This document shows positions 1-64,000 of a stretch of 64,000 bases of DNA, in pieces. The number at the start of each line of letters is the position of its first letter. The stretch's first letter is position 1. Origin of the DNA: Crocinitomix algicola (GTDB lineage Bacteria; Bacteroidota; Bacteroidia; Flavobacteriales_D; Crocinitomicaceae). A program made the translations under genes and the position numbers. The notes beneath the pieces are model-generated. The model was not told the origin of the DNA. It ran no database searches and saw only the letters and a list, made by a program, of their open reading frames with translations. The stretch covers positions 1 to 64,000 of the forward strand of contig NZ_LYPF02000015.1 in NCBI RefSeq assembly GCF_001661595.2, in the 5' to 3' direction.

Positions 1-152
1 CCATTTTTTTTGCAAAGATAATTTTTTATTCCTGTTTGATTGAAAGAAAATAGTTTAAGTAATAATTATGTATCGATTGGAAATAAACTTAGTTCCTTAA
101 AAATAAATACCCAGAATTTTTTACAGACATTAGGGGAAGTATAGCGCAAAAA

Positions 153-180
153 AAAAGCTTGTCAAAATTGACAAGCTTTT
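153..180 (-). terminator. Terminator of tRNA-fMet
   Basis: An 11-bp perfect stem (AAGCTTGTCAA / TTGACAAGCTT) is followed, on the minus strand, by a run of nine T. It lies directly downstream of the tRNA 3' end, as expected for a Rho-independent terminator. Confidence 0.85.
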
Positions 181-185
181 CTTAG

Positions 186-258
<73 letters not shown>

Positions 259-460
259 ATATATCTTTTGCTATTTTTAATCTTTTTTGTCTCACGTTTG
301 AGCGGTGCAAATATATGTAGTCTTTACTTTATAACCAAACAATCGTGAAAAAAAAGGAGATAATCTTTTAGCAAAAAATGTGATATAGCTTATGCTAAGC
401 ATGTTATGGAATTATTTTTTTATTCTGATTTTAATCATCAACATTGATTATTTTTGTGTT

Positions 461-868
461 ATGAGAAATAAAATCTTTCTTTTCGGTCTTGTGATAATTT
501 TGATTGGTTGTGATGACGCGCCTAGCGATAAGGAAATTAATACAGCTGCTATTTGCGATTGTAAAGACCTTTTGTTTGATCAGGCCTACAGTAACTATTA
601 TCAGGAAACCCCTCGTGATGGATATACCGGACCATGTCAAGAATTATATGCCAACGGTCAACCATCGGTAGAAAAGAATTTGAAAAAGGGTAAATTGCAC
701 GGACTTTATAAATCCTATTATGAAAATGGTGAGTTAAAAGAACTGAAAGAGTTTGACATGAATTTTCAAGTGAATGACGGATATTTATTTGAAGAAAATG
801 GTGACACCCTCTTTCACGGCAAATTCAAATACGGCAGACTTAAAGAAACTCTTATTCCTAAGCATTAG
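461..868 (+). CDS. MORN-repeat lipoprotein
   Basis: A protein of about 135 residues. It begins with a short hydrophobic signal (MRNKIFLFGLVIILIGC) whose IGC forms a lipobox, so it should be lipidated at Cys17. The rest carries YwqK/MORN_2-type repeats of the form YxNGxxxxExxxKxGKxxGxxxxYYENGxL. Proteins of this kind are common in Bacteroidota; their function is not established, though surface or membrane association is usual. The frame opens earlier, with ATG at 392 and 401, but those starts would bury the signal peptide, so ATG 461 is preferred. Its end overlaps the convergent mscS-like gene by 11 bases. Confidence 0.7.
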   Translation: MRNKIFLFGLVIILIGCDDAPSDKEINTAAICDCKDLLFDQAYSNYYQETPRDGYTGPCQELYANGQPSVEKNLKKGKLHGLYKSYYENGELKELKEFDMNFQVNDGYLFEENGDTLFHGKFKYGRLKETLIPKH

Positions 869-2186
869 ATTTTTCGACCAAATTTCGCATGTCTGATCCT
901 GCAGGAGCCTCAAAGATTTCAAGTTCAAAATATTTAACAGCGGCCAATAGGTGATCGAAAACATCCGCAAGAACAGCTTCGTATTTATCCCACTCCTGTG
1001 TTTTTGTAAAGGCATATAATTGGATTGGGACACCTTTTTCGGTAGGTTCTAATTGGCGAACCATTAAGGTCATATCTTGGTTTATTTCCGATCGACTTTC
1101 TAAGTACTTTTTAATGTAGAATCGAAATATTCCAATATTCGTTTGATTTCGGCCATTGAGTAGTACAGATTTATTGATTTTATGCGATTGATTAAACTCT
1201 TCAATCTCTTTTTCTTTTTCATCTACATAAGAACGAATGAGTTCGATTTCGCCAATTTTGCTCAATAACTCAGGAGAACAATATTTAACCGATTGTATTT
1301 TAATATTGATCGCCCGCATTATTCTTCTTCCATCTGAATCCAGCATACCTCGCCAGTTTTTGAAAGAATCGGATATAAAGGAGTAAGTCGGTATAGTGGT
1401 AATGGTTTTATCAAAATTTTGAATTTTAACGGTTGCAAGATTAATTTCAACTACATCGCCATCCGCACCATATTTTTCCATAGTTACCCAATCCCCAATT
1501 CGAATCATATCATTCGCTGCCAACTGAATACTACCGACAAAACCTAAAATAGTGTCTTTAAATACCAAAACAAGTATGGCAGTCATTGCCCCCATAGAAG
1601 TCAAAATAACGATAGGGTTGACTTGAAAAGCAATCGAAATAATTAATATAATGACTAAACAAATGATTACAATTTTAACGAGTTGCACATATGACTCGAT
1701 TGGTTTGTCCTTTAACCTCGGTTTCTCCATGAGGATATTTCTCAGGGCATTCAAAAATCTTAAAACAGCATATAGCGAAATAATAATGATAACTATGTCC
1801 GTTAACCTCAATAAAAGTCTAGATAAGTTTGGAAAATCATAAAATACGATTTCGATCATCATATCTAAAAACAAAAACGGAACCAAATGCGCTACAGCAG
1901 AAAAGAACCTTGTACTGACTAGGTAATCATCCCATTTGGTTTTGGATTTATCTGCTAACTGATGTAAAATCCCAATCAATATTTTACGTGTGAGCCACCA
2001 CAGTATCCCGCTAAGAATTACAGCCAAAACAAATAATAGCAGGGAACGCATATAGACAATCGCATTTCCTGACATGCCCCAGCCACTAAGCAAATCATTC
2101 CACCAAGCTACAAAAGTTGATTTATTTTGACTGGTTAACAATCCTTCGGCAGCCTCTGACACCTCATCAATTTTAATCATATACAT
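858..2186 (-). CDS. MscS-family mechanosensitive channel (YbdG/MscM-like)
   Basis: Small-conductance mechanosensitive channel of the inner membrane, which relieves turgor on hypo-osmotic shock. The 442-residue protein has hydrophobic segments near residues 46-66, 98-115, 128-146, 168-188 and a Gly/Ala-rich pore helix at about 192-212. These are followed by the MscS beta domain with ADGDVVEINLATVKIQN at 241-257 and the TIPTY segment ending at 268. Length and extra helices resemble the YbdG (MscM) subgroup more than the 286-residue MscS. The gene is monocistronic on the minus strand and converges with the MORN lipoprotein. Confidence 0.9.
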   Translation of the reverse strand: MYMIKIDEVSEAAEGLLTSQNKSTFVAWWNDLLSGWGMSGNAIVYMRSLLLFVLAVILSGILWWLTRKILIGILHQLADKSKTKWDDYLVSTRFFSAVAHLVPFLFLDMMIEIVFYDFPNLSRLLLRLTDIVIIIISLYAVLRFLNALRNILMEKPRLKDKPIESYVQLVKIVIICLVIILIISIAFQVNPIVILTSMGAMTAILVLVFKDTILGFVGSIQLAANDMIRIGDWVTMEKYGADGDVVEINLATVKIQNFDKTITTIPTYSFISDSFKNWRGMLDSDGRRIMRAINIKIQSVKYCSPELLSKIGEIELIRSYVDEKEKEIEEFNQSHKINKSVLLNGRNQTNIGIFRFYIKKYLESRSEINQDMTLMVRQLEPTEKGVPIQLYAFTKTQEWDKYEAVLADVFDHLLAAVKYFELEIFEAPAGSDMRNLVEKSNA

Positions 2187-2221
2187 CCTGAATTAATTTA
2201 CTACAAAGGTATAAGAATGAG

Positions 2222-2253
2222 AAAAAAATAAAGGGAGGCTCATCACCTCCCTT
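2222..2253 (-). terminator. Terminator of the downstream T9SS cargo gene
   Basis: Stem AAGGGAGG / CCTCCCTT with a short loop, followed on the minus strand by TTTATTTTTTT. It lies 24 bases beyond the stop codon of the T9SS cargo gene that ends at 2277. Confidence 0.8.
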
Positions 2254-2276
2254 CTTAAAACTTCTTAAAATTTATT

Positions 2277-3842
2277 TTATTCAATAACCAAGAGTGTATT
2301 ATGAACTTCACTATCCTTTGAAAGACTAAGAACATATGTACCAGATGCAAAACCCAAATCTAAATGCTCAACACCCTGTATATCATTCTCTTCATATACG
2401 ATTCGTCCATCCATACTAAATATCTTAAGATCAAACCCTTGCTTACCTTCAACCGTAAATTGACCAGAATTTGGATTAGGATAGAATAAAACATCATCTT
2501 TTTGAGCCTTTTCTTCAATTCCTAAATAGTAAACACATGAATTATCCGGTTGCTCATCATAAAACGCTTGGATTTGCATTGCAACATCACTTAGAGCATC
2601 TCTGTTCTCATAATTATTCCCCCCTTGTGCATTAATTATAGCAAAATCATAACAAATCTCTTCTCCAGCTCCAAGTTCTTCTCCTTCTAATGCTAAAAAC
2701 GACCTTCTATCTCCAGCCAGGTTCCCTTCGTTTTCTTCCGTCCATGCATCTTCTTCAGCAGGAATTGATTTACCATTGTACAAATAATTAGTTTCTAAAT
2801 CCGTTGCCGTTGTATGTCCGTTACCTCCATAACGAAAAGGAGTTCCATTTTTCCATTTCGCATTCATATAATTCCAATAATCTAGTGGGACCACTGGAGC
2901 ACCATATACACCAGGAGAAGATTCAAAATAACCGCCGACATTCATTTTTTTGTTTAACACTTTCACACCAACAGCAGGAGCATCTTCACCATATCCTCCT
3001 TCATCATTCATATCGCCGTTATATTGAAAAATCATATTATTGGTCGAATCACTGCCTACAAAATCATCTGAAGCATATCCAATATCGCCATCCATAAAAA
3101 TTCCAGTGATAAAATTTGAATAACTCATCGTCCAACGATTAATCACTCTTAAGTTTAAAAAAGTGGTATTATTTATATCATCTTCAGACTCGTATTGATA
3201 AAACATAAAGTGTAATTCAAGTCCCATTGACTCACCTCCAGAATCAGTATGAATGCCAGCCCTATCGTTCATAATTAAATAAGCTGCATAATCACCACGA
3301 ATAATCGGGTGCTCCCCTGTTTCCGGCTCATACAGCCCATCTCCATCCATGTCATAAAATGGCGCTAGATTTGATGCGAGTCCAATTCCAGCATCTCCAT
3401 TACCTGGCCAATTTGCAATCCCATGGGGCATTTCGTAACCCACTTCACCAGCATGGCTATAGTGATAATCGATTTCGTCCTGCGAAACAAGGTAGACTTC
3501 ATCTGCAAAAGGAACTTCGGGAGCTTCTGCAGTACCATCTGCCAAAATCGCTCCTGGATAAGTATCCCGACCTTCGTCCCCAGCCCCGTCGGCAGATAAC
3601 CTTAAAACACCATCCGAACCATAACCTCCAAACCAAAATGACATGGAATATATTAAATGATTCAGACCGTCTTTTGGGAATTCGTAGCCCGCTGCACTCG
3701 ATTCTTGATCATTAAAAAAAGTACCCGAATTAGAAATTGTAGCTCTTACATTGTTCCCTTCCAAAATTCCCGTGTCTATATCTTGTGCATTTATGATACC
3801 TGCGCCGATCAATGCACTTAATCCTAAATAAAGCTTCTTCAT
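2277..3842 (-). CDS. Secreted T9SS cargo protein, paralogue 1
   Basis: A 521-residue secreted protein with an N-terminal signal peptide (MKKLYLGLSALIGAGIINAQ). A central region of no recognised catalytic family contains a DMDGDGLYEPETGEHP motif near residue 165, probably calcium binding. The last 70 residues are a T9SS type A sorting domain (YPNPNSGQFTVEG ... SMDGRIVYE ... GTYVLSL). The sorting domain predicts export through the outer membrane and attachment to the surface or release. It is clearly paralogous to the next gene at 4103-5647: same order of motifs (YEIPK/YEFPK, SFWY/SFWF, GDYP or GEHP followed by IRGD, ExxAYxIMND). Its biological role is unknown. Confidence 0.85.
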   Translation of the reverse strand: MKKLYLGLSALIGAGIINAQDIDTGILEGNNVRATISNSGTFFNDQESSAAGYEFPKDGLNHLIYSMSFWFGGYGSDGVLRLSADGAGDEGRDTYPGAILADGTAEAPEVPFADEVYLVSQDEIDYHYSHAGEVGYEMPHGIANWPGNGDAGIGLASNLAPFYDMDGDGLYEPETGEHPIIRGDYAAYLIMNDRAGIHTDSGGESMGLELHFMFYQYESEDDINNTTFLNLRVINRWTMSYSNFITGIFMDGDIGYASDDFVGSDSTNNMIFQYNGDMNDEGGYGEDAPAVGVKVLNKKMNVGGYFESSPGVYGAPVVPLDYWNYMNAKWKNGTPFRYGGNGHTTATDLETNYLYNGKSIPAEEDAWTEENEGNLAGDRRSFLALEGEELGAGEEICYDFAIINAQGGNNYENRDALSDVAMQIQAFYDEQPDNSCVYYLGIEEKAQKDDVLFYPNPNSGQFTVEGKQGFDLKIFSMDGRIVYEENDIQGVEHLDLGFASGTYVLSLSKDSEVHNTLLVIE

Positions 3843-3864
3843 ATTTTTTTGTTTTACGTTTACT

Positions 3865-3895
3865 CAAACTTATTAAAGAGAATTCAAAACTTCAA
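3865..3895 (-). promoter_or_regulatory. Promoter of T9SS cargo gene 1
   Basis: The minus strand reads TTG (3895-3893), 20 bases, then TAAGTTTG (3872-3865). This matches the Bacteroidota -33/-7 pattern, about 22 bases before the ATG at 3842. Confidence 0.65.
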
Positions 3896-4102
3896 CAGCT
3901 TAATAATCAATATAAATGAATATTATAGTTGTCTAAAAACACGATTAAAGGCTCACTATAAACGCAAGAATACTTTTTACGAGTAATCCCAAGTTATTTT
4001 TAAGACTTTTAAATGAACTTGCATACTCTCTAACAACATAACAGCCTAACAGACAGACATGTATACACAAGTATAAGAGCCTCAATAAAAGGTTAAGGAA
4101 GT

Positions 4103-5647
4103 TTACTGAATAATCAAAAGGGAATTATATTCTTCACCATCTTTTAACACACGAACTACGTAAGTACCTTTTGCCAAATCAAGCTCCAAATACTCTACCT
4201 CTTTCAAGCTTTTAGTTTGAAACATTATACGACCATCCATACTTAAAACTTCAAGATCAAACCCTTTTTTACCTTCAACTGTAAATTGACCATTACTGGG
4301 ATTAGGGTAAATTGAAAAATTTGACTTATCGCGCTTTTTGATTCCAATCGTATTCATTTCACAATCATATCCAAAATCATCATAGAACGCCTTAACCTCG
4401 GCAGATAAATCAATCACACCTTGTACATTTTCTACAAAACTTCCTTCACGACTATAAACAACTGCATAATCAAAACACAGTTCATCTTGCGGCAATAGCA
4501 CATCAATAGCATGAGACATTACACCTCTAACATCGTGTGGAGCATTACCATTTGCAAGTTCACTCCAACCTTCAGGGTTATTGGGATTACCATCATAAAC
4601 ATATGATATAATAGAATCCCCTCCAAAGCCTGCTCCGCCATAGGTAAAAGGATTTTCGTCTGGCCAATGTCCATTCATATAATTATAATAATCAAATTGA
4701 TTGGATGGCATTCCTCTAGGCCCAACAAAAATATCCATTGGAGCAAAATAATCAACCTCTCTATTCAGTGAAACAACTCCAATTGCAGGCGGCTGAGCAC
4801 CATAATCCTCATCTAAATCATCACCATTATAACCAAATGCAACATTATTTTCGACATTTACTCCCATAAAATCGTCAGTTGGGTCACCGATATCAGGATC
4901 CATAAATACCCCCGACCTGAAATCAAATAAAGTTTGTGTACTCCTGTTTATTAGTCGGTTATGAATAAATACAGTATTATTTAAATAGTCTTCATAGGCA
5001 TACACATAAACCATTTGATGTACCTCGATACCAATTGGAGCACCACCGGTCTGAGAATGAAAATACAGTTTATCATTCATAATGGCATAACTCGCAAAGT
5101 CTCCTCTTATATCAGGATAATCTCCATTCTCAGGGTCATAGACACTATTATGATTAGCATCTATAAATGGTGCCAAATAGAAGTCCTGTTCCAAATCTAC
5201 ATCACCATGAGCTGGCCAATTTTCGATATTCGATGGCACTTCATAACCTGGCAAATCCCAATTTTCCTTATGAAAATCTATTTCGGTTTTCGAAGCTAAA
5301 TATATCAAATCACTTCCTCCTTCTGGACTGGCCTCCGCCCCTCCTGTTGTTGATAAAGGACCTGGAAACAAATCAGAATGCGGAGTATAAGTCGTTCCTG
5401 AAAGTTTTAATTGATCAGCCCCGTCTAAACCTGCATACCAAAATGATAAATTAAATAATGTAAAAAGCCCTGAGTGCTTGGGGATTTCGTAGCCAGCATC
5501 TATTGCTGTCACGTCTTGAAACAACACCCCTGCGTTGGTGATTTTCGCACCTACATTATTAAATTCGTGCTGATAATTAGCTATTTGTCCAAAACTAGCA
5601 TTACATAGGACCATCAATATTAATCCATTCAAATAAATCTTCTTCAT
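4103..5647 (-). CDS. Secreted T9SS cargo protein, paralogue 2
   Basis: A 514-residue secreted protein with signal peptide (MKKIYLNGLILMVLCNASFGQ), a central domain matching its neighbour at 2277-3842, and a C-terminal T9SS type A sorting domain (YPNPSNGQFTVEG ... SMDGRIMFQ ... GTYVVRVLKDG). The aspartate-rich motif appears as DANHNSVYDPENGDYP, so the DxDxDG-type calcium motif of paralogue 1 is less well kept here. No catalytic domain is recognisable. The tandem orientation, matching promoters and near-identical sorting domains indicate gene duplication. It is probably a surface-displayed or released protein of unknown function. Confidence 0.85.
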   Translation of the reverse strand: MKKIYLNGLILMVLCNASFGQIANYQHEFNNVGAKITNAGVLFQDVTAIDAGYEIPKHSGLFTLFNLSFWYAGLDGADQLKLSGTTYTPHSDLFPGPLSTTGGAEASPEGGSDLIYLASKTEIDFHKENWDLPGYEVPSNIENWPAHGDVDLEQDFYLAPFIDANHNSVYDPENGDYPDIRGDFASYAIMNDKLYFHSQTGGAPIGIEVHQMVYVYAYEDYLNNTVFIHNRLINRSTQTLFDFRSGVFMDPDIGDPTDDFMGVNVENNVAFGYNGDDLDEDYGAQPPAIGVVSLNREVDYFAPMDIFVGPRGMPSNQFDYYNYMNGHWPDENPFTYGGAGFGGDSIISYVYDGNPNNPEGWSELANGNAPHDVRGVMSHAIDVLLPQDELCFDYAVVYSREGSFVENVQGVIDLSAEVKAFYDDFGYDCEMNTIGIKKRDKSNFSIYPNPSNGQFTVEGKKGFDLEVLSMDGRIMFQTKSLKEVEYLELDLAKGTYVVRVLKDGEEYNSLLIIQ

Positions 5648-5668
5648 ATGATCTGTTTTAAGTTAACC

Positions 5669-5699
5669 CAAACATAAGAATGCCTTTACATACGGACAA
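5669..5699 (-). promoter_or_regulatory. Promoter of T9SS cargo gene 2
   Basis: The minus strand reads TTG (5699-5697), 20 bases, then TATGTTTG (5676-5669), with the ATG at 5647. The geometry is the same as at paralogue 1. Confidence 0.65.
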
Positions 5700-5810
5700 C
5701 AAATTAAATCTCAGTCTTGATAAATTTTATATCTATCTAAATAGAAAAGCAAAAAGTAGTTTTCTTTAATTCCAAAAATTCTTGGTTAACTTTAGCTGCT
5801 GAATCGTATT

Positions 5811-6368
5811 ATGAATCTTCGCAAATTATTTTCTTCACTTGGCTTTATGGGGTTTGCAACCCTAGTATTGTTTCCGCTAATTGCTTGGCCAATTCTTTAT
5901 TTCACAGAAACCCCCTATTTTTCAATCTTTCAATTAGACTTTGAGAATATCTTTTCAATTCCAACCTTTTTAGCTCTTGGAATTTTATTTGGTCTGTTCA
6001 TGATTTGGTTGAGTGAACATCCTTATTTCAGCAATGATATTGAAGATTATAAGAAGTCTTTTTCCGGTTATAAAATTACAATTTGGTGGGCTATCTATCT
6101 TTCGATTTGCGCCGGTGTGGGGGAAGAAATCTTTTTTCGTGGTGCATTGCAACCTATATTTGGCATTTGGCTTACCTCTGTTTTTTTTGTTGCCATTCAC
6201 ACCTATTTTTCGTTTAAAAACTGGAAAAAGAATATTCTCGCAATTTTTCTTACAATGTTCATTGTTCTGCTAAGTTGGAGTGCCAAAAACGAATCACTTT
6301 GGCATGCGATTGCGGGACATTTTAGTTATGACTTAGTTTTACTTCTATACCTAAGAAAAGAAAATTAA
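5811..6368 (+). CDS. CPBP-family intramembrane metalloprotease
   Basis: A small (185-residue) polytopic membrane protein of the CPBP/CAAX-protease (Rce1-like) family. Motif 1, EEIFFR, is at residues 105-110 (the glutamate pair and arginine of EExxxR); motif 2, FVAIH, ends at H130; the last motif is represented by H165, H170 and D174 (HAIAGHFSYD). These residues bind the catalytic metal in the family. Substrates are unknown; relatives cleave prenylated proteins or act in bacteriocin immunity. It stands alone on the plus strand and overlaps the convergent menE-like gene by 4 bases. Confidence 0.85.
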   Translation: MNLRKLFSSLGFMGFATLVLFPLIAWPILYFTETPYFSIFQLDFENIFSIPTFLALGILFGLFMIWLSEHPYFSNDIEDYKKSFSGYKITIWWAIYLSICAGVGEEIFFRGALQPIFGIWLTSVFFVAIHTYFSFKNWKKNILAIFLTMFIVLLSWSAKNESLWHAIAGHFSYDLVLLLYLRKEN

Positions 6369-7357
6369 AACAAAACTCGTTTAACTTTTCCTGTGGGAGT
6401 TTCTTTAAAAACTGGAACAAAATAGATTGATTTAGGCAATTCATATTTTGCCAAAAAAGGTTTTATCCTATCCGCTAAATCATCCATTTCTGGTCCCTCT
6501 ACATATAAAATCAATTCTTCCCCAAACTTTTCACTTGGTCTGCCTATAAAATAAAATCGTCGATGCAAAAGTTCGTCAGCTATTTTTCGCTCTAAAGTTT
6601 CAGGAGACAATTTAATTCCGCCCGAATTAATAATATGATCTAAGCGACCTTTCCAAATAAAACGGCTATCATCCAAAAGTTCAACCCAGTCATTGGTTTC
6701 AAGTTTATTCGTAATAGCATTTTTCTCCAAAACAAGTCCATTATTTTTATTTGTTGTGACTTTAAAACCTGGTAAACAAGTATAATATTGGTGCTTTTCA
6801 TTTATCGAACGGAGTGCAAAATGAGTGATGGTTTCTGTCATTCCAAAACTCGCAAAAGACTGATTATCACACCCAAGTAAACGTCGTTCCAAATCACGAT
6901 TAATGGGAGCTCCACCGATTATTACATTCCTTATTTTATTAAAACGGGTTCTAGTTTGAGGATTATTTAATATCGCATCAACCTGGTAGGGAACAAAGGC
7001 CGCAAAATCAAGATCTTCAAAATCGAAATCGAGTAATGGGTTCCTTGAATTTGGAAGCACGTACAACTCCATATCGAACACAAGCGCTCTTACAATCATC
7101 AACTTACCAGCGATGTAATTGGGAGATAGATTTAATATCGTTTTTTGTCCAACTTTAAAATCAAAAAATTTTCCTGTTGCAAGTGCTGACTTTTTAACAG
7201 CACTCTTTTTTAACCTTATTGTTTTTGGGGTTCCTGTAGATCCCGATGTTTGAACAATTATTTCATCTTTATTAGAATTCCAATCTTTTACAAAATTTAA
7301 TACATCTTGATGATATTGCTCTTCAATTCCTGTCGAGAAATGAATATTTTTATGCAT
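6365..7357 (-). CDS. menE: o-Succinylbenzoate-CoA ligase-like AMP-binding enzyme
   Basis: ANL-superfamily adenylating enzyme. The phosphate-binding motif QTSGSTGTPK is at residues 36-45; the A5-like SFGMTET motif, the hinge GRLDHIINSGG and the C-terminal catalytic lysine in PTGKVKR are all present. At 330 residues it is short for an ANL enzyme but normal for Bacteroidota MenE, which activates o-succinylbenzoate in menaquinone synthesis. No other men gene is nearby, so the assignment rests on size and motif spacing and another small acyl-CoA ligase remains possible. Confidence 0.75.
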   Translation of the reverse strand: MHKNIHFSTGIEEQYHQDVLNFVKDWNSNKDEIIVQTSGSTGTPKTIRLKKSAVKKSALATGKFFDFKVGQKTILNLSPNYIAGKLMIVRALVFDMELYVLPNSRNPLLDFDFEDLDFAAFVPYQVDAILNNPQTRTRFNKIRNVIIGGAPINRDLERRLLGCDNQSFASFGMTETITHFALRSINEKHQYYTCLPGFKVTTNKNNGLVLEKNAITNKLETNDWVELLDDSRFIWKGRLDHIINSGGIKLSPETLERKIADELLHRRFYFIGRPSEKFGEELILYVEGPEMDDLADRIKPFLAKYELPKSIYFVPVFKETPTGKVKRVLF

Positions 7358-7413
7358 TGGAATAAATTTTGCTTAAAATAAGTAAATAGTAAATACAAAC
7401 TTGAAAATACATT

Positions 7414-7866
7414 ATGAAAAAAGGAATTCAATTTGCGCTGTTTTTAACCGGACTTTTCTTTTTAACTTCTTTGAATACTCCATCCGTAATTTTGATAGAA
7501 AATGAAAGTGAACCAAGAATTAATTTTTTTGAAGGCGACTGGAACGCCGCTCTAGTCAAAGCGAAAAAAGAGGGGAAATTAATATTCGTTGATGCCTATG
7601 CCTCTTGGTGTGGTCCTTGTAAAATGATGGATCGAAAAACATTTAACGATGAAGCGGTTGCTCAATTTTTTAACGCAAAATTCATAAACTATAAAATGGA
7701 TATGGAAAAGCATCCTGAAGGAGCTCGACTCGCTAAAAAATATAATTTAACCTTATATCCAACACTGTACTTCTTAGATCATAATGAAGAAATTATTCAT
7801 TACGCCTTAGGTTATCATAAACCAAAACATCTTTTAGAGGTTGCTGATGAAGCGCTGAAAAAATAA
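7414..7866 (+). CDS. Exported thioredoxin-like protein
   Basis: A 150-residue protein with a hydrophobic N-terminus (residues 5-27) that is either a signal peptide or a membrane anchor, then a thioredoxin fold with the classic WCGPC redox motif at 65-69 within DAYASWCGPCKMMDRKTF. The KMMDRKTF continuation and the cis-proline segment (LYPTLYFLD) resemble periplasmic thioredoxin_7/DUF255-like reductants more than cytoplasmic TrxA. It is likely a periplasmic disulfide reductase; the DsbD homologue at 59588 could supply electrons. Monocistronic. Confidence 0.85.
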   Translation: MKKGIQFALFLTGLFFLTSLNTPSVILIENESEPRINFFEGDWNAALVKAKKEGKLIFVDAYASWCGPCKMMDRKTFNDEAVAQFFNAKFINYKMDMEKHPEGARLAKKYNLTLYPTLYFLDHNEEIIHYALGYHKPKHLLEVADEALKK

Positions 7867-7880
7867 AAACTTTACGATAA

Positions 7881-7916
7881 AAAAAAAAGACTGTCCGAAT
7901 CGACAGTCTTTTTTTT
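7881..7916. terminator. Bidirectional terminator
   Basis: A perfect 9-bp stem AAGACTGTC / GACAGTCTT is flanked by an A tract on one side and a T tract on the other. It lies between the convergent thioredoxin-like and alpha-oxoamine synthase genes and can serve both. Confidence 0.9.
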
Positions 7917-7937
7917 ATAATTTTATAACCTATAATT

Positions 7938-9203
7938 CTAGTTATCAGTATCCACTTTAGCTAAATCTTCTGCTTTATACTCGCCTGCTTTCAACCCTTC
8001 CTGAACTTTTTTGAACGTCTCAATTGTGTAATTCACATCCTCAATTGTGTGCACAGCTGTAGGAATTAAACGTAACATAATTACATCCTTTGGTACAACA
8101 GGATAAACAACAATCGAACAGAAAATATTATAATTCTCTCTTAAATCGAATGTAATATTTGTAGCTTCAGCTAAAGTTCCTTCTAAGAAAACTGGTGTAA
8201 CCGCGGAATTAGTTCTACCTATGTTAAAACCAGCATCTCTCAAACCTGACTGAAGTGCTTTAGCTACTTTCCATAAATTTTCTTTATGCTTAGGTTGAGT
8301 TCTTAGGAGTTCTAATCTTTTTCTTGCTCCAACAACTAAAGGCATTGGTAAAGATTTTGCGAACATTTGAGAACGCATATTATATCGTAAGAATTCAATC
8401 ACATCTTCAGTAGAGGAAATAAACGCCCCTATCGAAGCCATTGACTTTGCAAAAGTACCAAAATACACGTCAATACCATCTTGGCAACCTTGATGTTCAC
8501 CAGTACCCATACCCGTTTCACCTAAAGTTCCAAAGCCATGCGCATCATCAACGAACAATCTAAATTCATATTTTCCAGATTTTCGATATTCAACGATTTC
8601 TTTTAATAAACCTTGATCACCTGCCATTCCAAACACACCTTCGGTAATTACAAGAATACCTCCACCCGTTTCTTCTACTAATTTTGTAGCACGCTCCATT
8701 TGTTTTTCGAAGCTTGCCATATCATTATGTTGGAAAACAAATCTTTTACCTGCATGTAAACGAACACCGTCAATAATACAAGCATGCGACTCACTATCAT
8801 AAACAATTACATCCTTTCTATCAACTAAACAATCAATTGCAGAAAGCATACCTTGATAACCGAAGTTTAACAGGATTGTATCTTCTTTTTGCATGAAATC
8901 AGACAATTCATTTTCCAACGCTTCATGCTCGGAAGTTTGTCCTGTCATCATTCTTGCACCCATTGGGTAAGCTAATCCCCAATCTCTTGCAGCATCAGCA
9001 TCTGCCTTTCTCACTTCAGGATCATTCCCTAATCCTAAATAATTATTTACACTCCAAACTAAACACTCTTTACCTCGGAACATCATTTTGTTCCCAATTT
9101 CTCCTTCTAGTTTTGGAAATGTAAAATATCCGTGCACTCCTTTTGCGTGTTGACCGATTGGTCCTCTATTCGCTTTAATCTTTTCAAATATATCTAATGC
9201 CAT
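7938..9203 (-). CDS. spt: Alpha-oxoamine synthase, probable serine palmitoyltransferase
   Basis: PLP-dependent enzyme of 421 residues joining an amino acid to an acyl-CoA. Lys253 in FAKSMASIG is the expected PLP lysine, D220/H222 in DDAHGFG bind the cofactor, and H140 in SESHAC stacks on it. In Bacteroidota this subfamily is usually serine palmitoyltransferase, the first step of sphingolipid synthesis; 2-amino-3-ketobutyrate CoA ligase is the main alternative. The frame extends upstream to a TTG at 9236, but ATG 9203 (MALDIFEKI) is the natural start. A palindrome at 9218-9233 lies just upstream and may be an operator. Confidence 0.8.
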   Translation of the reverse strand: MALDIFEKIKANRGPIGQHAKGVHGYFTFPKLEGEIGNKMMFRGKECLVWSVNNYLGLGNDPEVRKADADAARDWGLAYPMGARMMTGQTSEHEALENELSDFMQKEDTILLNFGYQGMLSAIDCLVDRKDVIVYDSESHACIIDGVRLHAGKRFVFQHNDMASFEKQMERATKLVEETGGGILVITEGVFGMAGDQGLLKEIVEYRKSGKYEFRLFVDDAHGFGTLGETGMGTGEHQGCQDGIDVYFGTFAKSMASIGAFISSTEDVIEFLRYNMRSQMFAKSLPMPLVVGARKRLELLRTQPKHKENLWKVAKALQSGLRDAGFNIGRTNSAVTPVFLEGTLAEATNITFDLRENYNIFCSIVVYPVVPKDVIMLRLIPTAVHTIEDVNYTIETFKKVQEGLKAGEYKAEDLAKVDTDN

Positions 9204-9217
9204 ATTTTTGTTTTCTA

Positions 9218-9233
9218 TACCGATGGGTCGGTA
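9218..9233. promoter_or_regulatory. Palindrome upstream of spt, candidate operator
   Basis: TACCGATGGGTCGGTA: 6-bp perfect arms around a 4-base centre, 15 bases before the ATG at 9203. On the plus strand ATACCGATGGGT matches 11 of 12 bases of the TetR-adjacent site at 35313-35324. A near -7 box (TAATTTG, minus strand) abuts it upstream. Confidence 0.5.
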
Positions 9234-9330
9234 CAAATTATGTTGCGAAATTATACTGAAAAATCAGATTTACCCAAAAAAACGGGAAATTTTATTCACA
9301 TTTTGACGTTTACTCCGCATGTTTTCACTT

Positions 9331-9357
9331 TTGTTAACAAATCAAATCGTATCTTTG
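9331..9357 (+). promoter_or_regulatory. Promoter of the bamD operon
   Basis: TTG at 9331-9333, then 16 bases, then TATCTTTG at 9350-9357 followed by C. This is a canonical Bacteroidota -7 box, 21 bases before the bamD ATG; the -33 spacing is a little short. Confidence 0.7.
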
Positions 9358-9378
9358 CGAGCGAATTAAATCATTTGA

Positions 9379-10209
9379 ATGAGAAAAAAAATTGCCCCAT
9401 TAATTGCGTTCTTTAGTATTCTAATTACACTTAGTTCTTGCTCTGAATATCAAAAACTAACGCGTAAAAAATCGGATGCAACACCTGATGAAAAAAAGGA
9501 AGCTGCTTATCGATATTATGACAAAGAGGATTATTTAAAGGCGGTTACCTTATTTGAAGATGTTATGTCATATTATACCCTAACATCTGAAGGAGAGAAA
9601 ATGTACTTTACCTATTCAATGGCTAATTACAAAATGGGAGACTATTATCTCGCAGGGTATTATTTTAAGCGATTTATTCGAAAATATCCGAGCTCGAAGC
9701 ACGCCGAAGAAGCCATGTTTTTAAGTGCTTTATGTTCGGTTAAAAATTCTCCAGAATTCAGTCTAGACCAAACAGAGACTTATAATGCACTTGATCAGTT
9801 ACAAATTTTTGTCGATCAATATCCAAATTCTAACCGCATAGATTCTTGTAATACCATAATGGACGACTTGCGGGCAAAACTGGAAAAAAAACAATTTGAG
9901 TATGCCCAAATGTATTATCGCACAGAAGGATATAAATCGGCGGTTGTGGCATTAGAAGAAACGCTTGAAAAATATCCTGAGTCGGTTTACAAAGAAGAAA
10001 TTTATTATTTACTTGTAATGAGTAATTATAAACTTGCCATTAACAGTGTAATTAATAAAAAAACCGAACGGTTAAACAATACCTTAAAAAGTTATCGTAC
10101 ATTTGTAGCCGCATTTCCCGAATCGAGCAAGTTACGTGAGTTGGAATCTGTTAAGAAAGATACAGAAAATGCTTTAGCTGCGATGAAAGAAGAAACAGTT
10201 GGTAACTAG
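9379..10209 (+). CDS. bamD: Outer-membrane assembly lipoprotein BamD
   Basis: A lipoprotein of 276 residues: signal peptide ending in the lipobox LSSC (Cys at about 21), then repeated TPR helices (YRYYDKEDYLKAVTLFEDV; AGYYFKRFIRKYPSSKHAEEA; SAVVALEETLEKYPES). BamD is an essential part of the BAM complex that inserts beta-barrel proteins in the outer membrane. Position first in the bamD-rpoZ-coaBC-DUF4835-recN series, a conserved order in Bacteroidota, supports the call. A strong TATCTTTG promoter box precedes it. Confidence 0.93.
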   Translation: MRKKIAPLIAFFSILITLSSCSEYQKLTRKKSDATPDEKKEAAYRYYDKEDYLKAVTLFEDVMSYYTLTSEGEKMYFTYSMANYKMGDYYLAGYYFKRFIRKYPSSKHAEEAMFLSALCSVKNSPEFSLDQTETYNALDQLQIFVDQYPNSNRIDSCNTIMDDLRAKLEKKQFEYAQMYYRTEGYKSAVVALEETLEKYPESVYKEEIYYLLVMSNYKLAINSVINKKTERLNNTLKSYRTFVAAFPESSKLRELESVKKDTENALAAMKEETVGN

Positions 10210-10244
10210 GGAAGCGGAAAGACAATAAGAGAAAATACAAGGAT

Positions 10245-10586
10245 ATGAGTATTAATTATAAAAACACAAACGCTGAGCGTACGACAGTGACTCGTGATTT
10301 AGAAACGATTTCAACTGAATCTGGAAATATTTACGAATCCTTAATTGCCATTTCAAAGAGATCAAACCAGATCAGTAGTGAAATGCGTGAGGAATTGACG
10401 AGTAAGTTAGCTGAATTTGCTTCTAGTACTGACAATTTAGAAGAAATTTTTGAGAACAGAGAACAAATCGAAATCTCTAAGTTCTATGAGAGTTTGCCTA
10501 AACCTGTTGCCATTGCGATTCAAGAATATATCGAAGGTAAAGTGTACGTAAGAAACGCAAACGAAACTTCAGAAGAAACAAAATAA
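10245..10586 (+). CDS. rpoZ: RNA polymerase omega subunit (Bacteroidota type)
   Basis: A 113-residue acidic protein in the position where Bacteroidota encode their divergent omega subunit, between bamD and coaBC. The segment GNIYESLIAISKRSNQIS near residues 28-45 corresponds to the conserved omega helix (N-x-F/Y-x-L-V/I-x-x-A/I-x-x-R). Omega helps fold and assemble the beta' subunit. It begins 35 bases after bamD and is followed after 6 bases by coaBC, so it is co-transcribed. Confidence 0.85.
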   Translation: MSINYKNTNAERTTVTRDLETISTESGNIYESLIAISKRSNQISSEMREELTSKLAEFASSTDNLEEIFENREQIEISKFYESLPKPVAIAIQEYIEGKVYVRNANETSEETK

Positions 10587-10592
10587 TTCTTC

Positions 10593-11792
10593 ATGCTTTC
10601 CGGAAAAAAAATCGTTTTAGGTGTAACCGGAAGTATTGCGGCGTATAAATCCGCCTATCTAATCAGAGCATTAATAAAATTAGAGGCAGAAGTCAAAGTA
10701 ATTATGACTTCTGCCTCTTGTGATTTTATAGCGCCATTAACACTTGCCACGCTTTCAAAAAATCCGGTAGCAATTGATTTTATCAAAAATGATGAAGGCG
10801 AATGGGAGAACCATGTAGAATTAGGATTGTGGGCTGACCTGATGATTATTGCACCATGCTCCGCGAATACACTATCTAAATTAACGAGTGGAAACTGCGA
10901 CAATTTACTTATTGCTACCTATTTAAGTGCGCGATGTCCTGTATGGATAGCTCCAGCCATGGATTTGGACATGTTCACTCACTTTAGCACAACTTCAAAT
11001 TTAAATCTCTTGAAACAGAAAGGTGTTCGCGTTATTGAACCGACATCAGGAGAGTTAGCAAGCGGTCTTGAAGGCAAGGGACGAATGGAAGAACCCGAGG
11101 AAATTGCTACTTTGATCCATGATTTTTTCACACCAAAGTCTAATCTCAGAAATAAAACCGTACTGATAACTGGTGGTCCAACTTATGAGCCAATCGATCC
11201 TGTTCGTTTTATCGGCAATAATTCGAGCGGTAAAACCGGAGTATTATTGGCTGATGCTTGTGCGGAAAGAGGAGCAAACGTTATACTCGTAACTGGACCA
11301 ACCAAACAAGTGGTTAAAAATGATTCAATTAGCATTATTTCTATTCGTACCGCAGAAGAAATGCTCACCGCTGTTCAGAAACATTGGGGTAATTCAGACG
11401 TTGGAATATTTTCAGCAGCTGTGAGCGATTATCGCCCCGAACATCCTGCTGATCAAAAAATTAAAAAGAAAACAGACCATTTGAGTTTAAACTTGATTAA
11501 AAATCCAGATATTTTATCTTGGGCAGGTAATCAAAAAAAAGAAAATCAATTTTTAACAGGATTCGCCTTGGAAACCAATAATGAAATTGAAAATGCAAGA
11601 GGCAAATTCATTCGCAAAAATCTCGATCTTTTAGTCCTAAATTCCCTAAGAGATGAAGGAGCTGGCTTTGGCTATGACACGAATAAAGTGAGCTTTCTTT
11701 TACATGACAATAAAATCATTAATTTTGAGTTAAAAGATAAGCGACAAGTTGTTGAAGATATTTTAGATCAAATAGAAGAGTACTTTAAATGA
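10593..11792 (+). CDS. coaBC: Bifunctional phosphopantothenoylcysteine synthetase/decarboxylase
   Basis: A 399-residue fusion making 4'-phosphopantetheine for coenzyme A. The N-terminal flavoprotein decarboxylase (CoaC) has GVTGSIAAYKS at residues 9-19, the catalytic His in the NHVELG segment and a PAMDLDM substrate-clamp motif. The C-terminal synthetase (CoaB) begins near residue 188 with LITGGPTYEPIDPVRFIGN. Compared with the E. coli enzyme the clamp Asn is Asp and the mobile-flap Cys appears as Ser (ELASGLEGKGRM); I believe both are usual in this phylum. It overlaps the next gene by 4 bases. Confidence 0.95.
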   Translation: MLSGKKIVLGVTGSIAAYKSAYLIRALIKLEAEVKVIMTSASCDFIAPLTLATLSKNPVAIDFIKNDEGEWENHVELGLWADLMIIAPCSANTLSKLTSGNCDNLLIATYLSARCPVWIAPAMDLDMFTHFSTTSNLNLLKQKGVRVIEPTSGELASGLEGKGRMEEPEEIATLIHDFFTPKSNLRNKTVLITGGPTYEPIDPVRFIGNNSSGKTGVLLADACAERGANVILVTGPTKQVVKNDSISIISIRTAEEMLTAVQKHWGNSDVGIFSAAVSDYRPEHPADQKIKKKTDHLSLNLIKNPDILSWAGNQKKENQFLTGFALETNNEIENARGKFIRKNLDLLVLNSLRDEGAGFGYDTNKVSFLLHDNKIINFELKDKRQVVEDILDQIEEYFK

Positions 11793-12697
11793 AAAAATTT
11801 CTAATGATAGTATGCCTGCTTTCAACTCAAACCTGGTTGATAGCGCAAGAACTGAATTGTCAAATCAGTATAATTCCCTCTCCCTCCCTTCAACTTGGTC
11901 CGGTAGAGAAAGAAACTTTCACTGAATTAGAGCAAACCATCTATGATTTCATGAATAACACAAAATGGACGAATGATATTTTTGAAATTGAGGAACGCAT
12001 CAACTGCAATATTCTTATAACGGTTACAGACATACCTGCATCAACAACTTATTCCGGAAAAATTCAAATTCAATCAACTCGACCAGTTTACAATACAAGC
12101 TATAACACAACTGTTTTCAATCATGTTGACGCTGATTTTACAATCAACTATTTGAGAAACTCCGCAATCTTACCAATGAGTAACTACCAGTATCGCGATA
12201 ACCTATCTGCTATATTATCCTTTTATGCGTATATGATTTTGGGGTATGATTACGATAGCTTTTCATTAAAAGGAGGAGACCAGTATTTTAAAGCTGCGCA
12301 ACAAATTGCTAATAATGCAAAAAATTCTGGAGACGAAGGTTGGTCTGCGGCGGCTGGTAAAAAAAGAAACCGTTTTTGGATGGTTGATAATGTACTACAG
12401 CCAGTTTTTGAACCATTGAGAGACGCTTATTATGACTATCACCGAAAAGGCTTGGATAATATGTACACCGACCTAGTTGGAGGTCGAGCAACCATCTTAG
12501 AGGCATTGCAAGGTTTAGATAAAGTCCAACGTTCTCGTCCCGGCTCATTAAACCTTCAATTATTTTTAACCAGTAAAACCAACGAGTTAATCCAACTTTA
12601 TTCTGGTGCCGAAATGAAAGAAAAAAATGCAGTTGTATCTATCTTAAAGAAATTAGACCCTGTTAATTCTTCAAAGTACCAAGAAATTTTAAATTAA
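11789..12697 (+). CDS. DUF4835 (PorD-like) exported protein
   Basis: A 302-residue protein with signal peptide (MKKFLMIVCLLSTQTWLIAQ), then the DUF4835 domain: an N-terminal ELNCQISIIPSP segment, the FIEERINCNI-like centre and an ILGYDYDSF motif. The family is restricted to Bacteroidota, almost always sits between coaBC and recN, and is annotated in some databases as the T9SS accessory protein PorD. A periplasmic or outer-membrane-associated role in T9SS is an inference from that. It starts inside the coaBC stop region (ATGA overlap), so the two genes are translationally coupled. Confidence 0.85.
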   Translation: MKKFLMIVCLLSTQTWLIAQELNCQISIIPSPSLQLGPVEKETFTELEQTIYDFMNNTKWTNDIFEIEERINCNILITVTDIPASTTYSGKIQIQSTRPVYNTSYNTTVFNHVDADFTINYLRNSAILPMSNYQYRDNLSAILSFYAYMILGYDYDSFSLKGGDQYFKAAQQIANNAKNSGDEGWSAAAGKKRNRFWMVDNVLQPVFEPLRDAYYDYHRKGLDNMYTDLVGGRATILEALQGLDKVQRSRPGSLNLQLFLTSKTNELIQLYSGAEMKEKNAVVSILKKLDPVNSSKYQEILN

Positions 12698-12766
12698 GTC
12701 TTTCTAAAAAATTCTCGTTTCATCGTTAATTTCCGTATTTTTGAACGATAAAGATATGGTAATTAT

Positions 12767-14428
12767 ATGCTGAACCGTTTGGATATTTCTAACTATGCGT
12801 TAATCGAAAATGTTAACCTTAAATTCGATAAAGGCTTTACCTCTATAACCGGTGAAACTGGTGCTGGAAAATCAATTTTATTAAAAGCTCTCAATTTAGT
12901 TTTAGGTGAGCGGGCGGATACATCAATCCTTAAACAATCAGAGAAAAAATGCATTCTTGAAGCAGAGTTTGACATCAAGAATTATGATTTAAAAGGATTT
13001 TTTGAAGCCAATGAACTTGATTATGATGAGTTTTGTATCTTAAGGAGGGAAATGAGTTCAACCGGAAAATCTAGAGCCTTTATAAATGACACTCCGGTTC
13101 AAGTAGCACAGTTAAAGGCTTTGGGAGAGCATTTAATGTCAATTCACACCCAGCATCAAACACTTTCTATTCTCAGTTCAGACTTTCAAATGGATTTGGT
13201 TGATCATTTTGCTGGCCACATTGACCTCGTTAAAAATTACACCAAGAATTACAACCATTATCGACAAAATGTCAACGAGTTAATTGAGCTTCAGGTTAAA
13301 GAAAAAGAAAATCGTAAAGAGAAAGATTATACCACCTTTTTATTGGATGAGTTAGAAGCGGCCGAATTAGACAAATTAGATTTTGAAGAATTGAAATCTA
13401 AAGCGAATAAAATTGAGTATGCGGAGAAAATTCAAACCTCCATTAAATTTGCGCAATCAATTTTTGAAAATGAAAGCATTGCTCCAAGTATTGCTCTGAA
13501 AACATTAATTGAAACTTTTGATGATTTAAAAAAATATGATCCCCAATTCGCAGATATTTCAGCGCGTTTATGGAGCCTAAAAATTGAACTTGATGATATA
13601 GAATCTGAAGTGTCAAATGCGGATGATATCGATTTATTTTCGGAAGAAGACATTGTCATGATTCGGGAAAAACTAGAATCAGTTAATTCCTTGTTATTCA
13701 AACATAATTTAAACGAAATTGATGAACTGAAGAACCTTCAGACTTCTCTTCAAAAAGATTTAGAAGCTATTTCCAGTCTTGAAGAACGAATCGTAGCGCT
13801 TGAAAACAATATTAACACCCAGAAGCGAGAATTACATGAACTTGCCTTAAAAATTCGAAAGCAACGGTTAAACGCAATTCCAAAACTTGAAAAAGAGGTT
13901 AAAAATCGATTATCAAACTTGGCCATGCCAAATGCACGTTTGAAAATTAACCTGGTTGAAAAAGAAAAATTGACCAAACAAGGGTATGACCAAATCGACT
14001 TTTTATTCAATACGAATGTTGGGGGAGAATTTATCCCGTTAAAAAAGGCTGCTTCTGGGGGTGAACTTTCGCGATTGATGCTAACAGTATTATCTATCCT
14101 ATCAGAAAAGAAAAAGCTACCTACATTAATTTTTGACGAAATTGACACAGGTGTTTCCGGAGAAGTTGCTACAAAAATAGCGAATGAATTTCAGTCCATG
14201 GGGAAGCAAATGCAAGTGATTGCGATTACACATTTGCCGCAAGTAGCCGCAAAAGGAAAACAACATTTACACGTCACCAAAACGATTAAAGGCAACAAAA
14301 CTAGTACTTCCGTCGTCATACTTGAGCCAGAAGAACGAATTGAAATTGTTGCTGGCATGATTAGTGGAGAGGAAATCACTGCTGCTGCAAAAGAAAATGC
14401 AGAGAATTTATTGACCAATATATTCTAA
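12767..14428 (+). CDS. recN: DNA repair protein RecN
   Basis: SMC-like ATPase of 553 residues acting in double-strand-break repair. The Walker A motif GETGAGKS lies near residues 28-35, a long coiled-coil middle spans about 150-370, the ABC signature ASGGELSR precedes Walker B (TLIFDEIDTGVSG), and a HLPQVAA switch follows. Length is typical. A TATTTTTG box at 12736-12743 may give recN its own promoter, although no clear -33 element is seen. The DUF4476 gene follows after 11 bases. Confidence 0.96.
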   Translation: MLNRLDISNYALIENVNLKFDKGFTSITGETGAGKSILLKALNLVLGERADTSILKQSEKKCILEAEFDIKNYDLKGFFEANELDYDEFCILRREMSSTGKSRAFINDTPVQVAQLKALGEHLMSIHTQHQTLSILSSDFQMDLVDHFAGHIDLVKNYTKNYNHYRQNVNELIELQVKEKENRKEKDYTTFLLDELEAAELDKLDFEELKSKANKIEYAEKIQTSIKFAQSIFENESIAPSIALKTLIETFDDLKKYDPQFADISARLWSLKIELDDIESEVSNADDIDLFSEEDIVMIREKLESVNSLLFKHNLNEIDELKNLQTSLQKDLEAISSLEERIVALENNINTQKRELHELALKIRKQRLNAIPKLEKEVKNRLSNLAMPNARLKINLVEKEKLTKQGYDQIDFLFNTNVGGEFIPLKKAASGGELSRLMLTVLSILSEKKKLPTLIFDEIDTGVSGEVATKIANEFQSMGKQMQVIAITHLPQVAAKGKQHLHVTKTIKGNKTSTSVVILEPEERIEIVAGMISGEEITAAAKENAENLLTNIF

Positions 14429-14439
14429 AATAAATTACA

Positions 14440-15327
14440 ATGAAAACACATTTACTTACTTTAATTTTATTATTAACTTCATTCGGAGTCTTCGCTCAAA
14501 GAAGTGGTAATCTTACAATTTACTCAAATACTGGAAAAAAATTCTTTGTCGTCCTAAATGGCGTTCGTCAAAATGAGCAGGCTCAAACAAATGTCGCTAT
14601 AAGTGGCCTGAAAGAACCTTGGTATCGTTGCCGAATAATTGCAGAAGACAATTCATTTGATTTAGAAAAAAATGTTGGTGTTAAGAAAGATTCGACCATT
14701 ACGTATCGGGTAATCAAGAAACGTAGAAAGTATAAATTACGCTATTTTGCGGAAGCATCAAACGGAACCTATCAGCGACCAAATGACCAAATTCAAATCA
14801 CTTATCACGAAGAGGAAGAAATTCTGTCAAATGATGATTCTGGAAATGGTTCAATAGAAATCAATGTCAATAATAATCAGACAAACACAAATCAAACAAC
14901 AACAACGACAACCACAACAACAACTGTTAATGGTAGCACCGTTCACGAAGAAACTACTGTTGTTACAGAAACGCAGACATCCAATAACACCACTTATTTT
15001 GAAGATGAAGAAATGACAGTCTCAATCGAAGGTGGTTGTTCTATAACTGATGAACAATTCGAAGTTTTGCTCGTTCGAATAGAAAATGAATCATTCAGCG
15101 ATGATAAACTTAAAATGGCCTTAGCTGCTGTTAAAAGCACCTGTTTTACCGTTGCTCAAATTAGAGCTTTAGCAGATCAGTTTAGCTTTTCAGACAATAA
15201 AATGACGTTAATTAAAGATGCCTATTTAAATTGCCTCAACCAAAGTGATTATTTAGAACTAAAAAGCGCCTTTTCTTTTTCAAGTGATCAAGAAGAATTG
15301 GAAAAGTTTATTGAATCGAAAAAATAA
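14440..15327 (+). CDS. Exported DUF4476 protein with Thr/Asn-rich linker
   Basis: A 295-residue protein: signal peptide (MKTHLLTLILLLTSFGVFAQ), a beta-rich N-terminal region (about 25-125), a low-complexity Asn/Gln/Thr linker (about 145-190, including ten Thr in a row), and a C-terminal DUF4476 domain (about 205-295). That domain has the pattern FEVLLVRIENESFSDDKL ... CFTVAQIRALADQFSFSDNK. DUF4476 proteins are common secreted proteins of Bacteroidota with unknown function. It follows recN by 11 bases and is followed by the DUF423 gene after 2, so it lies in the same operon. Confidence 0.8.
   Translation: MKTHLLTLILLLTSFGVFAQRSGNLTIYSNTGKKFFVVLNGVRQNEQAQTNVAISGLKEPWYRCRIIAEDNSFDLEKNVGVKKDSTITYRVIKKRRKYKLRYFAEASNGTYQRPNDQIQITYHEEEEILSNDDSGNGSIEINVNNNQTNTNQTTTTTTTTTTVNGSTVHEETTVVTETQTSNNTTYFEDEEMTVSIEGGCSITDEQFEVLLVRIENESFSDDKLKMALAAVKSTCFTVAQIRALADQFSFSDNKMTLIKDAYLNCLNQSDYLELKSAFSFSSDQEELEKFIESKK
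14894..14925 (+). repeat. ACA/ACC/ACG trinucleotide tract
   Basis: A run of imperfect ACA-type triplets inside the DUF4476 gene, coding for the poly-Thr linker. Changes in copy number would keep the reading frame. Confidence 0.7.
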
Positions 15328-15329
15328 GC

Positions 15330-15710
15330 ATGGATAAAAATATCACACTTGCAGGAGCGATTCTTATTTGTATTTCAATAATTCTTGGCGCCATGGCGGC
15401 TCACGGACTTGAAAGTTTAATTTCTGATCAACTTATAACAACCTTTGAAAAAGGTGTTAAGTATCAAATGTACGCAGGAATAGGATTACTCGCCGTAGGC
15501 TTATCAGCCGATAAATTGGCGTTTAAACCAAACGCTTTTTTTGCTTTAAACCTCATTGGTGTATTTTTATTTTCAGGAGGTATATACGCCTATACCTTCC
15601 ATGAAATGTACGAAGGACTTAGAACCGCTGCCCTAATTGTACCTTTTGGAGGATTCGCCATGATTTTAGCATGGTTCATATTCATTATTCAAATCGTACG
15701 AAGAAGCTAA
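15330..15710 (+). CDS. DUF423 (YgdD-like) membrane protein
   Basis: A 126-residue protein with four predicted membrane helices (about 7-25, 43-62, 70-90, 98-121). It has the typical DUF423 beginning, GAILICISIILGAMAAHGLE, with the conserved GAxxAHGL motif, and the FEKGVKYQMYAGIGLLAVG helix. The family is widespread in bacteria and its function is unknown. It starts 2 bases after the DUF4476 stop and appears to be the last gene of the bamD operon. Confidence 0.88.
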   Translation: MDKNITLAGAILICISIILGAMAAHGLESLISDQLITTFEKGVKYQMYAGIGLLAVGLSADKLAFKPNAFFALNLIGVFLFSGGIYAYTFHEMYEGLRTAALIVPFGGFAMILAWFIFIIQIVRRS

Positions 15711-15740
15711 ATAACTTTCCAAGAGTAGCGGATTAACGAA

Positions 15741-15771
15741 TTGTTAAATCGTTTTAAACCGTATATATTTG
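15741..15771 (+). promoter_or_regulatory. Promoter of the PNGase F-like gene
   Basis: TTG at 15741-15743, 20 bases, TATATTTG at 15764-15771, then the ATG at 15795. The TTG that opens the longer reading frame is part of this -33 element, which argues for the downstream ATG as the true start. Confidence 0.75.
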
Positions 15772-15794
15772 TGTCTATCACATTAAAAATAGAC

Positions 15795-18700
15795 ATGAAA
15801 AAATTATTACTATTAACCTTAATCATTGGTTCAAACCTGATTTACGCTCAGGATACCACTTTCGTACAAACTTTTACGTACGATTCTATTTCAACAAGAC
15901 GTGCAACATTCCCCTTTCCCGCTGACTTAGAGGGTAAAACATTTGAAAAAGTATTGATGTACTATAACATCAAGTGTGACCCTTTAACTCCATGGGACGG
16001 GTATAATTGTGGTGAATGGGACTATTTGGCTTATTCTCATATTTATGATCATTTAGGAACCTACGACTCCGTTGCAGTTGAAGGACCACGTTATAAAGTA
16101 AATGGCGAATCTCCAGACGTTATACCTTTTGTAAACGAAGCTTATTATAATTATCACCAAAATTACGAGAAGTTTATAACGTATTCTGCTGAATCGGATA
16201 ATGACTACATGATAGGCATGGATGCTTTAACTTCAAACGCTCCTTTTGGCACCAACTCCGCTAATCAACGTACGCAAATATTATGGTTAAATTCCGAATT
16301 AAGCGATGCAGGTGTAAGTGCTGGAGAAATTGCTAAAATACGATTTGATGTTACCGATTTAGGTGAAGCCATGGGACATTTAACGGTAAAAATGAAGCAT
16401 AGTGAAACATCAGAAATCACAGGTTTTGATGACGAGGAATGGATTATTGTCTATGACAGAAATACCAGTTTTGCAGCTGTGGGTAGTAATACATTAAACT
16501 TAACCTATCCTTTTGATTACGACGGAGCATCACATATTTTGATGGATATAAGTTTTAATAATGAAGAAGTATTGGGAGATGACAATAACGTGACTGCATC
16601 TGCAAGTGGTTTCAACAGTGTGATTAGTACCAACGAACAATTAGGATACCTCAACATTGAACCAGGTCAATGGGCACAGGTTGAATTGAGTGATTATGAT
16701 TTTGAAGATCAAGTTACTATTTCATTTTGGTCCAATGGAAACGCCGACCACTTACCTGTTAACACCTCCGTATTAGAAGGAGTTGACAGTTTAAATAACC
16801 GGGTATTTAATATTCATTTCCCTTGGTCGAACAGCCGAATATATTGGGATATCGGAGCAGGATCAGGTTATGACAGAATTGATAAAGAAGCGACAGCGGC
16901 GGAATATGAGGATACTTGGAACCATTGGGCTTTTACAAAAGATGCCACTGCAGGTACATTATCGATATACAAAAATGGAACTTTATGGCACTCTGGAACA
17001 GATTTAACAAGGGCTGCAGGAATTATTAACCGATTAATCCTAGGTACTAACAAAAACTTTGATACAAATTGGGCTGGAAAATTGGATGAATTTAGAATTT
17101 GGGATGTTGCCTTAGACGCTTCTACTATTTCTGATTGGATGAATAAAAAATTAGATCCTTCTCACCCTAATTATTCAAACCTTGTGGTCTATTATGATTT
17201 TGATAACTCCCCTTTAATTCTAGACCGATCTGGCAACAATAGAGATGCTATGGCTAGCGCCACTAATATGATTCAATTTTACGATGGTTCAAATGTAGGA
17301 AGTACTATTTCAACAACGCGACCAAATATCACCTTTGTTCAAGGGACCTATGAGAGTGAACTTGATTCAATCTTGGTCATCGATTCAGTAATGGTAAAAC
17401 CTATTTCTATTATGGAATTTGCGGTGGACGGAAGAAAGTTTGAAATTGTAGATGTATACCATAAGTTCCCAACAGGAACGAGTAAGACTTTTGATCATTT
17501 AGGAGATGAAATATCATCCACAGAAGTTACGGCTGATGGATCTTATGAAAATGAAACAATTGTTTATTATAACGAACCGTATGAGAACATCGTGCAGTAC
17601 GAAATTGGACGATTTATAACGCCTTACGGAATTGGTTTTGATTTAGGTCCAAATGGTTTTACCTATGTTTATGATGTTACAGATTATCAATCATTATTAA
17701 AGGGAGATGTCGATTTTCAAGCGCATAATACGCAAGAGTTAATTGATATTAAATTTGTATTTGTAGAAGGTACACCACCTCGAGATGTCATTTCTTTAGA
17801 GCGATTATGGGATGGAAAGCAAAGTTACCTTTATAAAAACTTAGACGATGATGTTAACTTAACCGCTACAGAAGTTGAATTGGACGCAGCGGGTGAGATG
17901 TTTAAAGTGCGGTCAAGAATTACCGGCCATGGTCATAATGGTTCGAACAACTGTTGTGAATGGGGAGGTGGAAGAGATCATGAATTATACATCGATGGTG
18001 TATTACGCGATGAATGGGAAATTTGGCAAGAAGTAGAATGTGGAGAAAATCCGAATATTAGCCAAGGCGGAACATGGCCGTATGCCCGTGAAGGATGGTG
18101 TCCTGGAGATATTGTTGAGGAGCATGAGTTTGACATCACTCCATTTGTGACACCGGGAACCACCACAACAATTGATTACGATATAGAAGATGTGCCTGCG
18201 GGAGATCCAGACCAAGGTAACGGGAATTATGTTATTGCTATGCATATGGTAACCTACGGTGGAGCAAATTTTGACCTTGACGCAGCTGTAGTCGACGTAT
18301 TAAATCCAAATGATTGGGAATACTACAAAAAATGGAATCCAACTTGTCAAAACCCGCGTGTGATTATTAAAAACACTGGAGCAACTACCTTAACCTCTGC
18401 ACAAATTGATGTTTGGGTGGGAGGATTTGATAACGTTATCACTTTTGATTGGACAGGAGAATTGGCATTTTTAGAAGAGGAAGTAGTTGAAATACCAATT
18501 ACGCCAGAATGGTGGCAAGATTTTGAAGGTAAACTTACATTCAGCGCTCAAATCAGAAATCCAAATTGGGGAGTTGATGAATATAGCAATAATAATGTTT
18601 ACACTGTTAATTTTGAAGCTGCCCCTGTAATCAACGAACCGTTCTTTATTTGGTTTAAAACCAACAATAAAGCCTCAGAAAATAAGCTGTATTTAAGAGA

Positions 18701-19247
18701 TGAGAACGGTGATATTGTTTTCTCGCGTGAGACATTAGAAAATGAAACTGAGTATAGAGACACAATGAATCTTCCAACCGGCTGTTACACGCTTGAACTA
18801 ACAGATAGTGATCATGATGGTATTTCATTCTGGTATTCGGCAGCGGCTGAAGGAGAAACGGCTGGATACCTAAGGTTACGTCAGGTTGGTGGCGGAATGA
18901 TTAAAACGTTTGACCCTGACTTTGGTGCCTATACTAGCTATTCGTTTTCCGTTGGATATGCTGTTGGAATTGATGAAGAAGAGGAGGTAAACTATAACCT
19001 TTCGGTTTATCCAAATCCTAACCAAGGGGAGTTTACTTTAACATTGGATAATTTCATTGGGGAAAATATTGCGCTAGAAATATACAATGAGCTTGGTGCA
19101 AATGTTTACAATGAAAATATTGGAAATATGAATGAAGTTGGATACTTACAAAAAAACATGGACTTAAGTTCACTCTCAGAAGGAGTTTATATCCTCAGAG
19201 TAATATCAGACAAAAAGTCGGTAACACGTCGTATTGTTATTCAATAG
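15795..19247 (+). CDS. Secreted PNGase F-like protein with inserted LamG domain and T9SS sorting domain
   Basis: A secreted protein of 1150 residues. After the signal peptide (1-19) come a PNGase F-type N-domain start (YDSISTRRATFPFP, CGEWDYLAY at 72-80), a LamG/concanavalin-like module (about 285-475, with WNHWAFTKD and KLDEFRIWDVAL), and the resumed PNGase F fold (YEIGRFITPYGIG at 602-614, DVTDYQSLL). The PNGase F C-domain follows (ITGHGHNG, CCEW at 720-723, GWCPG at 767-771), then a beta-sandwich region and a type A sorting domain (last 75 residues). The Asp of CGEWD and Glu of CCEW correspond, from memory, to PNGase F Asp60 and Glu206. It probably removes N-glycans or binds glycoproteins outside the cell. 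Confidence 0.82.
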   Translation: MKKLLLLTLIIGSNLIYAQDTTFVQTFTYDSISTRRATFPFPADLEGKTFEKVLMYYNIKCDPLTPWDGYNCGEWDYLAYSHIYDHLGTYDSVAVEGPRYKVNGESPDVIPFVNEAYYNYHQNYEKFITYSAESDNDYMIGMDALTSNAPFGTNSANQRTQILWLNSELSDAGVSAGEIAKIRFDVTDLGEAMGHLTVKMKHSETSEITGFDDEEWIIVYDRNTSFAAVGSNTLNLTYPFDYDGASHILMDISFNNEEVLGDDNNVTASASGFNSVISTNEQLGYLNIEPGQWAQVELSDYDFEDQVTISFWSNGNADHLPVNTSVLEGVDSLNNRVFNIHFPWSNSRIYWDIGAGSGYDRIDKEATAAEYEDTWNHWAFTKDATAGTLSIYKNGTLWHSGTDLTRAAGIINRLILGTNKNFDTNWAGKLDEFRIWDVALDASTISDWMNKKLDPSHPNYSNLVVYYDFDNSPLILDRSGNNRDAMASATNMIQFYDGSNVGSTISTTRPNITFVQGTYESELDSILVIDSVMVKPISIMEFAVDGRKFEIVDVYHKFPTGTSKTFDHLGDEISSTEVTADGSYENETIVYYNEPYENIVQYEIGRFITPYGIGFDLGPNGFTYVYDVTDYQSLLKGDVDFQAHNTQELIDIKFVFVEGTPPRDVISLERLWDGKQSYLYKNLDDDVNLTATEVELDAAGEMFKVRSRITGHGHNGSNNCCEWGGGRDHELYIDGVLRDEWEIWQEVECGENPNISQGGTWPYAREGWCPGDIVEEHEFDITPFVTPGTTTTIDYDIEDVPAGDPDQGNGNYVIAMHMVTYGGANFDLDAAVVDVLNPNDWEYYKKWNPTCQNPRVIIKNTGATTLTSAQIDVWVGGFDNVITFDWTGELAFLEEEVVEIPITPEWWQDFEGKLTFSAQIRNPNWGVDEYSNNNVYTVNFEAAPVINEPFFIWFKTNNKASENKLYLRDENGDIVFSRETLENETEYRDTMNLPTGCYTLELTDSDHDGISFWYSAAAEGETAGYLRLRQVGGGMIKTFDPDFGAYTSYSFSVGYAVGIDEEEEVNYNLSVYPNPNQGEFTLTLDNFIGENIALEIYNELGANVYNENIGNMNEVGYLQKNMDLSSLSEGVYILRVISDKKSVTRRIVIQ

Positions 19248-19276
19248 TGGACGACTTAAATTTTTACTAAAGATTA

Positions 19277-19309
19277 AAGGGGCTGTCTCAAAAGACAGCC
19301 TCTTTTTTA
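19277..19309. terminator. Terminator after the PNGase F-like gene
   Basis: An 11-bp stem, AGGGGCTGTCT / AGACAGCCTCT (one G-T pair), is followed by TTTTTT. It lies between two convergent genes and its end touches the stop codon of the MepA-like gene. Confidence 0.85.
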
Positions 19310-20044
19310 TTTAAAATCTATATGGTAATGCTCATCATGCAAACTGTTTATTAAAGGAGATAAGGCTTTGGCAAAATAGATGTCTGTTTCTTTTAAAAGA
19401 CGACCGTAGGAAGTAGCAAAAAGCTCATCTTTCAACTCTATTTTAATGATTACTTTTTCAATTCCACTACCCAATTTATTCGCATAATAATTTAATATTA
19501 AAATATGCTGCGCGATTAAGTTGAAATCAATTTCAATTTCCGGGTTACGAGCGTATCGGCCTTCATCACTAAATCTTATGTAATAATGAGCCGCACCCAA
19601 TGTATCTAACCCATAATATGGTTTACCATTTCGTTTTTTCGGCATCATAAAATCAACGCTTTTACCATTTTGATGTGTGCGATGCGGAAAGAAATCTCCT
19701 CCTTTTTCATTTGAGCATTCCATTATACAAAAATACCTGTGGGGCATAAGTTTGTAGAGTGAATCATAAGAATTAAGCACAACAGTTCGAACCATACTAT
19801 TTAAAAAAGCTCTCCCTTCTAAATAACTGTCGCGGTCAAAATAAATGAAATTCTCACCTTTATAAGGCATTAAGACACCATTAATCAAACCACCGTTACT
19901 CACCGAGCCAGTTGAAATACTCTCCGTTTCATTTGACATCTTACGCTGCATGTATTGAGCGATTTCTTGATCAACATTCAAACGGTCTTGTGAAAATGAA
20001 TTAGCGCAACCAAACGCTATTATTGATAAAATAAATCGAATCAT
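19307..20044 (-). CDS. MepA-like penicillin-insensitive murein endopeptidase
   Basis: An exported peptidase of 245 residues with an N-terminal signal (MIRFILSIIAFGCANSFSQ). It shows the M74 (MepA) pattern: SVSNGGLINGVLMP near residue 50, the metal-site motif GGDFFPHRTHQNGKSVDFMMP near 115-135, and the C-terminal HDEHYHIDF, which supplies the last histidines. MepA cleaves the D-Ala-meso-DAP cross-links of peptidoglycan, so this should act in the periplasm during wall remodelling. It stands alone, convergent with the large secreted protein. Confidence 0.85.
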   Translation of the reverse strand: MIRFILSIIAFGCANSFSQDRLNVDQEIAQYMQRKMSNETESISTGSVSNGGLINGVLMPYKGENFIYFDRDSYLEGRAFLNSMVRTVVLNSYDSLYKLMPHRYFCIMECSNEKGGDFFPHRTHQNGKSVDFMMPKKRNGKPYYGLDTLGAAHYYIRFSDEGRYARNPEIEIDFNLIAQHILILNYYANKLGSGIEKVIIKIELKDELFATSYGRLLKETDIYFAKALSPLINSLHDEHYHIDFK

Positions 20045-20139
20045 ATTTAAAAATAGTTATTTTCATATAATCCGATAAGCAACGGTAATGCAACACAGGA
20101 AGAACTTCCTGAAAGCAAATTACTTTAAAAGAAATGATT

Positions 20140-21279
20140 TTATACTTCAGCCTCCACAGACTTCATGACAATTTCTTCCACTTTACTCAGCGTATAATCA
20201 ATCTCCTCTTTGGTGGTATATCTACTAAATGAGAATCGCGCATTTGGTCGATTGGTATCTGCTTTGATTCCACGTAAAACATGAGAGCCCGTACTTGCCC
20301 CAGAAGTGCATGCACTTCCACCAGAACAAGCGATTCCAGCCAAATCTAATAAAAACAATAACATTGATTTATTTTCAAAAGGAGGAAAACAAACGTTAAG
20401 CACCGTATACAAACTTTTATTCGGATCAATTTCACCATGGAAATGAACATTTGGAATACGTGATTTCAATTCATCTATCATATACGATTTTAAATTTTGT
20501 ACATGTTTTTGATGATCTAAAATATTTTCGTTAGCTAATTCTAAAGCTTTGGCTAAGCCAACTATTCCGATAATATTTTCAGTTCCCCCACGCATCCCTC
20601 GTTCCTGAGCACCACCGTGAATGATTGGCGAAATTTTCAAGTCTTTATTAACGTATAAAAAACCTATTCCTTTCGGTCCATGAAATTTATGTGCCGAACA
20701 TGTTAAAAAATCAGCACCAAACTCATTAACATCTATCGTATAATGTCCCATTGTTTGGACGGTATCAGAATGAAAAAGTGCTTTGTATTGCTTGCATAAT
20801 TTAGCCACTTGCTGATAATTAAGCAAAGTACCAATTTCATTATTAGCATGCATTAAGCTGACCAGTGTTTTACCGGGTTGGTTTAGCAATTCCTCTAAAT
20901 GCGCTAAATCTACTTCACCTGTTGTTTTGAGGTTTACATAGTCTACTTTAAAAGATTGCTCACCTTCTAAGCAATGTCCCACTGCATGATGTTCTGTGCA
21001 TGAAGAAATAATTCGTGTCACGCCTAAATCATCAACAGCACAACGAATAGCCATATTATCAGCTTCAGTTCCACCCGAAGTAAAAATTATCTCTTTCGAT
21101 TCGGCTTGAATTAACTTGGCAATTTTTCTTCTCGCCACTTCAATCACCCCTTTAGCATCTCTTCCAAAAGCATGAGTTGAGGATGGGTTACCATAATGAT
21201 TTTCCATTACATCTGTAATCTCCTTTATCACTTCAGGAGCCATTGGCGTGGTTGCTGCATTATCCAAGTATACTTTCAT
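20140..21279 (-). CDS. Cysteine desulfurase (IscS/NifS class)
   Basis: PLP-dependent enzyme of 379 residues that takes sulfur from cysteine for Fe-S clusters and thio-modification of tRNA. Motifs: YLDNAATTP at the start, HANNEIGTLL, the PLP lysine in SAHKFHGPKG, and the catalytic cysteine in SGGSACTSGAS, whose flexible loop marks the IscS/NifS class rather than SufS. No isc or suf partner is adjacent, so NifS-like or IscS-like is as far as one can go. ATG 21279 (MKVYLDN) is chosen over a TTG at 21288. Confidence 0.92.
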   Translation of the reverse strand: MKVYLDNAATTPMAPEVIKEITDVMENHYGNPSSTHAFGRDAKGVIEVARRKIAKLIQAESKEIIFTSGGTEADNMAIRCAVDDLGVTRIISSCTEHHAVGHCLEGEQSFKVDYVNLKTTGEVDLAHLEELLNQPGKTLVSLMHANNEIGTLLNYQQVAKLCKQYKALFHSDTVQTMGHYTIDVNEFGADFLTCSAHKFHGPKGIGFLYVNKDLKISPIIHGGAQERGMRGGTENIIGIVGLAKALELANENILDHQKHVQNLKSYMIDELKSRIPNVHFHGEIDPNKSLYTVLNVCFPPFENKSMLLFLLDLAGIACSGGSACTSGASTGSHVLRGIKADTNRPNARFSFSRYTTKEEIDYTLSKVEEIVMKSVEAEV

Positions 21280-21354
21280 TAGCTTCAATTTTAAAACAAA
21301 AACGAATCCTCATTTTTGGACAGCAAATTTAATCATTTATTCCCAAAGCCACAA

Positions 21355-21383
21355 AGAGCGCTTCATCGGACATGAAACGCTCT
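21355..21383 (-). terminator. Probable terminator of the gldF-gldG-DUF4340 operon
   Basis: A 12-bp stem with one mismatch (AGAGCGCTTCAT / ATGAAACGCTCT), 29 bases beyond the DUF4340 stop on the minus strand. The T run after it is poor (TTTGTGGCTTT), so this is less sure than the others. Confidence 0.5.
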
Positions 21384-21411
21384 GTAAACTTGTGATTTAC
21401 CTTCAGCTGAA

Positions 21412-22437
21412 TTAAGAAGGTTTTGTAAAATGTTGAATATTTTGTAATAGGTGACCGAAAACGAAATACTGTCCAACCACAACTGTACCATCATTGAGTA
21501 CCACCCAAACACGATCTTGATCAAACTCTAATAACTCACCGTCTAATCCATATTTCTCGATTTGATATTTCCTTTTATAAATATCAACTCTATTCAATTC
21601 GTTTTTATCGTTTAAAACCTCAATTTTATAAAAAGGGTTCTCCGACTTCATTGAATCGATATGCGCTTCGGTTAATTCATAATTATAATGTTCAAAATGA
21701 ATTTTTCTAAAGTTAAGAATATAGTTTCTCACCTTTGCAGTATCAAAATTTGTTAATTCAACCTCATTGCTGAATAATTTAAATGTATTATCATCTTGAG
21801 CGACAATTTTAAAATTTTGGTCACTCGAGTCTGGTAATTCGACATTGATAGACGCAATTTCTAGCGGATCATATTGAAAAACCTCTGTACATTTATACAA
21901 TAAAGGATCAGCAACAAACCGTGTACTTAGGTTTCCATACATATTGGGCAAATGCATAATAAAAGGCTCTGGAGATTTACCAACGCCTTCAACCTTTAAT
22001 AACATATGCGTACCATATTGATCTTTGGTAGGGTCACCAACATACCAAGTTTTCGTCAATTTTCCATGTTGAAAAATCTCTAATTTAGTATGGTGGGCTG
22101 CTATCGTTTTATTAATATTTTCAATAGCATTTTCAGAAACCGGTCCTTTTACCTTAATATATTTAATTGTTTCTAACATGGTTTGAACCAAATGTTGTTG
22201 TATGCAATCACCTGCTTCACTAACCCACTTACCGCCTTCTTTTAAGACGGTGATTCCTTCGCTACCTTCCGTATCAGAAATAACTAATTTATCAATTGTC
22301 GATGTATCACTAATAGCAAAGTCCGATAACGCTTCGCTTGATAATCTACTACTACCTTCGCTATTTGCTAGGGTATATGCAAGATAACCTAACCCAGCTA
22401 CTGCAAGTATGATAATAATCGTTTTTATATTTTTCAT
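21412..22437 (-). CDS. DUF4340-type protein of the gliding cluster
   Basis: A 341-residue protein with an N-terminal membrane anchor (residues 5-24) and a large extracytoplasmic part containing DUF4340-like beta repeats (DKLVISDTEGSEGITVLKEGGKWVSE near residues 48-73). It lies 14 bases downstream of gldG, the usual place for this family in Bacteroidota, which suggests it works with the GldFG membrane complex. Its biochemical role is not known. It ends in a hairpin at 21355-21383. Confidence 0.75.
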   Translation of the reverse strand: MKNIKTIIIILAVAGLGYLAYTLANSEGSSRLSSEALSDFAISDTSTIDKLVISDTEGSEGITVLKEGGKWVSEAGDCIQQHLVQTMLETIKYIKVKGPVSENAIENINKTIAAHHTKLEIFQHGKLTKTWYVGDPTKDQYGTHMLLKVEGVGKSPEPFIMHLPNMYGNLSTRFVADPLLYKCTEVFQYDPLEIASINVELPDSSDQNFKIVAQDDNTFKLFSNEVELTNFDTAKVRNYILNFRKIHFEHYNYELTEAHIDSMKSENPFYKIEVLNDKNELNRVDIYKRKYQIEKYGLDGELLEFDQDRVWVVLNDGTVVVGQYFVFGHLLQNIQHFTKPS

Positions 22438-22451
22438 GGTAAACTGCTTTT

Positions 22452-24218
22452 TTACGCTTTAGTTCTCGCGTATTTTCTTTTTCGACTAACTATCTGGAAT
22501 GTCGCTAGTAAGATGATACATATTAAAGGAAAAGCAATGTTAATTACTTTCCACATTTCTTTAGATTGCGCAACCTTCTCTTCATTTAACCCTCTAATTG
22601 TTATTGATTTTGCCCGAATATCGATCAAGGAAAAATCAGCCAACATGTAGTCTACACAGTTTAAAAAGAACTCTTTGTTTCCGTAACGATATTTCGGAGT
22701 ACCATTCGGATTCATAACTCCAAAAATGTCATATTTCAAAGGTATTGGACGAAACATCCTTTTGCCATTTTCCACTCTCGAGTCCACTTCATTCCTGATA
22801 ATATCACCATCGGCAACAACCAACATTTTATTTGGTTCACTTTTAAATTTTGTTTTAAAGTCGGGAGAGTTGAGGAACGAATCGTCAATTCTATTTTCAA
22901 AAACCGAAGTAAACTCCCCTTCTAACATTAAAGCCACCGGATACTCCCCTTTTCCTTGTGTTTGATTAAAATTTGGTTCGATGTTGATAATTCCATAGTT
23001 AATTCTTGACGGCGCCTTAAACTCTTGTGCATTAAGCGAAGAACGCAAAAGAACTGTTTTTTCTACGGCCTTATCTTCTAAATTAACAGGATCAACAGAA
23101 CTAGTATATTCGGCTTTTATAGGATCAAGGCTTCTTGTAATCAGATGATTTTCACGTTGAAGAAGCGGATAAAAATACCAAGGTGCGGTTCCCGAAGCAA
23201 GACCTGGAATAGCAAGCGGTGCACATGACTGGTCAAGAATTGTATTACTATTCAACCTTGCACCATACTTAAAGAGCATGTCCTTCTCAATATTAAGGTT
23301 GGCTGATATACCGTAAGTTTCACCTGTAAAATAAAGAGAATCTCGATTCACATCAATGGGATCTACAAACCAAAGCACTCGACCACCGTTCATGACAAAC
23401 TGATCGATTACAAATTTATCTTTTTCAGAAAATGGTTTTTTAGGTTGCGCAATTACCAAGGCATCAATATCATCTAATGCTTTAATTTGACCGTTGATCT
23501 CAACATCTTCAATCAAATAATAACGATTTAAACCTGCTCGTACATCGCCAGTTTGATAAAAATCCAATTCACCATGACCTCCAAGGAACCCTACGGTTTT
23601 TTTATCATCAGCAGTTACGCGTCGAATTGCGCTGATCAGTTGATATTCTATATTATTTATCGTTCCTTCGGCCAGTCCTCGAGTGTCTTCATTACTACCG
23701 ATAAATTGTTTTTGGAAAAATTGAATTTGATCGACCGTTGAGCCTTTATATTCAATTTTAGCGCCTGGCCATACAATCATTGAGGTCTTGGCTCCCGATT
23801 CTATAATCTCTATATCTGTCGGCATTATACCATTGCCCTCATCGTAAAGTTTTTTTTGTACCTCTAGGTTATAATCTTCATCATCTTCACCGTTTGGGTC
23901 GATAAACTCATATTGTATTTTATCTCCTGCGTAAACGCTGAATTCATCCAATTTTTCTTGAATGGCGTTTCTAATTTTCATGAAATCTGCTGGCAGATCA
24001 CCATCCAAATATATTTTAAAGAAGATTCGATCTTTAATTCTCGTTTCATCCTGTAATAATTGAATGGTGTTTTCGGATAAGGAATGTCGATTATCCTCCG
24101 TTAAATCAAATCGCCCAAAAAAGAATGACAAAATAAAATTAGCCAAAAGAATAATGGCAAAAATTCCAATAAAGTTTATGATATCTCTTTTACCGCTATT
24201 TACTTTTTTCTCAGTCAT
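22452..24218 (-). CDS. gldG: Gliding motility ABC-complex protein GldG
   Basis: About 588 residues. An N-terminal membrane helix (INFIGIFAIILLANFILSFF, near residues 15-35) is followed by FGRFDLTEDNRHSLS, a signature of GldG/ABC-type_uncharacterised auxiliary proteins. A large periplasmic domain (GFLGGHGELDF ... GGRVLWFVDPIDV) follows, then a C-terminal helix near residues 560-580. GldG is thought to form the gliding-associated ABC transporter with GldF and GldA; no gldA is adjacent. ATG 24218 begins 2 bases after the gldF stop; an overlapping ATG at 24227 is also possible. Confidence 0.9.
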   Translation of the reverse strand: MTEKKVNSGKRDIINFIGIFAIILLANFILSFFFGRFDLTEDNRHSLSENTIQLLQDETRIKDRIFFKIYLDGDLPADFMKIRNAIQEKLDEFSVYAGDKIQYEFIDPNGEDDEDYNLEVQKKLYDEGNGIMPTDIEIIESGAKTSMIVWPGAKIEYKGSTVDQIQFFQKQFIGSNEDTRGLAEGTINNIEYQLISAIRRVTADDKKTVGFLGGHGELDFYQTGDVRAGLNRYYLIEDVEINGQIKALDDIDALVIAQPKKPFSEKDKFVIDQFVMNGGRVLWFVDPIDVNRDSLYFTGETYGISANLNIEKDMLFKYGARLNSNTILDQSCAPLAIPGLASGTAPWYFYPLLQRENHLITRSLDPIKAEYTSSVDPVNLEDKAVEKTVLLRSSLNAQEFKAPSRINYGIINIEPNFNQTQGKGEYPVALMLEGEFTSVFENRIDDSFLNSPDFKTKFKSEPNKMLVVADGDIIRNEVDSRVENGKRMFRPIPLKYDIFGVMNPNGTPKYRYGNKEFFLNCVDYMLADFSLIDIRAKSITIRGLNEEKVAQSKEMWKVINIAFPLICIILLATFQIVSRKRKYARTKA

Positions 24219-24220
24219 AT

Positions 24221-24952
24221 TTACCATTTTCTAGATTGAAGAACAAGTTTAGTTGCAAGAATAAAAACAACCGTTAGACTTATGAAATATGTGATGTCAC
24301 GGGTATCAAGAACTCCTTTTTGTATGGATTCATAATGTTCCATTATTCCGAGATTTCTTAAAATTAAATCTAAACCTCCGAACTGACTGAAAACGGCAAG
24401 TAAATCTAAGCCCATGAATAAAAACCATGATAAAAATAGAGAAAGCACAAAAGCCACGATTTGACTATCGCTAATGCTGGAGGTAAAAACTCCTACTGAA
24501 ACAAGACTTGCACCTACAAAAAACAATCCAATATAGGATGTTATCGTAGCTCCATCATCAATAATTCCGACTGGCTCACCTAATTGATAAACCGTAAAAT
24601 AATAAATCAATGTAGGTAAAATAGAAATCAATACCAAGGTTACGCCAGCGAGGTATTTAGCAAGTATAATTGTTAAATCCGATATTGGTCGAGTAAACAA
24701 TAATTCAATTGTTCCCGTTCTTTTTTCTTCGGCGAAGGACCGCATTGTTATGGCAGGTATTAAGATGATAAGAATGATAGGGCTAATACCAAAAAATGCC
24801 TGTAAATCCGCTGTTCCACCATCCAAAATATTTGTTTCATAAGCAAATACCCACAAAAACAAACTGTTCAATATCAAAAATATACCGATAAAGATATATC
24901 CGATGATTGAACTTAAAAAACTTCTTAATTCTTTTAAATAAAGTGCTTTCAT
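24221..24952 (-). CDS. gldF: Gliding motility ABC transporter permease GldF
   Basis: An ABC-2 type permease of 243 residues with six predicted helices. It opens with MKALYLKELRSFLSSIIGYIFIG, typical of GldF, and carries the cytoplasmic motif SFAEEKRTGTIELLFTRPIS (about residues 71-90) common to this permease class. It would pair with an ATPase (GldA in Flavobacterium johnsoniae) encoded elsewhere. The gene is first in a tight operon with gldG and DUF4340. Its role is in gliding and, in some species, in stability of the motility machinery. Confidence 0.9.
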   Translation of the reverse strand: MKALYLKELRSFLSSIIGYIFIGIFLILNSLFLWVFAYETNILDGGTADLQAFFGISPIILIILIPAITMRSFAEEKRTGTIELLFTRPISDLTIILAKYLAGVTLVLISILPTLIYYFTVYQLGEPVGIIDDGATITSYIGLFFVGASLVSVGVFTSSISDSQIVAFVLSLFLSWFLFMGLDLLAVFSQFGGLDLILRNLGIMEHYESIQKGVLDTRDITYFISLTVVFILATKLVLQSRKW

Positions 24953-25125
24953 TCTTTATTGTCGCTTTCTAACTAGTCAATTAAAAATGTAAAGGTCAAA
25001 AATAGTAGTTTTAAAAGGCATTATCACTTAAAAAACATTAAAATTATCAATATTTAAATCTGTCTAGCTCTAACTGTTATTTAATAAGTGAACAACGTTT
25101 TTTCTTCGAATAATTACAAAAATCT

Positions 25126-27498
25126 TTATTTTTCAGCGCAGTTTTGACAAAACAATTCAGCAATCTCTTGTTTGGCCAAGCCTCCTACCCCCATTTCATT
25201 CCATTTAAACAGCATACAGAACTCTTCGGGGTAATCTTCAGCTAAATTTTTGATGACATTTTTAATTTTTTTCCACTCTTTTTCTACTTCAAATTGCTGT
25301 AAAAAATAACCTAATTTCAAATATTGCTTGTACAGTTTGGGGAATTCTCCTGAACGCCGTGCAAACTTCGAAAGCAAGACATACGGTTCGGCAGTGTATC
25401 CCCAATCAATCAGGTATTGACAGATAAGGTAGGTAGGCTTAAGATCAAATTTTAGATCGATGACAAATTCCATTATCGAGTCTATCACTTGCTCTGGTTT
25501 GGATTGGAAATTTTCGACAGCATGAATCATGTGTAAACATTCTATCCATCCGACTTGTCTTTTTGCTCGCTCATTTGCTAAAATAGCTTGTTTATTCCCG
25601 TATTTTATATTATTATTTTGATTAAAGAGGTTGAAAAGCAATGCATACTCCAGGTACATTGCATCAGATTTAATTGCTCCTACCTTTTTAAGACGATTTA
25701 AGTCCTCGCTTATCACTGTTTTTTGATTGAGATGCAATCCTAAAACGAATTGATAATAAATTAATTTCTGAAATTTTTCTTCTTCCGGAAATGAAATCTT
25801 TAGCAATTCCTCTCCACTATCTGACACCCCATTTATTGCCCGATTTGCCAAAATTAAATAAAGTGGAGCTGCTTCATTCACTCTGTTTTCGGCTATTAAA
25901 TCGTTTATTCTTTCAACCGACAGTCCATAGAATCCTTCTTCAACTTTATATTCATCTTTAAAAACAATTTTAACAGTAGAATAACGGGACTGATCAAGGA
26001 TTTTCGCAATTTCTTTATCATCTTTATTATCATTGGCGAACATCCGAAGGGTATCATTTGATATTTCAGTTGCATCAACATATCCCGCAGCAACAAGACC
26101 GGACTTAAAATCATCGAAATTTTCGTAAAACTTATTCTCAAAAAGAATCTCTGGATAATACCTTTTTAAGTAATTTTCAATAATCCCTCCTCTTCTAAGA
26201 ATTAATTTACGATTCGATTTTAAATTTCCTTCAATAGACGCGACACCTGTAAAGAAAATTTGTTCAATCTGGTGTTTGTCCCTTACCAAACTATCCATTA
26301 TGGTTATTAGAGGCCTAAAAATGCTCGTATCTTCATCTGTTTGATTCCTCTCGAAACTAATCTGAGTGACTACTGAATCAACAATAGTCAACACTTTATT
26401 TTCACTTAGGCTCGCTTTTGGTAATTGAAAATATTCTTTCGGCTTAAAGTGATCCGGGGTAACAAAAACTGTACTGGTTTGCATGCATTGTTTTTGTCGC
26501 TTCATCAGATGAAAATCAACTTGAAAAAATGAATCCGCGAAAGCCGGTTTAGTTCCAATAAAAACCTTAACTAGATTAGGTGAAGGATGTATGTCATTCA
26601 TTAATACCTCTCTTTTTGTAAGGTAACCGATGTAATAACCGTTGTGGTAAAGTGAATTATGGAAACTTGGTTTACCACCACAATCGAACTGTTCATGATG
26701 CAAAACATCAAAAGTTAATTGACCATTGGCTTTAAAGACTTTATTGAGATTATTTTTTTTAGCGTTGAATAGATATTTTTCTTTCTTTTTTCGGTAAAAT
26801 CTACCTTTACGATAATAATTGGTATTCCAATAAAAAATAGAATCATTAGAGACAGAATACCATCCTAATGAAACCTCATCATTATAAATTTTTTCTTTGA
26901 CTTGTTTACAGTTTAGACATTCTCCCCCTTCTTTAACACTTAAATTCCCTCCTTTTATAAATTCATATTGTTCAACGAATGGTTTGGACCCAAAAACTTG
27001 GCAGGTAAAAAGCGTTCCGTCTTGAAGTCTGAATTCGTGAGCAATGTTGGCATATTTAGCTTCTAGTAGATTTTCTTTGTGACCTCTTGATTTGGACCAG
27101 TCTTTGACCATATCTTTGGCAAGACGCTCATAAGTCAACCTGTTTTTTGACTTTTTCACGGCTCTTGCTAGGTCAAATGCCATGACATTTTCCCCCACTG
27201 CATTATGAGACCCTCCGTAATAAAGTACTCTTTTATAAGGCGATCCTTTTAGTTTAGATTTTTGTCCATGTCCTATTTGTTGCTTATCAGCCATGTAATT
27301 TGCCTGATCTTTTGCAGCTTTTGCCAAGATTTCGTCATTCACTAAAGTGTCAAGTCTTTTACGTGCTCGAAATTTATTAACCTCTGCTCTCAAATACTCA
27401 GCGAGTAATTCTTCATTGAAAGATTTCAGGTCAACCTTTTCATTCTGTCCATAACTTAAAACTGGAATGAGCAACCATATGAACAGGATCTTCTTCAT
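25126..27498 (-). CDS. CAP-domain protein with degenerate OmpA-like region
   Basis: A secreted protein of 790 residues. After the signal peptide (1-17) is a CAP/SCP-PR1 domain at about 25-170 (GHGQ at 77-80, GGSHNAVGENV at 95-105, SRGHKENLL at 138-145). Then come a Cys-x-x-Cys pair at 194/197, a beta-rich middle, and an OmpA-like region at about 385-515 (FFTGVASIEGN followed by a basic helix, ending SRYSTVKIVF). The C-terminal half is helical and TPR-like and ends in FCQNC. CAP domains occur in many bacterial secreted proteins without a firm function. No T9SS domain is present. It begins immediately after the stop of the upstream gene. Confidence 0.7.
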   Translation of the reverse strand: MKKILFIWLLIPVLSYGQNEKVDLKSFNEELLAEYLRAEVNKFRARKRLDTLVNDEILAKAAKDQANYMADKQQIGHGQKSKLKGSPYKRVLYYGGSHNAVGENVMAFDLARAVKKSKNRLTYERLAKDMVKDWSKSRGHKENLLEAKYANIAHEFRLQDGTLFTCQVFGSKPFVEQYEFIKGGNLSVKEGGECLNCKQVKEKIYNDEVSLGWYSVSNDSIFYWNTNYYRKGRFYRKKKEKYLFNAKKNNLNKVFKANGQLTFDVLHHEQFDCGGKPSFHNSLYHNGYYIGYLTKREVLMNDIHPSPNLVKVFIGTKPAFADSFFQVDFHLMKRQKQCMQTSTVFVTPDHFKPKEYFQLPKASLSENKVLTIVDSVVTQISFERNQTDEDTSIFRPLITIMDSLVRDKHQIEQIFFTGVASIEGNLKSNRKLILRRGGIIENYLKRYYPEILFENKFYENFDDFKSGLVAAGYVDATEISNDTLRMFANDNKDDKEIAKILDQSRYSTVKIVFKDEYKVEEGFYGLSVERINDLIAENRVNEAAPLYLILANRAINGVSDSGEELLKISFPEEEKFQKLIYYQFVLGLHLNQKTVISEDLNRLKKVGAIKSDAMYLEYALLFNLFNQNNNIKYGNKQAILANERAKRQVGWIECLHMIHAVENFQSKPEQVIDSIMEFVIDLKFDLKPTYLICQYLIDWGYTAEPYVLLSKFARRSGEFPKLYKQYLKLGYFLQQFEVEKEWKKIKNVIKNLAEDYPEEFCMLFKWNEMGVGGLAKQEIAELFCQNCAEK

Positions 27499-27999
27499 CT
27501 AAACCAATTCGAATAGATTTGTGTGCCAACTGTATTTTACTTCACTTCTCCATTTACGGTCAAACTCCCCCTTATCCGCAACCAAATTATTGAAGACGAC
27601 GGTTTCTTTATTCACCTCATTTACTCTAACCAGTTCTTTAAATTTTTCCATAGAAACCAATTGTAAACCACCATTATCATCCTCATAACTAATTGCCAAA
27701 CGGTTGAAAAAATCAATTTTCAAATCCGCCCCAAGCTCCTTGATAACCTTAGTGAGACTATCAATTGAACAACCACTGGCTGGACTTTGGGATTCATCCA
27801 CGCCAATTACAATAAATAGGTTTTTCTCCACTGTGTAACCGCCATAAAGTTGATTACCATGGGCTGCCCATTGCGGTATAAAACTGTTGAGTACATTAGA
27901 AATTGTATCGACTTCTGATTCGGTTAAAAAGCGATCTGCCTGAAAAATCCATACTCGTGCGTGATCAGGAAGAGTTGCTAAGCTATTTTGCATTGTCAT
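27499..27999 (-). CDS. Conserved Bacteroidota protein (often misnamed ABC transporter ATPase)
   Basis: A 166-residue cytoplasmic-looking protein without signal peptide or Walker motifs. It begins MTMQNSLATLPDHARVWIFQADRFLTE and contains FIPQWAAHGNQLYGGY and VDESQSPASGCSIDSL. Families of this kind in Bacteroidota are commonly deposited as ABC transporter ATPase, a name the sequence does not support. Its start overlaps the ppx stop by 17 bases and its stop is directly followed by the CAP-protein start, so the three genes form one transcript. Function unknown. Confidence 0.75.
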   Translation of the reverse strand: MTMQNSLATLPDHARVWIFQADRFLTESEVDTISNVLNSFIPQWAAHGNQLYGGYTVEKNLFIVIGVDESQSPASGCSIDSLTKVIKELGADLKIDFFNRLAISYEDDNGGLQLVSMEKFKELVRVNEVNKETVVFNNLVADKGEFDRKWRSEVKYSWHTNLFELV

Positions 28000-28903
28000 T
28001 TTTATTAATTCCTATTGTTTCACTTATTACCCCTTCTTTCAGGGAATAAGGTGAAATCATTATTTTTTGGATGTTCAATTTACGAATAATCCATCGAATT
28101 TTAATGGCCGCAATGGGTGCCATTTTTTTTCGGATTGGAATAATCCGTGTATCTGCTTCGCGTTGAGATAATGTAGAGTGGATGATACGGTCTAACACCT
28201 TCATCAGTTCTTCTTTATTCAATTGCACATATTGATGAGCTGGGTATGGTTGATCATTTAGTATCTCAAAGAAAGTTTCAAAAGATCCGCTTGCACCAAT
28301 TAGCTGTTCTACAGATACCCCATCGAAAAAATGACCTACGCCAGCATTTAAATAATCTTCAATAAAATTAATATCCTCTTGAGAGTATGGATCTTGAAAA
28401 TTACGAGATTGATAAATTCTTGCTGCTCCAATTTCAAAACTAGCCGTTTCTTTCAGACGATGTTTATCCCCAAGAATAAACTCAGTACTACCACCACCAA
28501 TATCCATTATAATAAAAGGTTCTTGGACATCTAATCCAAGTGTAACACCTTGGTAAATCAATTCTGCTTCTCGCTGACCTGAAACCACCTCTATATCAAG
28601 ATTTAATTGTGCTTTTACCTTTTGTATAAATTGTTCGCTATTTGTAGCGTTTCGAATAGCGGAGGTACCAAAAGCGACAATTTGTTTCACCGATAGTTCA
28701 TCACATTTTTGCACATAATTTGTTAATGTGTCCAGTCCTCGCTGTTGAGCTTCAGGTGCGATTCTATTTTCATTGATGCCTCCTAACCCCAATCCAACAC
28801 CAACTTTCGTGGCATACACTTCTTTGTGTTGACACCCTTCATAATCAACCACCAAAAGATTAAACGTATTGGTTCCTAAATCGATAACTGCTAAACGGTT
28901 CAC
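27983..28903 (-). CDS. Ppx/GppA family phosphatase
   Basis: A 306-residue member of the ASKHA fold family that hydrolyses polyphosphate or pppGpp. Motifs: LAVIDLGTNTFNLLVVD at the N-terminus (phosphate-1 loop), GTSAIRNATN near residue 85, and the phosphate-2 loop IIMDIGGGSTEFILGD near 131-146. It lacks the C-terminal HD-like domain of the 500-residue E. coli enzymes, so it is the short exopolyphosphatase form frequent in Bacteroidota. It lies between the ABC exporter (10 bases upstream) and the small conserved protein it overlaps. Confidence 0.9.
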   Translation of the reverse strand: MNRLAVIDLGTNTFNLLVVDYEGCQHKEVYATKVGVGLGLGGINENRIAPEAQQRGLDTLTNYVQKCDELSVKQIVAFGTSAIRNATNSEQFIQKVKAQLNLDIEVVSGQREAELIYQGVTLGLDVQEPFIIMDIGGGSTEFILGDKHRLKETASFEIGAARIYQSRNFQDPYSQEDINFIEDYLNAGVGHFFDGVSVEQLIGASGSFETFFEILNDQPYPAHQYVQLNKEELMKVLDRIIHSTLSQREADTRIIPIRKKMAPIAAIKIRWIIRKLNIQKIMISPYSLKEGVISETIGINKNDNAK

Positions 28904-28912
28904 TTTATACTT

Positions 28913-30244
28913 TTAATAGCGTAGCCATTTAAAAATTTCCTTCCAAGAAGCTTTTTTACCATACATTAATATTCCTGTTCGATAAATTTTGGCTGCACCT
29001 ACTAAAATTACAAAAATTGTTGCAGCTAAAATCGTCAAAGAGAGAATTAATTCCCAAATAGAAACTGTTCCTGCAGCGATGCGTTGTAACATAATTATTG
29101 GTGAAGAAAACGGGATTTGTGAAAACCAAATTGCGGCTGGACCTCCTGGATTAGAAATTACCATCACCCCAATTAAATAAGAGAACATTAATGGTAACAT
29201 AACGGGCATCATTACTTGTTGAGAGTCAGTTTCCGAATCTACAGCAGAACCAATTACAGCAAATAGTCCTCCATAAAAAAGGTATCCTCCAATAAAATAT
29301 ATAACAAACAAACTAATTAAAGTACCCCATGGTATACCTTGATAAATTAAATAAATAAGTTCACTATCTTTTAAAGACTGTGCGGCTTGTTGATCAAGTA
29401 AATCATTTTGAGTACCATTGGCTGGCCCCATCATTTCAGCAAAAACGGCAGGATCCATGACATCCTGAAAGGCGAAAAATCGCATAAAAACTAATCCCAC
29501 CCCAATAATTGCAATCCAAATTGCAAACTGAGTTAATCCCACTAAACCAATACCTATAATTTTACCCATCATGAGTTGCAGTGGCTTAACTGAAGAGACT
29601 AATATTTCTACTACTCGACTTGTTTTTTCCTCAATAACTCCACGCATAACTTGACTCGCATAGGTTATTATAAAAATGAAAATAAATATTGAGAAGATAA
29701 AACCTACAATTTGAGCAGGTGTAGTGTCTTGAATATTTGGATCGATATTTTCGAGTTTAAAGTTAAACTCTTGCCTTATCCGACGATACTCACTCAAAGT
29801 AATTCCTTGATCCAATGCAAAATATTCTTCCAAACGCAATTCAATTCTATTTCGAATATAATGTTCGGTATTCGCGCTAATCTTTTCGCGATACAATCCT
29901 TTAATTGCCTTATTCGTAATAACCTCCGGCTGAATACCAATTAATAAATCATATCGTTGATACCTGTCTGCCACTTGGAATTCATCCTCGGCAATAACAT
30001 CATTTACGAAATAAAATTCAGCAGGAGCATTTACTGTATCTGTTATAAAAATTTTGCCATCACAAAGATTACCCGGATCTGAAATTAGTACATTCACTTT
30101 TTTCGTCTCTTGGATACTCATCCACATGGCTAAAAAGCCCAATGCACCAATTAAAAGTGGAACCAGAACTGTAATTACTAAAAATGATTTTTTACGAACG
30201 CGTGAGCCGTATTCTCGCTTAATAATCAAACCAATCTTACTCAT
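28913..30244 (-). CDS. ABC-2 type exporter permease (NatB-like)
   Basis: A 443-residue permease: an N-terminal helix (about 22-40), a long extracytoplasmic domain (about 45-175), and a block of five or so helices (about 180-425). The cytoplasmic motif VIEEKTSRVVEILVSSVKPLQLMMGK (in part) is the mark of the NatB/YhaP group. Its start overlaps the ATPase gene by 8 bases, so the two form one exporter. Members export sodium or drugs, but the substrate here cannot be told. It is distinct from GldF. Confidence 0.88.
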   Translation of the reverse strand: MSKIGLIIKREYGSRVRKKSFLVITVLVPLLIGALGFLAMWMSIQETKKVNVLISDPGNLCDGKIFITDTVNAPAEFYFVNDVIAEDEFQVADRYQRYDLLIGIQPEVITNKAIKGLYREKISANTEHYIRNRIELRLEEYFALDQGITLSEYRRIRQEFNFKLENIDPNIQDTTPAQIVGFIFSIFIFIFIITYASQVMRGVIEEKTSRVVEILVSSVKPLQLMMGKIIGIGLVGLTQFAIWIAIIGVGLVFMRFFAFQDVMDPAVFAEMMGPANGTQNDLLDQQAAQSLKDSELIYLIYQGIPWGTLISLFVIYFIGGYLFYGGLFAVIGSAVDSETDSQQVMMPVMLPLMFSYLIGVMVISNPGGPAAIWFSQIPFSSPIIMLQRIAAGTVSIWELILSLTILAATIFVILVGAAKIYRTGILMYGKKASWKEIFKWLRY

Positions 30245-31172
30245 TGTTGCCTCCTTTCTTTTCTTGAATTGCTTGAATAAAAATTTCGTTCATGGATGGT
30301 AACACTTCATTGACTGACTCAATATCAACTACAGGCATTACAGTTTTTAACAAATCATTCAACGAATTGCCTTTCAGCAACTTTACATGCGCAATTGCTC
30401 TATCCTCGTCTATTTGCTCTGAATGTTCAAGACTATAACCTGCAAAAAGAGCATTTGCAAAGCCAAACATCATTCCTTTAAATTGAATGGCATAGGTATG
30501 CGAACGAAAGCTTTCTTTTACTGTTGAAAGTTCCCCGTTTAATACTAATTTGGACTGATTGATTAATGCGATAGAGTCACAAATTTCCTCCACACTATTC
30601 ATGTTATGAGTTGAAAGTAAAATTGATGTCCCTTTAGCCTTTAACTCCATAATTTCGTTCCTAATTATTTGCGCGTTAATGGGGTCAAAACCACTAAAGG
30701 GTTCGTCCAAAATTAATAGTTCAGGTTCATGCAATACCGTACTTATGAATTGTATTTTTTGTGCCATCCCTTTCGAGAGCTCTTCCACTTTTTTATTGTA
30801 CCATGAAGTAATTTCAAATTTTTCAAACCAAACGTTGATTCTTTTTTTTGCTTCGTGTTTTGATAATCCTTTTAGACGAGCAAAATACAAAACCTGGTCA
30901 TAGACCTTCATCTTTTTATAAAGCCCTCTTTCTTCTGGCAGGTAACCAATTTTACCAATATCGTCCCTTTGAATTAGTTTTCCGTCTAAATAAACTTTGC
31001 CTTTATCAGGACCAATAATTTGATTTATAATTCGAATTAAGGTTGTTTTACCGGCGCCATTAGGGCCTAATAATCCAAAGATCTCTCCCTTTTTTGTACT
31101 TATCGATATATCATCCAATGCTTTATGCCCTGCATATTCTTTTTGGATATTTTCAACACGTAATACTTCCAT
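30237..31172 (-). CDS. ABC transporter ATP-binding protein (NatA-like)
   Basis: A 311-residue ATPase with Walker A GPNGAGKTT (about 35-43), signature LSKGMAQK, Walker B LLILDEPFSGFDP and the switch His in LLSTHN. A C-terminal extension of about 90 residues (DUF4162 type) is usual for the subunit partnering NatB-like permeases. It overlaps the permease gene by 8 bases. GldA, the gliding ATPase, was considered because gldFG is 5 kb away, but the C-terminal extension and the coupled permease argue against it. Confidence 0.9.
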   Translation of the reverse strand: MEVLRVENIQKEYAGHKALDDISISTKKGEIFGLLGPNGAGKTTLIRIINQIIGPDKGKVYLDGKLIQRDDIGKIGYLPEERGLYKKMKVYDQVLYFARLKGLSKHEAKKRINVWFEKFEITSWYNKKVEELSKGMAQKIQFISTVLHEPELLILDEPFSGFDPINAQIIRNEIMELKAKGTSILLSTHNMNSVEEICDSIALINQSKLVLNGELSTVKESFRSHTYAIQFKGMMFGFANALFAGYSLEHSEQIDEDRAIAHVKLLKGNSLNDLLKTVMPVVDIESVNEVLPSMNEIFIQAIQEKKGGNNE

Positions 31173-31298
31173 ATCTAGAAAATAATTTTGCGGTCAAAAT
31201 TATTGAACCGACCAAACAGTAAAGTTAAATGAAAAGTAATGAATCCGGATTAGCGCAATCATGAATTGTTCACAGAAAACATTTAATAGGTTTTAATG

Positions 31299-33191
31299 TT
31301 AAGTGGTTGGAATTTGAATAATCATTTCAATACCTTTACCTGGGGCGCTATTCAATTGAACAATCCCGTTATAATTCAAAACAATACGATTTAAAACATA
31401 TAAACCAACACCTGTCCCTTCTTCATCTACTGATGCGTCCCCTCTCTCGAAAGGGCGAAATATTTTATGACCATATTTCTCCATATTTATGCCGCGTCCA
31501 TTATCTCTGTAAATAATTTTTACATTATCATCAATTTCAGAAAAGGTAACTGTTGCTGTTGGAGACTGGTTTGAATACTTAATTGTATTTGTAAAGAGGT
31601 TGAGAAAAATACTCTCGAAGGCTTTAGGGTGAATTTTAAAATGAGTTAATTCATCACAAATGATATTAACCGAGATTTGATTTTCTAAACTATTCAACTT
31701 TACAATACTGTTCAACTCTTCTTTTACGTCAAGTTTTACTTGATTTTCTTTATTCTGAAGGTAATTTATACTTCCGATGGACAAAAAACTTTTTACCGTA
31801 CTTGCTCCATTTTCAGCAACAGACTCTAGACGATTAATGATATCTTTCACTTTTTCCGAATCACCCAATTCATTATACTTTCGGATCATTTTAGTCATGG
31901 CAAGGGTATTATTTAACACTGTTTTTAAATCGTGATTGACGTGATAATTGAATGCGTCTAGAGATTCGTTTAGCGCAGTTAGTTGTTCATTTTTTCGGTG
32001 TAATGAAGTATTTAAAATTTGACCTTGTTTTTGTAGTCCAGTAAGACGTTGACCCAAGGCATGAGAAAAAATCATTGCTTCCATCAAATACCCGAAGTAG
32101 GATAAATTTCGCGTATAAGCGTTATAGGGCAAAAATCCGTTGTAAGAAGCAACATAGGCCAATGCTCCAGTAATTAGAAAAGACCAACCAAAGCAATACA
32201 AACGCGCTTTTTTTTCTCCTCGCAGAAGTAAACGATAAGCAAAAAATAAACATCCAACAAAATAGAGAACAGCAAAAACTTGGAAAATATTAGCGATATA
32301 CGGTAGAGGTACAATGACGTTTAAAACACCAAAAGCGAGGAAAATAAATATAAAAACGAGGATGAAATAATAAAAAGTGGCATCTGCATTTTTTAAATCG
32401 AAATAGTTTATTGTAAAGATACCAGCACTGGCAAACAAAGACCAAAGCCAAATGTCTAAATAATTATAGGAAATATTTGGTCCTAAGAAATACTCAATTA
32501 CCGGATAATGGTTTAAGTAAGTACCTACCAAAACTGCAGCAATTAAGTACACACTGTATGATAAGTACACTGAACTTTTTGTAGAAAGGTAGATAAAAAA
32601 ATTATACAGAAAAAAGACTAAAAAAGCCCCTATTGTAAAGACACTAAAGTAATCATAAGCTTCGCGATTACTCATTATCTTTGGCAAAGTACCGATGAAA
32701 ATGGGTACTTCAAAATTGATATTAGTTTTTACGGCAATTAAAATATTCAATGTTTCATTTTCATCTGCTGATGCGATACGCTCTACAAAAGTAAATCCAT
32801 TGGTCGCTCTTAATTCATCCGACCGCATACTACCACCAATTACAGAATCAATTAAAACAAAATTTTCATCAAATCGGTAGAGCTCAATATAAGTTAAAAT
32901 TGCATTACTAACATCTATCCAAACTTCCTCATTCAATTCGTTCTTAATCGAAAAATAGAACCAATACTTACCTACACTAGCCCTGTCTACAAACAATTCT
33001 TGTTCTGAAACATTAAATTCTTTGAGATTATTCAAAATTGATTCATAAGTGTGCTCCTCATGGACATCTTGTAAGTAATTTAACCCTTCTCCCAAAAAGT
33101 ACACTTCGTTTTTATTCAATCTGATTTCTTCGGCTTTTACAACTATTGAAAAGCCAAAAATCAAAAGCAGAAGCTGAATTGTTTTAATCAT
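31299..33191 (-). CDS. 7TMR-DISM sensor histidine kinase
   Basis: A 630-residue membrane kinase. Signal peptide 1-20; periplasmic DISMED2-like sensor domain at about 25-165; seven membrane helices at about 182-375 (7TMR-DISM); a short coiled coil at 385-415; a dimerisation helix with the phospho-acceptor H420 in NHDLKTVLNN; an HATPase_c domain at about 520-630 (N box NLFTNTIKYS, G1 YRDNGRGIN, G2 GTGVGLYVLN). DISMED2 sensors often bind carbohydrates. The single-domain response regulator lies 21 bases upstream and is the probable partner. Confidence 0.9.
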   Translation of the reverse strand: MIKTIQLLLLIFGFSIVVKAEEIRLNKNEVYFLGEGLNYLQDVHEEHTYESILNNLKEFNVSEQELFVDRASVGKYWFYFSIKNELNEEVWIDVSNAILTYIELYRFDENFVLIDSVIGGSMRSDELRATNGFTFVERIASADENETLNILIAVKTNINFEVPIFIGTLPKIMSNREAYDYFSVFTIGAFLVFFLYNFFIYLSTKSSVYLSYSVYLIAAVLVGTYLNHYPVIEYFLGPNISYNYLDIWLWSLFASAGIFTINYFDLKNADATFYYFILVFIFIFLAFGVLNVIVPLPYIANIFQVFAVLYFVGCLFFAYRLLLRGEKKARLYCFGWSFLITGALAYVASYNGFLPYNAYTRNLSYFGYLMEAMIFSHALGQRLTGLQKQGQILNTSLHRKNEQLTALNESLDAFNYHVNHDLKTVLNNTLAMTKMIRKYNELGDSEKVKDIINRLESVAENGASTVKSFLSIGSINYLQNKENQVKLDVKEELNSIVKLNSLENQISVNIICDELTHFKIHPKAFESIFLNLFTNTIKYSNQSPTATVTFSEIDDNVKIIYRDNGRGINMEKYGHKIFRPFERGDASVDEEGTGVGLYVLNRIVLNYNGIVQLNSAPGKGIEMIIQIPTT

Positions 33192-33212
33192 GGATTGATT
33201 TAAATAAACAAG

Positions 33213-33623
33213 CTATCCTACAACAAAATATGCTTGAATAGTTTTCAGTAATACGTTTTTTTCTAAAGGCTTATTCAAAAACTCTTTGGCCATTTCTTGC
33301 TGATCAAAAGCCTGTATGTCTTTGTGGTGTTGACTAGATGTCAAAATAAAAACATGCGTTTTAGCCTTTTCTCCATTCAATTTTTCCTCTAAATTTTTAA
33401 TGAATTCGAATCCACTCATGTCCGGCATTCGAATATCTAAAAGGATTACATCTGGCAATTTTTTATTTTCAATTAGAAGGCGAAATAAATTTTGGAGTGC
33501 TTCAGCAGCTGTTGTAAAAATTGTTACGGATTTCGTGAAGTTAAACTCTCGTAACAAATCATCTGTGTAATAATTATTCACATCCGAATCATCAATAATA
33601 TAGAAGTCTAGCTTTTTTTTCAT
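33213..33623 (-). CDS. Single-domain response regulator
   Basis: A 136-residue receiver domain with no output domain. The acidic pocket is IIDDSD (residues 9-14), the phospho-acceptor is D63 in LLDIRMPDMSG, the Thr/Ser switch is in ILTSS, and the conserved Lys is in NKPLEK. It comes first in a two-gene unit with the 7TMR-DISM kinase. Without an output domain it must act by protein contact or pass phosphate on, like CheY or Spo0F; the target is not in this window. Confidence 0.9.
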   Translation of the reverse strand: MKKKLDFYIIDDSDVNNYYTDDLLREFNFTKSVTIFTTAAEALQNLFRLLIENKKLPDVILLDIRMPDMSGFEFIKNLEEKLNGEKAKTHVFILTSSQHHKDIQAFDQQEMAKEFLNKPLEKNVLLKTIQAYFVVG

Positions 33624-33643
33624 TGTTGGTTGCTGAAAAATAA

Positions 33644-33680
33644 AACAACATAATTAGTACTTACGTTAATGCATGTTGTT
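33644..33680. promoter_or_regulatory. Inverted repeat upstream of the response regulator
   Basis: AACAACAT (33644-33651) and ATGTTGTT (33673-33680) form perfect 8-bp arms 21 bases apart, starting 21 bases before the regulator ATG. This may be a binding site for a dimeric regulator; no matching second copy was noticed. Confidence 0.35.
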
Positions 33681-33813
33681 TAGATTTCAAGTCGTTTCAT
33701 TTAAATAAAATAAAGTTGCCGAACTGAATATTAAAGACTTAATAAGCAGTGTTTTTTGACAAATATCGACAATTATTTGATTATGTTTTGGCAAATGCTA
33801 GAATCCTTTTTTT

Positions 33814-34650
33814 CTATTCCTTCATAAAAGAAAGGCATTTATCAATCACTTCGTCGTTCCATAACATTTTATAATGCCCAATTCGCTCAAAAGTCTCTAG
33901 ATGGGTAGAGGGGATTTGTTTTATAATTTCGAGAGAATTGGAATAATCCAAAACTCTATCGTGCTTGTCGTGAATAATAAAGAGTTTATTGTACGAAGCC
34001 TGCTCCAAATTATTTGCTACCGTGACATCGTTTAAATCCTTACCGAGGATCTTTTCAACTCGCTCAACTAAATGTTTGTAGGATTTTTTATTAATCCCTA
34101 TCATTTTTTGAAAAGAATTAAAAATCTTCTCAATTCGATTTGGATTGGTAAGAAAAACAATTTTATCCGCCTTAAGACTTGTATTAGCTAAACAAATAGC
34201 TGTAACTGCCGAGCCAAATGAATGACTTATAGTTGAAAAATTTTCCTTTAAATCATAGGCCTTTAAAACCGCCTCCATTGCCAAACTACAAGCTACTAAA
34301 TTAGTTTTATCATTTTGATCAAATGCATGGCCGGGTAGATTAAATAACAAAACTTGATAACCTTCATCCACCATTTTGAAAGCTATTTTACTCATGCTAC
34401 CCGCATTCGAATCCCAACCATGTACTAAAACGATAATGGGATTTGAGATGTCTCCAAGGCAATAGGTGTCAATTGTGCCGACTACCGAATCAATTTTTTT
34501 ATGAAGCGCACTTTTATAAAAGGCTTCCTCACGCGGTCTAATGTCCTTCTTTCGCACCTTTTGAAACAAATTAAAACTGGTATTGGCAGCAGATTTCGGT
34601 GCTAAAGAGGAATATAGACCAAAGTAGGTTTTGAGTAATTTTTCGTTCAT
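33814..34650 (-). CDS. Alpha/beta hydrolase
   Basis: A 278-residue cytoplasmic hydrolase. The oxyanion segment is VLVHGWDSNAG (near 75-84), the nucleophile S144 lies in ISHSFGSA, the acid is in IIHDKHDRV, and the catalytic His is in ERIGHYKM near the end, so the triad is complete. Relatives hydrolyse esters or acyl-thioesters; the substrate is unknown. It follows the TetR gene by 45 bases on the same strand, with an operator between them, so it is the likely regulated target of that repressor. Confidence 0.88.
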   Translation of the reverse strand: MNEKLLKTYFGLYSSLAPKSAANTSFNLFQKVRKKDIRPREEAFYKSALHKKIDSVVGTIDTYCLGDISNPIIVLVHGWDSNAGSMSKIAFKMVDEGYQVLLFNLPGHAFDQNDKTNLVACSLAMEAVLKAYDLKENFSTISHSFGSAVTAICLANTSLKADKIVFLTNPNRIEKIFNSFQKMIGINKKSYKHLVERVEKILGKDLNDVTVANNLEQASYNKLFIIHDKHDRVLDYSNSLEIIKQIPSTHLETFERIGHYKMLWNDEVIDKCLSFMKE

Positions 34651-34663
34651 CTTTGTTTCGTTT

Positions 34664-34677
34664 ATACCAAGTGGTAT
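34664..34677. promoter_or_regulatory. TetR operator 1 (before the hydrolase)
   Basis: ATACCAAGTGGTAT: 6-bp perfect arms around AG, 13 bases before the hydrolase ATG. It shares the ATACC-N4-GGTAT frame with operator 2 at 35313-35326. Confidence 0.75.
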
Positions 34678-34695
34678 ATTTTTGAGTAAATTTTT

Positions 34696-35292
34696 TTAGC
34701 TTCTGAGTTCATTATCAATCAGCTTATCTATTGCATCCATCATTTCTTGGATATAAGTATCATCATTCATTGTAACTGTCAAAAAAACGGAACCTTCGAT
34801 TGCTGCAAATATTCGTTTAGCGTAATGTTTTGCATCAATTTCTGCTTTGATTTCCCCTTGTTCTTGACCTTTAAAAATCATTTTTTCGATATAAAATTGA
34901 AGTCGTTCAACCACCTCTTGAACTTTAGACAGCATGTTTGAGTTTTGATGGTTAGCGTCTACCCCAATATTAATAATTGGGCATCCCCCTATATCAATCG
35001 TATAGTGCCTGTATTTACGATAAAAACCAATCAATCCTTTTAATTGTTCAATTGGAGAAGATATAGACGAAAGTTCAACCTTGATACGATTCACAACGGT
35101 ATCAACATTATGCTTAAACGCAGCAAAGGCAAGTTCTTCTTTGTTTTTAAAATTGCCATAAATTGCCCCTTTAGTCAAACCTGTTGCATTGGTAATTGCG
35201 GACATTGACGTACCATTATAACCACTTTTATTAAAAAGGGGAGCAACTCGCTCAATTATAAAATGTGTTGTTGCCTCTGATTTACTTGCCAT
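34696..35292 (-). CDS. TetR-family transcriptional regulator
   Basis: A 198-residue repressor. The N-terminal helix-turn-helix (about residues 10-58) has the family pattern APLFNKSGYNGTSMSAI ... GLTKGAIYGNFKNKEEL, followed by a helical ligand-binding domain of the TetR_C_11/AcrR-like type (CPIINIGVDAN). It is flanked by two matching palindromes, one before its own gene and one before the hydrolase downstream. This suggests autoregulation and control of the hydrolase. The ligand is unknown; fatty acyl compounds would fit a neighbouring esterase but are a guess. Confidence 0.9.
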   Translation of the reverse strand: MASKSEATTHFIIERVAPLFNKSGYNGTSMSAITNATGLTKGAIYGNFKNKEELAFAAFKHNVDTVVNRIKVELSSISSPIEQLKGLIGFYRKYRHYTIDIGGCPIINIGVDANHQNSNMLSKVQEVVERLQFYIEKMIFKGQEQGEIKAEIDAKHYAKRIFAAIEGSVFLTVTMNDDTYIQEMMDAIDKLIDNELRS

Positions 35293-35312
35293 GATACAAA
35301 GTTAATAAAAAA

Positions 35313-35326
35313 ATACCGATTGGTAT
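35313..35326. promoter_or_regulatory. TetR operator 2 (before tetR)
   Basis: ATACCGATTGGTAT: 5-bp perfect arms around GATT, 20 bases before the tetR ATG. Its reverse complement, ATACCAATCGGTAT, matches operator 1 at 12 of 14 positions. It lies between the ABC-F stop codon (35330) and tetR. Confidence 0.75.
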
Positions 35327-35329
35327 ATT

Positions 35330-37201
35330 TTATTTGTATTCTGCTAACTCTAGCCAACGAAACTCTTTTTCTTCGATTAAATTTGCAACTTCATTGAGTC
35401 TCATTGCAGTCTTACTGGCTTCATCTCCGTTTAATTCACCAGAATTCAACTTATTGGTTAATTCATCACGCTCCAGTTCTAATTTTTCAATCTCCTTTTC
35501 TAACCCATCAAATTCGACCTGTTCTTTGTACGACAATTTAACTTTAGGTTTATTGGACGGTACCTGAACGGTTTTTTCTTGACTTTTTTGTGCCTTTTGA
35601 ACCTCTTTCTCTTTTTTACTTTCTTCTTTAAGGTAAGAGCGATAAGCGGTATAATTCCCAATAATATCCTTTACCTCACCATCTCCTTTAAAATAAAAAG
35701 TATGATCGACTAATTTATCTAAGAAATAACGATCATGAGAAACGATGATTAAACAACCTTGAAATTGTTCGAGATAATCTTCAAGTACCCCAAGAATGAA
35801 TATATCTAAATCATTCGTAGGCTCATCCAAAATCAAAAAGTTTGGATTTTTCATTAGAATTGTCATTAAGTAAAGTCGTTTTTTTTCTCCTCCACTTAAT
35901 TTTTCGACATCCATATAATGCATGGATCTTGGAAACAAAAATTTTTCAAGAAACTGCGCTGCAGACATTCTGTTCCCTTTCTCTAAAGGGATGTATTCTG
36001 CGATATCAGTGATGACTTCAAGGACCTTTTTTCCAGGTTTGAAGTTAGCTCCGCTTTGATGATAATAGCCAAGTACAACAGTATCGCCAACCGTTATTTT
36101 TCCTTTTGAAGGCGCTTCGTTACCCGTCAACATATTCAAAAAAGTAGACTTTCCTGTACCGTTGGCTCCAACAATACCGAGTTTCTCTCCTTTTTTAAAG
36201 CCATAATCCATATGGTTGATTATTTTTTTATCGTCAAACCATTTACCCAAACTATGTAATTCAATAATTTTAGAACCAAGCCGAGACATTTGAACCTTAA
36301 TTTCCAGTTCATCTTTCTTTACCCTTTGACTAGCTGTTGCCTTTAAATCACCGAATGCATCAACACGCGCTTTTTGCTTTGTTCCTCTCGCTTTTGGTTG
36401 TCTTCTAATCCAATCCAACTCCGTGCGCATCAAATTTTTTGCCTTATCAATTGTCGCTTGCAGCATTTCTTGACGTTCGGCCTTTTTCTCTAAATAAAAA
36501 GAGAAATTTCCATTGTATCGGTAGATTTGTTGATCTTCTAACTCAAAAATCGAGGTACAGACAACTTCTAAAAAATACCGGTCATGGGTTACCATTATTA
36601 TGGCAGATTTAGAGTTAGAAAGATAAGTTTCAAGCCACTCTATCATGTCCAAATCCAGATGGTTTGTAGGCTCATCAAGAATCATCAAATCTGGCTCATT
36701 GATCAATATTTTAGCCAGCGCCACCCGCTTTTTTTGACCACCGGAAAGTTCTCCAATTTTCTTTGATGAATCATCCAACTTTAACTGGGACAAGATCGTA
36801 TTTACCTTAACCTCATAATCCCATGCGTTGGTAATATTCATCTGCTCAAATGCCTGCTCATAGAAACTCGTATCCGTGGGGTTTAATAAGGCCTTATTAT
36901 ACGCTTTTATCGCTTTATTTTCAGCCGTTTCCGTTCCCAATACCTCCTCAAAAATGTTTTGCTGAGGATTAAAATTTTCAGTTTGCTCGAGATAATCAAC
37001 ACGAATATCATTTCGATAAACAATCCTTCCACTATCCTCGGTTCCATCTCCACAAAGAATTTTGAGTAAAGTTGACTTTCCATTGCCATTTTTAGCAACG
37101 ATTGCAACCTTTTCACCTTTATCTACACCAAATGTTAAATCTTCAAACAATACTCTCTCTCCAAAAGATTTGGTCAGGTTTTCTACAGACAAATAATTCA
37201 T
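35330..37201 (-). CDS. ABC-F family ATPase (Uup-like)
   Basis: A cytoplasmic ATPase of 623 residues with two ABC cassettes and no membrane segment. The first has Walker A AKNGNGKST and LSGGQKKRVALAK with LMILDEPTNHLD; the second has GANGTGKST and LSGGEKKRLYLM with FLILDEPTNDLD. A charged linker between them and a C-terminal coiled coil (about 545-615, rich in Lys and Glu) match the Uup group, which acts on DNA intermediates or ribosomes. The DUF4293 gene is immediately upstream (1 base). Confidence 0.93.
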   Translation of the reverse strand: MNYLSVENLTKSFGERVLFEDLTFGVDKGEKVAIVAKNGNGKSTLLKILCGDGTEDSGRIVYRNDIRVDYLEQTENFNPQQNIFEEVLGTETAENKAIKAYNKALLNPTDTSFYEQAFEQMNITNAWDYEVKVNTILSQLKLDDSSKKIGELSGGQKKRVALAKILINEPDLMILDEPTNHLDLDMIEWLETYLSNSKSAIIMVTHDRYFLEVVCTSIFELEDQQIYRYNGNFSFYLEKKAERQEMLQATIDKAKNLMRTELDWIRRQPKARGTKQKARVDAFGDLKATASQRVKKDELEIKVQMSRLGSKIIELHSLGKWFDDKKIINHMDYGFKKGEKLGIVGANGTGKSTFLNMLTGNEAPSKGKITVGDTVVLGYYHQSGANFKPGKKVLEVITDIAEYIPLEKGNRMSAAQFLEKFLFPRSMHYMDVEKLSGGEKKRLYLMTILMKNPNFLILDEPTNDLDIFILGVLEDYLEQFQGCLIIVSHDRYFLDKLVDHTFYFKGDGEVKDIIGNYTAYRSYLKEESKKEKEVQKAQKSQEKTVQVPSNKPKVKLSYKEQVEFDGLEKEIEKLELERDELTNKLNSGELNGDEASKTAMRLNEVANLIEEKEFRWLELAEYK

Positions 37202-37202
37202 G

Positions 37203-37700
37203 TTATCTCAGTCGATTTAAAGAGTTCACTAAATTTTCATCTCTTTTAATTCCACGAATGGCAAGAAAAATAAACGCAACTGGAGGGATTAAAAAGAAGA
37301 AACCTGTATCCATTAAGAAGACAATTTTGGCATTTTCATATACGCCATCACTTAAACCATCCATTACAAATGGCTCTCCAAAAAAATAAAAAGTATAAAT
37401 ACCAAGCACTAATAAAACATGTAAAATCAAATTAATCCGTGTAATCATTAATTGGCGTGGCCTTTTTTTATAGAGTAAAATACAAGCAATTGACAGAAGT
37501 GCAAGCAGAATATATACATAAAAAAGAGGTAATTCAGTGACCAAATTTTGACCGGAAACAATTCCGTCTTTAGTTAATAGTGCTTTAATCGTTTCAGTAT
37601 CAGGCTGACTTAATTCGATTGAAAAAACGGGAAAAAACAGCAGCATAGTCATGCAAATAAATGCAAGTAATAAATAGATCGATTGAATCCGTTGTATCAT
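37203..37700 (-). CDS. DUF4293 membrane protein
   Basis: A 165-residue protein with four predicted helices. It begins MIQRIQSIYLLLAFICMTM, the standard opening of DUF4293, then a polar loop (about 30-60) and three helices near 64-82, 92-112 and 127-150. The family is confined to Bacteroidota, and its function is unknown. It sits directly upstream of the ABC-F gene and is probably transcribed with it. ATG 37700 is used; the frame extends to a TTG at 37721, which is not needed. Confidence 0.85.
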   Translation of the reverse strand: MIQRIQSIYLLLAFICMTMLLFFPVFSIELSQPDTETIKALLTKDGIVSGQNLVTELPLFYVYILLALLSIACILLYKKRPRQLMITRINLILHVLLVLGIYTFYFFGEPFVMDGLSDGVYENAKIVFLMDTGFFFLIPPVAFIFLAIRGIKRDENLVNSLNRLR

Positions 37701-37749
37701 AGTGTGAGATTTGTTATGCAAATATACAACCTAAGTAGGTAGCGTTAAT

Positions 37750-38334
37750 TCACAGTTGATAATTCTTTTTTAAAAAATCGACGAGCTTCTGTATCGCTTT
37801 GCCGCGATGTGATATTTTATTTTTTTCGGTAAGCGTCATTTCCGAAAAAGTTTGCTCATAACCATTAGGCTGAAAGATTGGATCGTAGCCAAATCCTTCA
37901 CTTCCCGACTTAGATTCTGTAATTACGCCTTCAGCAATTCCTTCAAACAAATGCGATTCTCCATTAACAACAAGTGAAATGACCGTTCTAAACCTCGCTT
38001 TTCTGTTCGTTTGCCCTTTTAACCGTTCGAGCAAAAGATCCATATTGTCATTCGAGTCTTTTTGCAAACCTGCGTACCTTGCTGAAAGGACTCCGGGTTC
38101 ACCTTTTAAAGCTTCCACTTCTAAACCGGTATCATCCGCAAAACAATCCACTTGAAAATGCTCTACCACATAATTGGATTTTAGTATTGCATTGCCTTCT
38201 AATGTCGGTGCCGTTTCAGGTATATCATCTTGGCAATTTATTTCAGATAAAGTTTTTATCCGAATTGTATTTGGAAGCATTTTTTGAATTTCTAATGCTT
38301 TATTTTTGTTTTGCGTTGCAAATATTAATTCCAT
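37750..38334 (-). CDS. rdgB: Non-canonical purine NTP pyrophosphatase (RdgB/HAM1)
   Basis: A 194-residue housekeeping enzyme that removes ITP, dITP and XTP from the nucleotide pool. Motifs: MELIFATQNKNKALEI at the start (substrate loop), CFADDTGLEVEALKGEPGVLSARYAG near residues 64-90 (in part), and SGSEGFGYDPIF with SHRGKA toward the end. All signature residues of the family are present and the length is typical. It is transcribed away from the glycan locus, whose promoter lies in the 88-base gap. Confidence 0.95.
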   Translation of the reverse strand: MELIFATQNKNKALEIQKMLPNTIRIKTLSEINCQDDIPETAPTLEGNAILKSNYVVEHFQVDCFADDTGLEVEALKGEPGVLSARYAGLQKDSNDNMDLLLERLKGQTNRKARFRTVISLVVNGESHLFEGIAEGVITESKSGSEGFGYDPIFQPNGYEQTFSEMTLTEKNKISHRGKAIQKLVDFLKKNYQL

Positions 38335-38365
38335 AACTATTGGCTTTCATCATATTCTGAGATAA

Positions 38366-38398
38366 TTGATCACTTAAGCAATGCTTTCTCTATATTTG
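38366..38398 (+). promoter_or_regulatory. Promoter of the glycan operon
   Basis: TTG at 38366-38368, 22 bases, TATATTTG at 38391-38398. The flippase ATG follows at 38423. Confidence 0.65.
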
Positions 38399-38422
38399 TG
38401 CAAAAATAGAGGTTTAAATTAA

Positions 38423-39862
38423 ATGCTAAAAGACTTACTAAAAGAAGGAGGACTTTATACTGTTGCAAATTTAGTAACCAAAGGAGTGAGTCTTTTGTTG
38501 ATACCTTTTTATGCTGACTATTTTACCCAAGCCGAATATGGTATTATTTCAATGTTAGGTATTGCGGGGGCGGTAAGTGCTGCATTTTTTTCTTTTCAGA
38601 TTTATCAAGGTGTAGGTAGATTTATCTCACCCAAGGAAACAAGTTTTGTTGAAAAAAAGCGAATCGGTTCGACCGGCTTTTGGTTTACTGTACTCAGTTA
38701 CCTCGTATTCGTTGCCTTAGCATATTTGTTTAAAAACCCAATAATAGATTTACTTTCTGAGGACGAAAGAATTCCTGAAAAAGCATACCTATACAGCATT
38801 TTAGCAATTGCATTAAGCGGAGCAGTAAACGCACTAAACGTACAGTTAAAATTCCTTCGAAAAACAAAAGCATTTTCACTGACCACATTTTTATTCGCAT
38901 TTATAAATATATTACTCATCTTATACTTTGCATTTGTATGTGGCTATAGAGTTGAAAGTATTTATTTAGCAACAATTTGTTCGAGTCCTTTATTATTGCT
39001 CTTACAATTCTATTTTTTAAAAGAGTATATAGTACTTTATTTAGGGAAATCAGAGTTGAAAAAGCTTCTGCAATTTAGCATACCTTTGATTCCTGCTGCA
39101 CTGGCTTATCTTGTATTAAATATGACGGATCGTTTTTTCATTAAAGAAATGGAACAATCACTCGCCCAAGTTGGAATTTATGAGATGGCCTTTAAGTTTT
39201 CAAGTATTGTATCACTTGTATTATTATCCTTTCAATCTGCTCTTGCACCAATTATTTTTGAACAACATGCGGAAAAGTCAACCAAATTAGAACTTGGCAG
39301 AATGCTCAGGTTGTTTATTGGAATAGGTACGATAAGCGCTTTGTTACTCTCTTTCTTTTCATTTGAAACCTTGTATCTTTTTACAAACGAACAATACTAT
39401 GATGCCCGCATTGTTATGCCATTGTTCTATCTTACAGTTATCATTACGGGACTTGGCATGTTCTCTCCGGGAATACACCTAAAGAACAAAACAAAAATTT
39501 TTCCTATTGCTGTGGGTATATCGGCTGTATTGAACTTCGCTCTTAACTTTTACCTTGTCCCCAAACTAGGTATTTTAGGAGCGGCAATCGCAACATTGAT
39601 TAGTACACTTTTTAATAATTTAGTATTGTTTATAATTTCTCAACGTTTGTACAAACTGCCTTTTGAATTAAATAAAACAGTATTACTTCTTTTAGTTTTT
39701 ACGATATTTTTTCTAGCTGGGAATTATTTCTTGGAGTCATTCCCTTCAAATTATAGCATTCAATTAATTACAAAATGTAGTGGAATTCTTATCTATACGT
39801 TTATCGTTTCTCGCATGAATTTCATTAATTTTGGTGAAATAAAGGCACTTTTAAAAAAATAG
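38423..39862 (+). CDS. Polysaccharide flippase (Wzx/PST family)
   Basis: A 479-residue membrane protein with about 12-14 helices of the polysaccharide transport (MATE/MOP superfamily) type. The opening LKEGGLYTVANLVTKGVSLLLIPFYADYF and LRKTKAFSLTTFLFAFINI segments are typical of O-antigen or capsule flippases. It should move lipid-linked oligosaccharide across the inner membrane. It is the first gene of the glycan locus, with a clear TAnnTTTG promoter, and is followed by a glycosyltransferase after 13 bases. Confidence 0.9.
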   Translation: MLKDLLKEGGLYTVANLVTKGVSLLLIPFYADYFTQAEYGIISMLGIAGAVSAAFFSFQIYQGVGRFISPKETSFVEKKRIGSTGFWFTVLSYLVFVALAYLFKNPIIDLLSEDERIPEKAYLYSILAIALSGAVNALNVQLKFLRKTKAFSLTTFLFAFINILLILYFAFVCGYRVESIYLATICSSPLLLLLQFYFLKEYIVLYLGKSELKKLLQFSIPLIPAALAYLVLNMTDRFFIKEMEQSLAQVGIYEMAFKFSSIVSLVLLSFQSALAPIIFEQHAEKSTKLELGRMLRLFIGIGTISALLLSFFSFETLYLFTNEQYYDARIVMPLFYLTVIITGLGMFSPGIHLKNKTKIFPIAVGISAVLNFALNFYLVPKLGILGAAIATLISTLFNNLVLFIISQRLYKLPFELNKTVLLLLVFTIFFLAGNYFLESFPSNYSIQLITKCSGILIYTFIVSRMNFINFGEIKALLKK

Positions 39863-39875
39863 TAACAGTTTGACT

Positions 39876-40853
39876 ATGGCCCCCTTTGTTTCAATTATTA
39901 TTCCAGTATACAATACCGGTAATTTTCTACATGAAACCATTCAATCTGTCATCAATCAAACTTATCCAAATTGGGAGCTTTTTTTAATTGATGATGGGTC
40001 AACCGATAATTCTGCTGAGATCTGTAAAAGTTATGTTGAACAAGATGATAGGATCAACTATCACTATAAAACAAATGGAGGACAAGCCTCTGCACGAAAT
40101 TTGGGCATAAATAAAAGTCATGGTGAGTGGATTGCTTTCTTAGATTCAGATGATATATGGTTACCACAAAAATTAGCGCATCAAATCAAAGAAATTGAAT
40201 TATACGATGCTGACTTTTTCTATAGTTTGGGATATTATTATTATCCCGAAAAGGAAAAACAACTTGAAACTTATGACTGGGTGACGGGTGAACAAAAGGG
40301 TCTGGATTTTTTCAAAACACTTTATCATTCTTGTGCCGTAAATACGAACACGGTATTAGTCAAAAAAAAATTACTCGATCAGGTCGGTTATTTTAATGAA
40401 GCTCAAATTGTTCGAGGATCTGAGGATTGGGATCTTTGGATGAGAATAGCCTTAAAGGCAAATTCAATTTTTGGCTCAAAAAATCGCGATGTTTATTACA
40501 GGATTCATCCAGGTGGAATTCATTTACAACATGTTAGAATGTTTAAAGGAAAAATTTTTGTATATGAGCAATATGACAATCATCCTGATATTAGCAACGC
40601 ACAACGACTTAAGCAATACCGCTATGTATTTCGGGAACTCATGAATTATTTGGCCGAAGAAAACCGACTGGATGAAATTCCGATAGTCTTTGAAAAATTC
40701 AAAAAAAAGGATCAGTGGGGATGGGGAACCTCAAAACAACGTTTTTTAATTAAAGTTTTACCCGTCGAGTCATTCATCATGGTGAGTAATAAATTAGTTT
40801 ATCGATTAGCTTATCGACTAGAACAACTATTTTACCGTCTTTCAAAACAATGA
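39876..40853 (+). CDS. Glycosyltransferase family 2
   Basis: A 325-residue GT-A fold transferase. The N-terminal motif VSIIIPVYNTGNF is followed by IDDGSTDNS (UDP-sugar binding, near residues 38-46), the GGQASARN segment and the metal-binding DSDD (near 90-93). A short C-terminal amphipathic region may touch the membrane. It would add one sugar to the growing repeat unit; donor and acceptor cannot be inferred. ATG 39876 is used (a TTG lies at 39870). Its stop overlaps the next start in ATGA. Confidence 0.9.
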   Translation: MAPFVSIIIPVYNTGNFLHETIQSVINQTYPNWELFLIDDGSTDNSAEICKSYVEQDDRINYHYKTNGGQASARNLGINKSHGEWIAFLDSDDIWLPQKLAHQIKEIELYDADFFYSLGYYYYPEKEKQLETYDWVTGEQKGLDFFKTLYHSCAVNTNTVLVKKKLLDQVGYFNEAQIVRGSEDWDLWMRIALKANSIFGSKNRDVYYRIHPGGIHLQHVRMFKGKIFVYEQYDNHPDISNAQRLKQYRYVFRELMNYLAEENRLDEIPIVFEKFKKKDQWGWGTSKQRFLIKVLPVESFIMVSNKLVYRLAYRLEQLFYRLSKQ

Positions 40854-41992
40854 ATAAATTAAGAATTTTACATATCGTTCCATGGTTCCCCAACCCGGAA
40901 AATTCCGTTGAAGGTGTTTTCATCCAAAACCACATTAAAGCCTTGAATGAACATACTGAAAATTTTGTATTGCATTTACGTTTTGGTGATTTGAATAGTG
41001 TTGAACTCAACATTAGACATGAGAATATTAATGCTGATCGCATAACTATTAAGCCAATTATCAATAAATGGAGGTTTAAAGAGTTACATGCGGGATATTT
41101 TGTCAATAAGTACCTTAATAAACATCAGAAAAAATACGATATCGTAAATTTCTATATCGCTTACCCCAATGCCATATCGATTCATAAACTAAAAAAAAGG
41201 TTTCCTAACTTAAAGTTTTGCATAACAGAGCAATGGTCTGCTTATCACGAAAAATTTAATCTTCCTGATAAGCATAAAGGACGGCTAAGAATAGAAAATA
41301 TTTTTAAACATACAATACCATTGAATGTTGTTTCGAATGCACTTGGCGATGATATTCGCAACTTTTCTAATCAACCGAACTTGGAATACAACGTTATTCC
41401 CAACATCATTGATGACAAGACGTTTAGCTTTCAGGCAAAAAATGACTCAGATATATTCCATATTTGTTCCATAAACAGTTGGAGTGCTATGAAAAACCCG
41501 ATTGTTTTACTCAAGGCCTTTAGCGAAGTAATAAAGTCTAACAAGAATGTTCATCTCACTCTTGCGGGAAGTGGTCAATTAGATGAAAAAATTAAAAAAA
41601 CTATTCATGATTTAAAGCTTACGAAACATGTCACGCAATTAGGCCGCATTAACAAAAAAGAGGTTGCTCAACTTTTACAAGCGAGTAATGCCTATTGCCA
41701 ATCATCAAATTATGAAACTTTTTCTGTAATATGTGTTGAAGCGTTAGCTTGTGGAACCCCTGTAATTGCTACTAACATTGGAGGTATGAAAGATTTTGTT
41801 AATCGAGAAAATGGCATTTTGGTTGACGACATGACTCCCAAAGCCTGGGCAGCAGCAATAAAAAATATGATCGAGAGATATCCAAGTTATAACAAAAAAA
41901 ATATTTCGGAATCGACATTAAAAGAATATCACTCCAAAAGAGTTGGAAAGATTTTTTATGATGCTCTTAAAAATTTAATCAGTGAAAAATAA
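40850..41992 (+). CDS. Glycosyltransferase family 4
   Basis: A 380-residue GT-B transferase. The N-terminal domain begins LRILHIVPWFPNPENSVEGVFI; the C-terminal nucleotide-sugar domain has LTLAGSGQLD and the retaining-enzyme motif ETFSVICVEALACGTPVIAT (E-x7-E). It overlaps its upstream neighbour by 4 bases and its downstream neighbour by 11, so it is translationally coupled to both. It probably adds a sugar to the lipid-linked intermediate. Confidence 0.92.
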   Translation: MNKLRILHIVPWFPNPENSVEGVFIQNHIKALNEHTENFVLHLRFGDLNSVELNIRHENINADRITIKPIINKWRFKELHAGYFVNKYLNKHQKKYDIVNFYIAYPNAISIHKLKKRFPNLKFCITEQWSAYHEKFNLPDKHKGRLRIENIFKHTIPLNVVSNALGDDIRNFSNQPNLEYNVIPNIIDDKTFSFQAKNDSDIFHICSINSWSAMKNPIVLLKAFSEVIKSNKNVHLTLAGSGQLDEKIKKTIHDLKLTKHVTQLGRINKKEVAQLLQASNAYCQSSNYETFSVICVEALACGTPVIATNIGGMKDFVNRENGILVDDMTPKAWAAAIKNMIERYPSYNKKNISESTLKEYHSKRVGKIFYDALKNLISEK

Positions 41993-43106
41993 AGTAATCC
42001 TCCTCATATCACCAGAACCTTGGGGCAGGAACTTTGTTTCCAAACACCATTATGCCAACTATTTAGCAGAATCAAATTTAGTCTACTTTTTGAATCCGGC
42101 GGATGGTTCAAATAAATTACCTTTCCAAAAATTCAAAATATCAAAATCCACTATAAAGGATGGATTAATACAAGTAGATTACAATAATCTTTTACCTAAA
42201 TTAAACAACCTTCCTCTTAACATTCAAAAAAACACCTATAAAAAACAAGCTCAGTTAATCCAACAATATCTGGGTATTGAGTGTTTTGATATCGTTTGGA
42301 GTTTTGATCCTAACCGTTTTTTTGACTTAAATGTCTGGAAAACAAATACCAGTATATATCACACAGTCGATTTTCATCCGGCGAGCAAATACGAAAGAAA
42401 AGCGGTTGAATCTGCTGACCTGTTCTTAGGAGTGTCAAATTTGATATTGAAAGATCATGAAAATTACAGAAAAGGTCTATTAATTCCGCACGCCGCTGAT
42501 ATAAATGGTTTTGAATCTGCGAAAAAAATTCAACTGCCTGGTAAAAATAAAATTCGTGCAATTTACACCGGTAATTTTCATCGACACATCAATTATAAAC
42601 TTTTACTAGACATCGTTCAGTCGAATAAAGATGTTGATTTTATAATGGTCGGTCCTACTGCCAAATCTAATTTATCTACCAAAAACACGATTACAGATAC
42701 TGCATTATCAACCTTAGAACAACAGGAAAATTTATTCTTTATGGGCAGTGTACCAGCAGAAGATTTGATGTCTTTTATCAGTAATTGCAATATAAATCTT
42801 GTATTATTTAAAAAAGAAAACGAAAGAATCCATTGCAGTCCGCATAAACTAATGGCCTATTTTTATTCTGGTAACGTTACATTATCAAACTATATTGATG
42901 CTCATAAAGATACTGACAATAGCATAATTTTGATGTGTAAAGATGAAAGTCAAACACTCGTTGAATTTAAAAAAATCAAAGAAAATATTAACACCTACAA
43001 TTCTTCCCTACTCAAAGAAAAACGTCGAAAATACGCGCTTGAAAATAGCTATAAACATAGAATTAAAAAGATCGATGAATTAATTCAAAATCTAAAGTAT
43101 GATTAA
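41982..43106 (+). CDS. GT-B type glycosyltransferase, divergent
   Basis: A 374-residue protein starting at GTG 41982, which lies inside the previous gene's end. The fold is GT-B-like: N-terminal KVILLISPEPWGRNFVSKHHYA, central DIVWSFDPNRF and YHTVDFHPASKYE, and a C-terminal Rossmann half with AIYTGNFHRHINYKLLLD and HCSPHKLMAYFYSGNVTL. This resembles TuaH-type exopolysaccharide transferases. The E-x7-E motif is less clear than in the neighbouring GT4 enzymes. Operon position makes a glycan role nearly certain; the exact family is not. Confidence 0.78.
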   Translation: MKNKVILLISPEPWGRNFVSKHHYANYLAESNLVYFLNPADGSNKLPFQKFKISKSTIKDGLIQVDYNNLLPKLNNLPLNIQKNTYKKQAQLIQQYLGIECFDIVWSFDPNRFFDLNVWKTNTSIYHTVDFHPASKYERKAVESADLFLGVSNLILKDHENYRKGLLIPHAADINGFESAKKIQLPGKNKIRAIYTGNFHRHINYKLLLDIVQSNKDVDFIMVGPTAKSNLSTKNTITDTALSTLEQQENLFFMGSVPAEDLMSFISNCNINLVLFKKENERIHCSPHKLMAYFYSGNVTLSNYIDAHKDTDNSIILMCKDESQTLVEFKKIKENINTYNSSLLKEKRRKYALENSYKHRIKKIDELIQNLKYD

Positions 43107-43902
43107 ACGAGTATTGAACAAATTAGGGATTTACAAAGAATATAAAATTCAATTGAATCAACAAGCATTTAAAATTCCGGTTTTTCATGGAATGGGGTTA
43201 AATAATTTGGGTGAAAATGAGCCTTGGATGTCAGCTCTGCTCAAAGCTTTCGGTTCAGAAAATACGCGTTTCTTAGATGTTGGCGTAAATATTGGTCAAA
43301 CATTATTAAAATGGAAAAGCATATATCCAAATGCTAATTATATTGGTTTCGAACCCAACCCTAATTGCATCAATTATTTAGAACGTCTAATTTCTGCTAA
43401 TCAATTCGAAGCTAAAATTTACCCGTACGGAATAGATGTCTCCCCTGATATAAAGGAATTATTTGTATTACCAAATGACAAAACGGACTCTTCTGCATCT
43501 ATGATTCATTCATTTAGACCAGGGGAAAATCGTCAATCAATATCGATTGAAACTATTTCACTCAAAGAACTAGAATTACAAGAATTTGACTTGGTGAAAA
43601 TAGACGTAGAAGGAGCGGAATTAATGGTACTGAAGTCTTTATTCGAAATCTGCACTGATGCGACAATAATATGTGAAATTTTACCCGCTTACACCAAAGA
43701 AAATAAAGAGAGACTAGCGCGTCAAGAAGAGATTGAAAAACTACTTCAACAGTTTAATTATGATATTTATAGAATTATTAAGCACCCTAAATTACAATTG
43801 CATAAACTAGACTCCATCGGCATAAATCCAGATATAAATTCATCCGATTACGTCTTTATACCGAGCTCTAAAAGAACGAATTACCTTAATTTTGTACGGT
43901 AA
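43099..43902 (+). CDS. FkbM-family methyltransferase (1)
   Basis: A 267-residue SAM-dependent methyltransferase. The SAM motif FLDVGVNIGQTLLKW is near residues 55-69, GFEPNPNC is motif II, and FDLVKIDVEGAELMVLKSL near 164-182 is the FkbM hallmark. Members methylate hydroxyl groups of sugars or polyketides, so this enzyme probably caps or decorates a sugar of the surface glycan. It starts 8 bases inside the preceding gene and ends one base inside the next. Confidence 0.88.
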   Translation: MIKRVLNKLGIYKEYKIQLNQQAFKIPVFHGMGLNNLGENEPWMSALLKAFGSENTRFLDVGVNIGQTLLKWKSIYPNANYIGFEPNPNCINYLERLISANQFEAKIYPYGIDVSPDIKELFVLPNDKTDSSASMIHSFRPGENRQSISIETISLKELELQEFDLVKIDVEGAELMVLKSLFEICTDATIICEILPAYTKENKERLARQEEIEKLLQQFNYDIYRIIKHPKLQLHKLDSIGINPDINSSDYVFIPSSKRTNYLNFVR

Positions 43903-44777
43903 TGCCATTTTTCTCTATCATCATACCTACTTATAATCGTGCTCAATTGGTTACGAAAACGGTTCAATCTGTCTTAGAACAAAAATTTACAGATTTTGAA
44001 GTATTGATTGTCGATGACGGAAGTACTGATGAAACGCGATGGGTTATCGAACAAATTAAAGACCCACGCATAACCTACATTTTCCAACCAAATGGTGAAC
44101 GCGGGAAAGCCAGAAATACGGGGGTAAAACATGCAATAGGAACCTATGTTTTTTTTCTTGATTCGGACGACATCATATATCCGAACCACCTGGAAAAGGC
44201 TTATAAAGAATTGTTGAAATTAGATTTTCCTGAATTTTTTCATGTTCGATATGAGCATCTATTCAATGGAAAAAGAGTTTCGGTGAAACAACTTAAGGAA
44301 TCAACAATCAGAAAAAGTATTTTTTACCAAAACCTATTTGCCTGTCAATTCTTTTTAAAATTAGACATTGCCAAAAAGTTTCCATTTTCTGAAAATAGAG
44401 CACTTAAAATAGGAGAAGATTGGGAAGTGATTCTAAAAATTGCCGTTCGTTACCCACTACATTTTACAAATGAAGTACACGCTGCAATTGTCCAACACGA
44501 TGGAAGAAGTATGCAAATAGCTGGTTTTAAAGAAATTTTAACCTCACGTGATCTATTGGTCAATAATTTAAAAAAAGATCCAGAAATTTCTAAACGAATA
44601 TGCTGGAATGTTTGGTCAGAATTGACGACCTTAGCCGCATTGTCAGCAGCAATTGAAGACAATAAAAAACGAGCAATTTCTTATTGGTGGAAAGGTGTTA
44701 AATCTAGTCCTCATCAACTTTTGAAACGCAGAACATTGGCCATATTTAAAAAAATAATCTTTCATGGAAAAGCATAA
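43902..44777 (+). CDS. Glycosyltransferase family 2
   Basis: A 291-residue GT-A transferase: FSIIIPTYNRAQLV at the N-terminus, VDDGSTDET near residues 36-44, GERGKARNTGVKHA, and the DXD-type DSDD near 89-92. The C-terminal part contains a conserved acid motif (KIGEDWEV) that often carries the catalytic base. It shares one base with the upstream FkbM stop (TAATG) and overlaps the next gene by 14 bases, so it belongs to the coupled run. Confidence 0.92.
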   Translation: MPFFSIIIPTYNRAQLVTKTVQSVLEQKFTDFEVLIVDDGSTDETRWVIEQIKDPRITYIFQPNGERGKARNTGVKHAIGTYVFFLDSDDIIYPNHLEKAYKELLKLDFPEFFHVRYEHLFNGKRVSVKQLKESTIRKSIFYQNLFACQFFLKLDIAKKFPFSENRALKIGEDWEVILKIAVRYPLHFTNEVHAAIVQHDGRSMQIAGFKEILTSRDLLVNNLKKDPEISKRICWNVWSELTTLAALSAAIEDNKKRAISYWWKGVKSSPHQLLKRRTLAIFKKIIFHGKA

Positions 44778-45837
44778 GATAATTCATGTGCTTTACGCTG
44801 GTTTAGGCGGTCATGCCAATGTTGTTTTTCCTTTGATAGAAAGTGATTTTGGTTTAAATCATGAACATGTTTTGGTTTTTTTTGGAATTGAAGACGTTTT
44901 ACCGGCTTATTTAAAGCGCTGCAAAGACTTGGGATTGATGCATTACAATATTAAAAAAAAACCAAGGCGCTACCTCAAGGCTTTCAATCAGTTTAAAAAA
45001 ATCTTAAACACAATTCAACCTAGCCGAATTATTGTGCATAGCTCTGAACTCATTATACCTGCTGTTAATTATTCCAAAAAGACGGGTTCTAAATCCTTTT
45101 ATGTTGAGCATGAAAACAACCTCACAAAAGGCCGGTCCTTAAATTTTTTTTCAAGATTTGCTTTACGCCATTCGGACGGGGTGGTTTGTCTAAATGAAGG
45201 ATACAAAAATGAACTAATTAGAAAGTTTAAAGTAATTGCGCCAATTTACATTATACCTAATGGAATTAATACCGACCGATTTAAGGTTGGTCGACCAAAT
45301 AGCGAAAACATCGTACTAGGAATGGCCTCTAGAATGATTCCTGGGAAAGATCATCGTCTATTAATCGGTGCCTTTGAACAAGTTCTAAAAAAATACTCAA
45401 ACTTAAAACTGTTAATCGCTGGGGATGGTGAAACCTTTGAAGAAATTCAGGCCCTTATCAGCGAAAAAAAGCTCACAAATTCAATTTCCTTGCTAGGTCT
45501 ACTGAACGAAGATCAGATGATTGATTTTTATCGAAAAATTCACCTCTTTGTACTTGCAACTCGAAGTGAAACGCTAAGTACTGCGATTTTACAAGCGATG
45601 TCCTCAGAATTGCCGGTTATTAGTTCAGATATTGAAAACAATATTGAAATTTTACACAGTGAAAAAATTGGATGGGTATACAAAAACAATGATATGGATG
45701 ACCTTGCAAATAAAATTATCTTTGCAATTGATAACCGCTATAATTGGGGTGAAATTGGGCAAAAAGCAAGAGAGGATGTGATAAAAAAATATTCTTTGCT
45801 TGCCATGTCCAATAATTATACGAGACTGATAAAATGA
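44764..45837 (+). CDS. Glycosyltransferase family 4
   Basis: A 357-residue GT-B transferase with KIIHVLYAGLGGHANVVFPLI at the N-terminus, the phosphate-binding SRMIPGKDHRLLIGAF segment, LLIAGDGETFEE, and the E-x7-E region SETLSTAILQAMSSELPVIS. The GGHANV loop is typical of GT4 enzymes using UDP-sugars. The ATG lies 14 bases inside the previous gene and the stop overlaps the next start by 4 bases. Confidence 0.92.
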   Translation: MEKHKIIHVLYAGLGGHANVVFPLIESDFGLNHEHVLVFFGIEDVLPAYLKRCKDLGLMHYNIKKKPRRYLKAFNQFKKILNTIQPSRIIVHSSELIIPAVNYSKKTGSKSFYVEHENNLTKGRSLNFFSRFALRHSDGVVCLNEGYKNELIRKFKVIAPIYIIPNGINTDRFKVGRPNSENIVLGMASRMIPGKDHRLLIGAFEQVLKKYSNLKLLIAGDGETFEEIQALISEKKLTNSISLLGLLNEDQMIDFYRKIHLFVLATRSETLSTAILQAMSSELPVISSDIENNIEILHSEKIGWVYKNNDMDDLANKIIFAIDNRYNWGEIGQKAREDVIKKYSLLAMSNNYTRLIK

Positions 45838-46619
45838 CAAAAGCGAGAAGCATTATTAAAAAAATTATTTACCGTGCATTTGGCGAAAAAACCTACCAAA
45901 AAGCTTATGCAAAAGGTAAAATACGAGATATCGTTCAAGAAAGATTAGATGAACCAGAACTTAAATTTCTTCACCTCTTCATTCAGCCCCAATCAACCGT
46001 ATTAGATATAGGGGCAAATTATGGTCATTATGCTATTGAAATGGCTAAACATTGTCCTCACGGCAAAGTCTACGCCTACGAACCTATACCTTTTACTTTC
46101 AACGTTTTGAAAAGAGTGGTTAATCACTTTAAAAAACCTCAAATCACAATCTTTAATGCCGCGATAAGTCAAACAAAATCAACCGTAAAAATGTCTGTAC
46201 CTTTACTTGATTTTGGTGCTCCAAATACTGGCATAGCTTTCGTTGGTGAGTCGGAAGAAAAAAAAATGACAACGTTTGAAGTTGACACACTAACAATAGA
46301 CGAAGCTAAGATTGAAGGTTCAGTTGATTTTATCAAAATAGATATAGAAGGACATGAGCCAAGTGCATTTAAAGGTATGAAGGCACGTTTAAAAAAAGAT
46401 CTGCCTGTAATTCTAATTGAGTTTTCCTATTCGTGTTTAAAAAGAGCCGGTGAAGATCCTGCAATTTTCGCTCAACAGCTCAAGCAAGAGTACGATTATG
46501 ATTTTGCACAGGTTAAGCATGATGAACTAGTATGGGTTAAGGACGATACTCCTCGCGACGGGTATTATTTCCTCATTCCCAATCAACGCAAAAACCAATT
46601 CAACATCAAATCTGCCTAA
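45834..46619 (+). CDS. FkbM-family methyltransferase (2)
   Basis: A 261-residue SAM-dependent methyltransferase with VLDIGANYGHYAIEMA near residues 56-71, AYEPIPFTF as motif II, and VDFIKIDIEGHEPSAFKGM near 164-182. It is a second, only distantly similar FkbM in the same operon, so the glycan may carry two different O-methyl groups. The start overlaps the GT4 stop (ATGA) and the stop shares one base with the next gene. Confidence 0.88.
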   Translation: MTKARSIIKKIIYRAFGEKTYQKAYAKGKIRDIVQERLDEPELKFLHLFIQPQSTVLDIGANYGHYAIEMAKHCPHGKVYAYEPIPFTFNVLKRVVNHFKKPQITIFNAAISQTKSTVKMSVPLLDFGAPNTGIAFVGESEEKKMTTFEVDTLTIDEAKIEGSVDFIKIDIEGHEPSAFKGMKARLKKDLPVILIEFSYSCLKRAGEDPAIFAQQLKQEYDYDFAQVKHDELVWVKDDTPRDGYYFLIPNQRKNQFNIKSA

Positions 46620-47722
46620 TGAATATCGTTTTTGACGCAAGAGTTCACCTCAATTATTACAGTGGTATTAGTCGGTATATAATCTGCCTGCTAGAGGCCT
46701 ATGCTCGTTTATATCCAACAGATCGAATCTGTGTTTTACTGAACCCAACAATTGAGAAAACCAATAGCATATACAATGTTTTAGGAAGATTTCCTCAAAT
46801 TTCATTCACGCAAGTTAATGCCGGGCATATGGGACCAAAGAATTATACTAAAATGGGAAAGATAATAAAGCAGCTTAACCCTGACGTCTATCATTACCCC
46901 CATTTAGATGCCCCGATATATACCGGAAATGTTCCAGTTGTTGCAACCGTACACGACTCGAACTCTGATAAAAACATCAAGAAATTTGATGACAAATTTG
47001 GTTTAAAAACAGTCTATTTCAAATACGCATTACGATCAACTTTAAAAAAAGCAGACCATGTAATTTTTGTGTCAGATAGTATCAAATCATCGATTCTAAA
47101 CCAGTACAATATTCCTGAAGACGAGGACCGATTTACAAGAATACACAATGGATTTGAACCTGATTTCAACAAAATAAACTCAGAAGATGAACAGAGGTTC
47201 ATTCATACAAAAGGCATTCAAAAACCATACTTACTGTTTGTTGGCCAAATTAGAGAACATAAAAATATTTTTAGGGTGATAGAAGCTTTCAATCAGTTTC
47301 GAGCGGGTAATCCGAATTATCACCTCGTCATTGTAGGTCACAATTATCTCAATTTAAACCTGTCAACAGATGCTATTCACCATTTTGATCGCGTAAATAA
47401 CGACGAGCTTAAGATGCTCTATGCAAATTGTAAAGCCTTTGTTTTTCCATCGCTTTTTGAAGGATTTGGCTTTCCAATACTTGAAGCATTCTCTTTCGGA
47501 AAGCCTGTTATCACCTCTAATTATGGCGCCACAAAAGAGGTTTCTATGGGAGAAGCCATACTTGTAGATCCTTTTTCAGTTAATTCTATTCGAAACGGAA
47601 TGGTAACAGCAATTCAATCAGACAATAACGATGAGCAACGAAAAAGGGTTGCGGCATCTTATAGTTGGGAAACTTATGCACACAAGCTCAGAACCATTTA
47701 TTGTAAGGTGATCAAATCTTAA
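46619..47722 (+). CDS. Glycosyltransferase family 4 (mannosyltransferase-like)
   Basis: A 367-residue GT-B transferase. NIVFDARVHLNYYSGISRYI at the start is typical of the WbaZ/MtfB type of O-antigen mannosyltransferase. It also has KPYLLFVGQIREHKNI, HLVIVGHNYLNL, and FPSLFEGFGFPILEAFSFGK with the E-x7-E motif. It is the last forward gene before a convergent membrane-protein gene, which it overlaps by 4 bases, so no separate terminator fits between them. Confidence 0.92.
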   Translation: MNIVFDARVHLNYYSGISRYIICLLEAYARLYPTDRICVLLNPTIEKTNSIYNVLGRFPQISFTQVNAGHMGPKNYTKMGKIIKQLNPDVYHYPHLDAPIYTGNVPVVATVHDSNSDKNIKKFDDKFGLKTVYFKYALRSTLKKADHVIFVSDSIKSSILNQYNIPEDEDRFTRIHNGFEPDFNKINSEDEQRFIHTKGIQKPYLLFVGQIREHKNIFRVIEAFNQFRAGNPNYHLVIVGHNYLNLNLSTDAIHHFDRVNNDELKMLYANCKAFVFPSLFEGFGFPILEAFSFGKPVITSNYGATKEVSMGEAILVDPFSVNSIRNGMVTAIQSDNNDEQRKRVAASYSWETYAHKLRTIYCKVIKS

Positions 47723-49032
47723 TTTTTCTTTTCTGTCTTCAATTCGTTATACAAATAGATCAATACAAAAGTGAATAAGGAAAGCACCGGGATCTTGTAA
47801 CGCGCCAATGCTCCAAAATTATAGGAAGTAAATCCAACTACAAAACCAAAAATTAACGCGTACAGTGTAAACAAAATCAATATTGGCTCGGCGTTTAAAA
47901 TTCGAATTATTCGAAAGCGTAACTTCACGAGTAAATAAATGAACACCCCAAATAAGACAAGGCTTTCAAAGCTTGTAAACAATCCAACAATATTCGAAAT
48001 TTCCCAGGGATAAGGACGGAAAAAAGTAACATTTAAACTTGCCGGAATTTTTTGTATCACTCCTGTCAATGAGTATTCCACAACCCCTAAATCATAGGTT
48101 GAACCGCCAACATCGCTATGCCATGAATGAAATCCCTTTACTTTTCCTGTTATTGCGGAAGCAGAATAATTTGCATTTAAATCACGTAAAATAATTGGAC
48201 CTAAGTAAATGGCCACAGACGTTATGAAAATTAAGGCTAAACTCACAATTCTGCGTAAAAACACGGAACCAATTTTATCGCGAATGACACCATTTAACCC
48301 AAACAATAAAGCAGGTATAAAAGCAATTAATATATATGCTTTTAATTGGTAAACAATCCATCCCCAAAACAAAAGCGTTGCCCAAAGGAGAAAATGTTTC
48401 TGTTTCTTAAATAGTAAAAAATAACTTCCATAAAGGATAATATTTATTCCTGTGAGCGTCATTGTATCTTTCATTATTCCTCCCCCCCAAATTAAAACAG
48501 AGGGAATACAAAAAGCAGCTATAAATGCGAGATGCTTATACTTAGGAATTAAATCAATAAATACTCTAAACAATTTCCACGCTCCAAAAAAAGAAATGAA
48601 TGAAAGAAATAATGTTGTTACGAAATAATAATGAAACGAGAGGATTGAAAATGGCGATAATGTTTTAACCATAAACCACTCTTGTGCTCCTCTTGAATAT
48701 TGAATATCTTGGGAAAAGTAACTTAAATCTGCAGGTAAATTTGCGTTTTCACTAAACAGTAAACGGAAATAGGTTGCCGGTTCATCGAATAAGGTTTTTC
48801 CTAAAATTTTTGCTCCTTCATGGTATAAAAAAGTGTCCCCATACCCATAATAGAACTTGTAAATTATTGCAAAAACTACGCCACCAAAAACTTTTAATAA
48901 AAACGCCGGGATGAAAAATCCAAAATACGACTCAGTTTTTCCCTGCTTGTATATTAGCAATACCTGCAAAAGTATCGTAAAGTAAATTACCCAAATTCCT
49001 ATTTCTATAATTGAAAAACCTCCCATCTGCAT
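47719..49032 (-). CDS. Polytopic membrane protein, candidate glycan polymerase
   Basis: About 437 residues with 11-12 predicted helices and a large loop near residues 85-130 (YGYGDTFLYHEGAK ... QYSRGAQEWF). The GGGIMKDT motif near residue 180 and charged loops between helices recall membrane glycosyltransferases or the Wzy/EpsG polymerases, though I do not recognise the family. It is the only gene of the locus on the minus strand. Start codons are ambiguous: ATG 49032 or 49026 is preferred, while a TTG at 49077 gives a longer form. Confidence 0.7.
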   Translation of the reverse strand: MQMGGFSIIEIGIWVIYFTILLQVLLIYKQGKTESYFGFFIPAFLLKVFGGVVFAIIYKFYYGYGDTFLYHEGAKILGKTLFDEPATYFRLLFSENANLPADLSYFSQDIQYSRGAQEWFMVKTLSPFSILSFHYYFVTTLFLSFISFFGAWKLFRVFIDLIPKYKHLAFIAAFCIPSVLIWGGGIMKDTMTLTGINIILYGSYFLLFKKQKHFLLWATLLFWGWIVYQLKAYILIAFIPALLFGLNGVIRDKIGSVFLRRIVSLALIFITSVAIYLGPIILRDLNANYSASAITGKVKGFHSWHSDVGGSTYDLGVVEYSLTGVIQKIPASLNVTFFRPYPWEISNIVGLFTSFESLVLFGVFIYLLVKLRFRIIRILNAEPILILFTLYALIFGFVVGFTSYNFGALARYKIPVLSLFTFVLIYLYNELKTEKKN

Positions 49033-49126
49033 GCGCAAATTAATAACTTGAACAAATATAAGGTTTTGATTGAGCAAGGGAACGTTCTCGTTATCTTCAC
49101 CATTTTTTTCCTAAATTCACGCAAAA

Positions 49127-50104
49127 ATTGACAAGTTTATCGCAGGCGTATTTTGTATATCATTAGATTTTGAAAAGTATTGGGGAATACATGATATTTA
49201 CCCCATAAAAGCATGTGATTTTTTAAAAGATGTAGATGAAATTGCGCTTGCTACGATCGAATTGTTTGAACGATACGAAATGCACGTGACTTGGGCTACA
49301 GTGGGGTTATTAGGACATAATTCAATCGATGAGTTAATAAATTATGAAGACCGTAAAAAAATTCCATACAAGAATTCGGCTTACTCTCCTTTTCCGCTTA
49401 GTTACGAGAAATATTCAGTCTTTAATCCCGACAAACTTTTAGCACCAACACTTGTCCAACGCATTTTGAATAGCCCTCTTCAAGAATTAGGATCACACAC
49501 CTATAGCCATTTTTACACATTAGAAGAAGGCGTTACACTCGACGATTTTAAAATAGACCTAAAAAGAATGACTGATTTAGGTCTGCGTTTTAACACAAGG
49601 TTTGAAACCATCGTTTTCCCCAGAAACCAAGTTAATACAGCAACACTAGAAGTTTTAGGTAAAGAAGGGTATCTGGCCTATCGAGGGAATCAAGAAAATC
49701 GTTTTTGGAAAAATAGTCAATATGCGCAGGAATCAATTTTCAAAAAAACGCTTCGCGTTGTAGATGCATTCTTTCCAATTAGCCGAACAAAATCATATCA
49801 GTTGTCTGAATTAAAAACTCACCATGGTATGGTAAATATACCTGCCAATCGTTTTTTACGCCCACCTACTTCGCTAAAATGGTTAGAGCGTCGAAAAATA
49901 CGAAGGATAAAACGAGAAATGCATCAGGCAGCAAAAAAAGGCACAGTTTATCACCTTTGGTGGCATCCTCATAACTTTTGTGAGCACCCAAAACTTGCAC
50001 AGCAGCAATTAGAAGAAATTTTAGCCTACTACCATGTTCTGGCCAAACGGTATACTTTTTTAAGTTTAACTATGAAAGAAATAGCAGATCATGTCAAAAC
50101 CTAA
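49127..50104 (+). CDS. Polysaccharide deacetylase with no standard start codon
   Basis: NodB-type deacetylase acting on an N-acetyl sugar of a glycan. The open frame runs back to a stop at 49112 and encodes a strong motif 1 (ISLDFEKYWG, Asp14 and Glu16 counted from 49127), before the first TTG at 49262. Motif 2 is GSHTYSH, and WWHPHNF is near the end. No ATG, GTG or TTG lies in frame between the stop at 49112 and motif 1; the only near-start codons are ATT at 49115 and 49127 and ATC at 49139. Either ATT initiates or the start is lost. The next gene overlaps by 14 bases. Confidence 0.75.
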   Translation: MDKFIAGVFCISLDFEKYWGIHDIYPIKACDFLKDVDEIALATIELFERYEMHVTWATVGLLGHNSIDELINYEDRKKIPYKNSAYSPFPLSYEKYSVFNPDKLLAPTLVQRILNSPLQELGSHTYSHFYTLEEGVTLDDFKIDLKRMTDLGLRFNTRFETIVFPRNQVNTATLEVLGKEGYLAYRGNQENRFWKNSQYAQESIFKKTLRVVDAFFPISRTKSYQLSELKTHHGMVNIPANRFLRPPTSLKWLERRKIRRIKREMHQAAKKGTVYHLWWHPHNFCEHPKLAQQQLEEILAYYHVLAKRYTFLSLTMKEIADHVKT

Positions 50105-50843
50105 AGTAATCGTCCTCGCCACAAAAGGGTTATCGACCAATTTGCTCATTCAAAGACTGGAAGAAAGTGCAGAACTTTTAGCTGTCTTCATAGAAAAACC
50201 GGTCTCAAAAAAACAAATTATAAGTCGCAGAATAAAGAAAATAGGTTGGTTTAAAACGCTTGGACAACTCTCATTCTTAAGTCTAGTTTTACCCTTAATA
50301 CCGCAACGAAAAAAGCGAATTGCCTCTATTCTAAAAGCCAATAATTTAAAAGACAAATATAGTTTTCCTTACAAAAAGATTGAATCTGTTCATGATACCA
50401 ACCTTGTAAAGCAGATTAACGCGTTGAACCCTGATTTAATCGTAATTAATGGAACCCGAATTTTAAAAAAAGAATTCATAGAAAACGTTGCTGTAAAAAT
50501 TATAAATATTCATGTAGGTATAACGCCTAAATACAGAGGGATTCACGGAGGTTTTTGGGCTATTTATCACAAGGACCTTGAAAACTGCGGAGTTACGTTG
50601 CACTATGTAGATGCCGGAATTGACACAGGAAATATAATTGCACAGCGACGAATTTCACCCCGTAAATCTGACAACTTCAAAACCTACCCTATCTTACAGT
50701 ACATTAATGGACTAGACCTTTTACAAGAGCAAATGACTAAAATAATGGGCGGTGAAACTGACCCGTTTCCGGCTCCACCAAACACAAGTCAACTGCACTA
50801 TCACCCAACAATCTGGCAATACTTGTTTGGTCCTGCAAAATAA
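50091..50843 (+). CDS. Sugar N-formyltransferase-like enzyme
   Basis: A 250-residue formyltransferase-fold protein related to methionyl-tRNA and dTDP-4-amino-sugar formyltransferases. The core motif IINIHVGITPKYRGIHGG supplies Asn and His, and VTLHYVDAGIDTGNII supplies Asp, giving the expected N-H-D catalytic triad. Being fused into the glycan operon by a 14-base overlap with the deacetylase, it may formylate the amino group freed by deacetylation or an amino sugar precursor. tRNA formylation is less likely given the missing C-terminal domain. Confidence 0.82.
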   Translation: MSKPKVIVLATKGLSTNLLIQRLEESAELLAVFIEKPVSKKQIISRRIKKIGWFKTLGQLSFLSLVLPLIPQRKKRIASILKANNLKDKYSFPYKKIESVHDTNLVKQINALNPDLIVINGTRILKKEFIENVAVKIINIHVGITPKYRGIHGGFWAIYHKDLENCGVTLHYVDAGIDTGNIIAQRRISPRKSDNFKTYPILQYINGLDLLQEQMTKIMGGETDPFPAPPNTSQLHYHPTIWQYLFGPAK

Positions 50844-51317
50844 TCACTCATGGTGATAAGGTTCGTTTCTCAAAATTGTGAATGCTCTATACACTTGTTC
50901 CGTAAAAAAAAGTCGAATCATTTGATGACTAAAAGTCATTTTAGACAAGGACATTTGTTCATCTGCTGCGCGATAGACATCCTCTGAAAAACCATAAGCA
51001 CCCCCCACAATAAATGTAATGTGTTTATAGCCCCGATTCATTTTTGCTTGAATCCATTTTGAGAATTGCATTGAAGTATGCATTTTTCCCTTATCATCTA
51101 AGAGGACCACCAAGCCGCTTGGATTAATCTTATCAAGAATTAGTTTACCTTCTTCTGTTTTTATTTGATTTTCAGTTAACTTTTTAGCCTGTTTTAAATC
51201 TGGTATTTCAATCTTTTTAAAAGAAATATAACGCTTTAATCGTTTGTGATATTCTGCCTCCCCATTGATTAAAAATTTTTCCTGCGTTTTTCCAACCACA
51301 ATTAAGTTAATTTGCAT
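50844..51317 (-). CDS. rlmH: 23S rRNA pseudouridine-1915 N3-methyltransferase RlmH
   Basis: A 157-residue SPOUT-class methyltransferase. It begins MQINLIVVGKTQE, the SAM-binding knot is FIVGGAYGFSEDV (near residues 103-115), and the C-terminal SLSKMTFSHQMIRLFFTEQVYRAF is diagnostic. It modifies helix 69 of the 50S subunit. Its stop codon directly abuts that of the formyltransferase on the other strand with no space between. Confidence 0.97.
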   Translation of the reverse strand: MQINLIVVGKTQEKFLINGEAEYHKRLKRYISFKKIEIPDLKQAKKLTENQIKTEEGKLILDKINPSGLVVLLDDKGKMHTSMQFSKWIQAKMNRGYKHITFIVGGAYGFSEDVYRAADEQMSLSKMTFSHQMIRLFFTEQVYRAFTILRNEPYHHE

Positions 51318-51397
51318 GCCTTTCCATTTAAGTTCGAAAGATACAATTTACTTTTATATCAACAGGAATCTTATATTTGGCGTAGTTTTTGCTCACT

Positions 51398-51426
51398 TTG
51401 AATTCTGAAAACTTTAATTAAATTTG
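51398..51426 (+). promoter_or_regulatory. Promoter of the DUF4783 gene
   Basis: TTG at 51398-51400, 18 bases, TAAATTTG at 51419-51426. The ATG is at 51442. Confidence 0.7.
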
Positions 51427-51441
51427 AATTAAACACGGAAT

Positions 51442-51897
51442 ATGAAAAAATTCGCTGTAATTTTCTTTCTCGCAATTGTAGGTAATGCGTTTGCTCAACC
51501 AACATCAGGTGATATCAGTATGGAGTTGGCTGAAAGTATTGACAGTGTCATACTAGCTCCTGCTCCCCAGCAACCTATTGACGTCATATTAGTAAAATCA
51601 TTTAAGGAAGAAAATGCGACTTTACTAGCAAGTTATTTTGGTGAGAATGTAGACTTCTCTATACTTGGAAAAGCTAATTTTTATTCTAGATCCCAAGCAA
51701 AGCAAATTTTACAGCACTTTTTTGCAGAACATAAAACCAAGAATTTTGAAATCATTCACAAGGCAAATGCAGAAAAAAGTCAATACTTTATTGGAGAACT
51801 GCTCACTGTAGCAGGCAATAAGTATAGGGTAACTGTAAACAGTAAAACTGTCGGGAAAAATAAATTGATAAACTCTTTAACAATTGAAGAGCATTAG
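51442..51897 (+). CDS. Exported DUF4783 protein
   Basis: A 151-residue protein with signal peptide (MKKFAVIFFLAIVGNAFAQ) and an NTF2-like fold of the DUF4783 type: SFKEENATLLASYFGENVDFSILGK is the first helix and strand, and SRSQAKQILQHFFAEHK the second. The family occurs in Bacteroidota and has no known activity. It has its own promoter and converges with the lipoprotein gene, leaving one base between their stop codons. Confidence 0.85.
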   Translation: MKKFAVIFFLAIVGNAFAQPTSGDISMELAESIDSVILAPAPQQPIDVILVKSFKEENATLLASYFGENVDFSILGKANFYSRSQAKQILQHFFAEHKTKNFEIIHKANAEKSQYFIGELLTVAGNKYRVTVNSKTVGKNKLINSLTIEEH

Positions 51898-51898
51898 C

Positions 51899-52630
51899 TT
51901 ATTTTAACTCCCCATCCACGAATAACATTCTTTCAATATTATTCATCAACACAAATTGATGCGTCACGAAAATTTTTTGTCCCTTGAAATCCTCAGGACT
52001 TAATTCTAGCTTTTGGATAAGCTCATGATTTTCAGCAACAAATAAAGCTACATCGTATTTGCTTTTTTCATTTTCAAGAATCAAATATTTCTGAGGATCC
52101 ATTTCTATGAATTCAGAAAAAGACATGCTAAACTCACCTTTTTGAAGTATCGCATCTTTCGGACGTTGGAAATCATAATTTTCTATATTGGCCTCCCAGG
52201 CTTGATAATCAATATAGGGTAAATCTTGCTCATATTCAGCTGTACGATGATGTGCTTCAATAATAGAAACTCCATCCAAGTAAATTTTTCGCTCCTCAAA
52301 AGGATTGGTTACTGAATTCCGCGCAATAACCTCGTTAATAAAAACAGGTAAACCAGACTTGTAAAAGACTTGTCGCGTAACGTGCTCTAATTCATTTTGA
52401 ATGATTTCCTGGTTGAGTATAACCGAATCATTTTGTAAAAATTCTACAACTTCATAAGTATCCTGTTCACGCGAAAATCTTAAACTCTGAGAAACATCAT
52501 ACTCCTGAGTTTCACTCGACTTTTCATTAACATAATTATCTATTTGTTCTGGCGTAATCTCCAGTGCCTTTTCATTTTTACATGCCACTAGGGTTAAAAC
52601 GGACAAGAGGATTATTAAATACTTCATCAT
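51899..52630 (-). CDS. Lipoprotein of unknown function
   Basis: About 243 residues. The N-terminus MMKYLIILLSVLTLVACKNE is a lipoprotein signal with lipobox LVAC. The rest is soluble and beta-rich, with alternating charged repeats of the kind found in toast-rack-like periplasmic proteins (EVVEFLQNDSVILNQEII, RKIYLDGVSII) and no recognised motif. ATG 52630 (or 52627) is chosen because the longer frame would bury the signal peptide. It does not share an operon with its neighbours. Confidence 0.65.
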   Translation of the reverse strand: MMKYLIILLSVLTLVACKNEKALEITPEQIDNYVNEKSSETQEYDVSQSLRFSREQDTYEVVEFLQNDSVILNQEIIQNELEHVTRQVFYKSGLPVFINEVIARNSVTNPFEERKIYLDGVSIIEAHHRTAEYEQDLPYIDYQAWEANIENYDFQRPKDAILQKGEFSMSFSEFIEMDPQKYLILENEKSKYDVALFVAENHELIQKLELSPEDFKGQKIFVTHQFVLMNNIERMLFVDGELK

Positions 52631-52708
52631 TCTATTATTGGTATTCAAAAATAATGATAATGCGGCTTTTCCCACTTAAAATTAAGTTAATTCTAAATTT
52701 CTTCCAAT

Positions 52709-52742
52709 AAAAAAACCCCTCTAACAAGTGTCAGAAGGGTTT
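52709..52742 (-). terminator. Terminator of the OmpA/TSP3 gene
   Basis: A 10-bp stem with one mismatch (AAACCCCTCT / AGAAGGGTTT), followed on the minus strand by a T run. It lies 18 bases past the stop at 52760. Confidence 0.8.
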
Positions 52743-52759
52743 CTATTGATCGTTTTTTT

Positions 52760-55372
52760 TTACTCGAACACGATATCCATTTCAACACGTCTATTGCGTT
52801 GACGCCCTTCTGGAGTATCATTTGTATCAATTGGCTTTTCTTCACCAAAATATTGAACAAATAAACGTTCGTCTGTAATTCCTCTTTGCATTAAGAAAGT
52901 CTTTACAGCTTCTGCTCTTTTCTTAGATAAGATAAGGTTAGATTGAGCAGCCCCCTGACTATCAGTGTGACCTGCAATCTTTAATTTCCAATCTTCTTTT
53001 TTAATTAAGAGTTCAGCTAAGCCTTCTAACGATTCAAAAGAACTTTCTTTAATAATTGCTTTTCCAGACTCAAACTCTAAGTTATCAAAAGCAGTATTAA
53101 TGATTTCTTGTTCTTCTTCTTCGATTTTTGGACATCCATTGTTTTCTGGGACACCAGGAACATTCACACATTCATCGTCTTTATCCAACACACCATCTCC
53201 ATCGGTATCTTTATAAGGACATCCATCATTCTTCGCTGGACCTGCGTTATAAGGACATTTGTCATCCTTATCCAGTAAACCATCTCCATCGGTATCAGGC
53301 CATGGACAACCTCTATTTTCATTTGGTCCTGCCTCTGTTGGACATTCATCTAAATAGTCAAAAATTCCATCGTTATCTGTATCAGGACAACCTTGATTTT
53401 CAATTGGACCAGCAACTTCAGGGCAAAGGTCTTCCGAATCTTTTAAGCCATCACCATCCGTATCTGGACAACCATTAAACAATGCAATTCCTGCCTCTTC
53501 CGGACAATCATCTTCTTTGTCAATAATTTTGTCTCCATCAGTATCAGGACAACCGTCAAACTCAGCCAATCCTGCAACCTCAGGACAGGCATCGTCCTTA
53601 TCAATTATTTTATCACCATCGGTATCTGGACATCCATTAAATTCTTTTAACCCAGCAACCTCTGGACACGAATCCTCTGAATCTTGAATTCCATCTCCAT
53701 CCGTATCAGGACATCCTCTAAACTCCCAAATTCCTGGTGTATCAATACATAAATCCATCTTATCAGACACCTTATCTAAGTCAGCATCTTTAGGCGCACC
53801 ATAAAGAATTGGAACTTTTAAAGCCACATAAAAATCTGCTCCACGAACTTGTTTGTCCTTCCCTGGTGCAAACACCCATCTTAAATCTCCTGTACCAAAA
53901 ATGACAGGTCCTGCTCTAAATCCAATACCAGCACGAGTGCCATAGGCCCCAGAATAAGAAATTGGAATTGAAAGTCCTGCCCACGCAAAATCGTATCGAG
54001 GTGTAACACTTATCATTGATGGGTAGCGAACCTTATTCGCATTTTTATTCATCTGAAACCCTATCGTTCCTCTTGCATTCAAATAAAAATCTTTCCAAAT
54101 ATGATAATCTGCGCCTAAATTAATGTGGGTCGGTAAGTTCATGTAATAAGTATTGTCATCACCCGAATCTTCAAGGTACTCTGCTCCACCAGCATCTACT
54201 AGGGTATCCACATTAGCATTAAACGATTCTAATCCATCCGTATCGTCAAAATCAAATAAGCTCAATACCTCCGTTGGGTTGTTCGGATCAATATCAACTC
54301 TAAAGTTTCTACTGTTCACCGATTTATTATAACGCATTCCTCCGATGTCATTAATGGCGAAACTTAACCTTAACTTGTATTTATTTTGATCTCTTCTCCA
54401 AATATTCGTCTCACCGTCCATATCATATTTATACTCTTTCCAATCTGGTCGCCACTCATAAATCGCTCCGATATCAAAACCTAACCCGAGTTTAGACTGC
54501 AATTGATAAATATCACTAAACGAAGGGTCTCCTGTAAATTGGCTGGAAGAGGCATCCCAGTGTTTGTCGATATTAGAAGAGTAACCGTAATTAAATGTAC
54601 CTGCAATTCCTTGTAAAGTATCATCATTCTGAAGGTTATAACGCACTTCATCAGTATACATATAAAGTGAACCCAGTCCTTGCAAGAATTTTAATTTTGC
54701 TCCGGCTTTAATAAAATGCTCTTCGTCATCCATCACCGTCATTGCAAAGCCCAAATTATACTCCATCCAGCTATTGAATGAAATATTTAAAAGTTCATCA
54801 TCCAAACTCTTATTCCACAATTGCGAATAATCCAACCCATTCACGGCCAAGGTAATTAGCTCATCAGAAACATGGTCCACGTTCAAAAATGTTCGGTTTT
54901 TAATACCAAAACTAACCGCCATTTTAGGATTTATAGTGACCATAAAATTAAGGATATCCGTATTTGTTTCTACATATGCCCTTCTTGCTAAACCTTTGGG
55001 ATTTGCAAATTCAAAAAAGTTCCCTTTACCAGCGTTAACCGTAGATTGAGCATCTTCATTAGGAATAATATCTCCAAAAGTGGTATCACTAAGCCAAGCA
55101 TCTACTTTTGGATCTTCACTGTCAAAAGATTGCGTCCACCAATACGGCATTTGATGAGGATTAAAATAAAGGTGATCGTTATAGGCCGAAGTAGAAAATC
55201 CTCCAAGCGTAACATCTACAATAAATCGACTGTCCGCAATATGTGCAGGATTCAGGTCACCGCCTGAAACACCTGAATAATTACTTTGCCGAAACCCAAT
55301 AAAATCTTGGGCTTTTGATCCAAATGCCATAAAGATGGCCAGGACAGGTAATACGAGTAACTTTTTATTCAT
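52760..55372 (-). CDS. OmpA-family outer-membrane protein with TSP3 repeats
   Basis: About 870 residues. Signal peptide (MNKKLLVLPVLAIFMAFGSKAQ); a long N-terminal beta-barrel-like region (about 25-525, DUF5723-type); eight thrombospondin type 3 repeats (about 529-748), each with a DTDGDG-type calcium site; and a C-terminal OmpA domain that binds peptidoglycan (AGHTDSQGAAQSNLILSKKRAEAV in part, ending RQRNRRVEM). It links the outer membrane to the wall. ATG 55372 lies 5 bases after the stop of the upstream propeller gene; the longer TTG start at 55381 is rejected. Confidence 0.88.
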   Translation of the reverse strand: MNKKLLVLPVLAIFMAFGSKAQDFIGFRQSNYSGVSGGDLNPAHIADSRFIVDVTLGGFSTSAYNDHLYFNPHQMPYWWTQSFDSEDPKVDAWLSDTTFGDIIPNEDAQSTVNAGKGNFFEFANPKGLARRAYVETNTDILNFMVTINPKMAVSFGIKNRTFLNVDHVSDELITLAVNGLDYSQLWNKSLDDELLNISFNSWMEYNLGFAMTVMDDEEHFIKAGAKLKFLQGLGSLYMYTDEVRYNLQNDDTLQGIAGTFNYGYSSNIDKHWDASSSQFTGDPSFSDIYQLQSKLGLGFDIGAIYEWRPDWKEYKYDMDGETNIWRRDQNKYKLRLSFAINDIGGMRYNKSVNSRNFRVDIDPNNPTEVLSLFDFDDTDGLESFNANVDTLVDAGGAEYLEDSGDDNTYYMNLPTHINLGADYHIWKDFYLNARGTIGFQMNKNANKVRYPSMISVTPRYDFAWAGLSIPISYSGAYGTRAGIGFRAGPVIFGTGDLRWVFAPGKDKQVRGADFYVALKVPILYGAPKDADLDKVSDKMDLCIDTPGIWEFRGCPDTDGDGIQDSEDSCPEVAGLKEFNGCPDTDGDKIIDKDDACPEVAGLAEFDGCPDTDGDKIIDKEDDCPEEAGIALFNGCPDTDGDGLKDSEDLCPEVAGPIENQGCPDTDNDGIFDYLDECPTEAGPNENRGCPWPDTDGDGLLDKDDKCPYNAGPAKNDGCPYKDTDGDGVLDKDDECVNVPGVPENNGCPKIEEEEQEIINTAFDNLEFESGKAIIKESSFESLEGLAELLIKKEDWKLKIAGHTDSQGAAQSNLILSKKRAEAVKTFLMQRGITDERLFVQYFGEEKPIDTNDTPEGRQRNRRVEMDIVFE
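53128..53788 (-). repeat. Eight TSP3 calcium-binding repeats (coding)
   Basis: Units of 27-29 codons with consensus DTDGDGxxDxxDxCPxxxGxxxxxGCP. Repeats 3 and 4 share the stretch DTDGDKIIDK and look like a recent duplication. Confidence 0.9.
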
Positions 55373-55377
55373 CGTTC

Positions 55378-57648
55378 TCAATTTAAATTGTGTACATTAA
55401 TCATTTTGCCATCGAAGGTATACAGCTGGGTTTCATTAAGGCCATACACAACAGCATTGGTAGATGGAACTGAAAGGTTTATTCTTCCATCCCCTTCTAA
55501 CAAATATAAACTATTATTAGAATTGTTAAAAAATGTGAAACGAATTGACGGGTTTGATTCAACCCTTACAAAGGCAGTTGCTCCTTGCGGTTTAAGGATT
55601 TCCTCTACCACATATCCAAATGTATCAAAAACCAAAATTCTATTCGACTCTTCGACTAATAACACTGGTTTGTCGAGTAATATCCACCGTTCGCCAACTC
55701 CATTAACGCTTTTATCTAATTTTAACGAGTCTGTTGTACCATCTTTCAAATAGTGTCGATAAATGTACTGATTATTATACCCCAATTTATGTAAGTTTTC
55801 TTGATTTTGTCCCGTAATAAATTGTGATTCATTTTTTAATTTTGGTACTATAACCTCATTAAAACGATTTTCTCCTCGACGATTTAGAACGAATAATTGG
55901 TCATTAGTTCCTAAAAAAGAAAGATAATCTAACCCGTCAATTTGCGTGTAAGAAGATTGACCAGTTAGCTGAACTCCGCCACTCTTAAACGTCCACCCTG
56001 TTACAATCTTCCCTTGTTCATTGTATAATTTAACAGCGCTTGGAGTAATAACGAAAAAGCGATAGTCAAACTTTTGATCATAATTGGCCGCTAGTCCACC
56101 AACAATTTGCTCTTCCAAATTTAGCGATAGTGGCCCCGCTGTCTTTCCTTTTAAATTAAGGACTAAAAACTTATTCTTCATGAAAAATACAAACTCGAAT
56201 TTCCCGTCATTCTCCAGGTCCACAATGCTAGGTTTCTGAATGAGGTCGGATGGTAAATCGAAATTCCATTGTTCTTCGCCTTTAACCGTATAAACAGCCG
56301 CCTTTCGGTCGTTAGTCAGCAACAAATAATTCATCCCCCCCACTTTAAATGGCTGAATAAAATTAGGTGTAAAAGGCGCAACGAATGACTTCCCGCCATC
56401 CAATTCGCCTTGCTGTTTGGTAATTTCAGTAATTGCTTTTGTTCTTTTCGTTTTGTCAATCCAGATACTCGATTCAAAAGATAAGTCGCTTTCATGTTGC
56501 AGAATGCTAATTTGATGGCTTCTAATTGGAGTGGACTGAAGATATTTATCATATAAATCCTCCCGATCTCCAATTAAATTGGCTAATTGAACCTCGGATA
56601 AAAACCATTGCATAGCACTTAGATTGTTAGACAGTATATTGAAGTTTTCAAACTCAGTATAATAATTCAGTTCCTGAGTTAACTCGGGAATTGCTAATTG
56701 CCAATTAAAGTTCGATTTAAACGGGAAAATTTCTGAGTTTTTTATGTTGATTGATGACTGGATAACCGAATCACCACTCAATTTTAGTGTGGATTCTTCT
56801 AATATCAATCTCAAATCACGCGATGCATTTGGTTGAGCTAATACCAGCTCATATTCTCCTTTTTTCATCACTACCATACGATCACCAATCCAATTAAACG
56901 CTTCTTCTTCAGGTGTTTCAAAAAAACTAAATTTATCCTCCTGAAAACGCTGAGAACCATAATAGTACACAGCTTCAAAACTTGCTGGAACCCGGGTAAT
57001 TAAATCATCATGACGCAAGGGTATGCCCCGAACGGGATCTGCTATTTCGTTCCAAACTTTAAATTTTTGATCTCCACTTAAAATATAACGCGTGACCGAT
57101 GCACTATCCTTCATCAACAAATAATCAGCATTTGAAAAAAGGATTTTTTTTGGATTTTTTTCGGGGCTAAATGCAGTCGAACTAATAACAGCAAAAGTCC
57201 CGTAGTAATTAGCCTCATACTGTTTTTCGGCTATAATTAGATTACCCTCACTTATTGAAGCGTTTAAACCTAGTTCAGTTTTTACAAATCCCACCAACTG
57301 TTCAAAATCAAAATCTGGATTTCCAAAAGCGATTGAAAAATTATCAGCATCAAACGAAAGCAAGCAAGAAGTGCCAAAGATTTCATTGAGTCCTGTATTA
57401 TTAGAGTCGAGAATGAAACTTGCAGCAGTATTTAAACTTTCATTTGTTGCTAACCAAGATAAGTCCCGATTAAATCTCAATTTTTTGGTCAACCTATCGA
57501 GATCAGGAATGTAGACCTGACTTGCATTATCGTTTATTTTGAATGAAAAATAGTGATAGGTATTTTGCTGACGATCATAAAGGTAATAGGCTGTATATAA
57601 GAATAGTCCAGCGAGTATACCGGTCAATACGTAACGAAAAATTTTCAT
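55378..57648 (-). CDS. Membrane-anchored protein with C-terminal beta-propeller
   Basis: A 756-residue protein of no recognised family. One N-terminal membrane helix (about 5-24) is followed by a long extracytoplasmic region (25-425) without clear motif. The C-terminal third is made of repeated strands resembling a VCBS/PQQ-type propeller, with the calcium-type motif VDLENDGKFEFVF near residue 480. It comes directly before the OmpA/TSP3 gene (5 bases) and should be co-transcribed. A possible -7 box TATTTTTG lies at 57667-57674 on the minus strand. A scaffold between inner membrane and envelope is a guess. Confidence 0.65.
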   Translation of the reverse strand: MKIFRYVLTGILAGLFLYTAYYLYDRQQNTYHYFSFKINDNASQVYIPDLDRLTKKLRFNRDLSWLATNESLNTAASFILDSNNTGLNEIFGTSCLLSFDADNFSIAFGNPDFDFEQLVGFVKTELGLNASISEGNLIIAEKQYEANYYGTFAVISSTAFSPEKNPKKILFSNADYLLMKDSASVTRYILSGDQKFKVWNEIADPVRGIPLRHDDLITRVPASFEAVYYYGSQRFQEDKFSFFETPEEEAFNWIGDRMVVMKKGEYELVLAQPNASRDLRLILEESTLKLSGDSVIQSSINIKNSEIFPFKSNFNWQLAIPELTQELNYYTEFENFNILSNNLSAMQWFLSEVQLANLIGDREDLYDKYLQSTPIRSHQISILQHESDLSFESSIWIDKTKRTKAITEITKQQGELDGGKSFVAPFTPNFIQPFKVGGMNYLLLTNDRKAAVYTVKGEEQWNFDLPSDLIQKPSIVDLENDGKFEFVFFMKNKFLVLNLKGKTAGPLSLNLEEQIVGGLAANYDQKFDYRFFVITPSAVKLYNEQGKIVTGWTFKSGGVQLTGQSSYTQIDGLDYLSFLGTNDQLFVLNRRGENRFNEVIVPKLKNESQFITGQNQENLHKLGYNNQYIYRHYLKDGTTDSLKLDKSVNGVGERWILLDKPVLLVEESNRILVFDTFGYVVEEILKPQGATAFVRVESNPSIRFTFFNNSNNSLYLLEGDGRINLSVPSTNAVVYGLNETQLYTFDGKMINVHNLN

Positions 57649-57734
57649 GCTCTATTTTATCTTAAACAAAAATAGAACATTAATAGAGGGAAATCAGACC
57701 AATAACCAGAGGATATACACAGCCAAATGTGAAT

Positions 57735-58340
57735 CTATTTAAAGATTGACAATTGTTCTGCGGGCAATAAATTAAACGACATTCGATGATAAGGGCTAGC
57801 TCCAGATTGAGCAATAGCTTCGCGATGTTTTTTAGTTGGATACCCTTTATTCGAATTCCAATCATATTGGGGATACTCCTGATGTAAATCCATCATTAGT
57901 TCATCTCGATACGTCTTCGCCAAAATTGATGCCGCAGCAATGGATAAATATTTTCCATCCCCTTTAATGATACAAGTATGCGTAAGGTTTTCCATTGGAT
58001 TAAAACGATTACCATCAATTAAGAGGTGTTCAGGAATAATTTTTAAAGCTTTTACGGCACGATGCATTGCTTCAAATGAAGCGTTTAAAATATTAATCTT
58101 ATCAATTTCTGTATGATCTACAACTCCAATCCCAAACGCAATAGACTGTTCTTCTATTATAGGAACCAATTCTTTACGTCTTTTTTCAGATAATTTTTTA
58201 GAGTCATTCAAAATTTCGTTTTGAAAATTGGAAGGCAAGATAACTGCCGCAGCCACAACAGGACCTGCCAGACATCCACGCCCTGCTTCATCACAGCCCG
58301 CTTCTATTCTATTTTTCTCCAAAAAAGCTTTTAAACCCAT
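57735..58340 (-). CDS. rnhB: Ribonuclease HII
   Basis: A 201-residue enzyme that nicks RNA of RNA-DNA hybrids and removes misincorporated ribonucleotides. The metal-site acids D17 and E18 are in [19 protein letters not shown], a third acid is in LLIDGNRF, and the C-terminal RNase HII helix has [17 protein letters not shown]. Length and motifs match the family. It stands alone on the minus strand. Confidence 0.96.
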
Positions 58341-58480
58341 CTACCCTTATTTCTTCAAATACTAGAACAAAAATAGAATTATCATCCTGAAACAAAGGTT
58401 TAAACCGCCGAATTTTATATATTTACAACAACCTTTGGCACACTAATTGCGTCTGAGGTTAAGAAAAAGTAATAACGAAA

Positions 58481-58504
58481 CCCCAACCTAAACAGGTTGA
58501 GGGG
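58481..58504 (+). other. Hairpin in the leader of the small secreted protein gene
   Basis: CCCCAACCT and AGGTTGAGGGG pair around AAAC with a 2-base bulge, 17 bases before the ATG at 58521. The A tract after it rules out a normal terminator; it may affect translation or mRNA stability. Confidence 0.45.
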
Positions 58505-58520
58505 ACACAAAAAAAATCGC

Positions 58521-58895
58521 ATGAAAAAGGTATTAAGTTTAATTGCAGTAGTAATGATTACGGCAATGGGGTTCGGACAAACTTCTGTAAAGTTTACAGA
58601 CGCTAAAGCTGGATACGATAAAACAGCTACTACTAGTTTTAACTTTTTATTTGGACCAGAAATACAAAAAGATGAAATTGATAATTCTGCAGCTTACTAC
58701 GAGAGTTATTTCTCTGTGAGTGTTAATCCAGCAGAAAATGGAAACAATGTTACAATCACGCTGGTAGAAGACAATGATATGTCTCGACGAGTTATTTTGA
58801 GATTGTTCGTTAGCCTCGAGGTCAATAATATTGAAGCTGAAGGTCAAAAAATGGACAAAAATGATTTTATGACTAAGTATATTTGGCTGGATTAG
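58521..58895 (+). CDS. Small exported protein of unknown function
   Basis: A 124-residue protein with signal peptide (MKKVLSLIAVVMITAMGFGQ) and a mature part of about 104 residues with a beta-rich pattern: SFNFLFGPEIQ, ESYFSVSVNPAENGNNVTITLVEDN, RVILRLFVSLEVNNIE. I do not recognise a family. ATG 58521 is chosen over a TTG at 58497 because it gives an exact signal peptide and lies just after the leader hairpin. It is monocistronic, with a good terminator. Confidence 0.75.
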   Translation: MKKVLSLIAVVMITAMGFGQTSVKFTDAKAGYDKTATTSFNFLFGPEIQKDEIDNSAAYYESYFSVSVNPAENGNNVTITLVEDNDMSRRVILRLFVSLEVNNIEAEGQKMDKNDFMTKYIWLD

Positions 58896-58915
58896 ATAAC
58901 CCTAAAAATATTTCG

Positions 58916-58947
58916 AATCCCGTTTTTTTTGAAGCGGGATTTTTTTT
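58916..58947 (+). terminator. Terminator
   Basis: The stem AATCCCG / CGGGATT encloses a T-rich loop and is followed by eight T. It ends the small exported protein gene. Confidence 0.8.
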
Positions 58948-59162
58948 GCTTAAATCATTCCTTTTAGATTATAATTTTTAACGAGTTTCCAATTGCTCAA
59001 TTAGAACAACAGATGAATAAGTCTGGTTAAAAAATTCAGCAACTTCTTATTGCGATTTCATAATTTTTCACTAACTTATCCTTCCTAACAAATGGTAATC
59101 CACCCTTTTTTTGAACGTAAATGTTGATTTTATGGGTGACTTGCCTCCAAATAAAGACTGAT

Positions 59163-59447
59163 ATGCAAGAAATAACAAACCCGACTCTCGTTGAAAAAGA
59201 AGCAATCGCAAATTTTTCTTTTAAGAATCCAATGAATATAAAACAACATCCTCAATTATTAAAAAAATTAAGGGATGCAACGGGACTGGGAAACCTGAGT
59301 AAGGTAAAGTTCCATATTGATTTTTATTCAGATTCAGGACCAAAATCGGTTCAAACAACTATTTGGGCCACAGGGAATAAATTCATTTGCCTCAAAGGCG
59401 GATTATGGATCCCTATTTCCAAAATTATTGACATAAGATACATATAA
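59163..59447 (+). CDS. Small conserved-looking protein of unknown function
   Basis: 94 residues, cytoplasmic, no signal peptide. It starts MQEITNPTLVEKEAIANFSF and has two apparent strands around FHIDFYSDSGPKSVQTTIWA and KFICLKGGLWIPISKIIDI. The pattern suggests a small beta barrel of the kind seen in uncharacterised Bacteroidota proteins, but I cannot assign a family. ATG 59163 is preferred over the ATG at 59121, which would add 14 residues of no evident use. It is flanked by a terminator on each side, so it forms a single-gene transcript. Confidence 0.6.
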   Translation: MQEITNPTLVEKEAIANFSFKNPMNIKQHPQLLKKLRDATGLGNLSKVKFHIDFYSDSGPKSVQTTIWATGNKFICLKGGLWIPISKIIDIRYI

Positions 59448-59467
59448 TCCTATCAATAAATCTATTT

Positions 59468-59493
59468 AAAAGACGGTTAATTCCGTCTTTTTT
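59468..59493 (+). terminator. Terminator
   Basis: The stem AAAGACGG / CCGTCTTT with a TTAATT loop is followed by a run of T, 21 bases after the stop at 59447. Confidence 0.88.
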
Positions 59494-59587
59494 TTTGCTT
59501 TAGAATTTCAACAATCGCAAATATTGAAAATCTACAATCTCAACCTTTTGTATTACATTTGACTTTGGACCTAACAGTAATAGAATT

Positions 59588-62110
59588 ATGTTGAAAAAAA
59601 TCGGATTATTTATACTTGGTTTGACCACCATTTTTAGTTTTGGGCAGGATGAAATGCCAAGCAATATTGACGATGTAATTACCTGGAATTTTGAAGTAAC
59701 TTACCCAAGTTGTGACGAAGCCTTGATTACCATGCGTGTCTCTCAAAAAAATGGTTGGCACATCTATTCTCAGGTTCAGCCTGACGGTGCAATTCCGATG
59801 CCTACAGAGTTCACTTACCAAACGGATGATAATTTCAGTCTCGTAGGTAAAACGAATGAATCGGGTGCAGAGTTAATCGACAATGACGGTTTCCCTGAAC
59901 GATCTTTTCATGGTAAAAAAGCTAAATTTTGGCAAAAGATTAAAATCAAATCAAAAGAAGATTTTAACCTTAAAATGTCATACGGTTATATGGCTTGTAA
60001 AACGGCTTGTCTACCTCCAGAATTTAGAGATATCGAACTAAAAATTAAAGGTACAGACAATATAGATTGCGACGAAGCTGGCAAATCGAACCAAGAAGAC
60101 TTAGGTTCTCAAGATGAAGAAGCTGATGATGAGGATGAAACTAGTGATGACAATGTCCACAACGATTTAACTGAAGCAACGGGTATTGACTCAAACCTTA
60201 CAAAAATTTTAAACACTTGTGAGGGCAGCAACTATAGCAATTCGTTTCAACCAGTTGTTATCAAATCATTTGACCCGTTTAGAACCGATGAAAAGTCCTA
60301 CTCAATAACTGTTGAAATTCAAATAGATTCGACCTTTGCAATGTACGCTTTTGATAATCCCAAAGGCTTAAAATCAGCATTTGAAATTCAAGCGAATGAT
60401 CAAATTCAAGAAATTCAACCCTACACACTGGACATTGAAGGAAATGTTGGTACTGAATCAAATGGTTATAAATATTTAGCAACAATCAAACAAGCGTTTA
60501 CAATAAAAGACACCGCTAACGTACCAACAGTTTTAGCAGATCTAGACATTTATTTAATGGGGTGCGAAAACGATTTTAAAAATGCTGCTCCTACCCAATT
60601 GTCTTTTAACCTTGCCGAGGCAGTTGATAACGGAAACCGTTCGAGCCAAGATTCACTTTTAATCATCTTCATCATTGCCTTCCTTAGTGGATTCATCGCT
60701 TTGTTAACTCCGTGCGTTTTCCCAATGATTCCAATGACAGTAAGTTTTTTCACTAAACAATCGAAAACTAAGGCGGAAGGAATTAGGAAAGCTATTTTTT
60801 ATGCCGTTTCTATTGTACTAATTTACGTCATTCTAGGAGTGTTAGTGACGGCAATTGCTGGGCCAACTATATTAAATGACATGGCAACTAATCCATGGGT
60901 AAATTTAGTTTTCTTTATCATGTTTGTTGTCTTTGCGATTTCCTTCCTTGGGGCTTTCGAAATTACTCTTCCAGCTTCATGGGTGAATAAAGCGGATAAA
61001 CAAGCTGACCGTGGAGGTTTAATTGGAATCTTCTTCATGGCCTTTACATTGGCTTTGGTTTCATTCTCTTGTACCGGTCCAATTGTAGGAACGGTTCTCG
61101 TTCAATCAGCAGAAGGAGGATTGTCTGGACCGATTGTAGCTATGCTAGGATTTTCCATTGCACTTGCCTTACCCTTTGGATTATTCGCTGCCTTTCCGGG
61201 GTGGTTGAATTCCTTACCATCATCAGGAGGATGGTTAAATACAGTAAAAGTTGTTTTAGGATTTGTAGAATTGGCCCTTGCCTTAAAATTCTTGTCAAAT
61301 GCTGATTTGGTATTACAATTACACATGATTGAACGTGAACTCTTTTTAGGAATTTGGATTGGAATTTTCATCGTACTATTTATTTATTTACTAGGTAAAA
61401 TTAATTTCCCTCACGATAGTCCTGTTCAAAAACTATCGGTTGGTCGAGGTATTTTCGCCACATTCGTTATGGGCTTCATCATTTATTTGATGCCGGGTAT
61501 GGTCGGTGCTCCGTTAAAAATAATTTCAGGATTCCCACCTCCAATGACCTATTCAGAATCGCCTTATGGAATTCATGGACATGCCCCTGAAATTCCTGAC
61601 GGTTGGCCAGAAAGCACTCATGCGCACGGACACGGTATAAATACGATTAGAGATTATGAGGATGCTTTAAATTATGCAAAATCTGTAGATAAGCCCCTTT
61701 TATTAGATTTTACAGGTTGGGCCTGTGTGAATTGCCGAAAAATGGAAGAATATGTTTGGGCCGATCCAGAAGTTGCTCCTATCATGGCTGAAGATTTTGT
61801 CATTGCTTCATTATATGTAGACGAACGTTCGAAATTGCCAAAAAAATACGAAGGTGAATTAAAAGCTGATGGTGAGCCTATGGAAACTGTTGGTGACAAA
61901 TGGATGAAGATGGAAATTGAGCGTTACGGAGAGGTAACGCAACCCTTATATGTTGTGCTGGACCATAAAGAAAATAATATTTCTGGAAAAGCAAATTATC
62001 AAACCCATGCTGATGTTGAACTGTTTAAAGAATGGCTGGAAAATGCTAAAACACAATTCAAGGCATCAAAAAATGCGACAATTATTAAACCTCAATTCGT
62101 TTTGAAATAG
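59588..62110 (+). CDS. dsbD: Thiol-disulfide interchange protein DsbD with duplicated N-domain
   Basis: An 840-residue membrane protein carrying electrons from cytoplasmic thioredoxin to the periplasm. Signal peptide 1-20; N-domain (about 30-155) with CKTAC at 137-141; an acidic linker (about 170-190); a second, degenerate N-like domain (about 215-342) with only Cys326; eight membrane helices (about 356-645) with Cys376 in TPCVFPM and Cys495 in FSCTGP; a C-terminal thioredoxin domain with CVNC at 713-716. A weak -7 box TACATTTG lies at 59554-59561. Clear partners would be periplasmic thioredoxins such as that at 7414. Confidence 0.92.
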   Translation: MLKKIGLFILGLTTIFSFGQDEMPSNIDDVITWNFEVTYPSCDEALITMRVSQKNGWHIYSQVQPDGAIPMPTEFTYQTDDNFSLVGKTNESGAELIDNDGFPERSFHGKKAKFWQKIKIKSKEDFNLKMSYGYMACKTACLPPEFRDIELKIKGTDNIDCDEAGKSNQEDLGSQDEEADDEDETSDDNVHNDLTEATGIDSNLTKILNTCEGSNYSNSFQPVVIKSFDPFRTDEKSYSITVEIQIDSTFAMYAFDNPKGLKSAFEIQANDQIQEIQPYTLDIEGNVGTESNGYKYLATIKQAFTIKDTANVPTVLADLDIYLMGCENDFKNAAPTQLSFNLAEAVDNGNRSSQDSLLIIFIIAFLSGFIALLTPCVFPMIPMTVSFFTKQSKTKAEGIRKAIFYAVSIVLIYVILGVLVTAIAGPTILNDMATNPWVNLVFFIMFVVFAISFLGAFEITLPASWVNKADKQADRGGLIGIFFMAFTLALVSFSCTGPIVGTVLVQSAEGGLSGPIVAMLGFSIALALPFGLFAAFPGWLNSLPSSGGWLNTVKVVLGFVELALALKFLSNADLVLQLHMIERELFLGIWIGIFIVLFIYLLGKINFPHDSPVQKLSVGRGIFATFVMGFIIYLMPGMVGAPLKIISGFPPPMTYSESPYGIHGHAPEIPDGWPESTHAHGHGINTIRDYEDALNYAKSVDKPLLLDFTGWACVNCRKMEEYVWADPEVAPIMAEDFVIASLYVDERSKLPKKYEGELKADGEPMETVGDKWMKMEIERYGEVTQPLYVVLDHKENNISGKANYQTHADVELFKEWLENAKTQFKASKNATIIKPQFVLK

Positions 62111-62129
62111 GTTTACGGTAAGTAGTGAG

Positions 62130-62158
62130 AAGAGGATCAAAAACGGTCCTCTTTTTTT
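62130..62158 (+). terminator. Terminator of dsbD
   Basis: A 9-bp stem AAGAGGATC / GGTCCTCTT (one G-T pair) is followed by seven T. Its T tract ends at the stop codon of the convergent yidD. Confidence 0.87.
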
Positions 62159-62396
62159 ATTTCTTTTTTTTAGGATTCTCGGGCACAGGATCGTGCCCAT
62201 GACCACCCCAAGGATGACAGGAAGCAATGCGTTTTATCCCCATCCAACTGCCACGAATTGGCCCCCATTCTTTTATCGCAGCAATTGTATAATTACTGCA
62301 AGTAGGTGTATACCTACAGCTCGCCGGAAAAATAGGCGATATAAACCATTGATACAGTTTTACAGGGAATATAAATAGATAATTAATATACTTCAT
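62157..62396 (-). CDS. yidD: Membrane protein insertion efficiency factor YidD
   Basis: A 79-residue amphipathic membrane-associated protein helping YidC insert membrane proteins. The pattern [20 protein letters not shown] is followed by [16 protein letters not shown] and [15 protein letters not shown], with the three conserved cysteines. Normally it lies beside rnpA and yidC; here it is separate and shares one base with the zinc-ribbon gene upstream, as seen in some Bacteroidota. Confidence 0.95.
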
Positions 62397-62776
62397 TATT
62401 TAACATATGACTGCCGCTCAACTAAGGCATACCATCCATCCTCTAATTTCAAATAACCTTGGTCATAACAGAAATGATAGCGCATACCTTTCTTCGTTTC
62501 ATACACATTTGTAAAATAGGCAAAATTAAATCCTTCTTCCATTAATGTCGTTCCTAAAACCTTTGCCTTACCATGCGGGTTGAATTTAGCAAGTATTCTT
62601 CGATTTTTCCGTAGAATATTATTCACCTTACGCATATAATTCGAATTATCTCTGTTGAGTAAATTGTGCTTGATATTTCGGCAATAATCCGAACAGAAGC
62701 GTTTATCACTCCTCCCTGTTATGGGATCTCCACAATTCTCACATACTCGTTTATCGTCTTGGGTTAAATCTTTCAT
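62396..62776 (-). CDS. Zinc-ribbon protein of unknown function
   Basis: A 126-residue protein. An N-terminal zinc ribbon has Cys at 12, 15, 28 and 32 (CENCG ... FCSDYCRN), as in DUF2116-like proteins. A basic helix (about 33-60) and a beta-rich C-terminal part (about 60-125) follow, with [17 protein letters not shown] and [14 protein letters not shown]. Such proteins are common and unstudied in Bacteroidota; nucleic-acid binding is plausible from the ribbon and basic helix. It overlaps yidD by one base and is the first gene of that pair. Confidence 0.75.
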
Positions 62777-62836
62777 AATGCTCTCCTAAAGTTAAGGATT
62801 TCTATGGATTTTAGTATCTTTCCATAAAATACCATT

Positions 62837-63763
62837 TTGTACGGAAAAATAGACATACAAGAACTCGCTAAACTCGGAAATTTAGAATTCCTTGCCAAAC
62901 AAGTGGTGGAAGGATTTATAACAGGACTACATCGTTCCCCATTTCACGGATTTTCTGTGGAATTTGCAGAACATCGGCTTTACAATGCAGGAGAATCAAC
63001 AAAACATATCGATTGGAAACTCTACGCTAAAACAGATAAGCTATTTGTAAAAAGATATGAAGAAGAAACTAATTTAAGGTGTCGAATAATTCTAGACAAT
63101 TCTTCATCCATGTATTTCCCTAAGTTAGACCAAGAAAAACAGTTGAATAAAATAGCGTTCAGTATTTATTCAATTGCCTCACTTATGGAAATTTTCAAAA
63201 AACAACGTGATGGAATTGGACTTACTGTTTTTAACAATAAGATAGGATTGGATACAGCGGTAAAAACTTCTCCAACCCATCAACGGATGATCTATAATGA
63301 GCTCGAGCAATTAATGGTCAGTCAAGACGAGCAGCTCAATGTTGAAACGTCTCTTGCCTCCATTCTTCACCAAGCTGCCGAAAGCAACCATAAACGATCG
63401 CTAATTATTGTCTTCTCCGATTTCTACAGTAATGAATCATTAGAAGAGCTGACAGATGCCTTTTTACATTTAAAACACAACAAACACGAGGTGCTGCTTT
63501 TTAACGTAATGGATAAATCCAAAGAAATGGAATTAAATTACCCGAATAAACCAACCACATTTATCGATCTAGAAAGTGGAGAAAAAATAAAATTACATCC
63601 TGCTGAAATCAAAAAAACTTTCCAAAAACAAGTAGAAAAAATAAAAAATGACCTTAAAATGAAATGCACTCAATTCAAGATTGATTTTGTCGAAGCCGAT
63701 ATAAATGAGGGAGTTGAATTCGTATTACAGCAATACTTGATCAAACGTCAAAAAATAATTTAA
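62837..63763 (+). CDS. DUF58 domain protein (MoxR-associated type)
   Basis: A 308-residue protein of the DUF58/vWA-like family: LAKQVVEGFITGLHRSPFHGFSVEFAEHR (in part), IDWKLYAKTDKLFVKRYEEE, and a MIDAS-like DNSSSMYF near residue 93. Members work with MoxR AAA ATPases, often in envelope or stress functions. The start is TTG 62837: a stop lies four codons earlier, the next ATG would cut into the family core, and MYGKIDIQELAKLGNLEFLAK agrees with relatives. No moxR is visible; it may lie outside the window or elsewhere. Confidence 0.85.
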   Translation: MYGKIDIQELAKLGNLEFLAKQVVEGFITGLHRSPFHGFSVEFAEHRLYNAGESTKHIDWKLYAKTDKLFVKRYEEETNLRCRIILDNSSSMYFPKLDQEKQLNKIAFSIYSIASLMEIFKKQRDGIGLTVFNNKIGLDTAVKTSPTHQRMIYNELEQLMVSQDEQLNVETSLASILHQAAESNHKRSLIIVFSDFYSNESLEELTDAFLHLKHNKHEVLLFNVMDKSKEMELNYPNKPTTFIDLESGEKIKLHPAEIKKTFQKQVEKIKNDLKMKCTQFKIDFVEADINEGVEFVLQQYLIKRQKII

Positions 63764-63783
63764 TTTTTTTTTCATTTTTTTGC

Positions 63784-63813
63784 TTGTCAGAAGAAAAAAT
63801 ATACCTACTTTTG
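63784..63813 (+). promoter_or_regulatory. Promoter of tRNA-Asp
   Basis: TTG at 63784-63786, exactly 19 bases, TACTTTTG at 63806-63813. The tRNA begins 37 bases further on. This is the best match to the phylum consensus in the window. Confidence 0.8.
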
Positions 63814-63850
63814 TCCCGCCTCTAATGAGGGGTAAGAAATTAAAAATCTT

Positions 63851-63924
63851 GGTCCGGTAGTTCAGTTGGTTAGAATACATGCCTGTCACGCATGGGGTCG
63901 CGGGTTCGAGTCCCGTCCGGACCG
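63851..63924 (+). tRNA. tRNA-Asp (anticodon GTC)
   Basis: A complete 74-base cloverleaf: acceptor stem GGTCCGG / CCGGACC, anticodon GTC in the loop CTGTCAC, T arm GCGGGTTCGAGTCCCGT, discriminator G as usual for tRNA-Asp. The CCA end is not encoded (CTG follows). A promoter lies upstream and a terminator 7 bases downstream, so it is transcribed alone. Confidence 0.97.
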
Positions 63925-63930
63925 CTGATA

Positions 63931-63963
63931 AAAAAAGCTTCACAAAAACGTGAGGCTTTTTTT
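63931..63963 (+). terminator. Terminator of tRNA-Asp
   Basis: The stem AAAAAAGCTTCAC / GTGAGGCTTTTTT (one T-G pair) with a short loop ends in seven or more T. Confidence 0.9.
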
Positions 63964-64000
63964 GTGCACCAAAGTTTCATAAAAATGCAATGGAAGGACA

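What the first reader, a model, noticed from the sequence alone, without database searches (positions are those of the whole stretch)
15795..19247. PNGase F fold interrupted by a LamG module and exported by T9SS
Seen: the PNGase F N-domain starts (CGEWDYLAY at 72-80), is then interrupted by about 520 residues containing a LamG domain, and resumes with YEIGRFITPYGIG and DVTDYQSLL, which match adjacent parts of PNGase F as I remember it. The C-domain keeps CCEW and GWCPG. The Glu118 region of PNGase F (TETW) has no obvious match. Inference: a lectin-like module set into a de-N-glycosylating enzyme may target it to a glycoprotein or polysaccharide surface, or the enzyme may have become a binding protein.
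Basis: partly seen in the sequence, partly recalled or inferred. Interest (0 to 1): 0.6.

Follow-up and report, generated by a model that had tools for sequence, protein, structure and literature searches.

The report
PNGase F enzyme carrying nested LamG module
This bacterial protein is a relative of the sugar-removing enzyme PNGase F whose chain is interrupted, inside one loop, by a separately folding lectin-like module; about a quarter of sampled Bacteroidia species carry it, it is predicted to be exported to the cell surface, and what it acts on has not been tested as far as we could find.

Summary
Window 15795-19247 encodes a 1150-residue protein of a Crocinitomix-like Flavobacteriales bacterium, with a signal peptide and a type IX secretion (T9SS) tail. 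Residues 20-77 and 597-840 are the two parts of one PNGase F fold (profile comparison after removing the middle: 282 columns, probability 100%). Homologues without the insert join these parts through a link of about 20-25 residues. The insert is nested. An older 123-residue extension (residues 78-123 plus 526-596) is found alone in other Bacteroidia. Inside it sits a module of about 400 residues (beta-sandwich plus LamG), predicted to fold on its own (pLDDT 93.5). About 95 of 396 sampled Bacteroidia genomes, in at least 22 families, carry the whole design, usually once, with no conserved gene cluster found. The catalytic pair of PNGase F (Asp60/Glu206, here D76/E722) is invariant. The Glu118 loop is deleted in the whole clade, but active relatives also lack Glu118: type II PNGases and zebrafish Ngly2 (Ngly2 by the alignment made here). 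Loss of activity therefore does not follow. Best reading: a surface glycoamidase with changed glycan recognition and a built-in binding module. Function is untested. New variant of a known kind.

The parts
15795..19247 (+). Whole gene, 1150 aa, including stop codon
   Evidence: ORF and translation; homologues in 46 of 59 relatives at E <= 1e-10, many of them full length
15795..15848 (+). Predicted signal peptide (residues 1-18, MKKLLLLTLIIGSNLIYA)
   Evidence: Sequence itself: basic start, hydrophobic core, small residue before QDTT; no signal-peptide program was run
15852..16025 (+). First part of the PNGase F N-domain (residues 20-77) with CGEWDY; the most conserved stretch together with 597-665
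   Evidence: hhalign 97.3% to the PNGase F family profile; conservation 0.80
16020..16022 (+). D76, equivalent of catalytic Asp60 of PNGase F
   Evidence: Invariant in A1, A2 and all 90 rows of the tree set
16026..16163 (+). Older loop extension, first half (residues 78-123)
   Evidence: Aligns with positions 1-46 of the 123-residue loop of mid-length homologues, 97.8%
16164..17369 (+). Nested module, about residues 124-525: beta-sandwich (124-292) plus LamG plus short return, between two long strands (118-140, 512-533) that look like a ribbon stalk
   Evidence: Absent from homologues with 123-residue loops; residues 112-540 predicted alone at pLDDT 93.5, pTM 0.86; strands from the full-length model
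16677..17132 (+). LamG domain (Laminin_G_3, residues 295-446) with conserved N-x-H-x-PW..N..YWD.G..DRI signature
   Evidence: Pfam E 8e-16; present in all 23 homologues scanned
17370..17582 (+). Older loop extension, second half (residues 526-596)
   Evidence: Aligns with positions 48-123 of the 123-residue loop, 98.8%
17583..17789 (+). Second part of the PNGase F N-domain (residues 597-665: EIGRFITPYGIG, DVTDY, NTQELIDIKF)
   Evidence: phmmer to 3pms/1pnf from residue 601; conservation 0.81
17733..17738 (+). Q647-E648, next to the deleted Glu118 loop; E648 invariant and Q647 at least 90% in A2
   Evidence: Alignments
17790..18314 (+). PNGase F C-domain (residues 666-840; Pfam PF09113 at 690-814)
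   Evidence: Pfam 42.2 bits, cut-off 25; Foldseek 1pgs E 4e-10
17958..17960 (+). E722, equivalent of catalytic Glu206 of PNGase F
   Evidence: Invariant in A1, A2 and all 90 rows
18315..18959 (+). Two beta-domains between the enzyme and the tail (residues 841-1055); no Pfam family found
   Evidence: Model secondary structure; residues about 852-1149 recur in other proteins
19005..19244 (+). T9SS type A sorting domain (residues 1071-1150)
   Evidence: Pfam E 1.4e-17, NCBIfam TIGR04183 E 5.4e-16

Best explanation
The protein is an exported, probably surface-held member of the PNGase F fold family. Shown by sequence: the N-domain is split between the strand that starts at the catalytic Asp and the EIGRFITPY strand, and the gap holds an older 123-residue extension into which a self-folding beta-sandwich plus LamG module was set. 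Inferred: the two PNGase parts come together to form a working active site from D76 and E722, which cleaves the amide bond between Asn and the first sugar of a glycan. Inferred: because the Glu118 loop is deleted, R61 is replaced by Tyr and W191 by His, it accepts a different glycan core from PNGase F, possibly one with core alpha-1,3-fucose. Inferred: the LamG module, held away from the enzyme on a two-stranded ribbon, binds a glycoprotein or polysaccharide surface and keeps the enzyme on its target. The architecture is about 95% certain; the enzymatic role about 60%.
For: Split fold: joined halves against the PNGase F family profile 100%, score 400, against 334 for the C-half and 69 for the N-half, collinear. 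Uninserted homologues with the same motifs, several with the same C-terminal domains and tail (L039, L040), lie in the sister part of the tree. Nesting: both flanks of the module match the 123-residue loop, joined 99.5% over 122 columns, controls at most 0.3%. Autonomous module: pLDDT 93.5, pTM 0.86. Activity: equivalents of D60, E206, W59, R248 and W251 are invariant across the CxxWDY clade, and the two split N-parts are the most conserved stretches of the protein (0.80 and 0.81). Zebrafish Ngly2, shown to be an active PNGase that loses activity when Asp421 or Glu555 is mutated (PMC12753239), shares TGHG...NCxEFC and has no Glu118. Type II PNGases with Gly at the Glu118 position are active and accept core alpha-1,3-fucose (PMC9522356). 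Export: signal peptide, T9SS tail, SprA translocon, 133 tail matches in the genome.
Against: No activity is known for any member of the CxxWDY clade in the literature found. The Glu118/Trp120 loop is deleted outright, not only substituted, and Arg61 is Tyr throughout. The gene is not in a glycan-utilisation cluster and no conserved neighbours were found. The Pfam N-domain model stays below its cut-off (12.9 against 22.4 bits). Without model coordinates the geometry of the active site was not checked.
Confidence: 0.6

Rival explanations
1. A pseudoenzyme turned binding protein: the PNGase F fold no longer cleaves and serves, with LamG, as a surface adhesin or polysaccharide-binding protein.
For: The Glu118/Trp120 loop is deleted, R61 is Tyr and W191 is His. 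No conserved neighbours or glycan-utilisation cluster were found. The whole protein is rich in beta-domains as in adhesins.
Against: D60 and E206 equivalents are invariant in all 51 LamG-bearing sequences, from more than 20 families and often only 30-45% identical to the window protein, and the parts around them are the best conserved of the protein. W191 as His and loss of Glu118 occur in active Ngly2 (PMC12753239).
Confidence: 0.25
2. An active amidase of the same fold with a substrate other than eukaryotic N-glycans, for example another Asn-linked sugar or a different glycosylamide.
For: Of the three residues that contact the chitobiose core in PNGase F (W59, R61, W191; PMC12753239), only W59 is kept. 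The protein is mostly single-copy and widely spread in Bacteroidia, as might be expected of a common substrate rather than a host-specific one.
Against: Ngly2 has similar replacements and still takes N-glycans (PMC12753239). A GH92 mannosidase, a sugar transporter and a ROK kinase elsewhere in the genome fit use of N-glycan mannose, weakly.
Confidence: 0.13
3. Two unrelated proteins or domains fused side by side; the CGEWDY resemblance is chance.
For: The N-half alone is below significance in HMMER searches against PNGase F sequences.
Against: N-half 97.3% against the family profile, in register; uninserted homologues contain both parts contiguously; the motif is invariant.
Confidence: 0.02

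Closest known systems
PNGase F, Elizabethkingia meningoseptica (PDB 1PNF, 1PGS, 3PMS)
   Same: Two jelly-roll domains, catalytic Asp and Glu, W59, R248, W251, GWCPG; best solved relative by sequence, and by fold for the enzyme part
   Different: PNGase F has a short turn where this protein has about 520 residues; it keeps Glu118, Arg61 and Trp191, which are absent here; the 314-residue PDB chain has no LamG and no T9SS tail
Type II PNGases: PNGF-II (4R4X) and B. massiliensis PNGase (7ZGN)
   Same: Same fold; no Glu at the Glu118 position (PMC9522356)
   Different: They carry an N-terminal bowl-like domain; profile matches here cover only their catalytic part; no LamG
Zebrafish Ngly2 acid PNGase (9LWG)
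   Same: Active PNGase of this fold; shares TGHG and NCxEFC, His at the W191 position, no Glu118
   Different: Its partner domains are thioredoxin-like and protease-associated, placed before the enzyme, not inside it (PMC12753239)
LamG-first PNGase-like proteins of Flavobacteriales (L032, L034, L035, L036, L038; no name found)
   Same: LamG-like region plus PNGase F fold, most with a T9SS-type tail
   Different: The LamG-like region lies before an unbroken PNGase domain; they branch outside the CxxWDY clade. LamG in them was recognised by eye, not by a Pfam search
BACOVA_03559, putative carbohydrate-binding protein (4DQA)
   Same: Best fold match of the inserted module (E 1.5e-12, 418 columns)
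   Different: Not inserted in an enzyme; 13% identity, rmsd 12.8, so only the general domain type is shared

Membership tests
PNGase F fold family (Pfam N-glycanase N and C) | C-domain above the Pfam gathering score | tested here: met
   42.2 bits, cut-off 25; 23 of 23 homologues matched at E <= 0.001
PNGase F fold family (Pfam N-glycanase N and C) | N-domain above the Pfam gathering score as the sequence stands | tested here: not met
   12.9 bits, cut-off 22.4; the model is broken by the insert
PNGase F fold family (Pfam N-glycanase N and C) | N-domain present when the insert is set aside | tested here: met
   Profile comparison 100% over 282 columns; uninserted homologues
PNGase F fold family (Pfam N-glycanase N and C) | Catalytic Asp60 and Glu206 | tested here: met
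   D76 and E722, invariant
Type I PNGase (PNGase F proper) | Glu118 (or Asp) in the active site loop | tested here: not met
   Loop deleted in all 55 rows of the clade
Type I PNGase (PNGase F proper) | Chitobiose contacts W59, R61, W191 | tested here: not met
   W59 kept, R61 to Tyr, W191 to His in all 55 rows of the clade
Type II PNGase | N-terminal bowl-like domain before the catalytic domain | tested here: not met
   The catalytic fold starts at about residue 20; the match to 4r4x covers only its residues 396-506
Any PNGase | Cleaves the Asn-GlcNAc amide bond | not testable with these tools
   Needs an assay
Laminin_G_3 (LamG) domain | Pfam match above gathering score | tested here: met
   59 bits, cut-off 27.6
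Laminin_G_3 (LamG) domain | Binds carbohydrate | not testable with these tools
   Needs a binding assay
T9SS type A cargo | C-terminal sorting domain and a T9SS in the genome | tested here: met
   Tail; SprA 2363 bits
Polysaccharide or N-glycan utilisation locus gene | Neighbouring SusC/D or glycoside hydrolases, conserved | tested here: not met
   Neighbours are housekeeping or unrelated genes; no conserved neighbour found in 80 loci

The most novel reading that the evidence does not exclude
A previously undescribed family of surface PNGases, spread through the class Bacteroidia, in which a lectin-like module was inserted once inside an earlier insertion in the catalytic domain; the family has a glycan-core specificity unlike PNGase F and removes N-glycans from native glycoproteins of aquatic organisms at the cell surface.
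Probability: 0.33. Interest if true: 0.68.

Novelty: new variant of a known kind. Interest (0 to 1): 0.52.

Why it matters
PNGase F is the standard tool for removing N-glycans, and the known alternatives that accept cores with alpha-1,3-fucose each have limits of pH, expression or substrate state (PMC10154615). A family carrying the same catalytic pair with a different recognition loop, found in roughly a quarter of sampled Bacteroidia, is a clear place to look. It also shows the possible intermediate stages of a nested domain insertion in living relatives (loops of about 20, 50, 130 and 530 residues), which are seldom found together. It raises the question of how much N-glycoprotein is consumed by free-living Bacteroidia outside the known utilisation loci.

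Tried and rejected
Pfam alone: the N-glycanase_N model is below cut-off and finds only residues 599-640, so it cannot show the split. Foldseek of the full model: the PNGase F match covers 245 columns, which the part after residue 596 can explain alone, so it is not proof that the N-half joins. Many hits of the LamG module to pentraxins and to the cell-binding domains of clostridial neurotoxins reflect the common jelly-roll fold and were not taken as functional. A weak Pfam match to a galactose-binding domain in two homologues overlaps the T9SS tail in the one located, below cut-off, and was dismissed. Conserved gene neighbours were sought and not found; the second largest cluster (50 loci) was taken to be reverse-strand frames of the gene itself. 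Literature searches for PNGase F with LamG or T9SS found nothing relevant.

Full report
WHAT IS THERE. The reading frame at 15795-19247 encodes 1150 residues. Pfam finds LamG at 295-446, the PNGase F C-domain at 690-814 and a T9SS sorting domain at 1071-1149. The N-domain model gives only a sub-threshold fragment at 599-640. phmmer against the PDB finds PNGase F at residues 601-840 (E 9e-15), with a collinear but insignificant piece at 34-79 in which CGEWD sits on CDEWD of PNGase F. The genome is that of a Crocinitomix-like bacterium: the nearest named record is an uncultured Crocinitomix sp., with a 71% identical homologue.

IS THE FOLD REALLY SPLIT. The columns for residues 20-90 and 598-830 of 75 homologues were joined in a script and compared with a profile of PNGase F plus nine homologues that lack the insert. 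The result was probability 100%, 282 columns, score 400. The C-half alone scored 334 and the N-half alone 69 (97.3%, E 2e-11 for one comparison), both in the expected register. Against the single PNGase F sequence the joined form gave 99.7% and the N-half alone 69.7%. The strongest evidence is living relatives. In L032-L040, L142, L144, L178, L179 and L185 the C-x-x-W-D motif is followed after 23-29 residues by the ITPY strand. L039 and L040 also share the C-terminal domains and tail of the window protein.

THE INSERT IS NESTED. The distance from the catalytic Asp to the ITPY motif falls into classes: about 20-30, 49-55, 130-131 and 527-546 residues. The loop of the third class is 122 or 123 residues long in all eleven sequences examined. 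Its first 46 positions match residues 78-123 of the window protein (97.8%), and positions 48-123 match residues 526-596 (98.8%). Joined, they match at 99.5% over 122 columns, while three control regions of the same protein gave at most 0.3%. So a module of about residues 124-525 sits inside an older extension, which sits inside the PNGase F N-domain. AlphaFold2 gives the full protein a mean pLDDT of 87.3 (pTM 0.59), with two long strands at 118-140 and 512-533 that look like a ribbon-shaped stalk (that these two strands pair is inferred). Residues 112-540 alone are predicted with pLDDT 93.5 and pTM 0.86, so the module probably folds on its own.

HISTORY AND SPREAD. In a tree of 90 PNGase domains (318 kept columns, the loop cut out), the sequences with C-x-x-W-D-Y form one group of 74 (SH-aLRT 99). 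Inside it, a group of 55 (SH-aLRT 100) holds all 51 LamG-bearing proteins plus four with loops of about 52 or 130 residues. LamG presence needs two changes on the tree as found, and starred branches force one. The best tree with all LamG-bearing rows together is not worse: its likelihood is 5.1 higher, AU p 0.58. One origin is therefore compatible with the data. The tree does not prove the direction of change; the words 'older' and 'inserted' rest on the wider spread of the short forms and on the nesting. In a sample of 396 Bacteroidia genomes, 186 have a match to the family profile at E <= 1e-100. About 95 of these match nearly the whole 1147-position profile, LamG included, across at least 22 families and mostly in single copy (my count of the listed rows). 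Among 59 relatives, 46 have a match at E <= 1e-10.

ACTIVE SITE. Equivalents of Asp60, Glu206 and Trp251 are invariant in all 90 rows. Trp59 and Arg248 equivalents are invariant in the C-x-x-W-D-Y group. Arg61 is Tyr in all 74 members of that group. Trp191 is His everywhere except in PNGase F and L037. The loop with Glu118 and Trp120 is shortened in all 55 rows of the LamG group, where G/H-N-x-Q-E is typical; E648 is invariant in the 75-sequence alignment and Q647 at least 90%. As an argument for lost activity it is weak. Type II PNGases have Gly at this position and are thought to use another Glu, which makes room for core alpha-1,3-fucose (PMC9522356). Zebrafish Ngly2 is an active PNGase of this fold that depends on the same Asp and Glu (PMC12753239); in the alignment it has W-D-H-T, T-A-P-W in place of T-E-T-W, and TGHG with NCGEFC, so it too lacks Glu118 and Trp191. 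That paper's text pairs the residues somewhat differently (Trp420 with Trp191); the pairing used here follows adjacency to Asp421 and the alignments. The two N-domain parts are the most conserved stretches of the protein (mean top-residue frequency 0.80 and 0.81, against 0.44-0.54 for the extension and 0.63 for LamG).

SURROUNDINGS. The neighbours are coaBC, recN, DUF4835, DUF4476, DUF423, a cysteine desulfurase-like gene and gliding-type ABC transporter genes (recN and the gliding genes named from the sequence). None is a glycan-utilisation gene, and no conserved neighbour was found across 80 related loci with 3 kb flanks. The genome has the SprA translocon and 133 matches to the sorting domain. 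A single GH92 alpha-mannosidase gene lies on another contig next to what look like a sugar transporter and a ROK-family kinase, which is at most weak support for use of N-glycan mannose.

MECHANISM. Shown: composition, split, nesting, conservation, sorting signal. Inferred: secretion, assembly of the active site from the two halves, amide cleavage, altered core specificity, and targeting by LamG. The main rival is a pseudoenzyme. It is disfavoured because the catalytic pair has not drifted in more than 20 families, and only an assay can settle it.

LIMITS. No coordinates of the models were available, so the N-half was not superposed on PNGase F, and Foldseek's match (1pgs, E 4e-10, 245 columns) can be explained by the later part alone. 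The profile used for the N-half test contained two members of the same group as the window protein (L039, L040). Genomes in the class search carry codes, not names.

Noticed in passing
L032, L034, L035, L036, L038: A second, separate pairing of a LamG-like region with a PNGase F fold: here it lies at the N-terminus and the PNGase domain is unbroken; L033 has a different N-terminal region (looks discoidin-like) instead.
   Followed up: partly
L121 (422 aa): A Bacteroides-type PNGase has about 55 residues between its catalytic Asp and the TPF motif, so the same loop has grown in another branch of the family too.
   Followed up: partly
window 19307-20044 (-): No Pfam match, but HRTHQNGKSVDF and HDEHYHIDF look like the zinc site of a MepA-like murein endopeptidase (recognised by eye).
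   Followed up: no
window 25126-27498 (-): 790-residue protein with a CAP (cysteine-rich secretory protein) domain at residues 39-152 and a long uncharacterised remainder.
   Followed up: no
L191 5062-10393 (G000 contig C13): GH92 alpha-mannosidase next to what look like a GluP/FucP-type sugar transporter and a ROK-family kinase: a small mannoside-use cluster with no SusC/D pair in view.
   Followed up: partly
residues about 852-1149 of the window protein; places listed: The two C-terminal beta-domains plus tail recur in other proteins of the relatives, as a movable C-terminal unit without a Pfam name of its own apart from the tail.
   Followed up: no

Follow-up and report, generated by a model that had tools for sequence, protein, structure and literature searches.

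A predicted deacetylase gene of Crocinitomix algicola with a probable, conserved ATC start codon

The window, the 64,000-nucleotide stretch of Crocinitomix algicola DNA analysed here (contig NZ_LYPF02000015.1, positions 1–64,000), carries at the end of a glycan locus a gene for a predicted deacetylase that has no ATG, GTG or TTG ahead of its first catalytic motif. We put a probability of about 0.9 on the reading that this gene is intact and starts at a non-canonical ATC (49139–49141, forward strand), where seven of nine family orthologues carry ATC or ATT and from which coding conservation begins. The odd start looks to have been kept by selection, since most family relatives begin with ATC or ATT at the same place, and not to reflect a sequencing error or a broken gene. 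It is also very likely that the ATC/ATT start is both real and weak, and weak expression of the deacetylase is plausible.

The deacetylase frame is open from 49115, after an in-frame TAA (49112–49114, forward strand), to a stop codon ending at 50104, and spans 329 codons. Between the upstream stop and the first catalytic motif, SLDFEKYWG (49160–49186, forward strand), no ATG, GTG or TTG lies in frame; the first is a TTG at 49262–49264, beyond the motif. The in-frame ATH codons preceding the motif are ATT at 49115, ATT at 49127 and ATC at 49139. ORF reading confirmed the preliminary description in both respects, that the open frame encodes the motif before the first standard start and that these three codons are the only candidates ahead of it. 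The frame has a single match in the window's genome.

The 321-residue product read from the ATC to the stop (49139–50104, forward strand) is predicted from its model and fold to be a CE4-type deacetylase, probably cytoplasmic. An AlphaFold2 model built with the ATC as Ile has a mean pLDDT of 94.2 and is confident from residue 1; its first strand (residues 4–11) holds motif 1. Across 28 aligned sequences the S, D, F, E, W and G of SLDFEKYWG are invariant, as are D10, H120 and H124, so that both a motif 1 Asp and a motif 2 HxxxH are present, the pair of features that we take to be the CE4/NodB signature. A TTG start at 49262 would, according to the model, delete strand β1 and the catalytic Asp10, and this codon therefore lies too far in to be the start. 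Foldseek assigned a NodB-like fold (E-value 6e-10 to 3qbu; TM 0.59–0.65), its best solved matches including the polysaccharide/peptidoglycan deacetylases 3qbu, 3rxz and 1z7a at 9–15% identity, and PF01522 (Polysacc_deac_1) scored 18.8 bits, below the gathering score of 23.1. The CE4/NodB deacetylases 3qbu (HP0310) and 3rxz have the same fold, N-terminal Asp motif and H-x-x-x-H, but identity to them is only 12–15%, and the window's gene adjoins a formyltransferase.

That formyltransferase gene (PF00551; 50091–50843, forward strand) overlaps the 3′ end of the deacetylase, begins at its own ATG (50091) and comes after the deacetylase in each of the nine orthologues, as well as in several distant genomes. 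The gene pair (49139–50843) suggests de-N-acetylation of a sugar followed by N-formylation, in which the formyltransferase could formylate the freed amine. On the other side lies a divergent membrane-protein-like gene (47719–49032, reverse strand), whose start is probably the ATG at 49032 or 49026. It gave no Pfam match, is presumably polymerase-like, and stands beside the deacetylase in nine of nine orthologues (in L009, as far as the locus reaches).

Orthologues were sought in nine genomes of the genus (six with a match) and then in 240 genomes of the family Crocinitomicaceae (14 with a match). The set used here comprises the window's gene (L001) and L002–L009, at least 46% identical to the window's protein, and forms one clade with a tree support of 100 (tree labels L012–L017 stand for L002–L007). 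L010, a relative of 35–36% identity with an ATG start, the fragment L011 and three weak matches were left out. Where a sequence has a record title, it mostly belongs to a metagenome-assembled genome. A usable canonical start is absent from seven of the nine orthologues, each of which has ATC (L001, L002, L003, L004, L007) or ATT (L005, L008), never ATA, at one aligned codon, seven before the Ser of SLDFE. The nearest canonical codon in L005, a TTG 59 codons ahead of the motif and in frame with it, would make the coding stretch cross the promoter box described below. In L006 an ATG lies two codons before the aligned place, which itself reads AAT; in L009 a TTG lies three codons before it, and the aligned codon is TCA. 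Crocinitomix catalasitica, the sole named isolate encountered in the clade, uses ATG, which indicates that a non-canonical start is unnecessary for deacetylase function. The preliminary description had considered that the protein of relatives might begin after the SLDFE motif; the opposite was found, as relatives begin before it.

Conservation at the amino-acid level marks the same codon. Mean pairwise identity among the nine orthologues is 0.03–0.11 at codons −20 to −8, 0.58 at codon −7 (the ATC/ATT), 0.31 at −6 and 1.00 at −5, −3, −2, −1 and 0, with third positions mostly free, and this jump from codon −7 onward argues that coding constraint begins at the ATC/ATT. ATC and ATT together account for 5.7% of upstream triplets; finding them at one codon in six of eight sequences has a P of ~9e-7, or 1.3e-5 when 15 positions are allowed for, values that ignore kinship and are too optimistic. 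Of 68 distinct outside relatives whose canonical start lies further up, a single one has Ile at the aligned codon. This rarity, together with the AAT and TCA of L006 and L009, indicates that Ile is not structurally needed there. For 80 distinct outside relatives that have a canonical start, its nearest occurrence is codon −7 in 13 cases and codon −8 in 27; with half of them (40/80) starting at these two codons, −7 is an ordinary start position of the family. As a control, rpsL, whose opening residues do not vary, has its ATG immediately ahead of them at every locus read in the family (30 of 30). Within the conserved stretch, the Ile codon of FCIS (codon −1, 49157–49159) is ATA in all nine orthologues; ATA makes up 946 of 4782 Ile codons, about a fifth, in the long ORFs sampled from the window's genome.

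The preliminary description had offered two readings, a true ATT start that keeps expression low and a start codon lost by mutation, which would silence the last two genes of the locus. The first is supported as regards a non-AUG start (in seven of nine orthologues), but the codon favoured here is the ATC at 49139 and not an ATT. ATT 49115 and ATT 49127 both precede the motif in frame, but initiation at either is improbable. Neither place is conserved: at codon −11 (ATT 49127) L002, L003 and L004 have stop codons, and the codons found opposite −15 (49115) are TTT, TCA, CAC, TAC, AGT, CCT and AAC. The second reading fares worse. Errors occur in metagenome-assembled and draft genomes, and one base change suffices to turn ATG into ATC, but a pseudogene or a start lost through mutation or sequencing error would require the identical loss in seven assemblies from three genera, always to ATC or ATT at one codon. 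The orthologue frames are full-length with all motifs, and the close pair L002/L003 differs synonymously at 75 codons and non-synonymously at 38. Purifying selection acts on the protein and the formyltransferase has an ATG of its own, so that silencing of the last two genes is very improbable.

Just as improbable is initiation in another frame followed by a shift, or reinitiation after a short upstream frame. The window's TTG at 49128 does open a short out-of-frame ORF, and in L008 an ATG-GGT-TAT-TGA overlaps the ATT, but a search of the nine orthologues for a conserved slippery site or a shared upstream ORF found neither. No out-of-frame start is common to them, and the six bases before the GC/GT of the FC codons vary (TTTTTT, TATTTT, CTTTTT, TCTTTT, TATTCT).

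The sequence TATCTTCA (49092–49099, forward strand), 39 nt before the ATC, is a −7-like promoter box, and a TTG at 49070–49072 ends 19 nt before it. A TAnnTT[TC][GA] box, which we take to resemble the Bacteroidota −7 promoter element, lies no more than 60 nt before the start column in all nine orthologues, in five of them as TAnnTTTG; the shuffled means are 1.9 and 0.5, respectively, and none of 2000 shuffles reached the observed numbers. The proximity of the box to the start column implies short leaders, within which out-of-frame starts are few and unshared. Bacteroidota do without Shine-Dalgarno sequences and prefer an A three and six bases before the start (PMC6847099; PMC9976891). Relative to the ATC/ATT column, A is found at −6 in eight of nine orthologues and at −3 in none. 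An A at −3 is the chief positive determinant in Bacteroidota, and its absence here fits weak initiation but could also mean little initiation.

The rarity of such starts was gauged in 581 ORFs of at least 90 codons, from 693,038 bases of the window's genome, which were surveyed by the distance from stop to first canonical start and judged by eye. The deacetylase and an isochorismate synthase were the only real-looking genes with coding sequence before the first canonical start, and N-terminus comparison in samples of five genomes (260 ORFs of the window's genome with a match) returned the same two. Other rows with long pre-start alignment were judged by eye to be antisense shadows, mostly of 70–131 codons with two of 148 and 190, and where the pre-start alignment was short, a canonical start lay nearby. 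A general decay of start codons across the genome was rejected on the ground that just two such genes were recognised in the 581 ORFs. A codon-usage scan for genes of this kind failed to pick up the deacetylase and is not sensitive enough to be relied on. A tRNA scan of the genome sample identified one tRNA-Met(CAU).

Further start-less relatives (L030, L035, L089, L048, L022 and L183) were not counted as support. In L030, a Campylobacterota deacetylase, four AACAAGC repeats upstream of 803 put an ATG out of frame, and the gene looks phase-variable from its sequence. The Bacilli deacetylases L035 and L089 have a CTG after AAAGGA, or an ATG one base off across a G-tract; L022 offers ATT codons only and L183 distant starts only. 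In a single genome, G012, the signal peptide of a lipoprotein-like gene seems to begin ATA AGA AAA (L264:7568–7570, forward strand).

The gene for IF3 itself, infC, was read in 37 family loci, 12 of which have no canonical start near the beginning. These belong to eight Crocinitomix genomes, all those in which infC was found, and to G012, G016, G027 and G033; G003 gave no infC match. In the window's genome (L114) the first canonical codon comes 39 codons in. The eight Crocinitomix genes share ATA GCN AT[TA], preceded in most by a GGGAGG-like run, and the spacing suggests that the ATA is probably the start, with initiation at the ATT/ATA two codons later being possible. A canonical infC start is missing from all six genomes that combine an ATC/ATT deacetylase with a readable infC. 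The two remaining genomes of the clade are G001, which pairs an ATG deacetylase with an infC lacking a canonical start, and G030, which uses TTG for both genes. Algoriphagus sediminis (L048) has ATC in the deacetylase, where its sisters have ATG, together with a TTG infC, which argues that an AUA infC is not a precondition.

The isochorismate synthase of the window's genome, which scores 228.8 bits with TIGR00543 (cut-off 224.75), has no canonical start for 99 codons; alignment with relatives (L206–L216) places its putative start at an ATA (L195:15337–15339, forward strand). The codon six before YRLP/YRFP reads ATA, ATT, ATC, ATC, ATC, ATG and ATC in seven genomes, and identity is 0.71 at this ATN codon versus 0.05–0.48 at the eight codons before it. 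The ATA of G000 overlaps the preceding gene's stop codon, the G008 gene is cut by a contig end, and the remaining readable genomes have a canonical ATG or GTG near the ATN place. A column holding all four ATN codons is a natural experiment on start-codon discrimination, and three unrelated genes with apparent AUH starts in one lineage would be of more interest than the deacetylase alone.

The weak start may serve low, IF3-sensitive expression or be tolerated drift, and the data do not separate the two. In the proposed mechanism, the initiator tRNA would pair with AUC/AUU through a third-base mismatch, and IF3 would disfavour the resulting initiation complexes, giving weak translation that would rise when IF3 activity is low. 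A weak start of this kind would keep the surface-glycan de-N-acetylase scarce and couple its amount to the condition of the initiation machinery. IF3 represses non-canonical starts in known systems (PMC5472188). IF3 control as the purpose of the ATC/ATT start is a tentative proposal, to which we give slightly less than even odds. Neutral drift, a substantial minority possibility, accepts the same start codon and disputes its purpose alone: with an AUA infC, weak IF3 discrimination would let ATG decay to ATH in lowly expressed genes, for no regulatory end. The mixture of all four ATN codons in isochorismate synthase and the irregular infC of the six ATC/ATT-deacetylase genomes speak for drift, but two such genes among 581 ORFs of 693 kb argue that decay is not general, and the deacetylase codon is ATC or ATT, never ATA. 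A broader proposal, doubtful at present, is a small AUH-start regulon in Crocinitomix and its allies, made up of infC (AUA), isochorismate synthase (AUA/AUC/AUU) and deacetylase (AUC/AUU), whose members would go up and down with IF3 activity; if true, the capacity for ribosome initiation would be coupled both to the supply of menaquinone and to the cell surface.

To our knowledge, conserved AUC/AUU starts outside infC are rarely documented. Our literature search found nothing on Crocinitomix together with start codons, and no title or abstract opening reporting a deacetylase with an ATC/ATT start. Gene callers limited to ATG, GTG and TTG will truncate these deacetylases so that the catalytic motif is lost, and a phylum that does without Shine-Dalgarno sequences is well suited to finding out what an AUH start needs in order to function. 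Among known systems, pcnB of Escherichia coli starts with AUU and is, like the deacetylase, a non-ribosomal gene with a rare start codon, but it encodes a different enzyme in a different phylum. Another parallel is infC, which starts with ATT in E. coli and, in Streptomyces, with ATC (PMC5472188). The infC of the window's genome likewise has no canonical start, but through infC IF3 controls itself, whereas the deacetylase has no known translation role and no well-spaced Shine-Dalgarno sequence. The same source describes Streptomyces sigR, whose GTC start (32 of 34 species; GTT in the other two) is repressed by IF3; the gene reacts to changes in IF3 dosage and to fidelity alleles, and public genomes misannotate it. 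Like the deacetylase, sigR lies outside translation and has a lineage-conserved non-canonical start; it differs in its GTC codon, strong ribosome-binding site, actinobacterial host and measured IF3 effect, whereas the deacetylase has ATC/ATT, no such site and a Bacteroidota host, and we infer its IF3 control. On comparative grounds, the conserved AUC/AUU start of the deacetylase is a well-supported further case beside infC, pcnB and sigR.
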